A stretch of 64,000 bases of DNA from Schizochytrium sp. TIO01. Its lineage: Eukaryota > Sar > Bigyra > Thraustochytrida > Thraustochytriidae. Positions 1-64,000 of the stretch are shown one piece after another. The position numbers were made by a program, and so were the translations under genes. How positions within the stretch are numbered: position 1 is the first letter of the stretch; each line of letters opens with the position of its first letter. The stretch is taken from contig SMSO01000031.1 of NCBI GenBank assembly GCA_004764695.1, forward strand, positions 5,637,261 to 5,701,260, in the 5' to 3' direction. The notes below the pieces were generated by a model. The model saw only the letters and a program-made list of their open reading frames with translations. It did no database searches and was not told the origin of the DNA.

Positions 1-3000
1 GCATTCGGTAACGCCAAAACGGTGCGCAACAACAACTCATCTCGTTTTGGTAAATGGATCCAGATCAAGTTTGATACCAAACGAGGATCCATGACAGGTG
101 GACAAATCACAAGTTATCTTCTTGAAAAATCACGCATTGTGAGTCAAAGTCCGGGCGAGCGTAACTATCATATTTTTTACCAGCTTTGTACTGCTGCCGC
201 AAATGATGATGAACTGCAAAAGAGGTTGAGACTTGGTGCTGCCGATGAATACCATTATCTCAACCAAAGTGCCACCTACCTTGCAGAGGGGATCAATGAT
301 GAGCGTGAATGGGAGCGAGTAATGCGTGGACTTGAGGTCATCAAGGTTCCTCGGAGTGACGTTAAGCAATGCCTCAATATTCTTGCCGGAATTCTTCATC
401 TTGGCAACCTTAGTTTTGATGAACGCGTATCCAGCGGTGATGGCCAAGCAATTCTGAAAAATAGTGTCGTACTAGATGTTTGTGCCAACCTATTTGGTGT
501 CGAACGCGGTGTTCTTGAACGAGTTCTTACCACGCGTAGTATGGGCGTACGATCGGTCATCTACAAACCATACACTGCGCAAGAAGCTATGAATGCTCGC
601 GATGCCCTAGCCAAGGCAATATACTCCCAGCTTTTCGATTGGCTTATTGCTCGTATTAATAACTCACTTGCAGAGCATGGCCAGGCTTCCTCCTCCACGG
701 CATCGCACCAATCCATTGGCGTTCTAGATATCTTCGGATTTGAATGCTTCGTGGAGAACTCCTTTGAGCAACTGTGTATCAACTTTTGCAATGAAAAATT
801 GCAGCATCATTTCAACGAGCATATCTTCGAACAGGAACAGGCGGAGTACGCCCGCGAAGGTATTGATGCTTGCAGCATCTCATTTATTAACAACCTGCCC
901 TGTGTAGAGGCCCTCGAGGCCCGCTCATCAGGTGTTTTTGCTATGATTGATGAAGAAATTTCGATTCCTCGAGGCTCCGATAACGGATTGCTCAGTAAGA
1001 TTCTGCAGCAGTCATCCAAATACATCCAAGCAGCCCCTGTTAAAGCGCGAAACAGTCGCACATCATTTGCTGTCAACCACTACGCAGGAAGCGTAATCTA
1101 TGACGTCTCGGGATTCCTCGAGAAAAATAAGGATGCGCTCCACACAGATTTACAGGAATGCATGGCACTATCGAAGAACACTCTTGTAAAGTCCTTTTTT
1201 GACCAGTTTGACAATGGTACCACCATGTCGATGACAAGTTCCCGTGCTAGCTCGAAAGCCAAACGCAAGACTCTTGGATCTAAGTTTAAAGACCAACTTG
1301 GATTCTTGGTGACAACCCTTAATGCAACACAACCACACTTCGTTCGCTGCATTAAGCCTAATGCTGAGAAACAAGGCGACATATTCACTAGCCCTATGGT
1401 TCTAGCCCAATTGCGTTATGCCGGTTTGCTAGAAGTTTGTCGCATCCGGCAACAAGGATTTCCCGTTCGAATTGCGGATGAAGACTTTGTTCATCGCTAT
1501 GGGGCAATCTTATCCACTTCTGCAGCACCGAACGCCAAAGCAGTCTGTGACGGCTTATTGAAGCACAACGGTCTCTTTGACGAAGAAGCCAAGTGCTCAG
1601 TTGATGATTGGCGTATCGGCCGCACCAAAGTCTTTCTGCGTACTCACCTTCATGCTCGTCTCGAACATTTCAGAGAAAAGGCTCTTTTCTCCAAGGCAGT
1701 ATGTATCCAGGCACTGGTGCGTCGCTTTTTACAGCGTCTAGCCTGGCAAAACATTCGTGACTGCTTACAGAATATTGCCGAGGCTCAAACTATCGAAAGT
1801 CTGGAGGCTGCTATCCTCGCTAGTTCTGACCTTCCCCATGGTGGCGAACACATCCCTGCTGTTCAGAACGCCAAGACGCGACTTCACCAACTCGGAGAGC
1901 AACTCCGTGCTGAGAACCTTCTTCGTGATGCACTAGGCTGCATGGAGGAGGCCGCCCTTAAGACTGCCTTAAAAGTTGCCCAGACTGCGGGTCTCGATAA
2001 TAATAACCAAAAGTTCCACGAAGCTCAGAATGCCCTTACCCGGGTGCAAGAAGCACGCGAGGTACATGATGCACTCCTAAAGGCGGTCACAGCTCGCAAT
2101 CTTCCTGAAATTTGCACCCTCTTGGAGAAAGCAACTCAAGAACTTGGGATGACTCCAGAGCAGGACAATGCTGTTCAGCAGGCTACAACTCTGCGGGACC
2201 GTCTCCAAGGAGAAACTCAGCTCAGTGAAAAGCTTGATCATGTCATCGCCACAGGTCAAACCTCAAAGGAGATTCAGGATGTTCTTACGGAAATTGTGCG
2301 TTGGGGTCTACCCAAGACAGAGAAGATGGCTGCTGCACAGACTATCGCAACCATGCTTTGCACTATCGAAGAGGCAGCTGCTGCTAGAGACTATAAGAAG
2401 CTCCAGGATGCTTTATCGTCTCCTATTCTTCCAGCAGGAAATCGGCCTGCAAAAGCCCAAGCTCTACTTGAAACCTTGGGCTTGGAAAATGCACTGGAGA
2501 TTGCCATGCGTGAAGATAATGTTACTGCGATTGCCGCCGGTCTAGCGAAGCTTGATGCAGATGCACCAGCATCCCTTCGCGCGGCCGCACAGCGTAAACT
2601 GGAGCAAGCCCGTGTTCTTGACCGTTTACGTTCTGATATTTCTCACGAAGACTTAGCGGATGTTGTCACCCAGGCACTTAAGTTGAACATGGATCCTACT
2701 TCAATACCAGAGCTTGCAAAGGCCCAGGCCTCTCTCGATGCAAGTGATAACACCACCACTCAGATGGCTTCTGTGTTGACCCGTTTGACCATTGCAAGGG
2801 ACTTGGAGGGTCTTAAAAGTCTTCCTGGGGCCTCTGATTCACCAGAAATTCAGAGTGCTATTCGCCAGGTGAAACTAGAGCTCGACTTTATTCATAGCCT
2901 CAGTACTTGCAAGACAGTACAGCAGGTAGAGGTTTGTTGCATGAACTCCAAGTGTCATCTCTCAGAGCCTGTATCCAATGCTGCGAAACAGATCAGCTTA

Positions 3001-5442
3001 GCCCTCGAGGTCCCAAGAAGCCTTGAGAAACTCGCAGAAGTTGAGGTCTTAGCTGAAGAAAACTTCCTACCTGGTGTAGCTGCGGTTGTCCGCGCTGCCC
3101 AAGCGGGCCGTCGTAACGAAATTGTTCTTGAGAGACGTCTTCGTAGTGCCGTTCAGGAGGAGAACCGTGCCGAGGCGCATGTAATCATGGAACAGCTTGA
3201 TCGTTCGAATCCGGTGTATAAAGAGTGCAAAATTTGGCTTGACCGCGAAAAGGACATTGGCCAGCTAATTCAGGACCTGAAGCACGCTATGCGCGTGTTG
3301 GACCTAGACAAGATCAATATTTTCGTCAACCACTTACTGCAGAGTGGTGCAACGCTTGACAGCGATCTCTTTGAAGAACTGCAGAACCTACTCAAGGAGC
3401 TTAAGGCGCAGCGAAATCAGTGTGCTGAGGTCTATGAGGAGACTAAGGCTTTACAAAGTCGTGCTCAAACGCCCATGTGTATCGCCATGAAGGACCTGGA
3501 ACCTCTGCAAGCTGCATTGGAAACATGTGGTGCAGATCCGAGTGCTCTGGAAATACAGCGAGCGAATGCACTGATTCTGCAACTCGAGGCGCAATATGAA
3601 GCCCAAGAAACTATGGAGGAAGCTTTGAAAGCAGATCGCTTTAAAAAGCTGAAAGAAGCCCTCGAGATTGCTCAAGAGCAAGAGCTGGAGCATCTTGACC
3701 TTGTCGCAAGAGTACGAAAGGCCCTGCGAGTCAGGGATCGAGAACGCCGTGCTAAGCAGCGTGCTGCATTTGAAACTGGCGACAGTGCTCCACGTAATAA
3801 TGCACGACGAAACAGTCGTGCACGCCCCGATGATGATGATGAAGATGACCCTTATGAGTCTGAATGGAAAGAGAGCAGTCCTGAGTCTGGTGATTCTACC
3901 ACACAAGAATCAAGGGCAGAGGCAGTAGCTCGTGAGCGGCAGCTCCGTGAAGAGCGTCGTGACCGTGCTCGGCAAACTCGCTTTGAGTTTATTCACTATC
4001 ATAAAATTCGCTCGGACGAGGATTTTGCACGAGGGGTATTTCTTCATAAATCTCGGACGATTCGTCTAAAGTGCACATTTCAACCCTCAAGTATTTCAAA
4101 GTCTCTCTTGGACCATGGAAGTGACAAAGAGCTTAATAAGGTTGCTGTTCGGATTCACAAGGCCATTCTTGGCTACTGCCGTGACAAAGCAATGTCGTTC
4201 CCCGCCACGATGGCCCAAGACATTCTAATCAAGGGTCTCGACCTTCCTGATATTGTTGATGAGATTTATGTGTTGCTTTGTAAGCATCTCACTCATAATC
4301 CTCGGCCAGAGTCCGTCGGTCGGGGCTGGCAGTTGGTCTGCATGTGTGTCAGTACTTTCCCCCCCTCAGTTGAGTTTGAGCCCTACCTTTTGAACTTTTT
4401 TCTTGCACACTATGAAGTGCCAGGTTTAATTGGTAATTATGCCCGCTTTGCGCTTAGGCGTTTGGAAGGCATGATCCATAGTGGCCCATCGGGATTTGTA
4501 CCTACGGTAGCAGAAATCCAGGCTTACAACGATCGCCCTCCTGTTTTGGCCCGTATTGACCTGATGGATGGCTCAGTGCTTACAGAAGAGCTTCCTGTCA
4601 CTCCTGATCTTGATGTTGGAAAGGTGTCTGAGCTCTGTGCGCACTTCCTTGGCCTACATGATGAACGCAAGTCATTTTTCGGAATTGAACTCAACGGGGA
4701 CATCCCACTGCGTGCAGTAGACTACCTTGGTGACGCCTACATGCGAGCGAACCGCGACAAGACCGATTTCAAGCTTGTTTTTAAGCGTATCGTCGCACTT
4801 CGCTTCTCTGGTTTAGATTTACCCAGTGACTCGGATCCCATGTTCAATCGCTTGGTGTATTTGCAGGTACAGCGTGAATTTATCCAAGGCAAATATGCCT
4901 CTTACATGAACCAGGATATGCTTACAAGATTGGTCGCCTTGTCATACTCAATCGATCGTGGTCAATCAGCATTAAATACTTCTGCCGAAGAGCTTGCTCA
5001 TACACTACCTGGTAGATACGTGTACACAGATGGGTTGACGGACAGTATGCTGATGAGTCTTGCTCATAGAGTTTTGCAGTCCAGTTCAGAATTTGCTCCC
5101 CAGGAGCCAGCAGCTTTGCAGCTCCAGTTTTGGGATATCATTAGACCACTTCCTGGATATGGAGTGTTGTCGTTTGCAACCAATGCCGAGAGGAATGCAA
5201 TACATATTAGCGATAAAGGCATTGAGTTAGGTGGACAAGCTGTAGGATTTGAGCGAATCCATCGTTGGGGAGGAAATGCGAAAAAATTTACTCTCATCAT
5301 TTGGAATCCGGCGACACAGTCCGAAGAGGAACACGTAACATTAGCTACACCGCATGGTGTCTACATTGGTGGGGCTTTGTTAAACTTCATTTCACACATC
5401 ATGGACTATTCGAAGGACGGTTCTGGCCATGACGAAACCTAA
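1..5442 (+). CDS. Myosin heavy chain with MyTH4-FERM tail, 5' partial
   Basis: Actin-based motor protein, cut by the left edge. The frame is open from base 1 and begins with the myosin switch I region (AFGNAKTVRNNNSSRFGK), so the GTG at 22 is an internal codon; the P-loop lies outside the window. Visible next are switch II (DIFGFE, about 727-744), the relay helix (SFEQLCINFCNEKLQ), the actin-binding region (HFVRCIKPN) and the SH1 helix (LRYAGLLEVCRIRQQGFP). One IQ motif (about 1690-1750) can bind a light chain or calmodulin. About 670 residues (1750-3780) of degenerate helical-hairpin repeats follow, then an acidic/Arg-rich linker, a MyTH4 domain (about 3990-4480) and a FERM-like region (about 4540-5430). 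MyTH4-FERM myosins usually link actin to membranes, microtubules or adhesion sites; the cargo here is unknown. No introns are seen. The class cannot be assigned by eye. Confidence 0.95.
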   Translation, partial: AFGNAKTVRNNNSSRFGKWIQIKFDTKRGSMTGGQITSYLLEKSRIVSQSPGERNYHIFYQLCTAAANDDELQKRLRLGAADEYHYLNQSATYLAEGINDEREWERVMRGLEVIKVPRSDVKQCLNILAGILHLGNLSFDERVSSGDGQAILKNSVVLDVCANLFGVERGVLERVLTTRSMGVRSVIYKPYTAQEAMNARDALAKAIYSQLFDWLIARINNSLAEHGQASSSTASHQSIGVLDIFGFECFVENSFEQLCINFCNEKLQHHFNEHIFEQEQAEYAREGIDACSISFINNLPCVEALEARSSGVFAMIDEEISIPRGSDNGLLSKILQQSSKYIQAAPVKARNSRTSFAVNHYAGSVIYDVSGFLEKNKDALHTDLQECMALSKNTLVKSFFDQFDNGTTMSMTSSRASSKAKRKTLGSKFKDQLGFLVTTLNATQPHFVRCIKPNAEKQGDIFTSPMVLAQLRYAGLLEVCRIRQQGFPVRIADEDFVHRYGAILSTSAAPNAKAVCDGLLKHNGLFDEEAKCSVDDWRIGRTKVFLRTHLHARLEHFREKALFSKAVCIQALVRRFLQRLAWQNIRDCLQNIAEAQTIESLEAAILASSDLPHGGEHIPAVQNAKTRLHQLGEQLRAENLLRDALGCMEEAALKTALKVAQTAGLDNNNQKFHEAQNALTRVQEAREVHDALLKAVTARNLPEICTLLEKATQELGMTPEQDNAVQQATTLRDRLQGETQLSEKLDHVIATGQTSKEIQDVLTEIVRWGLPKTEKMAAAQTIATMLCTIEEAAAARDYKKLQDALSSPILPAGNRPAKAQALLETLGLENALEIAMREDNVTAIAAGLAKLDADAPASLRAAAQRKLEQARVLDRLRSDISHEDLADVVTQALKLNMDPTSIPELAKAQASLDASDNTTTQMASVLTRLTIARDLEGLKSLPGASDSPEIQSAIRQVKLELDFIHSLSTCKTVQQVEVCCMNSKCHLSEPVSNAAKQISLALEVPRSLEKLAEVEVLAEENFLPGVAAVVRAAQAGRRNEIVLERRLRSAVQEENRAEAHVIMEQLDRSNPVYKECKIWLDREKDIGQLIQDLKHAMRVLDLDKINIFVNHLLQSGATLDSDLFEELQNLLKELKAQRNQCAEVYEETKALQSRAQTPMCIAMKDLEPLQAALETCGADPSALEIQRANALILQLEAQYEAQETMEEALKADRFKKLKEALEIAQEQELEHLDLVARVRKALRVRDRERRAKQRAAFETGDSAPRNNARRNSRARPDDDDEDDPYESEWKESSPESGDSTTQESRAEAVARERQLREERRDRARQTRFEFIHYHKIRSDEDFARGVFLHKSRTIRLKCTFQPSSISKSLLDHGSDKELNKVAVRIHKAILGYCRDKAMSFPATMAQDILIKGLDLPDIVDEIYVLLCKHLTHNPRPESVGRGWQLVCMCVSTFPPSVEFEPYLLNFFLAHYEVPGLIGNYARFALRRLEGMIHSGPSGFVPTVAEIQAYNDRPPVLARIDLMDGSVLTEELPVTPDLDVGKVSELCAHFLGLHDERKSFFGIELNGDIPLRAVDYLGDAYMRANRDKTDFKLVFKRIVALRFSGLDLPSDSDPMFNRLVYLQVQREFIQGKYASYMNQDMLTRLVALSYSIDRGQSALNTSAEELAHTLPGRYVYTDGLTDSMLMSLAHRVLQSSSEFAPQEPAALQLQFWDIIRPLPGYGVLSFATNAERNAIHISDKGIELGGQAVGFERIHRWGGNAKKFTLIIWNPATQSEEEHVTLATPHGVYIGGALLNFISHIMDYSKDGSGHDET

Positions 5443-6708
5443 TGAGAATTCTAAATGATGGTATACTTCATTTTGTTTATTTTTACTTTTTTTGTAATTT
5501 CTTTAATTTTTTTTAATGAAGCGAGAGAGAGAAGGAGGCATTTTTGTACTCCTGTGAAATTCGCTGACACTAAAGTATGGTTGATTTTCCCCACAAAGTT
5601 TCCTGGTTGGTGAACTGTTACACCATACAAGGGACTATAAATACTAGGATGCGATTGTATATTGCATGGTGAAACGTACAACAAAAATGCAAGTTAATAC
5701 TTTATTTAAAAAGATACAAAAAAAAACAATAATGAAGAAAGAACCTGTTACCTTGTTCTTGAACCTTATCTCAGAATATCATGATAAGTCCAAACGATTT
5801 AAAATGCGATTTATCTTCTATATTTAACCTTGAAGCTGACGCTATAGCCCTATACACAAGCAAACGAGAAGCATTATGTCCTCTAAATGTGATAGATCCC
5901 TTTGGATCATATAAAGACAAGACGTCTAACCACCTCTATAATCTTGCCTTCATTTGCGTTGCAGCCTGGATTTAAAGGTGTTCAACCATTGACAAGGGTA
6001 TGTAAACTCGAAGATAAGAGAACAAAAGAAAGAAACCAAATATGAAAGAAAAGAAAATACCTTGGTGGGGGGGTCCTTAATGGCTCCGCAAGTGTTTTAT
6101 GTTGCGTCTTCGGACGTGACTAGAAAAAGGAGACTTCATAGACACTCCTGTTGCATAAAACACTTGTGGAGTGTAAAATTTGCAATAGTAGTAGGAAAGG
6201 AGAGTTTTTATAAAAGTGTAGAAAATCTCGTGAGAGCAGCAGTTTTAACAATCTAAGTATGATTAGACGTGTTGCTAGATGTTGCTGGCTCATAAGAAGT
6301 TCGAGAGTGAAAAAAATACCTGGGTGAGTAGTAAGAAGAGAAAGTACATGGGGACACTAACTGCGCCAGCACGCATATTATGTATGGGGTTAGCAGAAGA
6401 GCGCGCGACAAATAAAGAGTTCGTACAGTGCAACAGCTTTGACCAAATAAAGAAACTTTGGAAAGGCGTGTGAATGTGTGTGTCGAATACGAAAGAGGTT
6501 GCACTAGTGCTCTACTCTGTTGACGGACGGAGTTGCCTGAGCTTTGTTACCTGTAAGGGTTTCATCTGCTTCCGTGGCTTTTTGTTTGTTTGTTAGTACT
6601 AAAGAGGTCCCAATCCTTTCTACCCTTCATTTTGATTCATATACAAAACAAAGGGGTTAGAAAAATGCGAAGAAGAAAGAACAACAAGAGAAAAATGTAA
6701 TGTCCTGC
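5443..6708. other. Intergenic spacer between convergent genes
   Basis: About 1.27 kb between the end of the myosin gene and the end of the minus-strand gene at 6709. It is AT-rich with T-runs just after the myosin stop, as expected of 3' untranslated sequence. Only short, unconvincing ORFs occur. The one structured element I see is the inverted repeat at 6084-6171, listed separately. Confidence 0.7.
6084..6171 (+). ncRNA. Candidate structured RNA: long stem enclosing two hairpins
   Basis: Arms at 6084-6101 and 6154-6171 pair over 18 bp with one G-U wobble. The enclosed 52 nt holds a second hairpin, 6102-6108 with 6113-6119, capped by a UUCG tetraloop at 6109-6112. A third short hairpin, AGGAG at 6128-6132 with CTCCT at 6145-6149, completes a three-way-junction layout. 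This is seen directly from base pairing. I do not recognise the family. It could be a 3' UTR element, an independent small RNA or a decayed inverted-repeat element; the minus strand would fold nearly as well, so the strand is a guess. Confidence 0.35.
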
Positions 6709-8310
6709 TCACACATAGCTTTGGCTGTGTAGATGCGATGTTTGGAACGGAGTGGGGGGGAAACCAAGATTAGCAGAGTAATGATCGCCGCTGCCCCTAA
6801 TGCCATGATGTATGAGGTGCTGGTCGTGCAGCGAGGGGGGAATCCCGCTGTCTTTCATAACCTCAAGAATACGCTCAAGAATGCCCCGCGTGTCATGCAT
6901 GTACTCCAGCGCATCATTGAGTGTACTGGGTACAGGTTTGTGAAGCATGTCTTCGATAGACGAAACAAGAGTATTGCCATTCACATCGACGGGTTCTTCG
7001 AGACGCATTCTCTTGTGGCTGCTTTCAAAACCTTTGCGGTTGAGAGGCGTATCAGAGGAAGAGCGGCAGTGGTCTGGGCTGACTCCCTGGAGGGCACTAC
7101 CAGTAACAGCAACGAGGTGAGGCATCTCTTGGCGGCTGGGGCTTACACGACTTCCATCAACCAACGCGACAGGTCCGTTGGTCTTTGCAAACGGCGAATC
7201 TGGAGATATGATCCATTTGCGATCACGCTGGTCGAAAAGAGCGAAGCTTTCTGCCGGAGGAGGCGGTTCATACTCTGATGAGACGCTAAGCTTTTGCCGC
7301 CCAACAAACCAACGAGGGGTACGGTTCTTGCTTCGTTTATCAAACTCTGCAACCCACATGAAGGAGCTTGGACGCAAATGCCACCAAAGGAATACAAAAT
7401 TGGACCGTGAGGACTTTTCTGGGGTATGAGGCCGCAATGCTTGCAAAACTTCGTGGCGTTGCAGTGGACATTTTGGAGTCGAAAAGTGCTGATACTTCCC
7501 TTGAAGGTCGACTTCGTCCGGGAGTTCATTCTGGCGCCTCTCTGCGCACCATGCGAGCTTGCAGTCACACCGAATCCGCTTGGGTTTATCACGGCGACCT
7601 TCGCTGCTTCTTCGTGAAGCGGTCCCTGATCCACGCGGAGTTGATGGTGATGACGTTGCAGATACATCGTTCCCTCGCGACATATCCAGCAACTGCTGTT
7701 CATTCCCAGCAAACCTACGCTGTGATAAGTCATCCTGAGGAGATAAGTTTATCTCATGCGGATGCTGGTGTCCTTGCTGCAAGATCGTGTGAGGTTGACC
7801 CGATAGAGCCTGCTGTTGCTGTTGAGAGTGGTGCCGCATTTCCATATGGTGGTCTAGCTGTTCTGGCTGATTTTGATGCTGGTGTTGGTTCTGGTTTTGG
7901 TGGTGGATGCCCTGGTGCTGCTGAAGCATCATTTGGGATTTGTTGCTCTGATGGTCATCGAGTTGAGAAATATGAATGTGGTTTTCGCCGCGTTCCAAGC
8001 CGAGCCGCCTCATCTCGGCGTGGTCCCGGTCTCTTCTGTCTTGTTCATCTTCTTCGTCTCCTCGACGTAGAGACCCATGCTGATGGTCCTGTCTCTGCTG
8101 CTGTTGATCGAGCTCCTCCGCAAACTCGTCCAAGCCACGACCCTCAAGCAGGAGCTGCTCGTCGCCGTGATGCTCGTGCCGGGCTCGTCGCCCATCAGCC
8201 ACCAGCATCGGATCATCGCCGCCCAAAACTTCGCCGCTCACCTCGTGCCCCACCTGGTCGGCCCCCTGGGGGCTCTCGGGGACCTCTTCGTCCCGCGGGG
8301 ACTGAGCCAT
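6709..8310 (-). CDS. Unrecognised His/Gln-rich protein with Cys/His cluster
   Basis: I do not recognise this protein. The frame is open to an ATG at 8547, but I prefer the ATG at 8310 (MAQSPRDEE), about 533 residues, because the upstream part reads like GC-rich non-coding sequence. The first 200 residues are acidic, then very rich in Gln, His, Asn and Met with homopolymeric Q runs, a composition common in nuclear regulators. A basic Ser-rich linker leads into a conserved-looking core with Cys spacing C-x-C-x4-C (around 7552-7569), followed by a C-P-L-x-R-H element and an aromatic stretch (VFLWWHLRPSSFMWV). A short basic segment KRMRLEE could be a nuclear signal. A zinc-binding nuclear protein is an inference from composition and Cys/His spacing only. 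It converges on the myosin gene across a 1.3 kb spacer. Confidence 0.7.
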   Translation of the reverse strand: MAQSPRDEEVPESPQGADQVGHEVSGEVLGGDDPMLVADGRRARHEHHGDEQLLLEGRGLDEFAEELDQQQQRQDHQHGSLRRGDEEDEQDRRDRDHAEMRRLGLERGENHIHISQLDDHQSNKSQMMLQQHQGIHHQNQNQHQHQNQPEQLDHHMEMRHHSQQQQQALSGQPHTILQQGHQHPHEINLSPQDDLSQRRFAGNEQQLLDMSRGNDVSATSSPSTPRGSGTASRRSSEGRRDKPKRIRCDCKLAWCAERRQNELPDEVDLQGKYQHFSTPKCPLQRHEVLQALRPHTPEKSSRSNFVFLWWHLRPSSFMWVAEFDKRSKNRTPRWFVGRQKLSVSSEYEPPPPAESFALFDQRDRKWIISPDSPFAKTNGPVALVDGSRVSPSRQEMPHLVAVTGSALQGVSPDHCRSSSDTPLNRKGFESSHKRMRLEEPVDVNGNTLVSSIEDMLHKPVPSTLNDALEYMHDTRGILERILEVMKDSGIPPSLHDQHLIHHGIRGSGDHYSANLGFPPTPFQTSHLHSQSYV

Positions 8311-8648
8311 TGCGCCGCCGCCGCCACGCGGCTCCTCGCGCAGGCCGCGTTGCCCCTGCATTCGCGCTTTGCCTGCTGCGATGGCGTCGCCGCACAGGCC
8401 GCGCGCGAATCCCACGGGACTCGGATCCACCCTTATCGTGCACGGTAGTATTTCCGTATCCGTCCACAGCTCTATTGCCGTGCACGATAACATTGGTGCC
8501 AGTCTTGTACGAGTCGCACGCTTGACCGCGATCGCGATGAAGGGCACGAATGCACGAGAAACCCAAACTCAGAAGCGGAGGTCACCTCCTTCGAAGGCCT
8601 CCTCGACCGGCCAGGGCTGAGGTCGCCTTCGCGGTCCTCGGCAAGCGC

Positions 8649-8668
8649 CCAGCCAGCCAGCCAGCCAG
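8649..8668. repeat. CCAG tetranucleotide array
   Basis: Five tandem CCAG units upstream of the minus-strand gene that starts near 8310. Confidence 0.85.
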
Positions 8669-9018
8669 CTCTGGACCTGCTGGCGGCGCTTGTGATTCAG
8701 GTTTGTATGTCTTTGGGTGCCAAAACTCAGAACTCGCGATGAAACTCGATCGTTAATAATTTTTTTTAAATTTATTGTAGGTAGGACCTGCCTACGTAAA
8801 ACTATATGTGCAGTGAACGCTGTAAACTCATGAAATGACGAATTCAATGACCAAAGTTGTTTACTTTGGGATCAAAGTTCCCGCAACTTGAAAACTGAAA
8901 GCGTTTCGATCGTGAGCGCAGACGATTGATTAGGTAGATCTGCTTGGAGCGCTCCTGTGGAGCGTCCAACAAAGCACTGTGGTTGGTTGCAGGCCTTTTC
9001 AGGCAGGAGCTGGATTGA

Positions 9019-9050
9019 TTTGTTTATTTGTTTGTTTGTTTGTTTGTTTG
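9019..9050. repeat. TTTG tetranucleotide array
   Basis: About eight TTTG units with one TTTA variant. Confidence 0.9.
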
Positions 9051-9110
9051 TCCAAATTAAGAAATCTAAAGGTGTGCGCATTTTATTGTAATTTGTTATG
9101 TCCGCTTCGT

Positions 9111-9174
9111 TTTGCTTTGCTTTGCTTTGCTTTGCTTTGCTTTGCTTTGCTTTGCTCTGCTTTGCTCTGCTCTG
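9111..9174. repeat. TTTGC pentanucleotide array
   Basis: About twelve TTTGC units; the last few alternate with TCTGC. The same unit, in the opposite orientation (GCAAA), recurs at 15892-15964. Confidence 0.95.
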
Positions 9175-9396
9175 AAGTTCGACCTTCTTCGAGCAGGCCA
9201 CGGTCTCTGTGCAGGTTTGACACGCAGGTGCACAAGTTGAGGGGTCGAGGGCCTGAGGATCGAAGTGCGCAGAAACGATTGATAGATCGACGTTCGAGGT
9301 CGATCGAGATTTTCCTTTTCAGCTCCGCTTCCAAACTTCATTTCGATTTTTCACTTACTTTTCAAAGTTTTTTAGTGTATACTATGATACGATAAT

Positions 9397-9424
<28 letters not shown>
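9397..9424. repeat. TTGA tetranucleotide array
   Basis: Seven perfect TTGA units. Confidence 0.95.
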
Positions 9425-9427
<3 letters not shown>

Positions 9428-11089
9428 TTCATCATATTTTAATTAATTATAAAATTAAGTTTAAAATTAAAGAAACTGTGATAAATTCAACATCCAATTC
9501 AAGTTAAACTTTGAGAGTGCGCGCGCACTCACGGCAGCTGGCCGGGCCGTAGCTAGCTTTGTTGCCAGTTCGCCTCCAGAAACAGAGATCGTGCATGAAC
9601 TTGTTCACGGGCGATCGATCAATCTCTTTCTAGGTTGCCTTGTGTGAGGATTGTGGTACTTGCATGTTTTAGCTTGGAATTAAAGCTTTTTATTGTTACT
9701 TGTTTCCTGTTTATTTAATAGAGTAAATGAATTAGCAGTGAAAGTCGGATGAGACCATGCGCACCTAAAACGGGTTTCGTGGCCTAAATTTTGCAGCAAA
9801 GAAGAACGAAATTGGAGTGCAGGAAGATGGTGGGGATCGTGCGGAATGCGGCGGAAACCGGCACGAGTGGGGCGAAGAACCTAGCTCCGTTTGAGGCACG
9901 TTCTACTCCAAGGTTGCTCATAGTAGTTGTACATAGTCCAGCCGGCGAAGTCTAAAGCAGATCAAAGTCCTGTGCGCGCACGCCATCCATCGGCTTGAAT
10001 GGCGTCAACGAGTGTCCTCGCAATGCCATACCTACTTACAAAGTATGTGTGGCTCTCGTGTGCTGAGACATCTCAGGTGCAGTTAGTTTTGCGTAGTCGG
10101 CGCTGCACCTGATATTCGCGGAATCCAACTGGTCGCTGCGGCTTGGAGCAAAATCTAGGTTTAGAAATGCAAATGGGTGGATGAGGTTGGATTGCGAGTT
10201 TGCAGGAACCGTGACTGATGTCTGTCTACCAACTCTTTGAAAATGCTAAATACCAAAAGCCTTTGCAGGGCCTGAGTGTTCAATTAGAAGACCGGTGAGC
10301 GTGGGGAAACGAAGATTGAATTGCACGCACTTGGCGAAAGCGGTGAGAAGTATGCTCACCGATTCGTTAGTTTGTTTTCATGCTTGCCATCATCCATGTC
10401 GAAGCTATTTAGTGCTCAAGCGCAATTGCACTGACTGTCAGTGCAGGGGCACGTATCTCCAGTAGTTTTGCGTGACTAGTATTTTAGAGCAAAAATGTTT
10501 ATTCTGAACCAACTACTGCAGGGAACTTCAAGTAGTAAAAATTAAAGTAGCCTGTTATGGCTTCTGCACTACACAAGTTGGCAGGGACAGAAGCTGTCTT
10601 TGGAAAGTTCGAATAACATCTACTATGTTTTTTTTTTTTTTTTCTATCGTGACCATGAAGTCGATGCGTTATGCACATGCTGCTCCATGCTGTAGCAGCG
10701 CCACCACCATATCAGAAACAACACAAAAAAAATTAACAAAAACCTAATGTTACTTTAAAAACATCACTACTTCTGCGTATAATGAAGTATATATGAGGCG
10801 CATAGCATATTGCTACTTTTATTAAATGTTCTTGCTTGCATTCTTAAGGAGATTTTGATTGAGAAGATCATCGAATCGATTGATTGGCAACTAGACAAGT
10901 CGACCTGAAAGAATGGCGTTTTCAACTTTGCCGTGGCGAATGAACACAGAAGGGCGCCATATTTTGTGCATGGAAGCTGGGTTCAAAGCATTTGAGTATT
11001 CCAGCATTCGCAACGCCCTAGTTTGTGATGGCTTTGGCACTGAGAAACACCTGAAATTGAGAGCGTAGGTTCAGGGCGGAAGAAGACAT

Positions 11090-11962
11090 TTAAACACGCA
11101 ACTTTACAACTTTGCCTGTATTGGCTTCAAAAACAAGCAGCTCACCGGCTTCAGGATGCAAGCTTAATGCTGAAATCTCCCCGCCTTGAAGTTCTGGGAT
11201 TTCAATGTCTCGGACAAAGCCATTATCCTGCCCTGAAGGGTCCAAAACAGTAATGAGGCCTGAACGTGAGTCAAATTCAGTGCGAGCAACATACAAGTAG
11301 CCGGAGTTTGGATCTACTGCAATGGCAGAAGGTCCGACGCGTCCTGAGAACTGGTGCATGACAGAACATAGAAAGGCTCCATTGGGTCTACGGGTGAAAC
11401 GCAGTACTCGGTTCTGTAAAGTCTCTGCTACGTACAGCACATTGTCGTTATGGGGCGAAACGAAGACGCCACAAGGGTGGGCCAAGCAATTAAGAGCAAG
11501 AGGGCGCAATACTTGACCACTTTCATCTCTTGTGATCGCAAACACACTGCCACAGGCGTTGCCGATACAACTCTCGCCAAGCGGGCCGCTATCTGTAAAG
11601 TACATTGTCCCGTCTCTGCCAAAGGCAATGCTGGAGGGTCCAAGCAAAGGATGGCCTTCGTAGTCTTGAACGATGGCAGTGTATTTGGCGTTCTCAACAT
11701 CGATCTTCAAGATTGCGCCATGCTCTACATCGGCAGCATATACTCGTCCGTCCGCGTCCACGGCAACTCCAGCAGGTGAGCCTCGTGTTGCTACCGTTTC
11801 CGTGGCGCGGGCGTCAAGGGCTTCTGCATCAGCAAACCGCGCAACCTTGCCCCGGCTTGCAGAAACTGCCCAAAAGCTGTTTCCTTCAACATAACAGCCT
11901 CCCGTGAGGAATAGGCCTTCGCCCGAAGCATCACCATCGCGAATCACCTCCATCTTTCGCAA
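11090..11962 (-). CDS. SMP-30/NHL-like beta-propeller protein
   Basis: A 290-residue protein built from repeated blades of the type GVAVDADGRVYAAD, IAFGRDGTMYFTDS, GVFVSPHNDNVLYVAE and IAVDPNSGYLYVAR. This is the recurring pattern of SMP-30/gluconolactonase and NHL six-bladed propellers. Members of these families hydrolyse sugar lactones or similar esters using a bound divalent metal, or act as binding scaffolds. The acidic residues and the FTDSGP and HPCGVFVSP segments fit a propeller pocket, but I cannot assign a substrate. There is no clear signal peptide, so it is probably cytosolic. The start at 11962 (MRKMEV) could instead be the Met three residues later. Length suits the family (about 300). 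It stands alone, with long spacers on both sides. Confidence 0.8.
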   Translation of the reverse strand: MRKMEVIRDGDASGEGLFLTGGCYVEGNSFWAVSASRGKVARFADAEALDARATETVATRGSPAGVAVDADGRVYAADVEHGAILKIDVENAKYTAIVQDYEGHPLLGPSSIAFGRDGTMYFTDSGPLGESCIGNACGSVFAITRDESGQVLRPLALNCLAHPCGVFVSPHNDNVLYVAETLQNRVLRFTRRPNGAFLCSVMHQFSGRVGPSAIAVDPNSGYLYVARTEFDSRSGLITVLDPSGQDNGFVRDIEIPELQGGEISALSLHPEAGELLVFEANTGKVVKLRV

Positions 11963-12170
11963 AGAAAGAAGCGTATATGTTTCCTTACACCCCCGTGAAG
12001 AATGCCAATTAGCCCTTCTACATTAACCTCGAGTCGGCGATATATAATTATAGAAGTAGCTGCCTTTGCTCTCAATGAGACGCCTCCATGTATTCTCTTT
12101 GTTCTTACTCCAAATGAGTTGTTGTACATTTTATAGCCGTTATGAATTCGGGGTTGTCCACTTTTGCAAT

Positions 12171-12206
12171 TTATTATTATTATTATTACTATTACTATTA
12201 TTATTC
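12171..12206. repeat. TTA/CTA trinucleotide array
   Basis: TTATTA-type repeats interrupted by CTA units. Confidence 0.85.
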
Positions 12207-12806
12207 ACTCTAGAGGGCTATAGATACACATTTTTAATGTAAAATTACAAAAACTACAATCAAGCGGAATATATGAATGAAGTAATACATGAAGTATTGA
12301 AATTGGGCTTGTTTACTTCAAAGCATCAGGTAACTCTAAATGAGCTTGAAAATTGTTATTCATCACAAGCTCTGAGAAAACAAGATTTCAAGAAGCGGGC
12401 AGGCCTATGTTTCTACTAAGCTGTAGATTTTGGTTTCTAGCTTCCAACCTTCAACACGTTGTAATTGTGATGAATAAATGAAGGCCCCTATTCTTACTTT
12501 CATTTATTACTCGAGTAGCAAATGCAGGTCTGGGAGAGATATTCTGTATTTATAATAGAGAACTGGGTTTTTCTTTTCTATGACAATCATGAAAATCAGA
12601 GGTTACATATGTAACCACGTAAGACTGCAGTGGATGATCAAGTTGTCTGTAGATCAGCCCACCCAAGTCAGCAAACAAATGGTATCAGAGGGGAAATTAT
12701 TGTATTGCTTGAACTACGGTGAAAAAAAAATCTCGTGCGTTCATGAAATCTTCGGAATTTCTTCTTACTTCTTGAGCTATCCTGCCTGTGTCTACAAGCT
12801 GACTTG

Positions 12807-12841
12807 ATCATTACTATCTATAATAATCTGATAGTAATGAT
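12807..12841. repeat. Perfect 12-bp inverted repeat, 11-nt loop
   Basis: ATCATTACTATC at 12807-12818 is the exact reverse complement of 12830-12841; the loop is AT-rich. No neighbouring gene needs it as a terminator, and its role is unknown. Confidence 0.75.
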
Positions 12842-14780
12842 ACAAACGAAAGGATATCTAGATCAGTGTGTCATCCATATAAGCATTTGAAGCTTAGAGT
12901 GTGTAAAGCGACGCAACAGTAGAGCTGGGAGGTTTGAGATGCGAAGATATTACGTGCCACGGTATGTGTATACGACTAGTGCGACCACCATGACTATCGC
13001 TATGCCGTCTGTATTTCACTTTGAACATGTCTAAGACTATGGTACCTGGTGACCTACTAAGTAGAGTTATTGATTTTTTCTTTTCGTGTACAGATGCAGA
13101 ATGATGTTAGGTCAAATGTATCCGAGTCGTTAAAAAGCGACACGTAGTAGAGTGAGCAAAAGAGACCTTCGGGCCAGAGCTAGTGGAGCTGTGTGGATAT
13201 CATCCGCAATGCTCAGCTCCAGGGTTAAAATTGTATAACCCCCCAAACCATTGAAAGCAAGTGTTGATTATCTGGTAGAACAATTCACAAATATAAAAAA
13301 AAGCAAAACCTCAGCTGAAGGCAGCAAAATACGTGCGGATGCCAAAAAATCGAAGCTAAAACTATACCTCTTGAAAAGTTGAACGACTTAAATCAACGCA
13401 TCTGCTGGCTGGTGTTTGACTATGAGCATGAATGTCTGCATGTATCACTAACAACGTACTCGAGACAACCTGGATGTCTTATCGGAAATAACACGCAAGT
13501 TCAGCAAACGACGCCAGTAAAGCTTTGCCCCATCTCTTCAACTGCAGAAAGTACTCTCCCAAATTCGATGACCAAAATTTGTGACATTTTATGAACGAAT
13601 CTATACATTTACAAATCAGCCCCCAATCCCAATTCGCAGAATCGTTAATAAGGTGAAGACAAGTAAATTGCACAACGTGTTCTGCTTGTATCAAAGGAAC
13701 TATGAAACAAACGTATATTATTGTTGGATGGAAGAAGGTTTACGACATCACCACTGGGCTATTTCAGACATAGAGGCTCCATACATTTCTGCATCTTTTG
13801 GGATTTTCTGTTGTCCAATCATGAGCATGATGCAGTTTAGATGTAGGGTCATCTCTAGCGATCTCTAGCTAGAGAAGAATAAAATCGATCTAATATGTGT
13901 TGACTGAAGCATTTTCCATATCTGTGACTTTAAAGCATGGTAGGATTTTAAAGCAAGTGCATTCTCACAAACGACTCGCCGCGACTCATGTTTTCTATTT
14001 TAATTTTCAAGACACATCATTGAAAAAGGGTTCATGAATGGAGGAGAACAAACCACAGCCTTCACTTGAGTTAGCAAGCGAGGGCAGTTCTGGGAGAGTT
14101 ATGAACCTCGGATCCAACTGAGGATTTGAACCAGTGGCATATTACCATGTTAACTCAATGATGGCGCCTTCCCGAAACTTATTAGTCAGGCATAAGGGTT
14201 TTGAGAGCTCTCACTCTTTAATTCTAAAATAAAAATAATTAAAAATTAAAAAAAAAATTAAAAAGAGAAGAAAAGAAAGAGAATTAAAAAAGCACATATC
14301 CTCCGTGTGAGAGTGAGAGTGGGTTTGAGAGCGACCTTTCATGGTGTATGAATAACTATGTAGGTACGTTATTTGTTTCCTTCTGTTCTTTACACTTTTA
14401 AACCAACTAAAAGCAGTACGTTCAAGAAGTGCTCGTAGCCTTTCAACTGAACTGGGGAGAGTGTTATTTTTCACGAAGAAAAACAACAAAAACACCATCA
14501 ACTCGAAGAACCGCGTTTCTCGAAGTCTTGCTATCGACTACTTAGGTATTACTTACTGCTATCATGTATGTGGAAACATCCAATCATCTAAAAACCTCGA
14601 AATGAAACATTTGTATCAGCACCCATGAGATGATTCGTTCCAGATTTCACGAGGAGGGAACCAAGGTCAAGAGTGGCGCCTTCAGGTATACCTACCTATC
14701 ATGCGGTAATGCAGAATGCAAAGAAAACCACCGCCAGCTCATCAAACTCCAAGTCAAGTTGGTTCCCCCCTCTGATCAGA

Positions 14781-14866
14781 CTAACCAAACCAAACCTAAC
14801 CTAACCTAGCCTAACCTAACCTAACCTAGCCTAACCTAACCTAGCCAAACCTAACCTAACCTAACC
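14781..14866. repeat. Degenerate CCTAA (TTAGG-type) array
   Basis: Tandem CCTAA pentamers with CCTAG and CCAAA variants over about 85 bases. On the minus strand this reads TTAGG, a unit known as a telomere repeat in arthropods. Here it is internal and degenerate, so it is either an interstitial telomere-like tract or an ordinary microsatellite. Confidence 0.85.
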
Positions 14867-15196
14867 GGCACGCGGTCGCACCTTAGCAACCGCGACTGCC
14901 AGCCTGGAATGCTTTGAAGAGGGGTACATCTTCTCCGCGGCACTTCATAGAACGCTCTGCTGCTTGCTTGTTTTTCGCGAGCAGCTCAGCCGTTGACGCT
15001 CTGGCCTTTCCATCTATTTGTGCCGGCGCTGCTCCAATTGCCACACCCAGCCTGGCTATCGAATCGCGATTCTGGAAAAACAAACTAACACCACACGATC
15101 GACAGTTGATTGATAAAAGTGGTTCAACTCATGAAATGAAAATCTTTTGTGATTCTTTTGTCTCTTTCTTTTCTTTTTCTTTTTTAAAAATAATTT

Positions 15197-15236
15197 TTCA
15201 TTCATTCATTCATTCATTCATTCATTCACTCATTCA
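15197..15236. repeat. CATT tetranucleotide array
   Basis: About nine CATT units with one CACT variant near the end. Confidence 0.9.
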
Positions 15237-15891
15237 CATCTTCCCATCTCGGGAGGGAGGGAGTGAGTGATTGACATGGCTGCCTGACCCGAATGGCGGT
15301 GGCGAACAGTTGAATGGACGCGCGTGCGGTTGGGATCGAAATCGCCGCCACCTGAACTGCGCCTCCTCGTGCCTTCGAAGAGCGCTGCTATCGACCATCG
15401 CAATGGGGATTCCGTTCTCCGTGAGATTTGCCACTCCAATGATGATGACGTAACCTCATCGATTACACTTTGGCATTCAGGCCTATTTCCAGGACTACCA
15501 TATACCCTAGTGCCTACATTACTTAAACTATTATTTATTTATTTATTTATTATTGAACATTTAATTTAATGTAGAAAGCAAAAACAAAACCAAAAACGCT
15601 TTTATAATGAGAGATACTTGTCACCATCATAGAACATGATCATTCAAAGCAATAAACAAAAACGTGTCTCTGCTTTGTAACCCACTCATCGGACGGTATC
15701 ATAGGGCCACATAAAAGGTGACATGAATAAAGATGAAGATCAGTTTTCAAGAAAGTTAGCTCCTCATCATGAAGAAGAGGAAAAAGAGAAGGGAACAGGA
15801 ACGAATGGAACGGAGACTACGGCAGTGCCTAACCAGCATCGTAAAGATACCTCTAGAGCAAGAAAAGAACAGAGGCGAACACAAAACAGAG

Positions 15892-15964
15892 GCAAAGCAA
15901 AGCAGAGCAAAGCAAAGCAAAGCGAAGCAAAATAGACAAAGCAGAGCAAAGCAAAGCGAAGCAG
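15892..15964. repeat. GCAAA pentanucleotide array
   Basis: Imperfect GCAAA/GCAGA/GCGAA units, the inverse orientation of the array at 9111-9174. ORFs across it are repeat translations. Confidence 0.9.
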
Positions 15965-16280
15965 ATGACAGAGAAGGGTAGATAGATAGACAGACACCTA
16001 GGCCGCCCAAGTTTAGTGCACAAACCGCCGGCAGCGCCAGCTTGGAGGCCGCCACGCATCAATATAGGCACGCATGATCCGCCTTGCCCGGATCTTCGTG
16101 GTCGTCGTGGCGCATGAAGTACTCGCCGTCGCTAGCACCTCCTACTGTTTCGGATACGAGGGCGGGCTGCCGATTGCATTGCAAACAGACTGACTGTTGC
16201 CAAGGAGGAAACTGAAAAGAACCGAGGCCACCGAGAGCTACAGTTTCGCATAGCTGGGGGCTACCGTCGCCGTTTAATTT

Positions 16281-16283
<3 letters not shown>

Positions 16284-16307
<24 letters not shown>
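16284..16307. repeat. T24 homopolymer
   Basis: Uninterrupted run of 24 T. It could be the reverse complement of a poly(A) tail, but I see no retroposed gene next to it. Confidence 0.9.
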
Positions 16308-16311
<4 letters not shown>

Positions 16312-16667
16312 TTGATTTGATTGTTTATAATTGATTATTCTCACTCTTCAAGTTTATTCTTTTTCATGATGAATTAGAATGAAAATCGCGAAAAGCTGAA
16401 AAACACGAAAAGGCTGTTTATTTCACCTTTCGGGATTCTTCGAATGGGCCTCAACGATGGAAAGAAAGAAGCCTTGTTTTCGAGCTGTGTTTGTTTGTCA
16501 CGCATTGATCGTCTGTCTCCGTGTATGCAGACTGTTCTGAGTGCTATAGAAAACCAAAATAACAAACTATTATTCACAGACAGCACGCACCTTGAAAAAG
16601 AAAGAGCGGTGCTTCCTATGCAAATAATAATCGAAATCTCTGAGGGAACAGACAGAAATAAACAGCA

Positions 16668-16691
16668 AATGAATGAATGAATGAATGAATG
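16668..16691. repeat. AATG tetranucleotide array
   Basis: Six AATG units. Confidence 0.9.
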
Positions 16692-16916
16692 CGCCAGCTC
16701 ATCATAAATCGCTCCACAGCTCAGGGTAAACGGAACGATGGATACGGTGGGTTGGCCTTTCCTGTGAAGAGCAAAAGGGCAGAAACGTTTCTTTCAAGAA
16801 ACTAAATACTCTGCAGTCTCATCATGATATGCTTATTCGGCCAATATTTTGAAACTATTTTTCAATAAAATAACTATTAATTATTTTTATTAAAAATATA
16901 TTAATGTATATATATA

Positions 16917-16953
16917 AATGAATGAATGAATGAATGAATGAATGAATGAATGA
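16917..16953. repeat. AATG tetranucleotide array
   Basis: About nine AATG units directly after an A/T-only stretch; the same unit as at 16668-16691. Confidence 0.9.
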
Positions 16954-17190
16954 AAGAGAAAAAGGGATCACGACTCATGGATCATGAATGATACAGCTCC
17001 AACGCAAAGCTTCACAGTTATTGGGACCAGAGGAGCCGTGACGGACGGGCGGAGACCTGCAGGGTAGGGGGGAAGCCAGGCAGGCACAGGCAGGCAGCCA
17101 CGGGCCTGCCTCTGCCACGGTGTCAAGCGCTGAGACCGCTTGGCTCCTCGAGACGATTGATCGCTCGAGGCGTTGATGAAATCAGTCGCT

Positions 17191-17270
17191 CTTTCTTTAC
17201 TTTACTTTCCTTTACTTTACTTTCCTTTCCTTTACGTTCCTTTCTTTCTTTCTTTCTTTCTTTCCTCTTT
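17191..17270. repeat. Pyrimidine tract of TTTAC/TTTCC/TTTC units
   Basis: Mixed pentamer and tetramer pyrimidine repeats on the plus strand. Together with the GAAA tract at 17464-17540, which is purine-rich, it forms an imperfect inverted pair. Confidence 0.85.
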
Positions 17271-17379
17271 CGTTTATCAGCCGTCGGGCCGCTAGCCAAT
17301 ACTCTAAGGTACCCCTAGAGAAGAGCGATTGATTGCAAAGGAGAAAGAAACGTTGTTTTTCCTTCTTTTATGTATTTGA

Positions 17380-17424
17380 ATATGTATGTATGTGTATGTA
17401 TGTATATATATATATATATATATG
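17380..17424. repeat. TATG array passing into TA repeat
   Basis: TATG/TGTA units followed by about ten TA dinucleotides. Confidence 0.85.
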
Positions 17425-17463
17425 AGAGAATGATCATTAAAAGATTAGTCATATGATGGATAT

Positions 17464-17540
17464 GAGAAAGAAAGAGAGAAAGAAAGAAAGAGAGAAAGAG
17501 AGAAATAAAGAAAGAAAGAGAGAAAAGAGAGAAAGAAATA
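17464..17540. repeat. GAAA/GAGA purine tract
   Basis: About 75 bases of almost pure A and G, 440 bases upstream of the Ca2+-ATPase start. Confidence 0.85.
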
Positions 17541-17979
17541 GAAGTCCGTCGGGAGCTAAGCAGACAGGAAATAGAAGCCGCTGCCGCCGTCGCCGCGAGC
17601 GCTGGAGGCGAGCTAGCTAGCTAGCTGGTCGGCGCCTTCGGAAATCACGGGTGGGACAGGGTCCCGCGACTCGACGCCGGTCCGCGTCTGCTCCCAGGCG
17701 GCAGGCCTGAACGCTGACGTGGCGTGGTGCGAGGAGGACTAGATTTCTTTCTCTCCTTCTCGAGCTTAGTCTTTCTTGAATCTTTACATATACTCGTACA
17801 TTCCGTACGCGCATCAGCTCCCGTCGATCGATCTGGCGATCGATCAAAGCAAACACTACACCTGAACTCGGATTGCAGCGTAATACTTTGCTGCTGCTGT
17901 TGGTTCGGAGTCAACTTTTGGGAAAAGCTTAGGACAGACTTGCTGAGATCTTGAGATTTAGCATTACATTCCACTCAAA

Positions 17980-20900
17980 ATGGCTGCAATTCACGCCCCG
18001 TGGGCCAAAAAGGTCACCGAGGTTGAGAAGGAACTCGAAACCTCCATCGAGGATGGTCTTAGCAACGAGGATGCTAGCGACCGCCTGGAAAAGTTCGGCA
18101 AGAACGAGCTCCCCAAGGAGGAGGGAAGCTCATTCTGGGAGCTTGTGCTCGAGCAGTTCGATGATCCCCTTGTAAAGATCTTGCTTGTCGCCGCTCTCGT
18201 ATCTGCTGCCATCGCTGCTTATGAGGCCCACGAGGCCGGTGAGGCTCTCACGCTTGAGAGTCTCGTAGAATCTGGCGTCATCTTGCTCATTCTCATCCTT
18301 AACGCCATCGTTGGCGTTTACCAGGAGTCTAACGCCGAGGCCAGCCTTGAGGCCCTCAAGGCCATGCAAGCTGCCACTGCCCGCGTTCGTCGCGAAGGTA
18401 AGTGGGAGCCTACTCTCCCCGCTGAAGATCTTGTCCCCGGCGACGTCATCGAGCTCAACGTTGGTGACTGCGTTCCTGCAGACTGTCGTGTGGCCGAGCT
18501 TAAGACCACAACTCTTCGTGCCGAGCAATCTGCTTTGACCGGTGAGAGTGTCGCAGTAAGTAAGATCGAAGACCCCATCGACTCTGAAGATTGTGAGATT
18601 CAGTCCAAGACCAACATCCTCTTCTCCGGCACAATGCTCGCCAACGGTCACGCCATTTGCATCGTCACTGGCACCGGCATGAGCACCGAGATGGGCAAGA
18701 TTCAGGAGCAGCTCCAGGCAGCCGCTGCCGAGCGAGCTGAGGAAAAGACCCCGCTCAAGCAGAAGCTCGAAGAGTTCTCCGACATGCTTCAGTGGGTTAT
18801 CTCTGGCATTTGCGTCATGGTCTGGCTCATTAACTACAGAATGTTCGTTGACCTCGAGAATTACACCGTGGACTTCAAGGCCGCCATCTACTACTTCCAG
18901 ATTGCCGTAGCTCTTGCTGTCGCTGCCATTCCTGAAGGTCTCCCGACTGTTATTACCATGTGCCTTGCCCTTGGAACTCGTAAGATGGCTGCTCGCAACT
19001 CAATTGTTCGCAAGCTGCCTGCCGTCGAGACCCTTGGCTGCACCACTGTTATCTGCAGTGACAAGACTGGAACCTTGACCACCAACATGATGTCAGTGCG
19101 TCGTGTAATCGTTGTTTCCGCTGGAGGCAAGGGTTCGGAAGATTGCACCGTCTCCGGTGCCACATACAACCCTGCCGACGGCTCTGCTGACGTGTCCAAC
19201 TTTGGAGCGGCCTTTGAGAAACTCGCCTTGATTGCCAGCGTCTGTAACAGCAGCACTGTTGAGCGTGTTAAGGGTGCATGGAAGCACACTGGTGCACCTA
19301 CGGAGTCTGCTTTGACTGTCTTGGTTGAGAAGCTCATGGGCAAGGACGGCAAAGCTGCCGATGGTGTCGCCGATGGCGAACTCCCTGCCAATGCACGGCT
19401 TCAGGCTAGTTCCCCCGCAATTGCTACTCTCGAGTTCACGCGCGACCGCAAGTCCATGAGTGTCATCGTTAACACTGGCAAGACGCGCTCTAGCACTAAC
19501 GAGCTCCTGGTTAAGGGTGCACCTGAGACCCTTCTCGAGAGATGTACTCACGTACTCACCAACGATGGAAGCCGTGTGGCCATGACCCCTGAGATTAAGA
19601 AGGACATGCAGGACCGCATTGCTTCCATGGCTAGCAAGGCCCTCCGCACGCTTGGTTTTGCAATCAAAACCGAGCTCGGTGAACTTAGTGACTATGATGG
19701 ACCCCACCACGCTGCTGCTGCTGCTCTTCGCGACCCGAGCAAGTTTGTCGAAATCGAGAGTGGCCTCACCTTTGTTGGTCTCGTTGGTATGCAGGACCCG
19801 CCCCGTGCCGAGGTGCGTTCCTCGATGGAGGCCTGCCGTAACGCTGGTATCCGCGTGATTGTCATCACTGGTGATAACCGTATCACTGCCGAGGCTGTGT
19901 GCCGCGAGATTTCTGTTTTTTCGGAGGATGAGGATCTTGAGGACAAATCATTTGTTGGTCATGAATTCAGCAAGTTGAATGTGGACAAGCAGCGTGAGCT
20001 CTTGGCTAAGAACGTCGCTTGTGGCATGGTCTTCTCTCGTGCCGAGCCTGCCTTTAAGCAGCACATCGTCAAGCTTCTCAAGGAGCAGGGCAACGTGGTT
20101 GCTATGACTGGTGATGGTGTAAACGATGCCCCTGCGCTCAAGCTTGCTGATATCGGTGTGGCTATGGGTATTGCCGGCACCGAGGTGGCTCGCGAGGCTG
20201 CTGACATGATCCTTGCCGATGATAACTTCAGCACCATTGTGGCTAGTGTGCAGGAGGGTCGTTCCATCTATGATAACATGCGTGCCTTCATCCGCTACAT
20301 GATTTCATCCAACATTGGTGAGGTCTTTAGCATCTTCTTCGTCGCTGCCCTTGGACTTCCGGAGGGTATGGTCCCCATCCAGCTGCTCTGGGTCAACCTT
20401 GTTACTGACGGCCCCCCGGCCACTGCTCTTGGTTTCAACCCCAGCGACCCGGACATTATGACCAAGCCCCCTCGTGATAAGAGTGAGCCGCTCATTTCCA
20501 CTTGGGTCATGACTCGCTACATTATTGTTGGTCTCTACGTCGGTTTTGCCACTGTGGGCTCCTTTGTGACGTGGTACACGCACGGTGTTGGCTCCGAGCC
20601 CTTCCTCGGTCTTATTGACCTCTCCAAGGATGGCCACTCCTCTGTGACCTTCCACGAGCTCTCGAACTGGGAGAAGTGTGACCCGGCAACCAACCTCTTT
20701 CACCTTGGCGAGAAGGAGTACCCTTTTACCGCCAGTGACTGGACAGCTGGTGGCCTCACATATGAAGTGACTGGCTGCGACTACTTCGGCGAAGTTGGCA
20801 AAAAGAAGGCATCCACCTTGAGTCTCTCTGTTCTTGTGACCATTGAGATGTTCAATGCTCTCAATGCCATTAGCGAGGACGGATCTTTGTTCGCTCGTGG

Positions 20901-21162
20901 AACCCACCCTTTTGTTAACCCGTACTTGCTCATGGCCATGGCCTCAAGTTTTGCCTTGCACTTTATGATTCTCTACGTGCCCTCGTTCGCACCTATGTTT
21001 GATGTTGTCCCCCTGTCAACTGATGAGTGGCTCTTGGTCATTCTCTACTCGGCACCTGTTGTTGTCATCGACGAGATCCTCAAGTTCATTGGCCGTATCT
21101 CCAATGCTGCGGCTCTTAGAAGACGCCGTGCCGCCATTGAGGAGGCCAAGAAGGAGCAGTAG
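17980..21162 (+). CDS. SERCA-type Ca2+-transporting P-type ATPase
   Basis: Complete 1060-residue P2A ATPase that pumps Ca2+ from cytosol into the ER at the cost of ATP. Landmarks in order: TGES in the actuator domain (residue 187), PEGLP in M4 with the Ca2+-site Glu (about 319), the phosphorylated Asp in DKTGTLT (D361), KGAPE in the nucleotide domain, TGDN, and the hinge motif MTGDGVNDAP (709-718). M5 has SSNIGEV and M6 has NLVTDGPPA, which carry the Ca2+ ligands of SERCA pumps. Length matches SERCA (about 1000). The C-terminus ends KKEQ, a dilysine KKxx ER-retrieval signal, supporting ER residence. The ATG at 17980 follows a CAAA context and gives the expected N-terminus. Codon use is strongly biased to G/C-ending codons, unlike its neighbours, suggesting high expression. 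No intron is present. Confidence 0.97.
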   Translation: MAAIHAPWAKKVTEVEKELETSIEDGLSNEDASDRLEKFGKNELPKEEGSSFWELVLEQFDDPLVKILLVAALVSAAIAAYEAHEAGEALTLESLVESGVILLILILNAIVGVYQESNAEASLEALKAMQAATARVRREGKWEPTLPAEDLVPGDVIELNVGDCVPADCRVAELKTTTLRAEQSALTGESVAVSKIEDPIDSEDCEIQSKTNILFSGTMLANGHAICIVTGTGMSTEMGKIQEQLQAAAAERAEEKTPLKQKLEEFSDMLQWVISGICVMVWLINYRMFVDLENYTVDFKAAIYYFQIAVALAVAAIPEGLPTVITMCLALGTRKMAARNSIVRKLPAVETLGCTTVICSDKTGTLTTNMMSVRRVIVVSAGGKGSEDCTVSGATYNPADGSADVSNFGAAFEKLALIASVCNSSTVERVKGAWKHTGAPTESALTVLVEKLMGKDGKAADGVADGELPANARLQASSPAIATLEFTRDRKSMSVIVNTGKTRSSTNELLVKGAPETLLERCTHVLTNDGSRVAMTPEIKKDMQDRIASMASKALRTLGFAIKTELGELSDYDGPHHAAAAALRDPSKFVEIESGLTFVGLVGMQDPPRAEVRSSMEACRNAGIRVIVITGDNRITAEAVCREISVFSEDEDLEDKSFVGHEFSKLNVDKQRELLAKNVACGMVFSRAEPAFKQHIVKLLKEQGNVVAMTGDGVNDAPALKLADIGVAMGIAGTEVAREAADMILADDNFSTIVASVQEGRSIYDNMRAFIRYMISSNIGEVFSIFFVAALGLPEGMVPIQLLWVNLVTDGPPATALGFNPSDPDIMTKPPRDKSEPLISTWVMTRYIIVGLYVGFATVGSFVTWYTHGVGSEPFLGLIDLSKDGHSSVTFHELSNWEKCDPATNLFHLGEKEYPFTASDWTAGGLTYEVTGCDYFGEVGKKKASTLSLSVLVTIEMFNALNAISEDGSLFARGTHPFVNPYLLMAMASSFALHFMILYVPSFAPMFDVVPLSTDEWLLVILYSAPVVVIDEILKFIGRISNAAALRRRRAAIEEAKKEQ

Positions 21163-22182
21163 ACTTTTCTTTCTCAAGTAGATGCATATTGTGAATGAAT
21201 ACGGGAGGATATATATGATGACTTTGAGAGCTAGAAAATATTGCATGCATTATCCAATATAGGTGCTTTCTCTCTCTCTCCTACACCCCTTTTCTCCTCC
21301 TTTCTTTAAAACAAAAAAGAAATAAACTATATAAAAAAAAATAAAGAAGAGAAAATTAAATATCCATAATATAATTTTTGATTTTGATAATATTCATCCG
21401 TGTCACGAAGTCTCATGATTGCTTTTCATTTTCTTCTTGCACGTTGAAGCGCAAAGTTATGCTCTGCAGTGCCTTCGTACTTTAATTCTGTATTTTTTTT
21501 ATTTTTATCAAATTTGGAAAGGTCCTATTGATTGTGATGCAACTGTATTTGGGCTTTCTGAAAACGAGACACTTCAACTTATAGCAGGAACAACCAGGTC
21601 TTGGCATTATATTCGTGCTGATTTTGTTCATGTCTGTGTCAAATAGATCTAGTCATCAAGGCTGACAAAGCAACTTTCTCCTTCTGCCCCTATTTCTTCA
21701 TTTATTATTTTCCATTGGAAAGCAAATAAAAAGATAGGGGACTTTCTCTGCAGGGCGAAGTTCCAAGGCAAACTTATAGGCGATGTTCGAAATCCATTCT
21801 GAGTGCATCATGTGCAGGGTCTTGTATTCAGAACGAAAATTGAACCTCTACAGTACTGGAAACGGACAAAGCTGCAAGGCATATCATACATGTACCAAAA
21901 CATTTTTTATATTTAGGCCAAGTTCGTTAAAAGGGGAGGAGGAAACAAGTCATCTCTGATTTCTCAAAAATCAGGTACGGGGCAGAGCAAAGGCAGGGGG
22001 AGTGACGAGAGCTTAGGGCGCAGTAGCAATCACCAATAAGGATAAAATTAATGATGCCGAGCCACCATGGCAGATGGAACTTTGAGGACGATCAAAACAT
22101 GATTGCAATTCAGAGTTCCTTCAAAATGCGCATCTATTTGCTGCATCAAAAAGTGGCGTTGTCTACATTACATGAGAACAAT
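21163..22182. other. Intergenic spacer between convergent genes
   Basis: About 1 kb between the stops of the Ca2+-ATPase and dUTPase genes. It begins with AT-rich 3' untranslated-like sequence containing AATAAA-type signals near 21320-21350. I see no gene. Confidence 0.7.
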
Positions 22183-22929
22183 TTAAGCGGTCACAGAAGG
22201 CAAGGCCTTTAGGTTCTCGAGAAGCTCCTCGGCCTTGCCAACGCGAGCGTGTGCGCGTCCAACAGCGAGGACGGCAGCATCGCCCGCAAGAATGCGCTTC
22301 TTCAGGGCGGTCTTGGCCTCGCCCTCGAGGTCTTCGAGGCCAGCAAGTGCTACAAGAAGCTCCTCCATGACCTTGGCATCATCAGGCACTGCGGAGATCA
22401 CAGCGGAAACGTCAAATTTGGCCTTCTTGGCTTCAGGAGCCTCCTCAGTGACAGCTGCAGGGTTTTCGTTAGCACTAACACCAGTGCTGCCAAAGCCACC
22501 TTCCCCGCGAATGGAATCCTCAAGGCTAGAAACCTCCGTGACAGGTGCCATGCTAATTTTTTCAAGAACGAGCTGTGCAATACGGTCTCCGTGCTTAACC
22601 TCGAGGTCCTCAGAGCCGTGGTTGAAGAGAACAACACCGACGTTGCCACGGTAATCACGGTCAATGACGCCGGCACCGACATCAATATGCTTTTTCCAGG
22701 AAAGTCCAGAGCGCGGTGCAACACGACCGTAAGTGCCTTCAGGGCATTGCATGGCCAAATCAGTCTTGACAATGCCCTTGCCAGAGGCAGGGATGACTGT
22801 ATCGTGAGCTGCGTACAAATCAAGACCCGCAGCTTCTGCAGAGCCACGCGTTGGCATAGTTGCCTTGTCAGAAAGTTTGCTCACAAGAAGCTCCGCCATC
22901 TTGCCGGTTCGTATCAAGCTCCGTCGCAT
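22183..22929 (-). CDS. DUT: dUTP pyrophosphatase with C-terminal extension
   Basis: Trimeric-type dUTPase, which hydrolyses dUTP to dUMP and diphosphate to keep uracil out of DNA and supply dTMP synthesis. All five family motifs are visible: AAGLDLYAA (33-41), PRSGLS (72-77), [14 protein letters not shown] (87-100, catalytic Asp and uracil-binding hairpin), RIAQLV (116-121) and [10 protein letters not shown] (141-150, the C-terminal P-loop-like arm). The catalytic unit is therefore intact in 150 residues. Unusually, about 98 more residues follow motif 5, which normally ends the protein: a short basic patch (EAKKAKF), then a mostly helical Leu/Ala/Glu-rich segment I do not recognise. Translation may start at Met1 (22929) or at Met11 (22899, MAELLV), which is closer to typical dUTPase N-termini. 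No organelle signal is obvious. Confidence 0.93.
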
Positions 22930-23716
22930 ACACTGCTAGTCAAGATGGGCAAGGTATTGTTGAGTTCGAAAGAACTAGTTTGCCGTTGTTGGTTTGCTTG
23001 GCTTGGTTGCTTGGCCAGGCGCGTCCGACTTTAGGCAAGGAACTCAACTATGTTAGATAATGGTCGTTAGTTTTGCTGACAAATAATAAATAATAATAAT
23101 AATAAATTTTTCGTAGTTAGGCAAATGTGACCAAAGAGTCAAACCAGTCAAACTTCGGGCTGAGGTTGCGCTTGCAAGCAGACGAGCAGAGTAACCCGAT
23201 GCAGTAGCATTGCCGATTTCTAAATCAAATACTGCTTGCTGGAGGCTTGTACATTTGAGCCTAAGCTAAGAGATTTTTGCATCCCTCGTTCCTTCATTTA
23301 GACTTAAATTTACTTTTGGTCAAGCTTTTGGTTTTAAAATGAACTGTTTTACCTTAATCGTTAAGGAACAGAACCAACGCTATAGGCTTGGGGTGAAGAA
23401 GAAGAATAAATTTAGATAGGTTGATGCATCTTTCTGTCTCAATTCATTAAGAGCAAACGGGAGAGAGAAGAGCGCAAGTTTAGTGAACTATTACAATTGT
23501 GGAGCAACAGAAGAAATGTTGTAAAGGTCAACTCTTTACAGAAACTATGGTGAAGGATGAAAATAAAAGAAAAACACAGCGGTAAGTTGTTATAAAGTAG
23601 TATTATTCAAACTACGAAGAAAACAAACAAACAAACAAACAAAATTAACACTATCTATAGTGTTGTCTGATCCTCGACTGAAATAGTTGCTTCGCCAAAG
23701 GAGAACAGATTCCATT
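22930..23716. other. Intergenic spacer
   Basis: About 790 bases between the dUTPase start and the end of the next minus-strand gene. It includes an AATAAT stretch near 23085-23105 and an AAAC array at 23620-23643. No gene is seen. Confidence 0.7.
23620..23643. repeat. AAAC tetranucleotide array
   Basis: About six AAAC units just beyond the 3' end of the minus-strand gene at 23717. Confidence 0.9.
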
Positions 23717-26590
23717 TTATACTTGCACGTTGATATCATTCACGTTGACACTGTTTCCTGGACGGCAAAGCAGCTTTTTGAGGGTAGACCCAGTGCTCGA
23801 GACAGAAGCGTCAGACTTTGAATGGGTTCTAGGCCACGAACTCGAGCCCTTCGCATTTTTTCCACTTGGGCGACGACGGGACCCATGACCGGCTGAAAAA
23901 TGCTTCCGCACGACATCAAAACGTCCAGATCCACGCTGACGAATTTGTGCCTTGTGATGCGTTTTACCAAAGCCATAGGTGATCATAAACTCGCGAAACT
24001 CGGGTGTCGCCGCAGCAGCGATAGCACTTCCGTCAATGTCGTTCGCACCAAACTGTAGAAGGAACTTTGCAGATTCTATGTCACCTAGTTTCGACGCGAT
24101 TTGCAAAGGGGTCTCTTTGGATTTGTTGAAGGCATCAGGCTCATCTCCACGTTGGAGTAGTGCAAGGACTGCAGCGGGGTCTTTTGCTCGGCAAGCCTCC
24201 CAAAGGTCACCAACATCGATATCGTTATTAGTGCGGGCCTCGATAGGTGCAAGCAAAGGGCTGTCAGGGTCAACTAATTGGATGTCGTTAAGTTCAGTCT
24301 CTTTCTGGATCGTGCCCTTGCTAAAACGCACGGTGAAGAGCTTATCGCCATCATACTGCTTGATTGTGGCCGGGTAGAATTCTTCGTTGTCATGATAGAG
24401 AGCGCGGCATGGTCTACCTGCCCAGGCAAAATAATCTTCAAAATCTTCTGAGGGATCACGCTCCTCCCACTCGAACTGGAATTCGTCTTCGTCCACTTCT
24501 GATGCCGAGGCTTCGCCTTCACTTTCGGCATCCTTACCAGCATCGGAGGTTTCACTATTTTCACTATCCTCCTTATCGTCTTCGTCCTTTTCACTGCATC
24601 TGCTTCGGCGGCTCATGCGTCGGCTCACACTAGATACAAATGAACTACGACCAGACGAGACTGCTGAAGAACGACTCGAATTAGTCGCTGATGGGTGTGC
24701 CTTGCCCTCGTCGGCGGCTGCTACCTCGTTTTCACCTTCATCAGCTCGAGAGCTCTTGGATGCCACGCTCTTGCGCATAGATGACTTGCGTTTAGAGAAA
24801 CGACTTGAAGTGGACTTGCGGGACGAGGAGCTACTACCGTAAGCGTAGACTTCGTCATCATCGTCTTCCTCCTCCTCCTCCTCCTCTTCATGTTGTTTCT
24901 TAGACGAAGCGGATCTCTTTGAGAGGCGGTTTTCAGCTGCATAATAGGGGTTCACAGCACCACCATCGGAGTCCTCTTCTTCCTCCTCCTCGAGTGCCTC
25001 AAGCAGTTGGGGGGAAATCACAAGAGTTGCACTCGATGCATGTTTCATGGATTCGCGGCTAGATTTAGAGTGACGAGAGCGCGAGCTACTACGTTTAGAC
25101 ACGCGTTTATCCTCTTGTTCGGGCTCTTCCACTTCTTCCTCTTCGCCATCGTCCTTGTTCTCGTCCATCTTAAAATGTACGTGTGAGACTCTCTTGGAGG
25201 ATGGACGAGTTGCTCTGGAGCGCCGGGAAGTTCTGCGCAGCAATGATTGTTTCACCATAGGCTCTGTGGCAGCTTCCTCTGACTTCTCTACAGGGGTATC
25301 TACATTGAACTTCTTCGTTTTCGACAAAGATGTGAAGCTTTTTGTGCGCGGGCTTGACTTTGATTTTCCGGATCCAAAGCTGCTAAAGCTGTTCTTGGAG
25401 CTCGTACTTGAGCGCCGCGATTCAGAGTCTAGTACATCATCATCGTCCTCCTGATCAATATTCCATCGGACGGTAGAGAGGCGATGAGAAGGCTTGCTCA
25501 AGCTAGAATATACAGAAGCAGCGTCGTCATCATCATCATCATCCTCGATGTTGTCTTCATTCTCACGAACTACTGAAAGACGTTTCGACGAAACACGCCT
25601 TGAGCGACGAGAACTACTGCGACTTCTCGATTTGCTACGGTGACTGCTGCACCTTTTCGATGCCTCTGCTTCTTCTTCTTCTTCTTCAGCCTCCGCAATG
25701 GCAGTAGGCATATCTCCAACATATGATACACGAGAGCTACGACGCGAGGAATTGGCCACAGGTTGCTTGAGGATTGAGTGTCTTACACTACTCTCTCGCC
25801 TAGACTGTCTAGTGGGATTCGAGATGTGCTTTGTTAGATCTTCCTCCTCCTCCTCTTCTTCAATAACTTCATCTTGCTCTTGTTCATGAGCTTCTTCGAG
25901 TACCTCTGCCACTTCATCCGTTTTTGGTGCTTTCATAGAGCGACGTACAGAAACTCGAGACACCACACTAGCTACACCGGACTTAACACGCTTTAGAAGA
26001 TCTTGATCCCCTTGCTCCATGGGTTCGTTAAGGTCTTCCTCGGAGTCGTTTGTATCGTTATCCTCTTCGCTCTCGCTCAGTGATAGAGATTTACTGTGTC
26101 TGGTGCTTGTTTGGCGCGCACTCTTGCGCACCGATCGGCTGGATTTTCTAGGCTCCTCAGCTACGTCTTCTTCAGAATCGTCGGTGGAAGAGAGCTCCTG
26201 CACGACACGTTCGACGCTAGGCAAGAATGAAGATCCCTGGCTTTCATTTTCATCGTTTTCATAGGTCATACCCTCATCATCCGAAAATTGATACGCTTTG
26301 TTCTTGCGAGCTGCCATGGAGAGCCTTTTTGCAACGCTCATGCGTTGTTTTCTTGGTTTTTTCTTCGAAAGCTCGGACTTGAAGTTTGCATCGCCAGGAT
26401 GCCTTGCCTTGGGATACTTGCACACAGCGCAAATTCCCTGATATCCAAAAACCTCATCGAACTGAAAGCCAGGGCATTCTGCCGCATTCAAATATTTCTT
26501 CATAGTGGGCCTTTTTTCTGTGGCTGCGGCTCCAAAGTATTGATTTGGCACCAAGTTGCGCTCCAGCTGTACCTTAAATCTTTGCGTCAT
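23717..26590 (-). CDS. Acidic Ser/Arg-rich protein with Tudor-like and ankyrin regions
   Basis: A 957-residue protein, not assigned to a named family. Near the N-terminus is a Cys/His cluster C39-x14-C54-x2-C57-x6-H64 within a compact aromatic segment, which looks like a small zinc-binding module. Residues about 75-700 are low complexity: alternating Ser/Arg-rich basic blocks (SRRSSR, RHSKSL types) and long Asp/Glu runs. A Tudor-like module follows (about 720-775: GRPCRALYHDNEEFYPATI, then KLFTVRF), a fold that often reads methylated Lys or Arg. Two to three ankyrin-type repeats (about 797-880, KETPLQIASKLGD and AKFLLQFGAND) come next, then a basic tail. The composition suggests a nuclear chromatin or RNA-processing scaffold, by inference. 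The start at 26590 is the first ATG of the frame. A 4.3 kb spacer separates it from the divergent VPS24 gene. Confidence 0.85.
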   Translation of the reverse strand: MTQRFKVQLERNLVPNQYFGAAATEKRPTMKKYLNAAECPGFQFDEVFGYQGICAVCKYPKARHPGDANFKSELSKKKPRKQRMSVAKRLSMAARKNKAYQFSDDEGMTYENDENESQGSSFLPSVERVVQELSSTDDSEEDVAEEPRKSSRSVRKSARQTSTRHSKSLSLSESEEDNDTNDSEEDLNEPMEQGDQDLLKRVKSGVASVVSRVSVRRSMKAPKTDEVAEVLEEAHEQEQDEVIEEEEEEEDLTKHISNPTRQSRRESSVRHSILKQPVANSSRRSSRVSYVGDMPTAIAEAEEEEEEAEASKRCSSHRSKSRSRSSSRRSRRVSSKRLSVVRENEDNIEDDDDDDDAASVYSSLSKPSHRLSTVRWNIDQEDDDDVLDSESRRSSTSSKNSFSSFGSGKSKSSPRTKSFTSLSKTKKFNVDTPVEKSEEAATEPMVKQSLLRRTSRRSRATRPSSKRVSHVHFKMDENKDDGEEEEVEEPEQEDKRVSKRSSSRSRHSKSSRESMKHASSATLVISPQLLEALEEEEEEDSDGGAVNPYYAAENRLSKRSASSKKQHEEEEEEEEDDDDEVYAYGSSSSSRKSTSSRFSKRKSSMRKSVASKSSRADEGENEVAAADEGKAHPSATNSSRSSAVSSGRSSFVSSVSRRMSRRSRCSEKDEDDKEDSENSETSDAGKDAESEGEASASEVDEDEFQFEWEERDPSEDFEDYFAWAGRPCRALYHDNEEFYPATIKQYDGDKLFTVRFSKGTIQKETELNDIQLVDPDSPLLAPIEARTNNDIDVGDLWEACRAKDPAAVLALLQRGDEPDAFNKSKETPLQIASKLGDIESAKFLLQFGANDIDGSAIAAAATPEFREFMITYGFGKTHHKAQIRQRGSGRFDVVRKHFSAGHGSRRRPSGKNAKGSSSWPRTHSKSDASVSSTGSTLKKLLCRPGNSVNVNDINVQV

Positions 26591-29500
26591 TTCCCACGAA
26601 TCCCGTCCTGCACAAAAGCGCAGGACGTCTCAGAAACCTCCAGCACAGCTACAATACCTTCTAACGATTTAAAATAAAGAATCCACGAGCCTAGTCTAGA
26701 TGCTTAACCAAACGCCTTGGCTGCTGATCTCCAATCTCCACTCAGACGTGGCTATCAATCAACTTCGACGAGAACTATTTCGATATGGAAAAGGATAAAT
26801 ACTGCTATAAATATATAGCAATATGAAGTCCTTATAAATAAGCGCACGCGCCGCGTTCCTTCCAGAGGACCACGCCGTGCCTTACTCACGCGCTCGCTCG
26901 CGGCGTCTACCGAAGCGTCCTGGCGCCTCAGGCCTCTCGCTGTGCCACTTCCTGGGGGTGCTGCGCTGCCGTGAGCGAGGGGCCGGCCAGCGGAGCGAGA
27001 GAGCTGTGCTTGTGTATATATGTATGCTAGATGGATGGACTCTGGCAATGCCGATCGAGCGGGACTCCGGATCCCAGCGCCAGCGACTTCTCAATCTATG
27101 CTTTGAAGCCCGGGCTTCTTTCTGCCTTTCAATGGTGAGTCGCTTTCGTGCCTCCGTGCGCTGCGGCGGCGGAGGTCGAAGGCGCGCTTCAGCTTTGGTG
27201 AAGTACCCGCCCTCGCGCGCGCACGCAGAGACGGAGAGACTTTTAGTTTGAGGTATTTATCTCCAAATTTCTGCAAAGTGGAAAAAGGAATTATAGAGAG
27301 TCAATAATTTCCGATGAAAATAATTTTTAGTTTTCTTTTCTTTCTTACTTTCTGCTAATGATATTAGGTCCTCTACATCACTGTTGTTACGTTTTATAGT
27401 GCCGTCAAAGAATGATCATGTTTATGCTCCCAGAAACCAATGCGATGAATCTATGTGTGCAGTGTTGTAGTGGTGCCTAGGCCTGAGCTACTTTCCTCAA
27501 CTCCAATTGCTCGTGTGCTTACTCTACTTCACAACTTTGAAGGTTAGGTATGCACCTGCCTACGATACGGTTTGTTGATTTTTAAAAAAAATATTTTAAT
27601 TTTTTTAATTTTGAAGTCGTGAATGTAGTCTCAAAAAACTTGACCAGAAACAAATGTAGTATGTGAAATACCTGCAAACTTTGGAGCTCGCACGCTGCTG
27701 AGGTGAGCGAGTACGCCAAGGTGTAGCTTATTGAGGCGTCGAACTTCAATTTGGTGGAGGGCCACACGCAGGGATCGCGAAAGAAAGCAAAACATCTCTA
27801 CTTATTTTAAAGTTAAAAGAATACTTTCAGTAGAACGAGTGCTATAGTTGGTAATAGTTGATGCTACCCCCACCTCCACATGGAAAAAAGGATTGCTCTT
27901 TCACTCGCTCCACACGACGAACTCAACATCAGTTTGACAACAGACACCGCGTATTATCCCACCCTTTCCTCTTTCTTCAAAGACAGCACGTGCGCATAAT
28001 TAATACCTTGTCTGTTAAGCTTATGCCACTTCTTCAAATCAAGTGGTGTGTGTAAACCAATTCACAAAACCACGCGATATCTTCATGTTTATTCCCTTTC
28101 AATGAGAGTAGTCTTGTGGGAGAAGCATCAACATTTGTATATGATAGATCTATTTTGTTTGTTTTCTTCTTTCTGTTGAAGGTACTAGAGAACATGAAGC
28201 CGAAGCGCAGGTGCAAAAGAGGGCAGAAGCTTCATGCTATTTGGCTGTTACCTACGCATATTCTGGATCGAGGAAAGCCGAGTGGCGACATGAGTGGCAA
28301 AATACATCGAACGAGTGCGAGATGAGCCGCTCGCTAAAGGGCGACTACTCCATCTCATTCTGGACGAGGGGCATTACTTTGCAACTTGTTGAATTGAATG
28401 TGAAAGTTTGTAAAGGCCAGCTTTTTTAGTTCTTCATAAGATTATTACCTTTTTTTCTTCTTTCTTTTCTTTTAATATAAAACTTTTTGTTACAAGCTCG
28501 TCCAGGTGTGTGTGAGGGAGGGAATCGAGTGTGCATTTGAGAGGGGGATTGGAAGCCTTAAGAGGGGGGAGCTGCGGAGATACATTGTGAGGGAAGCGTC
28601 CGGAATACTAGAGCAAAGTTTCAAGAACCACTGGAGATGTGGGTGAGGAGAGGCTGCACGTGATGTTGCCAAACACTGCTTTTTCAGCCTGGTCCCTCCT
28701 CCTGCGCGTGCACGTCCACTGTCTCACTAAGACTGGACATTTATGAAGCTATTCATGTGAGGTAAACTCCCGCAGATATATAATCTTTCCTCTTTATAGT
28801 TCCTAGTGGGCCCCTCTGAAGTGGCACCCAAATCCGCACATTCTCTATTTTGACGAAAGAACACAGGGGAGGCGCCGAATGCTGTGGCATTCGCATTTAT
28901 CTCGCACGAGCTGCCGTGCAGTGTCAGCAGGTCATGCATGCATGCATGGATAGCTCATCATGGCCATGCTTTCATGAACTCGAAAAGTCTGGCATCCGGA
29001 AATTTCTCTCTCAAAACCACGCCAAAGTACACGAAATTACAGGCATTTCACTTTGACAAATTGGCCTTAAAATTGTCTGTGCACACCTCGACGCTCGCAA
29101 AGACAGACTCGCGACGTTAGTGTTCTCCTTCTACTTGAGTGCTATAGTTTAAGCTAACTGTCATCATAAATCCTGTTCCACTCACACACTTCTATAGAGA
29201 TGAGGTGCTAGTGTGGAAGAACGCGTTCCGTTCTTAATTGAGCGAAGGTGTTCTTCTGCCAAGGACTCAGCGACGGTTAAGGGACCAAGGAGAGAAACGA
29301 TGGGCTGGATAGCTCCTCGTCGGGTCTAGGAATCTTGAAACGCTGTGAAAGAGGATTTGGTGGTGATGGCTGCCAGGGGTTTAATTGTTCGATAACCCAG
29401 ATATGATACCTCCTGATGCGCGAAGCTGAAAGAATATTTTTTTTGTCGTGTTGAAATACTTCAGGAGGTGATCTATGGTCAGATGAAATTGCACGCGCGA

Positions 29501-30945
29501 TGCTTTAAGCTCCAGACGAAAGTAAGGACTTTATAGCTACTGCAACTGACCTAAGGGTGAAAGGCGTATGTGAAGAGACGAGATCCGGGCCTTTTTAAGT
29601 ATTTCGAGGAGTAGTGCACCCATTTGTCAAAAGAGTGATGATGCAGTATAGCACAGTAGCATTGAACCACGTGGAAAAGCACTCGCTGTCCAGGCTTTGA
29701 ATTAGCAAAATTCGATGAACGTCCCCTTCTTGAACTATGAAGATATTGGGCCTAATTAAAATGCTCCACTTTTCTTATCTATTGCTACTACTTGGTGCAC
29801 CTTGGTGGAAAGGTCATGAAATTTAGTAATAGGCCAACATCAATGAATGCAAAGAAGATCTAAAAATACAGCACGGGTGTATTTAATTTTTGGCGAAGAT
29901 TTCTAGATTCAATTTTGCAAGAGTTTAAGCGAACGGTATCAGCAATAGTACATGTTATGGTTTTGGTTTTTACTAATATACCTAATATAATTTGGTGAAA
30001 CAGACATATAACTAGGAGGACAGCCATTGAGTATAAGCGAATAATCTAAAACACATCCAGAGTATACCTGTTTTTGGCAAAGATTTTTTCGGTGCTTTGG
30101 CTATGCAATTGTAAAGTGAAGAGGGGATACTTCCGTGATACCCAATACAGAGACAAGATACATTAAATGTCATATCCGGTCACATATACACTCTGATTGA
30201 TCCAACAAATTTTCTAGACTCAGGGGATTTCACTTATTAAGTATCATCAACGCGTTCGAAATACAGGTATGGTCATCTGATCTTGAGCAATCCCGTAGCT
30301 ATAGAATAGAAAAAGAGGAACCCGTTGACTTCATCTAAAATGTACGTATCATACAGAGCAAACAACACTGGTGATTCCTTTGTAAAACAAAGAATTGTTG
30401 GTCTGAGACGTTTGTACGCAATTCGTTCGCCACCGTTCACTTACAATGTGTCTAGTAGGTGGGTCGCTTGCAATTTTCATAGCGAAGCGCTTTTGTTGCA
30501 TTAGTTCCACACATTCTTTGCAATAGATCAATATTTATATGTTCCAGTAGTTCTAAGTGATCCATAAGTTCCTCTCCTTCACTCCTTCGGAAAAGGCTGC
30601 TGCGGCAGAGATCCTCTCGCGCAAAGTCCACCTGCCGATCTTGCAAAGCATCCAAGGTGCGTGCCTCGAAAGCCCCCCTCGGACACGCGGAGATTATCCT
30701 ACACTGACACCAGTCAGTTGTGGCAGCAACGCATCCTAAGTTTGGTGACTGAGTTGACACTCATTGGCCAACCTAGAGCGAAAGCAAAACCGTGGTGCTC
30801 TTGAACCCTGAAAACACAACTATACGCCGCATAAACTGCGAGTGTCTACGTCAAAAAGACTTCAACCTTACTGAAGGACGTCGCCTGGCAGGTTTTGAAC
30901 TGATCTAAGTGCAGGTTGTGAAGTTTGGACACATTCGCAGGCACC
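26591..30945. other. 4.3 kb spacer between divergent genes
   Basis: No gene I can support. The part near 26840-27240 is GC-rich, with a 124-codon Arg-rich plus-strand ORF that looks like a composition artefact. The rest is AT-rich unique sequence with short ORFs in all frames, a few short palindromes (for example ATGC repeats near 28930) and no mobile-element motif. A 102-codon minus-strand ORF at 30452-30760 has a fairly balanced composition but no recognisable domain. Confidence 0.6.
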
Positions 30946-31755
30946 ATGAGCTCGGAAAAGTCCAGGGCGACGGCTTTTCTGGAGAAAATTGGCCTCAAGG
31001 AGCGCGATCCTCGTGAACTAGTAAAGGAATGGACCCGTGAATTGCGTCGGGAGCAACGCATGATGGACCGTGAGCTGCGGCAGATTGAGCGTGAAGAGCT
31101 CAAGATGCAACGCGACATCAAGATGCTTGCAAAGAAGGGTGAAATGAATGCCATTCGTCCTCTTGCACGGTCTATTGCTGAGGCCAAAAAGACCAAGACA
31201 AGGATAAATGTAAGTAAGGCGCACATGAACTCCATCACACTTCAACTGCGGCACCAGGCTGCCCAACTGCGTATGGCCCAGGTATTGCAGAGTTCGACTA
31301 AGGTGATGAGCTCCATGAATGCCCTTATGAAGATCCCGCAGATTAGCAAGAACATGCACGAGATGGCCATGGAAATGGAACGCGCGGGACTTATTGAGGA
31401 GATCATGGATGATGCCATGGACTCCGCTTTCGATACCGAAGGAATGGATGATGAAGTTGATAAGGAAGTTGACAACATCATTAGTGAGCTTACCGCCGGA
31501 ATTCTCGACAAGGCACCCGCTGTACCCCAAAAGGCAGCAACCTCCAGTTTGGCTGAGCAGGGAAAGCAGCTTTACTTGCGGAGTCTTAGCAGCAACAATT
31601 TGGAGGAGACCCATCAGCAGCCTGTGCTATTAGGCATGGACGATATCCCCGTGGCACCAACCACCAAACCAGTTTTAGCCTCCACCTCTGCATCTGCTGA
31701 AGATGGATCGATCTCGGACCTTGATCGTCGCCTTGCTGCACTTCGTGCCGGCTAA
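30946..31755 (+). CDS. VPS24: ESCRT-III subunit VPS24/CHMP3
   Basis: A 269-residue Snf7-family protein. It assembles with other ESCRT-III subunits on endosomal and other membranes and drives membrane scission away from the cytosol; VPS4 disassembles it. The N-terminal half is a basic helical hairpin (REQRMMDRELRQIEREE, then SKAHMNS). The core segment KIPQI and the stretch ISELTAGILDKAP match CHMP3/VPS24 rather than CHMP2. Acidic helices follow, and the C-terminus SDLDRRLAALRAG is a MIT-interacting motif (MIM1) that docks on VPS4. The frame is open to a TTG at 30925, but the first ATG, at 30946 (MSSEKSRA), gives the expected start. It is slightly longer than the usual 220 residues because of a Thr/Ala/Ser-rich linker before the MIM. 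It converges on the gene at 32453-34117. Confidence 0.93.
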   Translation: MSSEKSRATAFLEKIGLKERDPRELVKEWTRELRREQRMMDRELRQIEREELKMQRDIKMLAKKGEMNAIRPLARSIAEAKKTKTRINVSKAHMNSITLQLRHQAAQLRMAQVLQSSTKVMSSMNALMKIPQISKNMHEMAMEMERAGLIEEIMDDAMDSAFDTEGMDDEVDKEVDNIISELTAGILDKAPAVPQKAATSSLAEQGKQLYLRSLSSNNLEETHQQPVLLGMDDIPVAPTTKPVLASTSASAEDGSISDLDRRLAALRAG

Positions 31756-32452
31756 ATCACTTTTCATTGCTACATCAAGTGAGCACAATAGCTATCAAGT
31801 TGTCCTTTTTCCCAGCGTACTTCTGTCCTTTTTCAACCTACAACGCAAGTATAGCAATCGTCAATTGTCACAAGTCTTTTGCTTTTCTTCTGGTAAATAC
31901 GGTAAAGAAGTAGCCCCTAAGTACCAAACTTTGTACAGACAGACCTGAAAATTTTCTCTTTCTTTTGTATCTCGAAATCGTTTCCTTGAATTACTTGCAG
32001 CTTTGCTAGTTTACATTTCAGCTCTGTGCTATTTACAAGATTCATTGTATCTTCACAGAGCAAAGATGAAAAATGACCAACCCCAAGACTACCAAGCAAA
32101 GTGGCTGGGCTACAATAGCGAATCAATTTATGGGGGGATGATAAACATTTTTTGCAACATCAAAAGTGAAAAGACTTTTTTTAATTGAGCAGAACATATG
32201 ACTAACTCCCTACCGACCTATGTACACCACAGAACGAATAAGAAGAATGGTGTTAATTGATGATGTTTCCTTTGGAACCAGACCGGAATAAACCACATTA
32301 TAGAACTAAAGAGATGTGAAATAAGGTGCCATGGTTTACACAGGTAGGGGGTGGAATTGGTTGGCAGATCACCCTGAGGCCATTTTCACTATGTAACAAA
32401 GCATTAAAAAAAATGGCTATCTCTAAGCGACTTCTGTTTTATTTCCTAAAGC
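31756..32452. other. Intergenic spacer between convergent genes
   Basis: About 700 bases of AT-rich sequence shared by the 3' ends of VPS24 and the fucosyltransferase-like gene. No gene is seen. Confidence 0.7.
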
Positions 32453-34117
32453 CTAACCAAGCGGGTCGTGTACCCACTCCCATGCTTCCTTGTATTCGCG
32501 GCCCCAGTACGGATGACCACCACCGTAGGCACCCTTTAGGTGATTCCACTCTGGACCCTTGAAGTAGTCAAAATAGTCATTAGGATATTTGGACTGTGCT
32601 TCTAGGATCACAGTCTGTCCTACATCAGCCATGTAACCACGCAAACGGTGAATATAGCCAGAGAATGTTGACTTGCGAGTGCCGACAAACACACGCGCTC
32701 GCGAGCAAACAATAGACTCAATGCAACCAAACCAAATACTTGGTACATTCGGGCCCAATAGATCGTCATAAAAGTCACTCAGGAACAGCACATTGTTTTC
32801 GCCCCAAGCATCCTTCATTGGCTGAAACCAGGTATGCTTAGCTACTGTCACCATGGCTTTAGGATCACTCCACTTCCGCTTGCGCTCTTTCTCGTCAGAA
32901 AGTTCATCAGTTGAAATATAGATCATCTCATTTGGTTTAAACAGGCGGCGTGTGTTCTCTACAATACCTTCTGCAGGGGTCCATGCCTCCTTGAATTGAA
33001 ATTCATTGCGGCGGATGTGCAAACAACTAAACTCAAAGTCTTCCAGCTTTGTAATGATACGTTCCGCGAGTTCGACAATATCCTCGCGAAAGTGTATATG
33101 GTCACGAATAATTCGCTTGACGCGGCGGCCCATTTGAGGGTCACGAAAGTACACCATCGTATAAAAATGGCCAAGAAGGTTCTCTGGGAAATGCACAATG
33201 CGGGCATTCTCAATCTCTGGTACAGCTACATCGTACTTATGAGGAAGCTTCGCGGAGAATTCATTAAACCAACGAAACTCTTGACGCTCCTCGTGGGTGA
33301 CAGAGCTCTTCGGGCAGTCTGGCACGCAGTAAACAATTTGACTACCAATCACATTGCTAGGCCACACATCTTTAGTGTTGTATACATCTGGCATTTGCGA
33401 AAGGCCGCTGTAGTACCGTTCAGCACCACCGTGGTGATTTGTCGCACCAGGGCGCTCACTCTGATAGCGCCCAAAGTCTACACGCTCAAAAAATTCATCA
33501 TAGGTAATCACAGGCAAGCCCCGGCGTAGATCCTCGTAGTCAAAATAACTCGTGAGAGAGCTCTGGCCCCGCAAGTACATGTTATAGCCTGGTGGCATGA
33601 CCAAAGTGCGATTGGTTGCAATTGCAAAAGCAGCGGCCATCTCCAGACTCATGCGAATGTTGTTGAAGCCTCCACGCCATGGGCTAAATGTGACATAGCG
33701 ATCTGTTGGAGGAATCGGATCTTTGGGCCAAGATTTCTTGCTCTCCAGCCAATACCGAGTGTGACGGCGATGAACAATCGCTCGAAGAAGGTCATCATCC
33801 TGTGCTGAAAGCTTGTCATGCAGGTAGGTCATGTTAAGCTCGCCCCTGCCACTGTTGTGCGCCTCCTTGAACGAAGTTTCCACCCCGGTTTCCACTAGTA
33901 GGTGATCAACCAGCGCATGCTCGCTTTGTGCAAGTCTTTGCTCGAGATGTTCGATGTGCCTTGAGTCGCTCGAGAACACAAACGACCCCATTGCCACGAG
34001 CCAAACCAACACGAGCGCCACCGATCCGGCAATACCCAGTTTCAGGGCCGTCGCAATGCGTTGCCTCCTGGCAGCATTTTTCTGAGCCGATTTCGACTTC
34101 TTTGACGTCGGTAGCAT
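32453..34117 (-). CDS. GDP-fucose protein O-fucosyltransferase-like type II membrane protein
   Basis: A 554-residue glycosyltransferase-like protein. A short basic cytosolic tail precedes one membrane segment (about residues 25-48, LKLGIAGSVALVLVWLV), the classic type II Golgi topology, then a stem with Asn-linked sites (NMT). The lumenal domain shows the O-fucosyltransferase pattern: a Gly/Asn-rich donor loop WRGGFNNIRMSLEMA (about 148-162), an Arg-containing central motif CLHIRRNEF (about 364-372) that fits the GDP-fucose phosphate-binding position, a YISTDE strand, and VGTRKSTFSGYI (about 477-488), equivalent to the family's conserved C-terminal Ser/Thr-Phe motif. It probably transfers fucose or a related sugar to proteins or glycans in ER or Golgi; the acceptor cannot be told. 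Two Trp/Tyr-rich segments end the protein. The start at 34117 is the first ATG and yields the membrane anchor. Confidence 0.87.
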   Translation of the reverse strand: MLPTSKKSKSAQKNAARRQRIATALKLGIAGSVALVLVWLVAMGSFVFSSDSRHIEHLEQRLAQSEHALVDHLLVETGVETSFKEAHNSGRGELNMTYLHDKLSAQDDDLLRAIVHRRHTRYWLESKKSWPKDPIPPTDRYVTFSPWRGGFNNIRMSLEMAAAFAIATNRTLVMPPGYNMYLRGQSSLTSYFDYEDLRRGLPVITYDEFFERVDFGRYQSERPGATNHHGGAERYYSGLSQMPDVYNTKDVWPSNVIGSQIVYCVPDCPKSSVTHEERQEFRWFNEFSAKLPHKYDVAVPEIENARIVHFPENLLGHFYTMVYFRDPQMGRRVKRIIRDHIHFREDIVELAERIITKLEDFEFSCLHIRRNEFQFKEAWTPAEGIVENTRRLFKPNEMIYISTDELSDEKERKRKWSDPKAMVTVAKHTWFQPMKDAWGENNVLFLSDFYDDLLGPNVPSIWFGCIESIVCSRARVFVGTRKSTFSGYIHRLRGYMADVGQTVILEAQSKYPNDYFDYFKGPEWNHLKGAYGGGHPYWGREYKEAWEWVHDPLG

Positions 34118-35188
34118 CTCGAAAACCTATTTCAGGTGCTCCTTAAGATCCACGCAGCACGTCTACGTTTGAAATACCTCTTTGAGGTTCTTGATGCGTC
34201 CCTTTGAGGTCGTTTCTCTGTCGGTCTCGAGACGACTATACTTTACGAGTCTCTTCGTCAGATAATGACCAACCGCCAGCTGGCCACGGGGCCGCCTCCG
34301 GCGCCGCAGGACCCAAGCCGGGCGCCGTTTGCGGAATTAGACACGCCTTGCACAAGCCTCCAGCTTGTCGGACCCCTCTACCAGGCGCCAAGGCGTCTGC
34401 GTCGCGAGCGGCCTCGAACCGATTGCAATGCCGAGTTTGGGAATTGATCTCATTCTATGACGACAAGTTTTTTACCACAATAGTTCATATTACAAAGAAG
34501 GTTTTCATCAAATAAACCTGTAAAAACTCTTCAATAGTTTTAGTAGAAGAAAAAGAATTGGAAACTAGGAAAGCATAGTAAACTCATAGCATACTTTTTC
34601 TTTTAAAATAATTTTTTATAAAAGTTAAAACTCTAAATACTGCTATAATCGAGATGCAAATGTTCTAAAAGCGAGGATCAAATTTCCTCGATTTGCCTCG
34701 CCCTGCATCAAGAAATGGCATGGTTGAGGGCTGAACGAAAAGTTATCCTTACTACACGCTTTTGCGGTTGGTGATTCCGATGCTGCAGCTGCTGTAAGTG
34801 AGGCTGCTGCTGCGTACTGTTAACTTATCTCGAGGTGCAGCTAACATTTTTTTGTGCGCTTAGAAATATAGTGAAAGACGCGCTTTATCTTCCACGCCAA
34901 CAGGGGCACGGATTCCTAAAGCAGCACCGCTGGCGCTCTCGAGAGCTTTCGAACGCAGCAAACTCGCAATAAAGCTTCTGCCTGAGCCGGCGTCGCTTGC
35001 TCTGACAGTATCTTGCACAGATCCGGGCCCACGCAGCGTCCCCCAGCGGCTTTAGTGAGCCTTACTGGCGGAGGCCGTGGAGATCGGCGGTCGTTGAGAG
35101 ATTGACTCACGGGTCTAACCATCACTCAGACTTGAAAGATCTTACTCGGACACTGCGAGGTTGGAGTTGTTGATCAGGGTCGTGGAAA
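34118..35188. other. Spacer between divergent genes
   Basis: About 1.07 kb between the starts of the fucosyltransferase-like and DEK_C genes; it should hold both promoters. A GC-rich pocket at 34264-34447 contains a 60-codon ORF (MTNRQLATG) that I cannot support as a gene. AT-rich sequence follows to about 34650. Confidence 0.6.
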
Positions 35189-36611
35189 ATGTCGGACGAT
35201 GCAGCCAAGAATTCTGGTACCTCAGAGGCCTTTTATCACAAGAGCTCGTAAGTTTGGGATCCGTCTCGTTGATTTTGCGCTTGGAAAGTTTGAGATTGAT
35301 AAATCATGATGTAGCTTTCAAGACTGACGTATTGCGCTGTTTCTATTCGTGTTTATGTCTCGATTGCTATTGGTGGTTTTCATCGGGGCTGTGGTGGAAA
35401 CGGGACGGCAACGACGTCGGTACAATTTTTTGGCGGTGATTGATACAGGCTACGAAACAGCACTGATGCGCTGCTCTCAGATATTTTAGGTGACAGCGCT
35501 CCCCCAAAAGATCCGGTCGTTGAGACACCAGCAGAGACAAAGTCTATTGTGGTAGAGTCGGCCAAGGCAGAATCGACTACGCCTGCAAAGGTCGAGCCTT
35601 CCCCTCCAAAGGTCGAGGTCGTAACTATTGAAGAAGTTAAATCAGAGCCGAAGTCCGGTCGATGAACAGAAACCTGCGCCATTTTCGTCACCGTTGCCTT
35701 CTGAGGAAGAGGTTATGCAAGCTATTGCAAATCTCCTTACCTCTGGAACCTACCAGGGTAAAGTAAGTGGCAAGGCTGTACGCGAAAAGCTTGAGCAGGA
35801 CTTTAACTGCTCGCTCATGGTTTATATGGGCGCGATTCGACGCGAGGTTGCCGTTGTTGTGGACGTGTTGAGCTCTCAGAAAGGCACGCAACAAACTAAA
35901 AGTACCAATCCTTTAGAAACACCGACTGCTGCTGCCGTGCCACCTAATCTTGCGTCTCAGCGCACAATTTCAGGGCTCTCATCTGGTGTGAAGAGCGAAG
36001 GAGATGACGCCTTGTCCTTACCAGGTGCTTCGCAAGACACCGCAGTCTCCTCGCTTCCCGGTAACTCCCAGGAGCCCGGAGTGTCTGGAAGATTTCCTGT
36101 AGCCGCAGACCTCTTGGATACGCGCCATGATACCACCGAGGACCCCGCAAAGACAGGCCGCCTACCCCTGGTATTTCCAAAGAAACTTCAGTCAATCAAG
36201 CCCACGTCCATGCCCGTTCTCATGGAATTGCATGGTCAAGCTATCAACGTAAGAGGTGATGCTGGAGCAATTGGCCGAGTAGCACTTATTGCGGGCCAAA
36301 ATAACGACCTAGACAACAACGATGCGACGAAACGGCCTCACGGTAACGCGATGAAAAAGGGCAAGGCCTCCAAGAAGGCGAAACTCATGGAAATGGCGCA
36401 AAAGTACCAAGATGGCAGTGTTTTGCGAATCGACCTCAAGGGTCATGTGTACCATGGCACCATGGTACCTTCTTCTGTGACTCTGCTAGGTGTAGCTATG
36501 GCGAGAGACAAGGTAACGGTTCAGGGTGTCTGGAACGAATATATGCAGTGCACATACAAGGGCAACGTCATGGAGGGCATGGACGGCAAGGTCGAAGATG
36601 CGGCAAACTAA
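35189..36611 (+). CDS. DEK C-terminal-domain protein, one intron plus a frame break
   Basis: Exon 1 is 35189-35247 (ATG GTCGGACG context, MSDDAAKNS), and a GTAAGT donor starts the intron. Exon 2 begins at 35461, or 12 bases earlier at 35449; both acceptors keep phase. The frame reads an acidic Pro/Lys/Glu-rich stretch to a TGA at 35663-35665. The rest lies in the +1 frame, open from 35625 to the stop at 36611. The second frame holds a DEK_C-type helical DNA-binding domain (about 35702-35865: PSEEEVMQAIANLL, then VSGKAVREKLEQDF), a Ser-rich linker, a Lys-rich patch (MKKGKASKKAKLME) and a C-terminal compact domain (LRIDLKGHVYHGTMVPS) that I recognise only weakly as resembling plant BIN4-type proteins. 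DEK_C domains bind DNA in chromatin and topoisomerase-linked proteins. The break may be an indel, a 25-nt intron (35621-35645) or a +1 frameshift. Confidence 0.75.
35248..35460 (+). other. Spliceosomal intron of the DEK_C gene
   Basis: GTAAGT donor at 35248 and ACAG acceptor ending at 35460, 213 nt. The split codon is phase 2 and rejoins in frame. A second acceptor, ending at 35448, also keeps the frame and would add four codons, so alternative acceptor use is possible. Confidence 0.75.
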
Positions 36612-37846
36612 AACAGTAAACCAACATCACCTGTACAGAATTTCACTTTTCTGAACTCTATTCAGAGTCCTTGTTAATTTCAAGTTGTCCTAGTTAGCTC
36701 ATAGTTCTGCGATCATAATTCTCCAAATCATGCGTATACCAGTAGCAGCTGTCTGAGAGGACCTGCAATAAGGTTAGACCCAATTCATTACCTAAACCTT
36801 TACCATCTCTTCTTTCCCTTCTCTTCTCTTTGATTCATTTTTTCTTATTAGTAATGGGAAAACACTAAAGTCGTGCTTCAGACCATTGGTGCGGCCACTA
36901 TCTCAATCTTTGTCATTTTAATACTATAGAGTAGGTCTCCTATCTAATCTTGGATTCTGTGCGCCTCGCAAGAAATAAAAATTCAAGAACTGGCGACCAG
37001 CGGTGTCTGTCGGTGGCAGGAGTACCTGCCAGATTATGAAGAATGTCCTGAAGACCGAGATTAACCTGGTCGTCAGCAGCTCTCGTTGCTGTAAGTCATT
37101 GCCTCAATTTCTTAGACTTTCAGCGTACCCAAGTAATTGTTAGCACGTTCTTTTCCGCAAGAAATGCCTTCGGTCAATTAGACCCTCAACCCCCCACAAT
37201 ATAGACAGACTCATATCCCACGGTCGTTCCGGCTTTGATTGCGAAGTTGCCTCTACCGCGCACTGCTCATGCATTGGTTAACGACGATGCTTTCGCCGCC
37301 TTCTTCAAGATCATCAACGTACCTACACAATCGAATATGCCAAATCAAGCAGACAAGGGAAGAAAGATCACATAAATTACAGACGCTCAGACTCAATGCC
37401 ATTAAAAAACGAAACCAATCCCGCGATTGAGCAAGCTTCAAAGAGAGTAAACTTGCGTAAACCTAGTGAAAAAAACGTATACCCAAGCGGGTTTGGTCTG
37501 GTCTTTCGTACTTCGAGGTCTTCGTCTAATTGAAGAACTGCGTTGAGTTTCATCCGTAGAATTTCACTCGTTGACATTAATTTCTCTTGAGGCGATTTCA
37601 TTTCATTTTTTTTTATTTATTTTTTTTAAAGTAATAATTGTTTGTAAAATTGATTGAATTTCATTGATCGATGAACTTCAATCCAAGAAAGCATCAGCGT
37701 GACAGCCTCTCACGCAACAAACTGGCTGCGGATCCACACCGGGACGTGGAGTCTCGGACGGATTCAGATAAATCACTTAGCTCCGTCTTGGGGGCAGCGT
37801 GTAGTTTGCTTGCAACTGTGGCTTTACTAGATCCGAAGTAGACATC
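36612..37846. other. Spacer between tandem genes
   Basis: About 1.2 kb between the DEK_C stop and the ABC1-kinase start, both plus strand. A T-rich stretch at 37605-37630 is the only composition feature; no gene is seen. Confidence 0.65.
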
Positions 37847-39841
37847 ATGGCAAGAACAACATCGGCGATTGAGCATGCGAAGCGTGTATTGCGGCATCAA
37901 GATACCTCACGTTGCGCGCAGGGAGCTGTGATGGTTGCGCAGGAGCTCCTCAGGTCCCAGACTAGGGCCTCTGCTACTGGTATTGGGCCATCGCTTCGCT
38001 CTCATGCCGCAGGTCTCGGCCAAGTGGCAGAATTTTTAGTCGCCAGGTTCGCTCCCGGCTTGTCGCCTTCAACATCTGCAGCTGCAGGGTCACCTGACGC
38101 TGCTGGCGCTACAAATGGAAGCGCTTACGCGGATATCGACCTCTCGGCCTTCGACGCAGCAGCCGCAGAGAAGCCTGGTATCTTAGACCACTCTAAAGTG
38201 AACGGTGAAAGCGCATCGTCGCCGTCGTCGATCCCGCCTTTGAGCTCCAAAACAACTATCTCGTCGGTACCTTCTTCAGAGGATTTTTCAAAAGTACCCT
38301 TAGAACCCTCAACAGCCTCTAGCACGCAAACCAAGCTCGAAACCGGTCCTGGTGTTACGAAGATCGAGAACGAGAACGCAAAGATGCCTTTGCAAACAAA
38401 TGCAACGTCGAAGAGTGCCGAATTGAGTGGACTTTATGACGGCGATGGGGATATCCCGGTCACAGCTGGACGTGAGCAAGCGGTGCCATCAGGACCTATT
38501 TCTCGCGTGGTGGGCTTTGGTAGGCTTGCGGCAGGCCTTGCAGCAGGCACAGTTGGTGAGGCTGTACGCCGCGGCGTAAGGGGGCGTCCTCAGCATACAG
38601 GCGATGCAGGGACTCCTGGAACCAGCAGTGGAGGAGGCATGCGTGACGTGGTACTATCGAATGCAAATTCAGAGCGCATTGCAGCAACGCTCTGCCGCAT
38701 GCGTGGGGCAGCACTTAAGCTCGGGCAGATGCTTAGCATCCAGGATGAGACAGTGCTCCCACCGCAACTTAGCCATGCTCTTGAGCGTGTGCGTCAAAGC
38801 GCTGATATTATGCCAGCTAGGCAGCTCGATCAAGTCATGGCAGCTGAGCTGGGCCCTGATTGGCGTATGAACTTCGTCAAGTTTAACGATAAGCCCTTTG
38901 CAGCTGCCTCGCTTGGACAGGTACATCAGGCACTCCTTAAGACGCCCGAAGGACCCATTCCTGTTGCCGTCAAAGTGCAATTTCCGGGAGTCGCAGATAG
39001 CATTGACAGTGATCTTGCTAATCTAAAGCGCCTTGCTGATATTACAGGTATCTTCCCGCGCGGTCTCTTCATCGATCGCATCATTGAGGTCATGAAGGAG
39101 GAGCTTCGTGAGGAATGCGATTATCTCAGCGAGGCCAAGCATCAGAAAAAATTCCGTGAGATTCTCAAGAACGACTCTGAGTCATTCTTTGTCCCTCGCG
39201 TCTTTGACCAAACTACCACCTCTCGCATCCTCACCACAGAGCTGGCACGCGGTGTTGCTATTGACAAGGTTGCCAAAACTCTTTCGCAAGAACAACGCAA
39301 CCGGATCGGCCGTTTGCTCTTGCATCTTTCGCTTAAGGAGCTCTTTGACTTTCGCTACATGCAAACTGACCCCAACTTCAGCAACTATCTATTCGACGAA
39401 AAAACGGGCCGCATTGTTTTGCTTGATTTTGGAGCAACGCGTGCTTATGGTCGCGAGTTTGTTGATGACTACCTCGAACTTGTTTGGGCAGCTAGCAAGA
39501 GCGATCGGGGCGCAATTCTTGATTACTCAATCAAGCTTGGATTTCTTACCGGAGATGAGTCCCAAGCGATGAAAAATGCCCACATTCAGAGCGGCCTTGA
39601 AATTGGTCGTCCGTTTCAGCAAGAGGGGCCCTTCGATTTCCGTGGGTCGCGCATGGTTAGCCAAATGAGTAAGCATGGAGATACCTTCATGAATGAGCGT
39701 CTTACACCCCCTCCTAAGGAAGTATATAGCCTCCACCGTAAACTTTCTGGCGCGTACATGACATGCATCAAGCTCGGCTCCATCTTCCCATGCCGAGACC
39801 TTCTTGTAAAATCTTACGAAAACTACCACAAGCAACAGTAG
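37847..39841 (+). CDS. ABC1/ADCK (COQ8-type) atypical kinase-like protein
   Basis: A 664-residue UbiB/ABC1-family protein. COQ8/ADCK3 members support ubiquinone synthesis on the mitochondrial inner membrane through an ATPase-like activity. The family signature KxGQ is present as KLGQ (K291). The alanine-rich nucleotide loop AAASLGQ (about 351-357) replaces the usual glycine-rich loop. The invariant Lys is in VAVKVQF (K376), and the metal-binding Asp in LLDFGAT (D527) follows QTDPNFSNYLF, the catalytic-loop equivalent. RGVA and ECDYLSEA segments also match. The N-terminal 240 residues are Ser/Ala/Thr-rich and poorly conserved, beginning MARTTSAIEHAKRVLRH, which could act as a mitochondrial presequence. 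ATG 37847 is the first in frame. COQ8 is the best guess among ABC1 paralogues, given the KxGQ helix and alanine-rich loop. Confidence 0.92.
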   Translation: MARTTSAIEHAKRVLRHQDTSRCAQGAVMVAQELLRSQTRASATGIGPSLRSHAAGLGQVAEFLVARFAPGLSPSTSAAAGSPDAAGATNGSAYADIDLSAFDAAAAEKPGILDHSKVNGESASSPSSIPPLSSKTTISSVPSSEDFSKVPLEPSTASSTQTKLETGPGVTKIENENAKMPLQTNATSKSAELSGLYDGDGDIPVTAGREQAVPSGPISRVVGFGRLAAGLAAGTVGEAVRRGVRGRPQHTGDAGTPGTSSGGGMRDVVLSNANSERIAATLCRMRGAALKLGQMLSIQDETVLPPQLSHALERVRQSADIMPARQLDQVMAAELGPDWRMNFVKFNDKPFAAASLGQVHQALLKTPEGPIPVAVKVQFPGVADSIDSDLANLKRLADITGIFPRGLFIDRIIEVMKEELREECDYLSEAKHQKKFREILKNDSESFFVPRVFDQTTTSRILTTELARGVAIDKVAKTLSQEQRNRIGRLLLHLSLKELFDFRYMQTDPNFSNYLFDEKTGRIVLLDFGATRAYGREFVDDYLELVWAASKSDRGAILDYSIKLGFLTGDESQAMKNAHIQSGLEIGRPFQQEGPFDFRGSRMVSQMSKHGDTFMNERLTPPPKEVYSLHRKLSGAYMTCIKLGSIFPCRDLLVKSYENYHKQQ

Positions 39842-41009
39842 TGTGCAAGCTAACTTCAATAATAAACCACTCTAACGAGTAGAATAGTACTAACCAGGTA
39901 GTAGAGATAGCAGTATTGTGTCTGGTTTTTCAAAGAAGAAAGTACCACCACACGCGTACCTTCTCCCAATAACCACATCAACAATAAAAACCAATATATC
40001 ACCTATTTAGTATCCACCCATGGTCTGCGAATCTTCCCCGTAATTTGAGTTTCTTTACTTGCTCTAACGTTTTTACTTTGCCTTATTAGTATGGATCTTT
40101 TAATCATCTTGTGATTTTGATGAATCTTGTCCAAAATGAATTGGGAGTAGAGGACACATGTGTGCTCAGCACAGACCCAAACCTCACGTAGGTCAGCATT
40201 ATCTGAAGTGCACATATGTAGCGCTTCGTTGCTGGAGAAAAGCTCTTCCGAGCAATCATCCTACAAACCACGATTTTAACTTTCTTTTCCACCTTCCAAC
40301 TTTGGGATAAGCCACTCTGTCAACCATTTTACATCAAACCCAGGTTATCCATATTTTATGATATAGTTTTTTATGGTTCCAAAGCCATATTAGATATGTA
40401 TTATTGGAGGGTATTCACAAAACTGTGTAGGGAATATGGGATATTAGTTATTACATGTTCAATGTAGCTTCGCTTTTTAAAAGTTCCATTATACTCTGTT
40501 CTTGAATTTTATTTGCTTCTAGATAAAAGAATATGAAACTGTGCACTGCAGATCATGAGATCTCCTCACTCGACCATCTTAAGTCAACAAGCAGTCACGC
40601 AGAATACAGAAAATGCAAGGCAGAGATTAGAGCACAGGAAACGCATCACTATTATAATCATAGGGGCCTGAGGTTTTATTCTTTATGCATGCGCACTCAT
40701 GCTAGCATACTTTTACATAAGAACATAAGAAAACGGTTTAGATTAGCACTCCCCAATCTTCGCAGAGACTAATCAAGATACTCTATCAAGTTGCATGAAT
40801 GGAATGGTTCAAAAATGAATATATGCTAGTCAAATCAAATCCTTCCGAAGAAGGTTTCTATCCTTACAACATTGTGATGACAGCCTCCTAGGCATTATAA
40901 GTGCATTTCATCGCGCTCTGGACATACACAACTACAACCGTGTAAGTTGAAATTATGTTTTCATGTAATAAGTCCCAGGGCGTGATATTATAGATAAGCT
41001 GTCTGTCCC
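39842..41009. other. Intergenic spacer between convergent genes
   Basis: About 1.17 kb, AT-rich, between the stops of the ABC1 gene and the phosphodiesterase frame. Only short ORFs; no gene, RNA or repeat array is seen. Confidence 0.7.
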
Positions 41010-44000
41010 CTATTCCTCTAGGTTTGATTGGCTCTCCTCATCATCTGCGTTCATAACTTGGTCTTCTGGAACCATGCCAGGTATTTTGGTTTGTAGAAGG
41101 TCTCCATGCGACGTTGAAGAGCCAAGCTGTGACACCTCCCCAATTTCTGGCATCCTGTTGGTTGTCACCAATGCGGAGGAAGATTGAGATAACTTTGTGC
41201 GAGGCTTTAATCGCATACTTGCAGTACTACTCCGTATGACTGCAGAGTTTGCAAAGGCTACATTCGAGGCTGAGCGCTTGAGAACATCTGAGCAATACTT
41301 GTTGTCGGTCTTTGTCGGTTGTTGCCGACTAGAAGTTCGTGCAATCAGTTTATCCTCAATGTCAACAGATGGCATCGGAAGAACAGCTTCTGTTCGTGAA
41401 ATTCCAGGAGAGCTCTTGTCACTGCCACGTTGATAAAATGTATAATTTGACAGCACAAGATCGCGTTGAACCATAGCTGCTGGGCAAAGTCGAGCCAGTG
41501 CATCATACAACGGAAACGCGATATTATTGATAAATCCAAGTTGCATCTGAGGGTCAAAACTTGCCATAAAACTTGTGACTGGTACCCCTACATGTTTTTC
41601 AAGCTCGGTTTGACTCATGAATTCCTCAGTAATACGTGTTACCCATAGCTTATAAGTTGGGAGGTCACGAGCACAATTAGAAACGTCAGCGCACTTAATC
41701 AGAACTTCCATCATAACCGCTCCTGCTTCATCCGACGTGAGCCTCGCTTTAAATGAGGAAGATGCAGTCAAACTAGATGCACAACTTGCGGTACCATCAT
41801 CGTCTTTCATTGTAGCAAGAGAATCCATATATGTGTTCAATTGTTCCACAAATACGCCATGATTTTCCACACTAGTGGCAAGGACTAATCTTGTGATCAT
41901 AGGCTGCACTCTAAGACGAACTTCCGTCAGTTCACCCTGAAGTAAGGCTTCTATAAGTGGTCTGGCTGTTGCTGCATGGAAGTTCTCCAAAATAGGATCA
42001 CTGAATTGTTTGCAGATTTCATTGTTCGTAGCCTTGAGAAAGCCAGCATTGACACCAGGATGACCAACATCGTGTACAGCTGCTGCAATGAGCATTACAA
42101 GACGATCCACCTTGCTGAAGTCTCCACGGGGGGCCATTTCTATCCATATTCATCTTTTCAACAGGAGGAGCAACAGAAGAACTAGAAATATCACTTGTTA
42201 CGTCCACTTCACCTGCTGTTTTACCCATTGATACATAGTTTGATGCATCAGCTCTCTTCATTGACATTGTCATGGCGTTGTTTGGGTTATACAAGACTAA
42301 TTTCTGATGAAGGTGTTGCAATAAAAACACATGACATGCTTGTACTACGTCTGCAGCATGCATGCTATTGTGATAAGGATTAGTTGGATAGAGACGCTCG
42401 ATCTCTTTAGCAAATCGATCAACCATATTAATGTCAAATTCAAACAACTCATAAAACCCGTGCTTTAGAAACAGCAGACGGAGCATGAGATGTAACGGTG
42501 TACCACAAGCCACGCGCTCAAAGGCGAAGATATCAAAACTCCACGAATCAAGCTGAAGGGCTAATGAAGACATTGCATCTCGCTCATGAAAATTCATGCG
42601 CCTAGACCAAGCATCAACTGCCACTGGATGCGCATACATATATAATGCATGCACAGCTTTTAGAGATCCAGTCTGGTACCCATCATTGCTGAAACCTGAG
42701 CTAGAGTACATTGAACTAATGGAAGATCGAACCATGGCAACCCCGTTCCAGTTTCGATTCTTTCCGTCCGATTTACCGGAGTCATGTGCTTTAGATTGTG
42801 AGATTTCGTTTCGTGAACTGCTTGGCTTTGATGTCCAGCGCATTCCTCTCATACGGAAGCCACCCCCTCCCTCAGTAGCAGCAGTAGCAGCTGCTGTAGC
42901 AGCGGTGGAAGCAGCTTCAACAGCTTTTGAAGGTTCAGGGCTGCGCGAGAATCGACGCATAAAAGAGTACAAATTCTCCTTTGTATCGTCAATAGCTTCT
43001 TGTCCCTCTAGAGTATCATCTTCCCAATCTTCGTCAGACGATTTCGATAATCTACGATTCATCGATGGTAGGCGTGCAAGAATTCGCTGCGACGCCCGAA
43101 ACGGTACATGATCTAATGGGGCAGATGCTACCGTGGCCCCAGGTCCCATGCATCTCCAAAACGGGATGCAACAACTTATATGTTTGTCCTGATAATGCTT
43201 CACGAGCTTATCTCCGGACTTGGACTTCATTTTTGCTGCGTCTTGAGAAGAGCTAGCACTTCCAGGTCTGCGCCACTTGTTCAACATCCTTTGTTCATTG
43301 GATGCATTCTTAGATTCCAGATTCCCATCCATTGTAGCACGGATGCTAGGTGCCCGAAGAATGCTTGCACGACGCGTTGATTGACGAATAGAGCGTAATG
43401 TTTCGACGAACTGCGAAGTGGTATCTTCAGCAACAGCTGCAAGAGGGGTCGGAGTGCTTGTCAGATGTCCAGAGCTTCGTCGATTTGAATGAATAAAGCT
43501 TTGAGTCAAATCACCAATCCGAAGCGAAGGTCGTCTCATACTAGCCCAAATCATGGATCGCGACTCATTTGGAGGGGGTTCTTGTTTGAGGCTAATTCTT
43601 GGTGACGACATTTTTTTCCTTGTGTTTCCATCGGAAGAAGTGGCTTCAGCCTGCTCACCGGCTGGTGAATTTGGTTCTACCCTCAAAGCTGGTAAACGCA
43701 TCTCCAAGGTTAATTTTAGGCCGTCGAAGTAGGTATCATGTGCTTGTTGAAGCTGTTTTGCTCCAAGGTGGTGGAACAATAGCATGGCATTGATCTGAAG
43801 CGATAAGGGACTTGTTCGTTCAAGCTTCTCAGGTCCTGTGGAAATGCACTCACTCCAGGACTCTAACACTCCAATTGCTGACTGATGAAATCGAGTGCGG
43901 TGGGCTAACAAAATCTCGCGATATGTCTTGTCTCGCATGATAATGTCACAAAATCGGTAGCATCTATCATTTCCTCGCGAGGCCTCGTATGTGACTCCCG

Positions 44001-44070
44001 CAGAGGATACCACCTTCATATATGGACAATATTCCTCGTGCTGTAATGCAAATGAAGCATTGTTGGGAAT
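41010..44070 (-). CDS. Class I cyclic-nucleotide phosphodiesterase, C-terminal part of a cyclase fusion
   Basis: Two overlapping minus-strand frames (44070-42019 and 42137-41010) together give a complete PDEase_I domain, which hydrolyses cAMP or cGMP to the 5'-monophosphate. The first frame has YHNSMHAADVV. The second has the metal site HDVGHPGVN, then ENFHA, CADVSNCARDL and QLGFINNIAFP, the last carrying the Gln that clamps the purine in PDEs. They must be joined between about 42110 and 42160. There a C6 run in GGCCCCCCG would need one base less, or a 73-nt intron, to continue. The first frame also begins with the end of the cyclase ATPase-like region (YRFCDIIMRDKTYREILLAHRTRFHQ) and a long Ser-rich linker. 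No separate start or promoter space exists, so this is probably one polypeptide with the cyclase upstream. The ATG at 44019 is likely internal. The C-terminus is Ser/Thr-rich. Confidence 0.85.
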
Positions 44071-47000
44071 CTACCTCGGGCCTTGGAACCTCAATAATAA
44101 TACCCATTTGTTGAAGACGCTGCAGGCGAGCTTCTAATTTAAACAGTGCATTGTCTTCTATTTCGACTACAGGTGGATCGTTCGGAGACCCAAATCGGAT
44201 TTCAGGAGGTATTTTGATATCTCGTTCCGCATCTTTAAAAGGAAACACTGCAGCAAGCATGCCTAAATCAAAATAGAGCCCGAAAGCCCCTAACCCTCGT
44301 GCGAGGACGCATGCGCAGCGTAGCACAAATTTCTCTGCAACTTGAAGGTGGTCCAGTACCTGTGCCTCCCAGCGGGTGTTGCAAGCCTTTCCACAAGCTG
44401 TCAACACCTGCAAACGAACGGTATATGACATACTGATGAGACGTGCACGCAATTCAGGCATTATTGAGTTTTGTGATGCGCGCCTTGTTAGATTGATGTT
44501 ATTATTCTTGTCAACCCCTTGAGAAATTGAAGTCTTGGTCTGTACAGGAAGGCCATCCACTACTTTCAATCCTCGCAAGGCATCAATGCACACCATCATG
44601 CGCTGATAATTCCCCCCTGTAATACGATGAAGTGTTCGCACAAGCGGTGCAGACGCCCGAGACACCATGTATCTATTCGAAATGAGTGTATGCGCCTGTA
44701 AGAGATCCAGCGGTTGATCTTCGAGAACTATTGTACGCATGGCCTGCATGAAGCTGACATAGTCATCATTAAGACCAGAAAAGGAGGGGCGACGGGCCAA
44801 AGGGTGCTTGGGAGTCAGTGAAACCACGAAGAAGACACCAGGAAATAGTTTCTTGCCCCTGTTCTCTCGAAGAGAAGCCGCAACTCCGTTTGTGAAAAGG
44901 GATACTGTTGCCTCTGAAAGTGTTGGAGCAGGGTTATGGCTTGCAGCAGCAGCAGCGGCAGCGGCAGCAGCTGATGGTGCCAGTGCATCAAGCTGCACAG
45001 AAAACTCACTTGTAAGATAGCGAATAATCTTCCAGTCCAAGTCTGTGAGAAAGTGTGCGTCTTCTAATGTAAGAATGAGAGGCAATTTGGCATTGGTGAT
45101 GGCTTGGATCATATTCCGAGCCTCTCTCACCACTGAGTTTATTTCGATTGGCTTAAGACTGAAATACTGGGAAGCCACATCAATATCACGAACAGCTTTC
45201 GGCCAAACTTTGAAACATGGATGGTTTAGAAATTTGGTGTCGACCTCAACGTTGTGCTTTCGCGCAAACGCAAGAATGCCACGCAGCATACGATCTGCGA
45301 CAGGTGCTCCAAACATAAGGGAATCTGACAAAAATGCTTTGGTTCGCAACAAGAGACATGAAGGAGCTGCTGCTTGGGTAGAAGAAGAGGCTGTTGAAGA
45401 AGCATGCGGAAGCCATTTTGACCGCTTGTCTGAAATGTAACCGTGCTTTACCGACTTGGCATTAAGTTTACCCAAGTCTCCATGCAGCTGCTGGACAGAC
45501 ACAATATCATTTTGTAATACATAATGTGGCTCCATGTGCAGTTCTTCCCAAATATGCATGCTAAGCTGATGCATCGTGTCCTCTGCGGCGACAGAGTCTC
45601 GACTAAAAATTGCTACTGTACTTGGATGCCGCCCACGTGAGCAAAAGAAGTTGTCAATTGCAAGCATGGCATCAATATGCCTGTGTCTCCATGTCTCATT
45701 CATCGCCGGTGCTGAGTGACGACGTGTAAAGTTGGCAGAGATCTTCATAACAAGGTTTTTCTCGCTTTCTAGAGCAGCCCATCCAGGTTGATAGCATTGA
45801 ACAGCCTCGTTTTTACCTTTCAACTCAATACCTCCAAGAGAATGAAAAATGAAATCCTGCGCGGACTCTTCACAAGCAACACGCGTTGTTTCATCGCAAA
45901 CGATCCGGCCAATGAAACCATCGCTCATCTTCAGTTTTTCCCCACTTTTATTTGCTGCCTGCATAAAACGAGCACTGACATTTACAGAGTCACCAAGCAA
46001 GGTATATTCCTTACGCGACCCACTACCCACGGGGCCACATAAGGCTGTACCTGTCGTCACACCAATATATCGCTTAGTGGAGGAATCAATATCGCGGAGA
46101 GTTTTGACTGTTCGCAAAGCGAATGCTATTCCACGAGCAGGGTCATTCTCATGGGATAATGGAGGAAGACCAAGAGCAAGTAAAACCGTGGTTCCTTTGT
46201 CGTCCACGAGAAACTTGTTAACGCTCGCTTCCACACGATAAGCCTCGCGCTGGACGCTTCGGAAGACAGCCTGAACACGTTGTAGCTGATTTTGAGATAT
46301 TGACACCAAATCATGTGGGTTGAAGCCAAGATTTAAGAAAATAGTTGTAACCTCGCGGACTTCTGCCATATATGCAAGGTTTGAATAGAGGAATGGTGTA
46401 ATTGCGGCAGGCACATACCGTTGAAGCTGACGAATTTCATGGTTGCTAGTAAGCACAGACCGCTTAATAGAAATATTACGCACGCGTTTCTTGCAAGCAC
46501 TAATAACCGCAGAACCACTTGGAAGGTGTTTTGCATCAAAACGATCTTGGATCAGCGCCCATACCTCAGGAGAAACAATAGTTTGGCCAGGTTCGCTCTG
46601 ATTTTCACCAGCAAATGCTTGCAAAAGTGCTTCACCACATGGCACAATTTCAATACGATTCTGCTCACCACCTACATGAAGAATAGAGGCCTTTCCTACA
46701 CCGATACCTATTTTAATGGAGAATTGCACTCCAGCGGCTAACTCAGCACCATGGAGTTCTTCTTGTAGCTGTAGACCAGCTTGTGTTGCTTTGGACGCCA
46801 TGGTGGCAAGGTCAAGATTATTTTTGTCATCGTACTCAGGCTGCCAAAACACAAGCATTGCATCACCTGCAAACTTCATAATATCACCACCTCCTTTACC
46901 AAGTAACTTATTGATTCGTTCAAAATATCGATTGAGAAAGAAACCAAGTTTCTCAGATCCTGCACTACCCTCTGCGCTGAGTCGTTCTGTTAATTTGGTA

Positions 47001-47527
47001 AAGCCACTTACGTCCAGAAAAATAGCAACAGTCTCAAGCTCTTGATTATAAGGAGTGAGGTCCCATACCTCTTCTACCTCACGCAACATTCGTTGCACAA
47101 AATCAACCAAATGCCAAGATGCAAAGTCTTGAACAATTTTGGAACCTGAGTGTCCATCAATATTTTCTGTTGATTGTGTACTCTCCATCAGTGCAGACCT
47201 CCTTCGTGTAAGTGCCCGACTCTTTGAGGCTGGTGTAGGTGCTAATTCGAGTGGAACATCAGTTCCGCTAGATGTGCGTTGTCTTGCAGCCGGTTCTAAA
47301 TCTTCATCGCTACTGATATCATCTTCAGAAGAGGTCACGGAGGATGATCTAGTGTTTGACCTTCTCAAGGATGCGGACGCCGGTAGCTGAAGTACAGAAC
47401 CACTTGCGGTGAAGGTTTGAGTAGAGTCCGTAGCTTGGCTGGAGTATACCCGAGAGTTTGCAAGTGCAACATCCTGTACTCCTTCACCTTCACCTTCATC
47501 TGCTGCATCAACTTTGTGCTCTGACAT
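44041..47527 (-). CDS. Soluble-type adenylyl cyclase with two cyclase domains and an ATPase-like region
   Basis: N-terminal part of the cyclase-phosphodiesterase locus; its frame runs to 43967 but should leave it before then. After an acidic/Ser-rich leader come two class III cyclase homology domains, as in mammalian soluble adenylyl cyclase. C1 (about residues 165-350) keeps both metal Asp residues, in FLDVSGFTKL and KFAGDAMLVFW. C2 (about 390-590) has YIGVTTGTALCGPVGS and EYTLLGDSVNVSARF, the pattern of the partner half that binds the nucleotide. A region like the sAC NTPase follows: it keeps a Walker-B-like strand (LILTLEDAHFLTDLDW), but the expected P-loop is absent where CSRGRHPSTVAIFSRDS stands. 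No membrane segments are present, so it is cytosolic. It presumably makes cAMP from ATP; bicarbonate or Ca2+ control, known for sAC, cannot be judged. Start ATG 47527. It is divergent from the EPC gene. Confidence 0.9.
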
Positions 47528-50033
47528 GGCCTAGAATCGTGTAGAAGTTTTTGGCAAAGTTGAGCCAGCACTCCAAGGGGAGTGCTGAGAATTAGGCACG
47601 GATCACCTTGGCTGAGATCCTTGCGCTCCAGAAAGTTGACTCTCGAGCAAAGATGATCGCAGTCCACTACCTGCACGTTTGTAAAAGACGAGCCAGCAGT
47701 ACTCCTCCCCGTATGCGAGCTTCTTTGATGATTTGTATGTTCAAATGATGTGCCTTTTATTAGCAACTATGATGAGAAATTATTTTGTTGCACTGTTTTT
47801 GCGTGAAGCTTCTCAATCGCCGAAGCAGCATGCAATCAATGATCAACGCTTCGGTTACCTGATTACTACAACAACGCCTTATGAACCCGAGATCCTCTGA
47901 CGTCGAGCTCGCGTGGCAGATACAAGGCCTGCTTTTTTCTGCAATGATTCGTCTCAGCACCTAAGTGACGTTATTTCCATGAGGTTTAGTCTCTGACTCG
48001 AATACCTAATGCTCGTGTGTGCACTTATGCACGTATGGAATGTGAACAAACACGTTTGACCGGCCGGTCTTTTTTGAGGAATGCTGTGAATCTATCACAT
48101 CTCTTTCAATCACTTTAGAATATTGTTTCACTATTTATCACTATTTAATATAACTTTCTTCCTTTTCCTCTTCTCCTTCGTCTGAACCTCCTCCTCCGCC
48201 TCCTCCTCATTCTTCGTCATCTTCTTTCACATAGACTCATGTTCTTAAGTCGTGTAAAACTGACTCGAAACAAACTAAAGTTTTAAACTAACAAAAGAGA
48301 AAACAAAACCTTTAGCTCCTGGAAAAATATGTGATGAAAGATTTGAGAAGGTCAAAGTCAATTCATAGTTCGACCTGCAGATTGCTGGGAGAAAGCCGCC
48401 TTTCTTCTCCTACGGTGGTCCTTCCTTCTGCATTCGGTGCTCACTTAGACAAGACTGTATTGGCAAGGTTTTCAATTTGTGTTCAACCGCTCTAAAGGTG
48501 TAGAGAGGTGTCATGTAGCCTGTACTTCTATGACTAATAGTACCGGTTGCCGATAGCACGCACGCATCTCGAACTTAGCTTTTGCGCAACCGTTCAGCTT
48601 CCTTGCGAATTCTTCCCTACTTTGTCATAGTGCACCTGTCACACAACAAGTAGGTATGTATTATCAAATTATAGTACAAAGAAGTAGTAGCGGTACCAGT
48701 CTCGCTACCTGGCTTTTAGATGCCGATATAAGTCACAAGCGAGACCGCACCTAACGATTTCTACAATTCAGTCTCCTTCTGATATAATGTGCCACACTTG
48801 AGAAGAAGGAGAACAGACAAATCACATGAATTGGCCCAAGACAATTCAAGCACATATTCTGCTTTTTTGGTTCCCGCTGTCTGTTTTTCCTGCGCATGCA
48901 GTGCTCTGAATGGCTTTCTAAAGAGCCTCCTTCCGCACAATCTTTACATACTCCCAAATATCATTCAGAGCCACTACCCATCCTAGAATTTATATTGTCA
49001 GTTCAACGGCTCGGTGTGTACCTATGAAAAACCTTTAATTGGTATTTCGTGTTGAAAGTTCCCCGATTGGAAAAGCTTTCAGCCGATTGACTATGTCTTC
49101 TCGGAGAGCTCCAACTAATTGGTTGATGCCATGCAGTTCAATCCAGACTGACAACTAAGGACAGACAGCATCATCTGAACTACGCCAACCAAGAACCCTC
49201 CAATAGGCGTCTCACGACTTTACAAATTGACCCAGCTGTCACAATGACTGTTAAAATTGAAAAAAAACAAAAAAACTTTTAATTTAGAAAAAAAAATAAC
49301 AAATGAAAAATGAAAAATGAAACTAAAATTTATAAATCAATCAAAGGTATGTGTATCGCGATCGAGTGGCGAGCCATATTCGCTACACCGTGTCTACTCT
49401 TTCCAGGTCGTGCGGGGACTTCATAAACTCAGAGCTCGCTGATGTATGAACATCACGAAACCGAACAAAACCAAACGAAACTATATGCGCGAAAACTTCC
49501 TCTCACCACAAGATGTTAGATGGTCAAAAGCGAACGCACATTACTAATGTTTACTCTATGTACATAGTACCTTAACAGCGAGAAAACTTGCGTTACATGC
49601 AATTGATTGCTCCAGCGCAAGTCCTCTGCAGGCCGGTGTATAAAGAAGACAAACGCACAGCTGGAAGTACCAGGTAGACAAACAGGCTGTAGGCCAGCTT
49701 CATGAGAGTTGCAGGCGCCAAAAGTGCCCGCAGAAAGTAATTGCTTTCTTCAAAGTCTTTGGCGGCGTCGATTACAATAGGCCATTACTTCGTCGTTAGC
49801 CCGTTTGAAAGAGGCCTATCGACATTTTTTTTCACGTTGATTTAATCCAACGCTTTTTGGCGAAGCGGGCGTATCCAAATTCGCGTGAAATAATCCAACG
49901 AATACAGAGTTCGTTCGATATTTTCCAACGAAATACCACCTCGCCGCCGCCGGTGCCGCCACGACAAACGCGAGTCGCCGCCGCGCCGCGCCTTCAGACG
50001 CGGAGTCGAGCGCGCGATCTGTAGCCGTCGAGA
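47528..50033. other. Spacer between divergent genes
   Basis: 2.5 kb between the cyclase and EPC starts. A pyrimidine-rich stretch (CCTCCTCCTCCG type) lies near 48160-48230 and an A-rich stretch near 49260-49320. The last 150 bases before 50034 are GC-rich, presumably the EPC 5' leader. No gene is seen. Confidence 0.65.
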
Positions 50034-52943
50034 ATGTCTCAGCGGCGGCCCACGGTGCGGCCACGGCCGCTGGACCCCTTCAAGCAGCTCCAGGTCATCC
50101 GCGACGGGTCCCAATTCGACGCCATTAACGAGGACGACGATGCTACCAACGCCAACTCCAACTCCAGCAACACCGCCAGCGCCGCCTCTGGCGCTGCCGA
50201 CGCAGGGATAAAGGCGGAGAAGGACGGATCTTCTGCAGGCAGCCGTAAGGAAACGCCTGCTCAGGGCGAGGCACCAGCAGAAAAATCGGCGTCGTCGTCG
50301 TCGTCGTCGCCGCCTTCTGGGAAAGGTGCGGAAAAGGGAAACGATAAAAATGATAAAGATAATAAAGAAGGTGCCGTAAATGACGACAGCAAGAAGAACG
50401 AAACTCCGGCGCAGCACACACTGTTAGGTACTTTGGTAAGTCACGATATGCTTTGTAAAGATTTGGCAAAAGCTTAGCGAGGGCTTGGGGAGATCTGGGA
50501 AAGATTTGGTGTGAATTTCGCTCATTGTACGCTGGAACCACCAAATAAGCGTATCTTGGGACTAGTTAGAATTGGTTGTACTCTCTGAACCTACGCCTTG
50601 GTGATGTCGATCTTTGCAAGCGGTTTCACTGTTCATCTGGGAAGTGATTTTCATTCCTGATTTGGATTATTGTCAAATGGGAATGTGTGCTGAAGTTCAA
50701 AGTTTGCTCATGTAAAGAAAGAAATTATGAAAACCTGTGCGAAAGATGGGGAAATGGAGTGAAATGTATGTAAATTGATTGCTGACAAATTAAACAAAAA
50801 TCTTCAATGATGCGATTGGGAAATACGTCATGGGTTGCCCCAATCCAACATTCATTTATTGAACTGTCGCGGTTGAAATCTGGATACACAGACGGAGCAG
50901 TTAGCTGAGAAAGGGCAAAGTAAGTCCCACCAGACCAAGTTCAACTTGCCCGTGCCAGAGAGCCAGCGGGTATCTACCTTTGATCAAACAGTGCCTAGCA
51001 CATTCAAGCCAAACAACGCCTACGTGCGCTACCGACCCAAGCACATTGATGACCACAACTTTTCCGGCGAAACCGAATACGAGCTGTCCGTGGAAGACGA
51101 GCAATGGCTCCGCCAACATCCCAAATATAACCCCAAAGGCCCATATCCGCTCTCTGAGGAAAACTTTGAACGCATGATAGACCTCATGGAGCGGCGCACG
51201 GGGCGGGAATTTCCTATCAATCTTGATATTGCTACGCAACTTGTGAAAAAAATTATGAATCTTGACCTGCGAAGCAAGGAGAATACAGTTGTTCACGATG
51301 TGTATGCATGGTGGTTCCAGAAACGCCAAAAACTGCGTAAACCGCTCTTACGTCGATTCTGGCCGGCCACTGCGGCAGATGACTCAAGTCCCAACTTGAC
51401 CTTTCGACCTCTGGAAAAGGAGCGCTATCGTTTACGCAAGAAGCGACAAAACAACACTGATTCATACGAGAAGATGCTGCAGCTAAAATCCGATTTTGAG
51501 ATGATGCGCTGCGTTTTAGAACTCGTTCGTCGTCGAGAACATTTACGTGAAATTGAGGCCGACTTACTTGAGGACGAATTCAACCAGAAACTCGATGATA
51601 TTATCTATGGACCTGGTCTAGCTCCAGCACGGAAACCACTTGCACCAAGCGAGATTAAGGTTGGAGTTCTTGCACCCGAGGAATACGAAGCTACCTTTGA
51701 CATTTATCCTCAACCGTCTCCGATGGCTGCTGCCATGGCTGCCCGAGGCACATCTACACCAACACCTTCAGTTATGGAGCGAGCAGGCTCTGAGGTTGCT
51801 AGTATCGATACTGGTATGGGTGATGCAGATCAGTCAAAAAAGAAGAAAAAGTCAAAGAAGTCCAGCAAAAAACGTGCTTTGGAGGAAGCAGCCCTGGCAG
51901 CTGCTCCAGCCGTCCCAGGTGCACCTGCGCCTGTACCTGGTATCTCGGGAACTATCACGCCGGTGGACCCTGCGGCTCCTCCTCCAAAAAAGAAGAAAAA
52001 GAAGAAATCGTCTACAATACCCCCAGCAGCACCTGTCCCTGGAGGACCTGTGCCCGCTGCTGTCGTGCCTAGTGCACCTGTGTTTATTCCAGGGGCACCT
52101 GCGCCAGTTACACCATTAGTACCCGAAATCGTATCAGGCGTTGGCGTGCCTGCTGTACCTGGAACCGCAAGCGCCCCCACGCCAAGTACTGCCGACCCAG
52201 CATCAATGCTGCCACCAAAGCCCAAGAAACCTACAAAGCCTCCATTGTTCTTGCGCTCGATTGAAAACTTTGCGCACTATGCCTCAGAAGACTTCGAGCT
52301 CATGCCCCCCGTTGTGCCTTCATGGCCACCTCCTAACTATACCATGCATGAGCTTCAACGGCGTCAAGCATTGCAATCGCAGGCAGAACCGAGCCTCGCG
52401 CCTACCGTGGAGAATGAGTTTCCTCGGAAGTTGTATTATCAAAATATCGCGCCGCCATTTAATAGCCAAGTGGCTGCGTTCAAGGATCGCCAAAGGTACC
52501 GATGCAGGGGTCGTATTGGTCGTGGTGGTCGTATTATTATGGATCGCATCCCTGTTGCACAAACTCAGGCTGGGCTTGGCAATACTGGTACACAAACTTT
52601 CTATCAGGCTCGCAAACAAAAAATTCGCGACGAATATGTTGGTCACTCACCTTTGGAGAGCGGCCAGGACTTTTTAGACCCGAGCAAACCGCGAAGTTCC
52701 TACGGGTTGGGCCTTGATCAAAATGCTAAACCAGTGACTTTGACTGCTCATTCACGAACTAAGTTGCAAGCTATTTATGCGCGAGAGGATAGTGAAGATG
52801 AAGAGGTAGAAATGATTGAGTATCCCTATGTAAGTGCTCCACTTCGACCTGACCCTGAGGAAGCCGCACGCCTTACGGCCATGGCCACGAAGGACCGTAT
52901 ACAAACTATTCGCGAGGCGAAATTTAGATTCTTGATTCAGTAA
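50034..52943 (+). CDS. Enhancer of polycomb-like (EPC/Epl1) protein, two exons
   Basis: Exon 1 50034-50435, GTAAGT intron, exon 2 50892-52943; phase 0 joining gives about 817 residues. EPC/Epl1 proteins are scaffolds of the NuA4/TIP60 histone acetyltransferase, tethering its catalytic subunit and contacting the nucleosome. The EPC-A opening RPRPLDPFKQLQVIRD is in exon 1, then a low-complexity insert. Exon 2 carries the main block: YVRYRPK, DEQWLRQHP, LSEENFERMIDLMERRTG, VYAWWFQKRQKLRKPLLRRFWP and RLRKKRQNNTDSYEKMLQLK. A long Ala/Pro/Val-rich linker with Lys patches (KKKKSKKSSKKR) follows, then a basic Arg/Gly segment near residue 670 (RCRGRIGRGGRIIMD) and the C-terminus. The apparent start of the second frame at 50946 is an internal TTG; coding continues upstream to the splice acceptor. 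It converges on tubulin cofactor D. Confidence 0.9.
50436..50891 (+). other. Spliceosomal intron of the EPC gene
   Basis: 456 nt with GTAAGT donor and ATACACAG acceptor. It joins TTG and ACG codons in phase 0, connecting the two halves of the EPC-A domain. Confidence 0.85.
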
Positions 52944-53444
52944 ACTATTGAGCTAGCTTTAGCTTTTGTCTTTGTCTTCATGTTAGGTGCGATTTATTCT
53001 AATGTTTGTTCCATCTCAAATCTGCTGTTTGATTTCAAAAAACATAGGAGGTTCTGAAATAAACACTTGGATCAATCCTTCTCTAAGCATAAGTAGTCAA
53101 ATTCCTTTTCTTTTCTTTTCTAAAAATATTGATGTTACTCCTTGTGCTTATTCCCTGTGCAGTGTGGTGATTTGTGTAGAATGTTTTCATTTCTTATGCA
53201 AGGATTGAATCCCCCCCCCCCCCCCCCCTTTTTTTCCTTTGCTATTTTACCAAGTATACGACAACCAAGTTACTTTTTTATGGAGGGGGCGGGGGGGAGG
53301 TAAGCAAGTAGGATATGTCAAGCGCAGAGAATTGGCATGTACGTAATTGAGTACCTTTTACGTTTTGATCTGAAAACGATAGAAACTGAACATCAAAATT
53401 TATGGGTGCAAGTAGGTAAGTGGCAGGTAACAATATGTTATGTT
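52944..53444. other. Intergenic spacer between convergent genes
   Basis: 500 bases between the stops of the EPC and tubulin cofactor D genes. It contains a C18 run followed directly by T7 at 53211-53235, and a G-rich stretch near 53285-53300. Homopolymer lengths here are likely to be unreliable. Confidence 0.75.
53211..53228. repeat. C18 homopolymer
   Basis: Eighteen C in a row, followed by seven T. Such runs are common sites of length error. Confidence 0.9.
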
Positions 53445-56400
53445 TTAATATCCCATTTGCGTATTGTGGATCAGAGTGGCATAGCTATCCTCCTCTTGCT
53501 GGGTTTCTGTTGCATCAGCCTTTTCAGAGGAAGAAGCGGGCTTTTTGGTTTCAGGTTTGTGCACACGCAAAAGTGGATACAGTTCATCACGACGCTCACG
53601 AGCTTGCCGAACAGAAATAGTATCCCAACGTGTCTCTGCAATCAAATCCTGTGCATCTTCAAACGCCTGCTCAGGGTCGAAGTCAGGAGATATCTCTGGA
53701 CGTTGAGCATCCACCCTATCTGCGAGTTCCTCCTCATAAAGAGCACTCTGCTGCCTCAGGAAGTCTAAAAAGTCGCTCTTACTATTGCTTGTGTCACTAT
53801 CAGACTGTTGCTCCTTCTGTTGAGCAGCGATCCGCTCAGCAGCTTCTGACGCTGAACGAGCGTCATTGCCTGGACCGCACACTGCAGTTCCATCCATAGC
53901 TAGTGCCCACATGTTGAAATCTTTGGCGCAGCTCATGCGCACACGAGGGTACTTGTGACCGAGCAAAATGAGAACAGAAGACAGCGCTACAGGTCGAATA
54001 GGACCCTCAAAAGATGCCAAATGAAACAAGACACTGCTGCAGTGAACAAGCTTAGATACATTGGATGCACCCTTAATTTCAGCCTTAATGGTGTCGTGCG
54101 TTTGCAGAAGCCAGGCCAAGCGAGGGTGTCGAGGAAACGAAAACACTTGTGCAGCCATGAGCATATCCATCGTCTTGAGAGCGGGCACAACGACGCGATC
54201 AACACGAGCATTCGATTCTAGAATGCGTACAAGCGCCTTGGCGATAATTGTTAAACGCGTGTAGTTTTGGGCTGTTTTTTGAGCCTTGCACCACTCCAGC
54301 AGCGCATCGGCTGCATTGCGGCTCACACTCTCCGTCAGATCTCCGACGCTCAACACCAATCCGGCCAACGCAGCATCTACGTAATCATCAAGTGCTAATA
54401 CCTGGGACACGCGCGGGAACGTATAGGACTCCACCTTCCAGTTCGCTTCAGTTGCATCCGAGTCCTTTTGGACGTTCTTCTGCCCCCCAAGCTGAGGCTG
54501 TTGATCAAAAATAGCGCGTAGAGTATCCACATGAGACACAGCTAAAGGAATACCCATGGTTGGGCTATCAGCGTCTTTCAAGAGTTCAACAAGTGCTTCA
54601 CCTGCGCTTTCTCTGACTTGACCCATCTTTTCGCAAAGCTGTTTGATGATGGCACACATAATCCTGTTTGTAGTTGGTTCGTCGAGCAAACTGTTGTATG
54701 AAGTTGGAACGAAGCTTCCAAGACCTTGCATTGGGCTCTGAGTCATGACGCTCTCAATTGCCTTGGCCCCAGCGTCAGGCAGGAAAATAGAGTTCCGATC
54801 GTCCTCCTTCGGAAGTTGGAAACCTGACGTCGAGACTTCAGCTGGGGAAATTGTGTCTGACATAGGAATTTTGACAGGGATAGTCTTGGACTGATCACCA
54901 TCCAAAGATTGAACCCATGCGGCGGCACCACCTGCACTCTTGCGAAGAATTCGCACACGCCCATGTTCCTTAGTTTCCACAATGGTATCTTGCTTGCTAT
55001 CTTGCACATCTTGAACAATTTGAAGAGCACGCGTGGGGAAAGTTCTGACAGCCTTGATGATAGATACAAGTCCCTTGATGGCCACTACACGAACCCACGA
55101 GCCTACATCACCACGGTTGTCTGTTTCGTAGTCTTCACACGCCATAAGAAGAGCGTCTACAACAACTGTAAAGAGTTCCTTGTCCAGAGTTGCAGTGCGC
55201 AGTAGCTGATCTGCGCCAGAAACCTCAACCCCGACTGTCTCAGTCAATTTAGCTAGAGAGACAACAGCATTTCGACGAGTTTCAGCATCACGTAAGTCGG
55301 GGTCATTCTCAAGTTTAGTGGCAGCAGCAAGGCAGTTGACCACGCGGGAAAGAACGTCTCGGTTAGCACCAAGCATCTTGGCAGGAAGAATACCGAGAGC
55401 AAGGGCGCAACCACGGCGCACAGCGGGGTTTGGGTCAGGTTGCTCAAGACTCTGGCAATAGCGGAAAATAATTCGATCAATTGTTGCTGCCGAGGCGGGC
55501 TCCATCATCTGAGGGAGGATAGGCTGTTGCAGGCGCCGTATGGTGGCCGCAATATCATCACCCACGTCATAGAATGCATCAGCGCCATCTTCAAGGTTGG
55601 CGTCGGCACCAAAGTATTCATCAGCCAAAGCTTCGAGCGCAGCAATAGCGGCATCCTTAACCTCATCCTTAGGATGCTTCATAGATTCCTCAATGGACTC
55701 AAGGAGACGAATTTGAGCACGCGATGACATCTGGTGGCTAGCTCGCGCCATTGATTCAATGAGCTTACAGGCAGCTACACGTATCCACTCACCTCCACGT
55801 CCACGATACCAGCGACCTTTCTCGATCCGCATTACAGTATTCCTTACATCTGCGCGCATATCATCGGAAAGCTGGAATGGTACCTTGGCAAGTGCTGCTA
55901 CAATGGTTGATACTGCTTGAGTAGCACCGTGGCGTACAAGAACATCAGGGCTGAGTGTTTTAGGCAATAAATCACGCAAGATTGTGTTGGCCATGAACTC
56001 CGGATCCGAAGCTGTAAGAACACTAAGTGCATCGGCCGTAAGCATACGAAGTTGAATATCCCAATGCGCGAGCTTATGTTCAACAAGGTGCTCAATCAGA
56101 GGACGGCGATAGACCTCAAACTGTGCTACAAAGGGAGCAATCTCTAGGTAGGCGTTCTTCCGAATACCGAGAGTGAAATAATCTGCTGCAGTAAGGATTT
56201 CAATGCCATGTGGAAAATTTTCATGGCCCTGGCGTCCAACATTCTCTTGAAACGCTGCAGATGCTGCACGACGGCAGTTCACTTCGCGATCAAATACAGC
56301 GGTCACCATCATCTGTGGGCAAAGATCTTTTACATGAGGAGCCATGACAGATGGCTCATATGCACGAGCAAATGCCCAACACACATAGCAAGCTGCATCG

Positions 56401-57887
56401 CGGACATTAGCACCAACTGAATTATGACCTCGGCGAACATCGTAGATTAGAGCTTGAACAACGAAAGGCACAACTGTGCCAAGTCTTTTAGGCAAGAGAA
56501 GACCACGCCGTGCAAGCTCGGCAAGGGCTAGGCAGCCTCCATGCCATGCAGCATCACCTTCAGATGCATCAAACAGCTCAAGAACAAATGCAACTACATC
56601 GTCGGCAAGGGCTTCAGGGAGGCGGCTAGTAACACGACCGATACCCTTCGCTGCCGACCAACGGACAATAGTATCACGATCGCGCAGGCCACTAAGCAGC
56701 TTTTCAATGACGTCCTCCACTTCTTCGGCGATGTCGGCATCATCGTCATCATCCTCCTGTTCGCCAGTAGAGCCACCAGTACCATCGCCAGAAGCTTTGT
56801 TCAAGTTTTGCAAGAGTGAACGCTGACCGCGTTGATAACGCCACTTGACAATTCTTGGAGGAAGGAAATTAAGACCTACACGTTGAACAAGCTTAACAGT
56901 GAGTTTGCGCTCAAGAGAACTAACTTGACCATCGCGGTTCGATACGCGAAGCACACGACTAAATATAACAGGAATGTGCGACAAAAGCTTTTCGCGGTGG
57001 CCATGCTTGAAAATCTCTACAAGAGCTTGGAAAATGCCTGTGATGAGGAATGGGTCCTCGCTACGTGATTCATTTCGCTCGCGACGGTCGCTTATTTCCT
57101 CGAGTGTGTCTGCTGCCCATGAAAGAAAAGATTCCAAATGCGCGCTTTCCATGTCGGGACGCGTAAGCAATCTAGCGAGGCAAATCGCAGCAGCTTCGCG
57201 TGTCGCCCCTGAATCATTAAGGAATGTCTTGCAAAGATCCATAACTGTAGCAACTAGCGAGCCTTGGGACGATGTACCCGAAGCACTCAGAGAGGAGTCA
57301 ACAGTTTCCAAGTCGAATGGAATGAGCACGAGCATGCTTAACCAGAGTAAAAGCGAATAACGAGTCTCCCAAGTCGTATAGTCCTTCGAATCTTGACATT
57401 GAAGAAGCCACAACGTGGGCTCCAGGTCGGCTACTTCGTGCGGTAGTTGTTTTACGATTGCTTTGTAGCCGCGAACCTTGCAGAGTAAGTATAGTGCCTT
57501 GAGTACAAGCTGGAGACCAGGGTTTCGGTACACTTGAAAAGGAAATGATGTGACAATTGCACCATCGCTAGCAAGCTGTGGCTCATTATGACGCTCTTCC
57601 TCACGGAGCCGCAGTACCTGCTTCACTGCGTTCATGATTTGCGTCACAAGGCCTTCCAGGTGGCGATCGAGCAAGTGTGCTTGCTCCTGATACTTTTCTA
57701 GGATCTTTTGCACACCATCTAGAGCACGTTCAGCATCAATCAAAGGTTCAGGCTCTGCTCCACCAGGCGAAGGTGGGGCATTTTGCAAAGTGTGTCCAAG
57801 TTCCACAGATTCGCAAACCTTGTTCAGTAATTTTATGCATTCATCTTTGTCCAAGAACAAATCACCGTCGGATTGTACAACGTTCAT
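53445..57887 (-). CDS. TBCD: Tubulin-folding cofactor D
   Basis: A 1480-residue HEAT/armadillo-type helical repeat protein. Cofactor D captures folded beta-tubulin and, with cofactors C and E, forms the complex that assembles the alpha/beta-tubulin dimer. The diagnostic N-terminal block is present: YQEQAHLLDRHLEGLV, then CKVRGYKAIVKQLPHEVAD, LEPTLWLLQ and the strongly conserved WETRYSLLLWLSMLVLIPFDL. Helical repeats follow for about 1000 residues, including RWSAAKGIGRVTSRLPE and CRRAASAAFQENVGRQG, both typical of the family. An acidic stretch near residue 375 (EDDDDDADIAEE) interrupts the repeats. The protein is longer than animal and yeast relatives (about 1100-1200): roughly 150 extra Glu/Asp/Gln-rich residues lie at the C-terminus (DFLRQQSALYEEEL, then a Lys/Ser/Thr tail). 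Start ATG 57887. Expected in the cytosol. No intron is seen. Confidence 0.93.
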   Translation of the reverse strand: MNVVQSDGDLFLDKDECIKLLNKVCESVELGHTLQNAPPSPGGAEPEPLIDAERALDGVQKILEKYQEQAHLLDRHLEGLVTQIMNAVKQVLRLREEERHNEPQLASDGAIVTSFPFQVYRNPGLQLVLKALYLLCKVRGYKAIVKQLPHEVADLEPTLWLLQCQDSKDYTTWETRYSLLLWLSMLVLIPFDLETVDSSLSASGTSSQGSLVATVMDLCKTFLNDSGATREAAAICLARLLTRPDMESAHLESFLSWAADTLEEISDRRERNESRSEDPFLITGIFQALVEIFKHGHREKLLSHIPVIFSRVLRVSNRDGQVSSLERKLTVKLVQRVGLNFLPPRIVKWRYQRGQRSLLQNLNKASGDGTGGSTGEQEDDDDDADIAEEVEDVIEKLLSGLRDRDTIVRWSAAKGIGRVTSRLPEALADDVVAFVLELFDASEGDAAWHGGCLALAELARRGLLLPKRLGTVVPFVVQALIYDVRRGHNSVGANVRDAACYVCWAFARAYEPSVMAPHVKDLCPQMMVTAVFDREVNCRRAASAAFQENVGRQGHENFPHGIEILTAADYFTLGIRKNAYLEIAPFVAQFEVYRRPLIEHLVEHKLAHWDIQLRMLTADALSVLTASDPEFMANTILRDLLPKTLSPDVLVRHGATQAVSTIVAALAKVPFQLSDDMRADVRNTVMRIEKGRWYRGRGGEWIRVAACKLIESMARASHQMSSRAQIRLLESIEESMKHPKDEVKDAAIAALEALADEYFGADANLEDGADAFYDVGDDIAATIRRLQQPILPQMMEPASAATIDRIIFRYCQSLEQPDPNPAVRRGCALALGILPAKMLGANRDVLSRVVNCLAAATKLENDPDLRDAETRRNAVVSLAKLTETVGVEVSGADQLLRTATLDKELFTVVVDALLMACEDYETDNRGDVGSWVRVVAIKGLVSIIKAVRTFPTRALQIVQDVQDSKQDTIVETKEHGRVRILRKSAGGAAAWVQSLDGDQSKTIPVKIPMSDTISPAEVSTSGFQLPKEDDRNSIFLPDAGAKAIESVMTQSPMQGLGSFVPTSYNSLLDEPTTNRIMCAIIKQLCEKMGQVRESAGEALVELLKDADSPTMGIPLAVSHVDTLRAIFDQQPQLGGQKNVQKDSDATEANWKVESYTFPRVSQVLALDDYVDAALAGLVLSVGDLTESVSRNAADALLEWCKAQKTAQNYTRLTIIAKALVRILESNARVDRVVVPALKTMDMLMAAQVFSFPRHPRLAWLLQTHDTIKAEIKGASNVSKLVHCSSVLFHLASFEGPIRPVALSSVLILLGHKYPRVRMSCAKDFNMWALAMDGTAVCGPGNDARSASEAAERIAAQQKEQQSDSDTSNSKSDFLDFLRQQSALYEEELADRVDAQRPEISPDFDPEQAFEDAQDLIAETRWDTISVRQARERRDELYPLLRVHKPETKKPASSSEKADATETQQEEDSYATLIHNTQMGY

Positions 57888-59341
57888 AATTCTAGCCTTA
57901 TATCAGCTTAATCTCCCGCCAGAAATGTTCTTTCCAACTGTAGCTTCTAGCTCCCTACAGGTCAGAAAGGTTGTCCTTCCGACTATTGCTCTTTGCCCTT
58001 GCCCCCCAAACAAATTGTTCTTAGGCGGAGCGTACGTTCGCCAAGGCAAGTTCAAGAAGCAAGTTTGCCAATGAACCTTGATCTTTGCGACGCCCAGTCT
58101 GTAAGGTCCACAGTCCAGAAGCGGTCTGACCCAAGCTCCAGGTCCAGTTGCGAGACGATGGAGGCGGTGCCTCCGTATTATCCTCGAGAGCCCGAAATTA
58201 AAGCGCGGGGCTACTTCGAGCAATGATTGAGGTTTGCTATCTCGACCCAATTAAACTCGTATTCCTTCGTTGAAGTATGACTACTCTTTATAACAATAAG
58301 GGCCAACGGCTGTTCCTTTTTGTTTCTCTTTCTTTTCCATGATACTAGAGTATTAATGCATATATGACTCATCATCAAAGTTCTAGTTTTGTTTAAAAAG
58401 GTGCGTCAAACTCCACCTGCATTAAACGAGGGTTTGAGCGGGGCCTCTGGTACAAGTTTTCATAGGCACCAAATGTCTGGATCAAGTTTACTTACATTGA
58501 AAGGTTCAAGGTAGTCCCGCAAAGATTGTCATTCATTTTATTTTTTTTGCAAGTGTGAACAGGTATAGGTACTGATTGTCAATTAAAAAGTCTAAGCAGG
58601 AAAATTACTCTGATTGTGACTTCTGTTGGGTTTACTATTTCTTTTGTATGAAGAAAGTATCAAATTAGTTTCTCTGTGAAACTTGGTGCCAGCAAACCTC
58701 GTTTTTGTAGTAGACTTCGAGAGACGGTGCGAGCAAAGTGAATGTTCGAAAACGTTGTGGACTGGGAAACCACTTTTTGAACAAGTTGTGTCTCCATACC
58801 TTTGTAAGAATGGGATGAATGAATGAATATATTTACGTATGTGTGTATGTGTATTTGCAAGATAAATTAGAAGACGAACAGGCCCATAGTCTTTTGCCAT
58901 GCCATTAGCGTATGTTGCTATATTTTTATGCCATTCTTTATGCTCAGCATGTGCAACAGCTAGAGGCTATGACATAGGGTGGACTCACGAGATCTCGTAT
59001 AGTGCGAGAACAAGACAGTACTTTACACAGAGGATAAAGGAGTGATTCGGAACGAGCCGGGGGCGAAGGAAAAAAGTACATTTAAGTCGTAGAAGGGAGG
59101 AGGATAATTCAAAAGAAAAATGGAGAAGCAGGATGATTGTGGCTTCATCTTCATCAAAAACTGTCAATGCTGGCAATTATTGTCGACATTTACATTAACG
59201 CCTTCAAAATATCTTCAAAACCCTTTTTCTTGGAGAAAGGAACTAGTGTGCACAGTGGCACACCTGGTTAAAGGTGAAAAGGTTGCTCTGCAACTGAAGA
59301 GTAATTCATGACATATAGAATCATGACATATAACACTCCCT
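57888..59341. other. Spacer between two minus-strand genes
   Basis: About 1.45 kb with only short ORFs. The part near 57890-58230 is more GC-rich and may be the TBCD promoter and leader. A short AATG-type repeat (GAATGAATGAAT) occurs near 58817. No gene is seen. Confidence 0.65.
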
Positions 59342-60844
59342 CTACTCAGATGAGAGATTTGTGTTGTACAACTCCGTGAGCAGTTCACAAATATATGTGC
59401 GGTCAAACGCAGGGTCATTCATTTCTGTCTTGGCCTCTTTAAATTCCACTTTCTCAAGCTGATCTCTTTTGCCTGAGGCTGAATGGGTTTGCTTTCCCTT
59501 CGTAAGAATATTTTCGCGGGTATCACTCTTGAGTTTGTTCTTGGACTGTTTTGAGAAAGCGGAAGTAGAACATAAAGTTTTGGTAGATATGCCTTTCCCT
59601 AAATCCTGCTTGGATGAGACTTCAGAACTGCCAGTTGCGTCGATTTCTTTGCTGTGTGCTTCTTTCCCGGTAGAGTTGGGTTCAGGGCGGTTGCGGCGCT
59701 TCCTACGAGGAGCTGCATCAATCCACTCTGAAGATGCTAGGTTTGCAGAAGCCGCTGCGGAAAACTCTTGTTCGAGCTTTGCCTGTTCACTCAACAGATA
59801 CGAGCGAGTCTCGTCGGCCTCTGCTGGCAGGTCAGTGTTCATAGACACCAGCATAGCGATTTGGGTTACCTGGTCGTCATGAGATGACAAAGGAAACTCA
59901 AAACCATTTAACTTGACACTTTGCCTGCCATGAATATCCCCCACTGTTTCTAAATGATGAATAGACTCCGTGCCTACGCTGTTACTATCCTCCTCATCTA
60001 CATCGGACTCGTTAAAGTCATGGAGGGAAGAACCTTCAGATTTCTTTTCGGAGAAATCATCAAAATCAGTGGAGGCCTCTGTGGCACTGCACGTATGATC
60101 CGAGGGGCTCGAACTACGGCCACACACATGGGAAGTCTCAGATGCGCCGTCTTCATCTTCATCAAGTAAGGTTGTCTCACGACGTTGATTTGTTTTTCCG
60201 TTTTGCTGGATTTGCTTTCCGACAGAAGGTGAGAAGCGGGCCTCCCCTTCCCCATTTTGTGAAGATGCTTTGTTTCCTGTCTTGGATTGAATAATTTGGA
60301 ATGATGAGGATGGTGGTGATTGGGATATTGATGTTTTGTTATTGCGGGCGCTCTTCTTGTTTTTGCGGTTTACAGGTGGCTTTTGTTCAAGCTCCTCGGC
60401 AAGCCGCTCAAGTTCCGCAGCAGATACGTCAGATGAGGATTTTTCGACAGGCTTGTCTTCGAGAACCTTGACATATCCTGTGACAAAGTTGTAGTTCGCA
60501 CAGTAGTAAGAAAACACACCTGCTTCTTCAAAAGTGACGGTGAAGGACTCTCCACTACGCAAATCTTCAGACACAGGAAAGCGAGCATCCTTGAACTTTA
60601 TGCGGTGAGTCTCTACTTCAGGACCCAGAAGGGAGTCTTGAGAACAACACGTCCACGTCACAGAAGCGCCCTTAAGCACGACGACACAATTAGGGACGAA
60701 CTCAAAATTTGAGACCCTTACAAATGCCTGACGATTCCATCCTGCGCCACTGTTTGTGACAGACTTTACTGCAGCTTCCTGACGGCGTTTTTCGACTTTA
60801 GCCTTCAGTCTTGCTACGAGCTTGTCCCGTGTCTCTGTCCCCAT
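59342..60844 (-). CDS. Protein with N-terminal cupredoxin-like domain
   Basis: A 500-residue protein. After a basic helical start (MGTETRDKLVARLKAKVEKRRQ) residues about 38-130 form a cupredoxin-like beta-sandwich: VRVSNFEFVPNCVVVLKGASV, THRIKF, SGESFTVTFEEAGVFSYYC and GYVKVLED. In blue copper proteins the ligands are a His in the T-H motif, Cys in YYC, a His three residues after that Cys, and often a Met. Here H80 and C115 remain, but the position three after the Cys is Tyr (YYCANY), and no Met follows. A normal type 1 copper site therefore looks impaired. No signal peptide is visible. The remaining 370 residues are Ser/Glu/Asp/Lys-rich and disordered-looking, with a short basic patch (RRKRRNRPE) and a short helical C-terminus (TYICELLTELYNTNL). 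Role unknown. Start ATG 60844. Confidence 0.8.
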   Translation of the reverse strand: MGTETRDKLVARLKAKVEKRRQEAAVKSVTNSGAGWNRQAFVRVSNFEFVPNCVVVLKGASVTWTCCSQDSLLGPEVETHRIKFKDARFPVSEDLRSGESFTVTFEEAGVFSYYCANYNFVTGYVKVLEDKPVEKSSSDVSAAELERLAEELEQKPPVNRKNKKSARNNKTSISQSPPSSSFQIIQSKTGNKASSQNGEGEARFSPSVGKQIQQNGKTNQRRETTLLDEDEDGASETSHVCGRSSSPSDHTCSATEASTDFDDFSEKKSEGSSLHDFNESDVDEEDSNSVGTESIHHLETVGDIHGRQSVKLNGFEFPLSSHDDQVTQIAMLVSMNTDLPAEADETRSYLLSEQAKLEQEFSAAASANLASSEWIDAAPRRKRRNRPEPNSTGKEAHSKEIDATGSSEVSSKQDLGKGISTKTLCSTSAFSKQSKNKLKSDTRENILTKGKQTHSASGKRDQLEKVEFKEAKTEMNDPAFDRTYICELLTELYNTNLSSE

Positions 60845-63800
60845 TGTGTGAATATCAGCGAGTAGTTTGCTTCTCTAAATTTTAGCACTTCTTAATCCCA
60901 CAACCTATGCTTAGGTACCTTAGTCTTGTTCCTAGTAGCCCTACAATTTTTCTTCTATAACTTCACAGCGCTCACTACTTGTGAGCCGGTAAGCTGCAGG
61001 GTTTCAAAGCAAACTTTTGTTGAAGATCTCTCGTTTCCACAACGGAGCGCTCTTGGGATCTCCTCTTGACGTTGTCACACCCGCTAGTCAACTCTTTTCT
61101 GCAAGCAGTTGGCGTTTCACGCTTCGAGTTCGATGTTCTAAATACCCCAATCGATCGCTCAGTGACCCGCGAAATGCAATCGTAGTCTGCACTGCGTCAA
61201 CTCAAGCCTCTGGACCCAACCTTATGCTTACTTGGCACAACCTCACAATATCCCAAGCTCTCCTGCTCGGGTCCTGCCTTGTTTTAGCTTCTTCTGCTCG
61301 GTCTCGAATTAGGCGAATGCTGACAAACCTAATCAATTGATCGATTGCAAGTGATATTTTGAGAGTCCGGCGTCGTCTTTGCAGCTATCTAAGACCTCCT
61401 ACGTGCACCTGTTAGCGTTTATCTTATCCCCGCACTAGTAGTATGACTTCGTCTTACAGCCCCAGCAGCGGCTGCCTTACGAGCAAGAACTTCTCGCTCG
61501 GGCCGTTCTCCGCTTCACCCAGCCAAGAAATCTTGCCTGGCAAGCCCTTGGCCCCGTGCGAGTGTGCCTTTGCACTGCCGCGACGTCCTTCACTTGTCAC
61601 AAAGGGCTTCTGCGCGCTGCGAGATGCTTTGGTTGCTAGCACTTTTCCTCTTCTTGTCTTTCTTTCTTTGACAAGTTCAATTCAATCACAGTGAAAAAGA
61701 AAGAATATGGTGGAGACAATGCAATCTCAGTGAGCCCAGGTCCCGCGGGAGGTTCCTGGCGCAGCCTTTGGGATAGAAACCGGTGTCAGCCGGTTCTTAT
61801 GGTCGCGGGGGTAGGTTGTCAGCTGTCTCTCTGGCCTTTGCTGCCGGTTGGAGCACGGGGTCGCCTTGATTCGAGCAACTCTTCGCGAGGGCACTCGCAC
61901 GCAGGTCGCCCTGCGCTTTCCTATCACCTTAATAGCCGCCTGAGGACGTATATCACTCATAGTTACCCGCAGGCATAATTAAGGCGTATCTGCACTGAAC
62001 TGCCTAAAATGAACAGAACGGATTAGAACGCAGCTTTTTTTTTTTTCTTATTTTATCGATCATTCGATATGATCGTCAATATTGCTGCGGAGTTCACTTT
62101 TTTATAGTAGACTCCTTCGAGATGGTCACCGCCTTCAAGCAAAAGCACTCTCGTGAGGCTATCGACTAATGCTGGTTGGGCTTGGAAAAGTCTGGAAAAC
62201 CTGTCCGGTGGTGCTTATTATGGGCTCAGCTGACTGTATGTTTAACGACGGTGGGTAATTTGCAGGTACTACTGGGACGCGGCGCAATTATGCCGCTGGT
62301 TTGAGCCGTGCGTTGCGACGGTTTTCTCATCTCGACGAATTGATCCTGTTGACACCAACTTGTTGTGTAGTCTGAGCAATTTGCCTGTAAACTGTAGGCG
62401 TAGCAGATGTATTAGGCATATTGATAGTGATTGCTGCCTTCAAGTTGCTTTTGACAAGCCAAGAACTTGAAGAGCATGTGTCTCGTGAAGTATAAAGAAT
62501 TTAACCAGTATAAAGAGATGCAGCCCACGGCCATCTGAGCTATGTGTTTTCAGACTAAGCTACGACGAACCATTTTGGAAGAGCTCGTCAGTCAGTCAGT
62601 GATTAGGAGTCTTCTATGTAGAACTCGTCTTTGCTGTAGATGCCATATTTTATATTCAAGTGAGATTACATACACCCACATCCCAGTTGCAGTGCTAGGG
62701 TTATCCCCTCTGTGGAGTTTTAGTGGTCGACGATTACAACGCAGATGTTGTTCTTCGCTTTTTACGAAAGGAACTTGCTGAAGCAGAAAGCTGCATTGCA
62801 AGATTTTCAAGATTATCACACTCAAATTTAACCATGGCATAAAAAGAGGTTGATTCCATCTGGTCCACTATATCACAGAGCCACGAGCATTGCGCGAAAG
62901 GAAACTATTCAGTAATCACCTCAACACGACTTCATGAAGAGTGAGCTTCGCAAGTTTGTTTGTGTAGTGCAGCGTTGCGCGTAAGTTCCTCAATGCTCCA
63001 CAGCGGTTTGCACCATGAATGCGAATGCTTCGAGAAATGTATCTCAATCAACCATTGAACTTTGAGAGTTGTGTCAGCAGACAGTGCCCGAATAAAATCG
63101 CATTTGCTCAGACTTGTGGATTGTTGTGATGTTAAATCTCCCAGAGGTCCCATAGTCGAGGCCACAATAGCGATATTGATCGTAGTGTTGCCGGACGGGC
63201 TTGAATCAGTGAGGTAGTAGCTACTAGCATCAGCAAATCATCTTGAAAATAATAGAGACAGAACAACTTCAGAAAGACGATGATAGGTATTCTTTGTAGC
63301 AGAAGTGCCAGAAAGTGAACATTGCAATTTTCGAGAGTGAAACTTCACACATTGTTGTGCCTGAAATCCCTGTAAAGTCCGCGGTGAAAGCCTATCGCTC
63401 TCCTGGGCCTTTTCCAGATCTCTAAGTAATAGCAGCAACTAGACAGCTCACAGAATTCCCACTGCTCGGTCTCAAATATACTTTGGTGAAGCGGCAACGA
63501 CACAGGCAATTTTGCTGGAACAGGTTTTGACGTGAACAAGTCAGTTCTACTAAAACACAATGCCAATACTAAACAGAACTTGCAATCAACGATGATGCTG
63601 TTGTGACGATAGTGATGAGTCATAGCATGGACAATGATTAGGAGCATGTTAAGCTCTAGAAGACCCAGACTGAGGACAGCTCTATTACAAACAGTGTCGT
63701 GTCAAAGCACGTTATATGCTCGATTTCTACTTTTGCACTCTTCGCTACCACCGCTTTCCTGTCCTCGCCATTCATCTGTACGGATGAAAGTTGTTTTTCT

Positions 63801-64000
63801 TCCCACCACACTTTTACCACGGAGACCTAGGTCCGGTAGTAGTATTCATGTAGTTCTTAGCGAGGTATTCCCTACTTTCAATTAATAGTGCTCTTATAAT
63901 ATTTGGTATCTGTTGTCATAATACGAAGTGAATAGAGATTTCTGGATAATTTCAAGCTCATGTTGCTAGCTTTTGAGTGAACACACCCCATTGAAATAAA
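60845..64000. other. Right-end region without a supported gene
   Basis: About 3.15 kb. The first few hundred bases should hold the promoter of the minus-strand gene ending at 59342. There is a T-run near 62035-62047. ORFs are all under about 110 codons and show no domain or consistent codon use. No tRNA, array or mobile-element signature was seen. A gene whose exons lie mostly outside the window cannot be excluded. Confidence 0.6.

Follow-up and report, generated by a model that had tools for sequence, protein, structure and literature searches.

Organization of the locus

The window, a stretch of 64,000 nucleotides from the thraustochytrid Schizochytrium sp. TIO01, has a GC content of 38-55% per 2 kb; the genome with which it was compared is a 64-Mb assembly of 37 contigs. 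Read on the minus strand from 47527 to 41010, the window contains an N-terminus like that of soluble adenylyl cyclase (sAC), consisting of C1 and C2, then an ATPase/winged-helix region in degenerate form and, at the C-terminus, a class I phosphodiesterase (PDE) (Table 1). A first-pass annotation had placed a cyclase and a PDE here, and both domain sets, their order, their coordinates and their location on a single strand were recovered with Pfam (PF00211, PF00233) and the open reading frames (ORFs). However, the cyclase does not run into the PDE without a gap, as had been claimed. Instead, the coding sequence is distributed over three overlapping frames, which are connected by +1 frame changes near 44.0 kb (J1) and near 42.1 kb (J2).

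Between the cyclase and the PDE parts, the linker contains a cluster of cysteine residues, ISCCIPFWRCMG (window 43180-43130, minus strand), which, judged by eye, is a possible lipid attachment site.

Table 1. Features of the cyclase-PDE locus (window positions)
Feature	Position	Strand	Basis
Frame 1 (1186 codons, ATG at 47527): N-terminal tail, C1, C2, degenerate ATPase/winged-helix region up to J1	43967..47527	-	ORF list, Pfam, human sAC (ADCY10)
sAC-type cyclase C1	about 47047-46540	-	
C1 metal-binding motif FLDVSGF	47000..47020	-	aligned to human sAC
Second C1 metal-binding motif KFAGDAM	46876-46856	-	aligned to human sAC
sAC-type cyclase C2	about 46430-45790	-	
C2 Lys in NKFLVDDKG	46219-46193	-	aligned to human sAC
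C2 motif KEYTLLGDSVNVSARF with active-site Thr, Asn, Arg	45965..46012	-	aligned to human sAC
Walker-B-like LILTLEDAHF	45050..45079	-	motif search
J1, +1 frame change	43967..44103	-	ORFs, profile, codon scores
Frame 2 (683 codons): sAC tail (YRF... at 43959), Ser-rich linker, N-terminal PDE part	42019..44070	-	ORFs, Pfam, profile, codon use
sAC tail YRFCDIIMRDKTYREILL, frame 2	43959-43906	-	
PDE start PYHNSMHAADV, frame 2	42378-42346	-	
J2, +1 frame change	42115..42292	-	homology models, codon scores, PDE7A alignment
Frame 3 (379 codons): rest of PDE, then C-terminal tail to stop	41010..42149	-	
PDE motif VHDVGHPG, frame 3	42077-42054	-	
PDE motif KCADVSN, frame 3	41696-41676	-	
PDE motif MQLGFINN with invariant Gln, frame 3	41546-41523	-	

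Cyclase and ATPase-like regions

PF00211 matches two stretches of frame 1 (E 8e-14), and human sAC (ADCY10) matches the same frame with an E-value of 1.1e-30; the alignment to human sAC, with an E-value of 5.1e-32, has two stretches, C1 and C2. Since both halves can be aligned to the C1 and C2 domains of human sAC, the assignment of the cyclase as sAC-like stands. There are indeed two domains, as annotated, but homology to human sAC identifies them as two halves, C1 and C2, that share a single active site. In this alignment the sAC catalytic residues are kept, namely two metal-binding Asp and a Lys in C1, and Lys, Thr, Asn and Arg in C2. A single ATP site with adenylyl rather than guanylyl specificity would be expected. 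At the position of Arg176 of human sAC, which we take to be the bicarbonate-site arginine, the alignment places Phe, both in the window cyclase and in its paralogue L022. No relative of frame 1 was found in viral contigs.

The annotated ATPase-like region is present, but the strict P-loop motif ([AG]x4GK[ST]) is missing: it was not found in frame 1 by motif search and occurs in all of the six paralogues examined. A loose P-loop pattern has a single match in frame 1 (GKLNAKS at residue 686). No AAA family was matched by the window frames among Pfam hits up to E 1. These statements on the P-loop are based on the motif search and Pfam; a full MAFFT alignment of the ATPase regions misplaced some rows around the P-loop.

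Phosphodiesterase part

The first-pass annotation described the PDEase_I domain as complete. While the domain is there, it is not contained in one frame but divided between frames 2 and 3. Frame 2 covers positions 1-26 of the PF00233 profile (E 0.0025, which on its own does not reach the family's cut-off) and frame 3 positions 27-231 (E 2.3e-43). Joined at J2 according to a 178-nt intron, the PDE matches PF00233 with an E-value of 2.8e-53 and PDE7A with an E-value of 1.2e-38. The part in frame 3 alone is nearest to PDE4 (PDE4C, E 8.5e-24), and the best-scoring solved structures for the window PDE are those of PDE4 and PDE7. The signature of class I PDEs, consisting of the HNxxH, HD and AD motifs and the invariant Gln, is found in YHNSMHAADV, VHDVGHPG, KCADVSN and MQLGFI. 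By these motifs and scores, the window PDE is predicted to be a class I enzyme most like the cAMP-specific types.

Frame changes J1 and J2

For J1, 71 open models were scored, comprising GT-AG or GC-AG introns and one-base skips. Homology, measured with a profile of paralogues, is highest for two GT-AG introns, 44089-43984 (106 nt, 21.8 bits) and 44074-43984 (91 nt, 20.6 bits); the flanks of J1 alone score 2.3 and 9.0 bits, compared with 20.6-21.8 bits for the best joined models. Codon scores are negative at 44077-43970 and do not separate intron from skip, the best one-base skip scoring 34.2 and the best intron 32.1. A search of the genome found no other copy of the J1 stretch.

J2 is either a 178-nt intron (42292-42115, GTATAA...TTCAG) or the result of a single extra base, which could lie in the C6 run at 42133-42128. 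By homology, the intron heads the 63 models with 205.7 bits and aligns gap-free to PDE7A at this place, while one-base skips at 42138-42120 reach at most 128.6 bits (best single domain) and are absent from the top 14 of the 63. By codon use, a one-base skip scores 42.9 (40.4 in the C6 run), which is more than the 36.2 of the best intron. The top ten models by codon use do not include the 178-nt intron, whose sequence resembles coding DNA in frame 2 (+0.246 per codon).

For calibration, intron placement was tried at three loci of this genome and succeeded at two, the third (L052) yielding no second exon. The two placed introns, both in CCT genes, are 259 and 362 nt long and share the donor GTAAGTATT. 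Measured against these two references, no intron candidate at J1 or J2 carries the donor GTAAGTATT, which speaks against canonical introns at both places. GTAAGT on the gene's own strand is confined to the C1 domain.

Comparable frame changes are found elsewhere in the assembly. The gene of the omega-3 PUFA synthase PfaA (L034, near G000:C4:611038; identified by TIGR02813 with 1157.4 bits when read with its neighbours, cut-off 1010.1), an enzyme to be expected in a thraustochytrid, is divided by a +1 frame change at which a one-base skip outscores every intron tried, so that single-base assembly errors are plausible. A PDE gene at L032:3798-6075 (minus strand) is likewise split by a +1 frame change, and an intron is not clear there. 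The gene would be a broken one if J1 and J2 were both genuine and were not spliced out. The reading as a fusion is independent of the choice between intron and assembly error at J1 and J2.

Paralogues in the same genome

Grouped by hand, 20 cyclase matches in the genome fall into at least 15 loci and 13 PDE matches into at least 11. Judged by position, two fusions occur among them, the window gene and L022. L022 (L022:875-8815, minus strand) is an unbroken frame of 2647 codons with the order C1, C2, AAA_16, PH and PDEase_I, in which PDEase_I is matched with an E-value of 1.7e-80 and AAA_16 with 1.3e-5, the latter failing Pfam's cut-off. It shares C1, C2, the ATPase region and a C-terminal PDE with the window gene and holds them in one frame. 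In contrast to the window gene, it possesses a P-loop, a PH domain and a PDE of another branch, in which Ser replaces the purine-binding Gln of class I PDEs. A third gene, L036 (L036:581-5848, plus strand), is an unbroken frame of 1756 codons in which the sAC-type C1/C2, AAA_16 and PH are followed by a GNAT acetyltransferase domain (E 1.7e-7) in the place of the PDE. L025 is the same gene as L036, which represents the full reading.

At L027:4167-8633 (minus strand), a frame of 1489 codons combines a cyclase domain with a weak ion-transport match (E 5.5e-4), which lies under Pfam's cut-off.

Evidence for a single gene

The sAC tail YRFCDIIMRDKTYREILL and the start of the PDE lie in the same 683-codon frame, which bears out the earlier claim that the join is inside a domain rather than between genes. 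In 300 first-order Markov simulations of this stretch, frames reached at most 264 codons. When the window protein is assembled with the 91-nt J1 model, a profile of four paralogues (L022, L036, L024 and L028), from which the window was excluded, matches it with a whole-sequence E-value of 7.6e-7; the top-scoring of 500 shuffles has 0.84. For the segment that connects the winged helix through J1 to the tail, the E-value is 3.2e-6. Codon log-odds of the linker in frame 2 amount to +0.14 and +0.23 per codon and those of the domains and tails to +0.11 to +0.27, and both outer flanks, 5' and 3', are negative in all six frames. In one half of the linker, a plus-strand frame is also open and weakly coding-like (+0.098).

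For the tail itself, a regular-expression search for its motif found nothing, and single-query phmmer missed the tail in the paralogues, so profiles were used. With a two-row tail profile, the piece from the window ranks first and above 500 shuffles, though with an E-value of only 0.06, and the positives L022 and L025 are not among the rows listed above the shuffles. In pairwise tests, the score is reached by none of 1000 shuffles for L028, by 3 of 1000 for L024, by 21 of 1000 for L022 and by all 1000 for L025/L036, so that L036 lends no pairwise support to the tail.

Taken from sequence, cyclase and PDE thus appear to form one gene encoding one protein. A chance contact of two neighbouring genes on one strand, one for an sAC-like cyclase and one for a PDE, would account for the stop of frame 1 at 43967 and would agree with the rest of the genome, where no partner match lies beside 9 of the 11 PDE loci and 13 of the 15 cyclase loci (both totals being lower bounds). 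However, this arrangement is disfavoured by the presence of the sAC tail in the PDE's own frame, stop-free for 683 codons, by the profile match across J1, by the coding-like linker and by the unbroken fusion L022, and we consider it very improbable. Decay of a formerly functional fusion gene by frameshifts would fit the two frame changes, which lack typical splice sites, and the loss of the strict P-loop. Against such a pseudogene speak the coding-like codon use in all three frames outside the J1 zone, the catalytic residues, which are intact on either side of the frame changes, and the PfaA gene, whose equivalent +1 change makes assembly errors plausible; decay is accordingly regarded as improbable. 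The preferred reading remains a single gene for a fusion protein.

Phylogeny of the cyclase and PDE domains

The cyclase tree comprises 9 of the 15 loci, namely the window and the eight others that match its C1C2 region among 12 loci fetched. Window, L022 and L025 (L036) form a clade with a support of 90/91, within which the tree neither favours nor rejects a sister relationship of window and L022 (p 0.368). In the PDE tree of all 11 domains, a branch with a support of 90/98 places window and L022 on opposite sides. L032, which has a very long branch, was dropped from later PDE trees, and the separating branch then reaches 97/98 with 10 rows, 94/96 under a different model with stricter column selection, and 98/98 after the removal of three further rows. 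Sisterhood of the two PDEs is rejected in three set-ups (AU p 0.00127, 0.00599 and 0.0355); the first PDE tree had been seen before these AU tests, and the trees comprise few rows, with long branches. Moreover, the best match of the window's PDE pieces is L033, ahead of L022.

Since the cyclases of window, L022 and L036 group and the PDE domains do not, these trees suggest that a common cyclase chassis probably gained a PDE on two occasions. In the simplest reading, a PDE was captured twice, or captured once and replaced once. A single fusion followed by duplication and fast divergence of the PDE would explain the identical domain order of the window gene and L022, and it draws on the cyclase sisterhood, which is not rejected, and on the long branches. 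It is at variance with the PDE sisterhood, rejected in all three set-ups, and with L036, which completes the cyclase clade and bears GNAT instead; we therefore hold it to be rather unlikely, although less so than the two alternatives discussed above. A swap of the PDE following a single fusion would give identical trees. With two acquisitions as the preferred reading, synthesis and breakdown of cAMP were probably coupled twice, as the PDE of L022 belongs to another branch of the family.

Proposed mode of action

In all likelihood, the nuclear gene in the window encodes one bifunctional protein of sAC-type cyclase and class I PDE, in which cAMP would be made and destroyed at one place. The architecture, the conservation of active-site residues, the paralogue with its unbroken frame and the conflict between the trees are features read from the sequence; a single transcript, both enzymatic activities and local or self-limiting signalling are what we infer. 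In the proposed mechanism, the sAC-type C1/C2 cyclase would make cAMP, and the degenerate ATPase/winged-helix module together with the long flexible linker would tether the C-terminal class I PDE. With a PDE tethered by this linker to the cyclase, synthesis and destruction would coincide in space. The resulting cAMP pool would likely be small and short-lived, with cAMP escaping from the complex only if synthesis exceeds the attached PDE.

It seems an even bet that one sAC-like lineage of this protist is a chassis which repeatedly captured C-terminal enzymes, two PDEs of different branches and an acetyltransferase, and that, as the window gene lacks both the P-loop and the bicarbonate arginine, the attached PDE might have become the main control. 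Loss of the P-loop and absence of this arginine, in combination with retained catalytic residues, lead to clear regulatory predictions. If true, the twofold capture of a PDE would point to selection for welding the synthesis of cAMP to its removal.

cAMP is thought to work in small local pools. To our knowledge, little is known about how such pools are kept small outside animals, without anchoring proteins of the animal type. A protein bearing both enzymes would be the simplest solution.

Comparison with known systems

Proteins combining an adenylyl cyclase (AC) with a PDE are known from streptophytes as CAPE (COMBINED AC with PDE), with the PDE first, the AC last and transmembrane segments between them, according to the accessible parts of PMC8115329 and PMC5159850. 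Both AC and PDE activities have been demonstrated for CAPE of Marchantia (MpCAPE), as stated in the accessible part of PMC5159850. As far as the available text of PMC8115329 goes, the PDE of CAPE is near PDE9, the purine-binding Gln is replaced by Asn or Thr in plant CAPEs, and CAPE-like proteins with AC and PDE occur in four non-photosynthetic stramenopiles. Those of Saprolegnia, Achlya and Thraustotheca are known here only by the description that they have the 'same domain organizations as CAPE' (PMC8115329, accessible part). The AC-PDE kind of protein is thus already known, even in stramenopiles, to judge from this source.

Like CAPE, the window gene combines a class III cyclase and a class I PDE in one predicted protein. 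It differs in that the sAC-type C1/C2 comes first and the PDE last; the reversed order, which the first-pass annotation had pointed out, agrees with the portion of PMC8115329 at hand. Moreover, the window PDE scores best with PDE4 and PDE7, in contrast to the PDE9-like enzyme which that portion describes for CAPE. Searches of open-licence literature showed no report of an sAC-PDE architecture in thraustochytrids, and an AC-PDE fusion is not described in the accessible parts of PMC5322657, PMC5447177 and PMC12558739. Public databases may contain predicted proteins with this architecture that have gone unremarked. New are the sAC-type C1/C2 module, the C-terminal position of the PDE, the lost P-loop and the recurrence of the fusion within a single genome.

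Compared with human sAC (ADCY10), the window gene has alignable C1 and C2 domains, an ATPase-like region and a tail, the likeness of the tail being to the paralogues. It differs from ADCY10 by the lack of a strict P-loop, by Phe in place of the bicarbonate-site Arg and by the PDE at its C-terminus. If a PDE was captured twice independently, as is probable, the union of cyclase and PDE in one protein would, together with plant CAPE and the proteins of Saprolegnia type, be a recurrent design.
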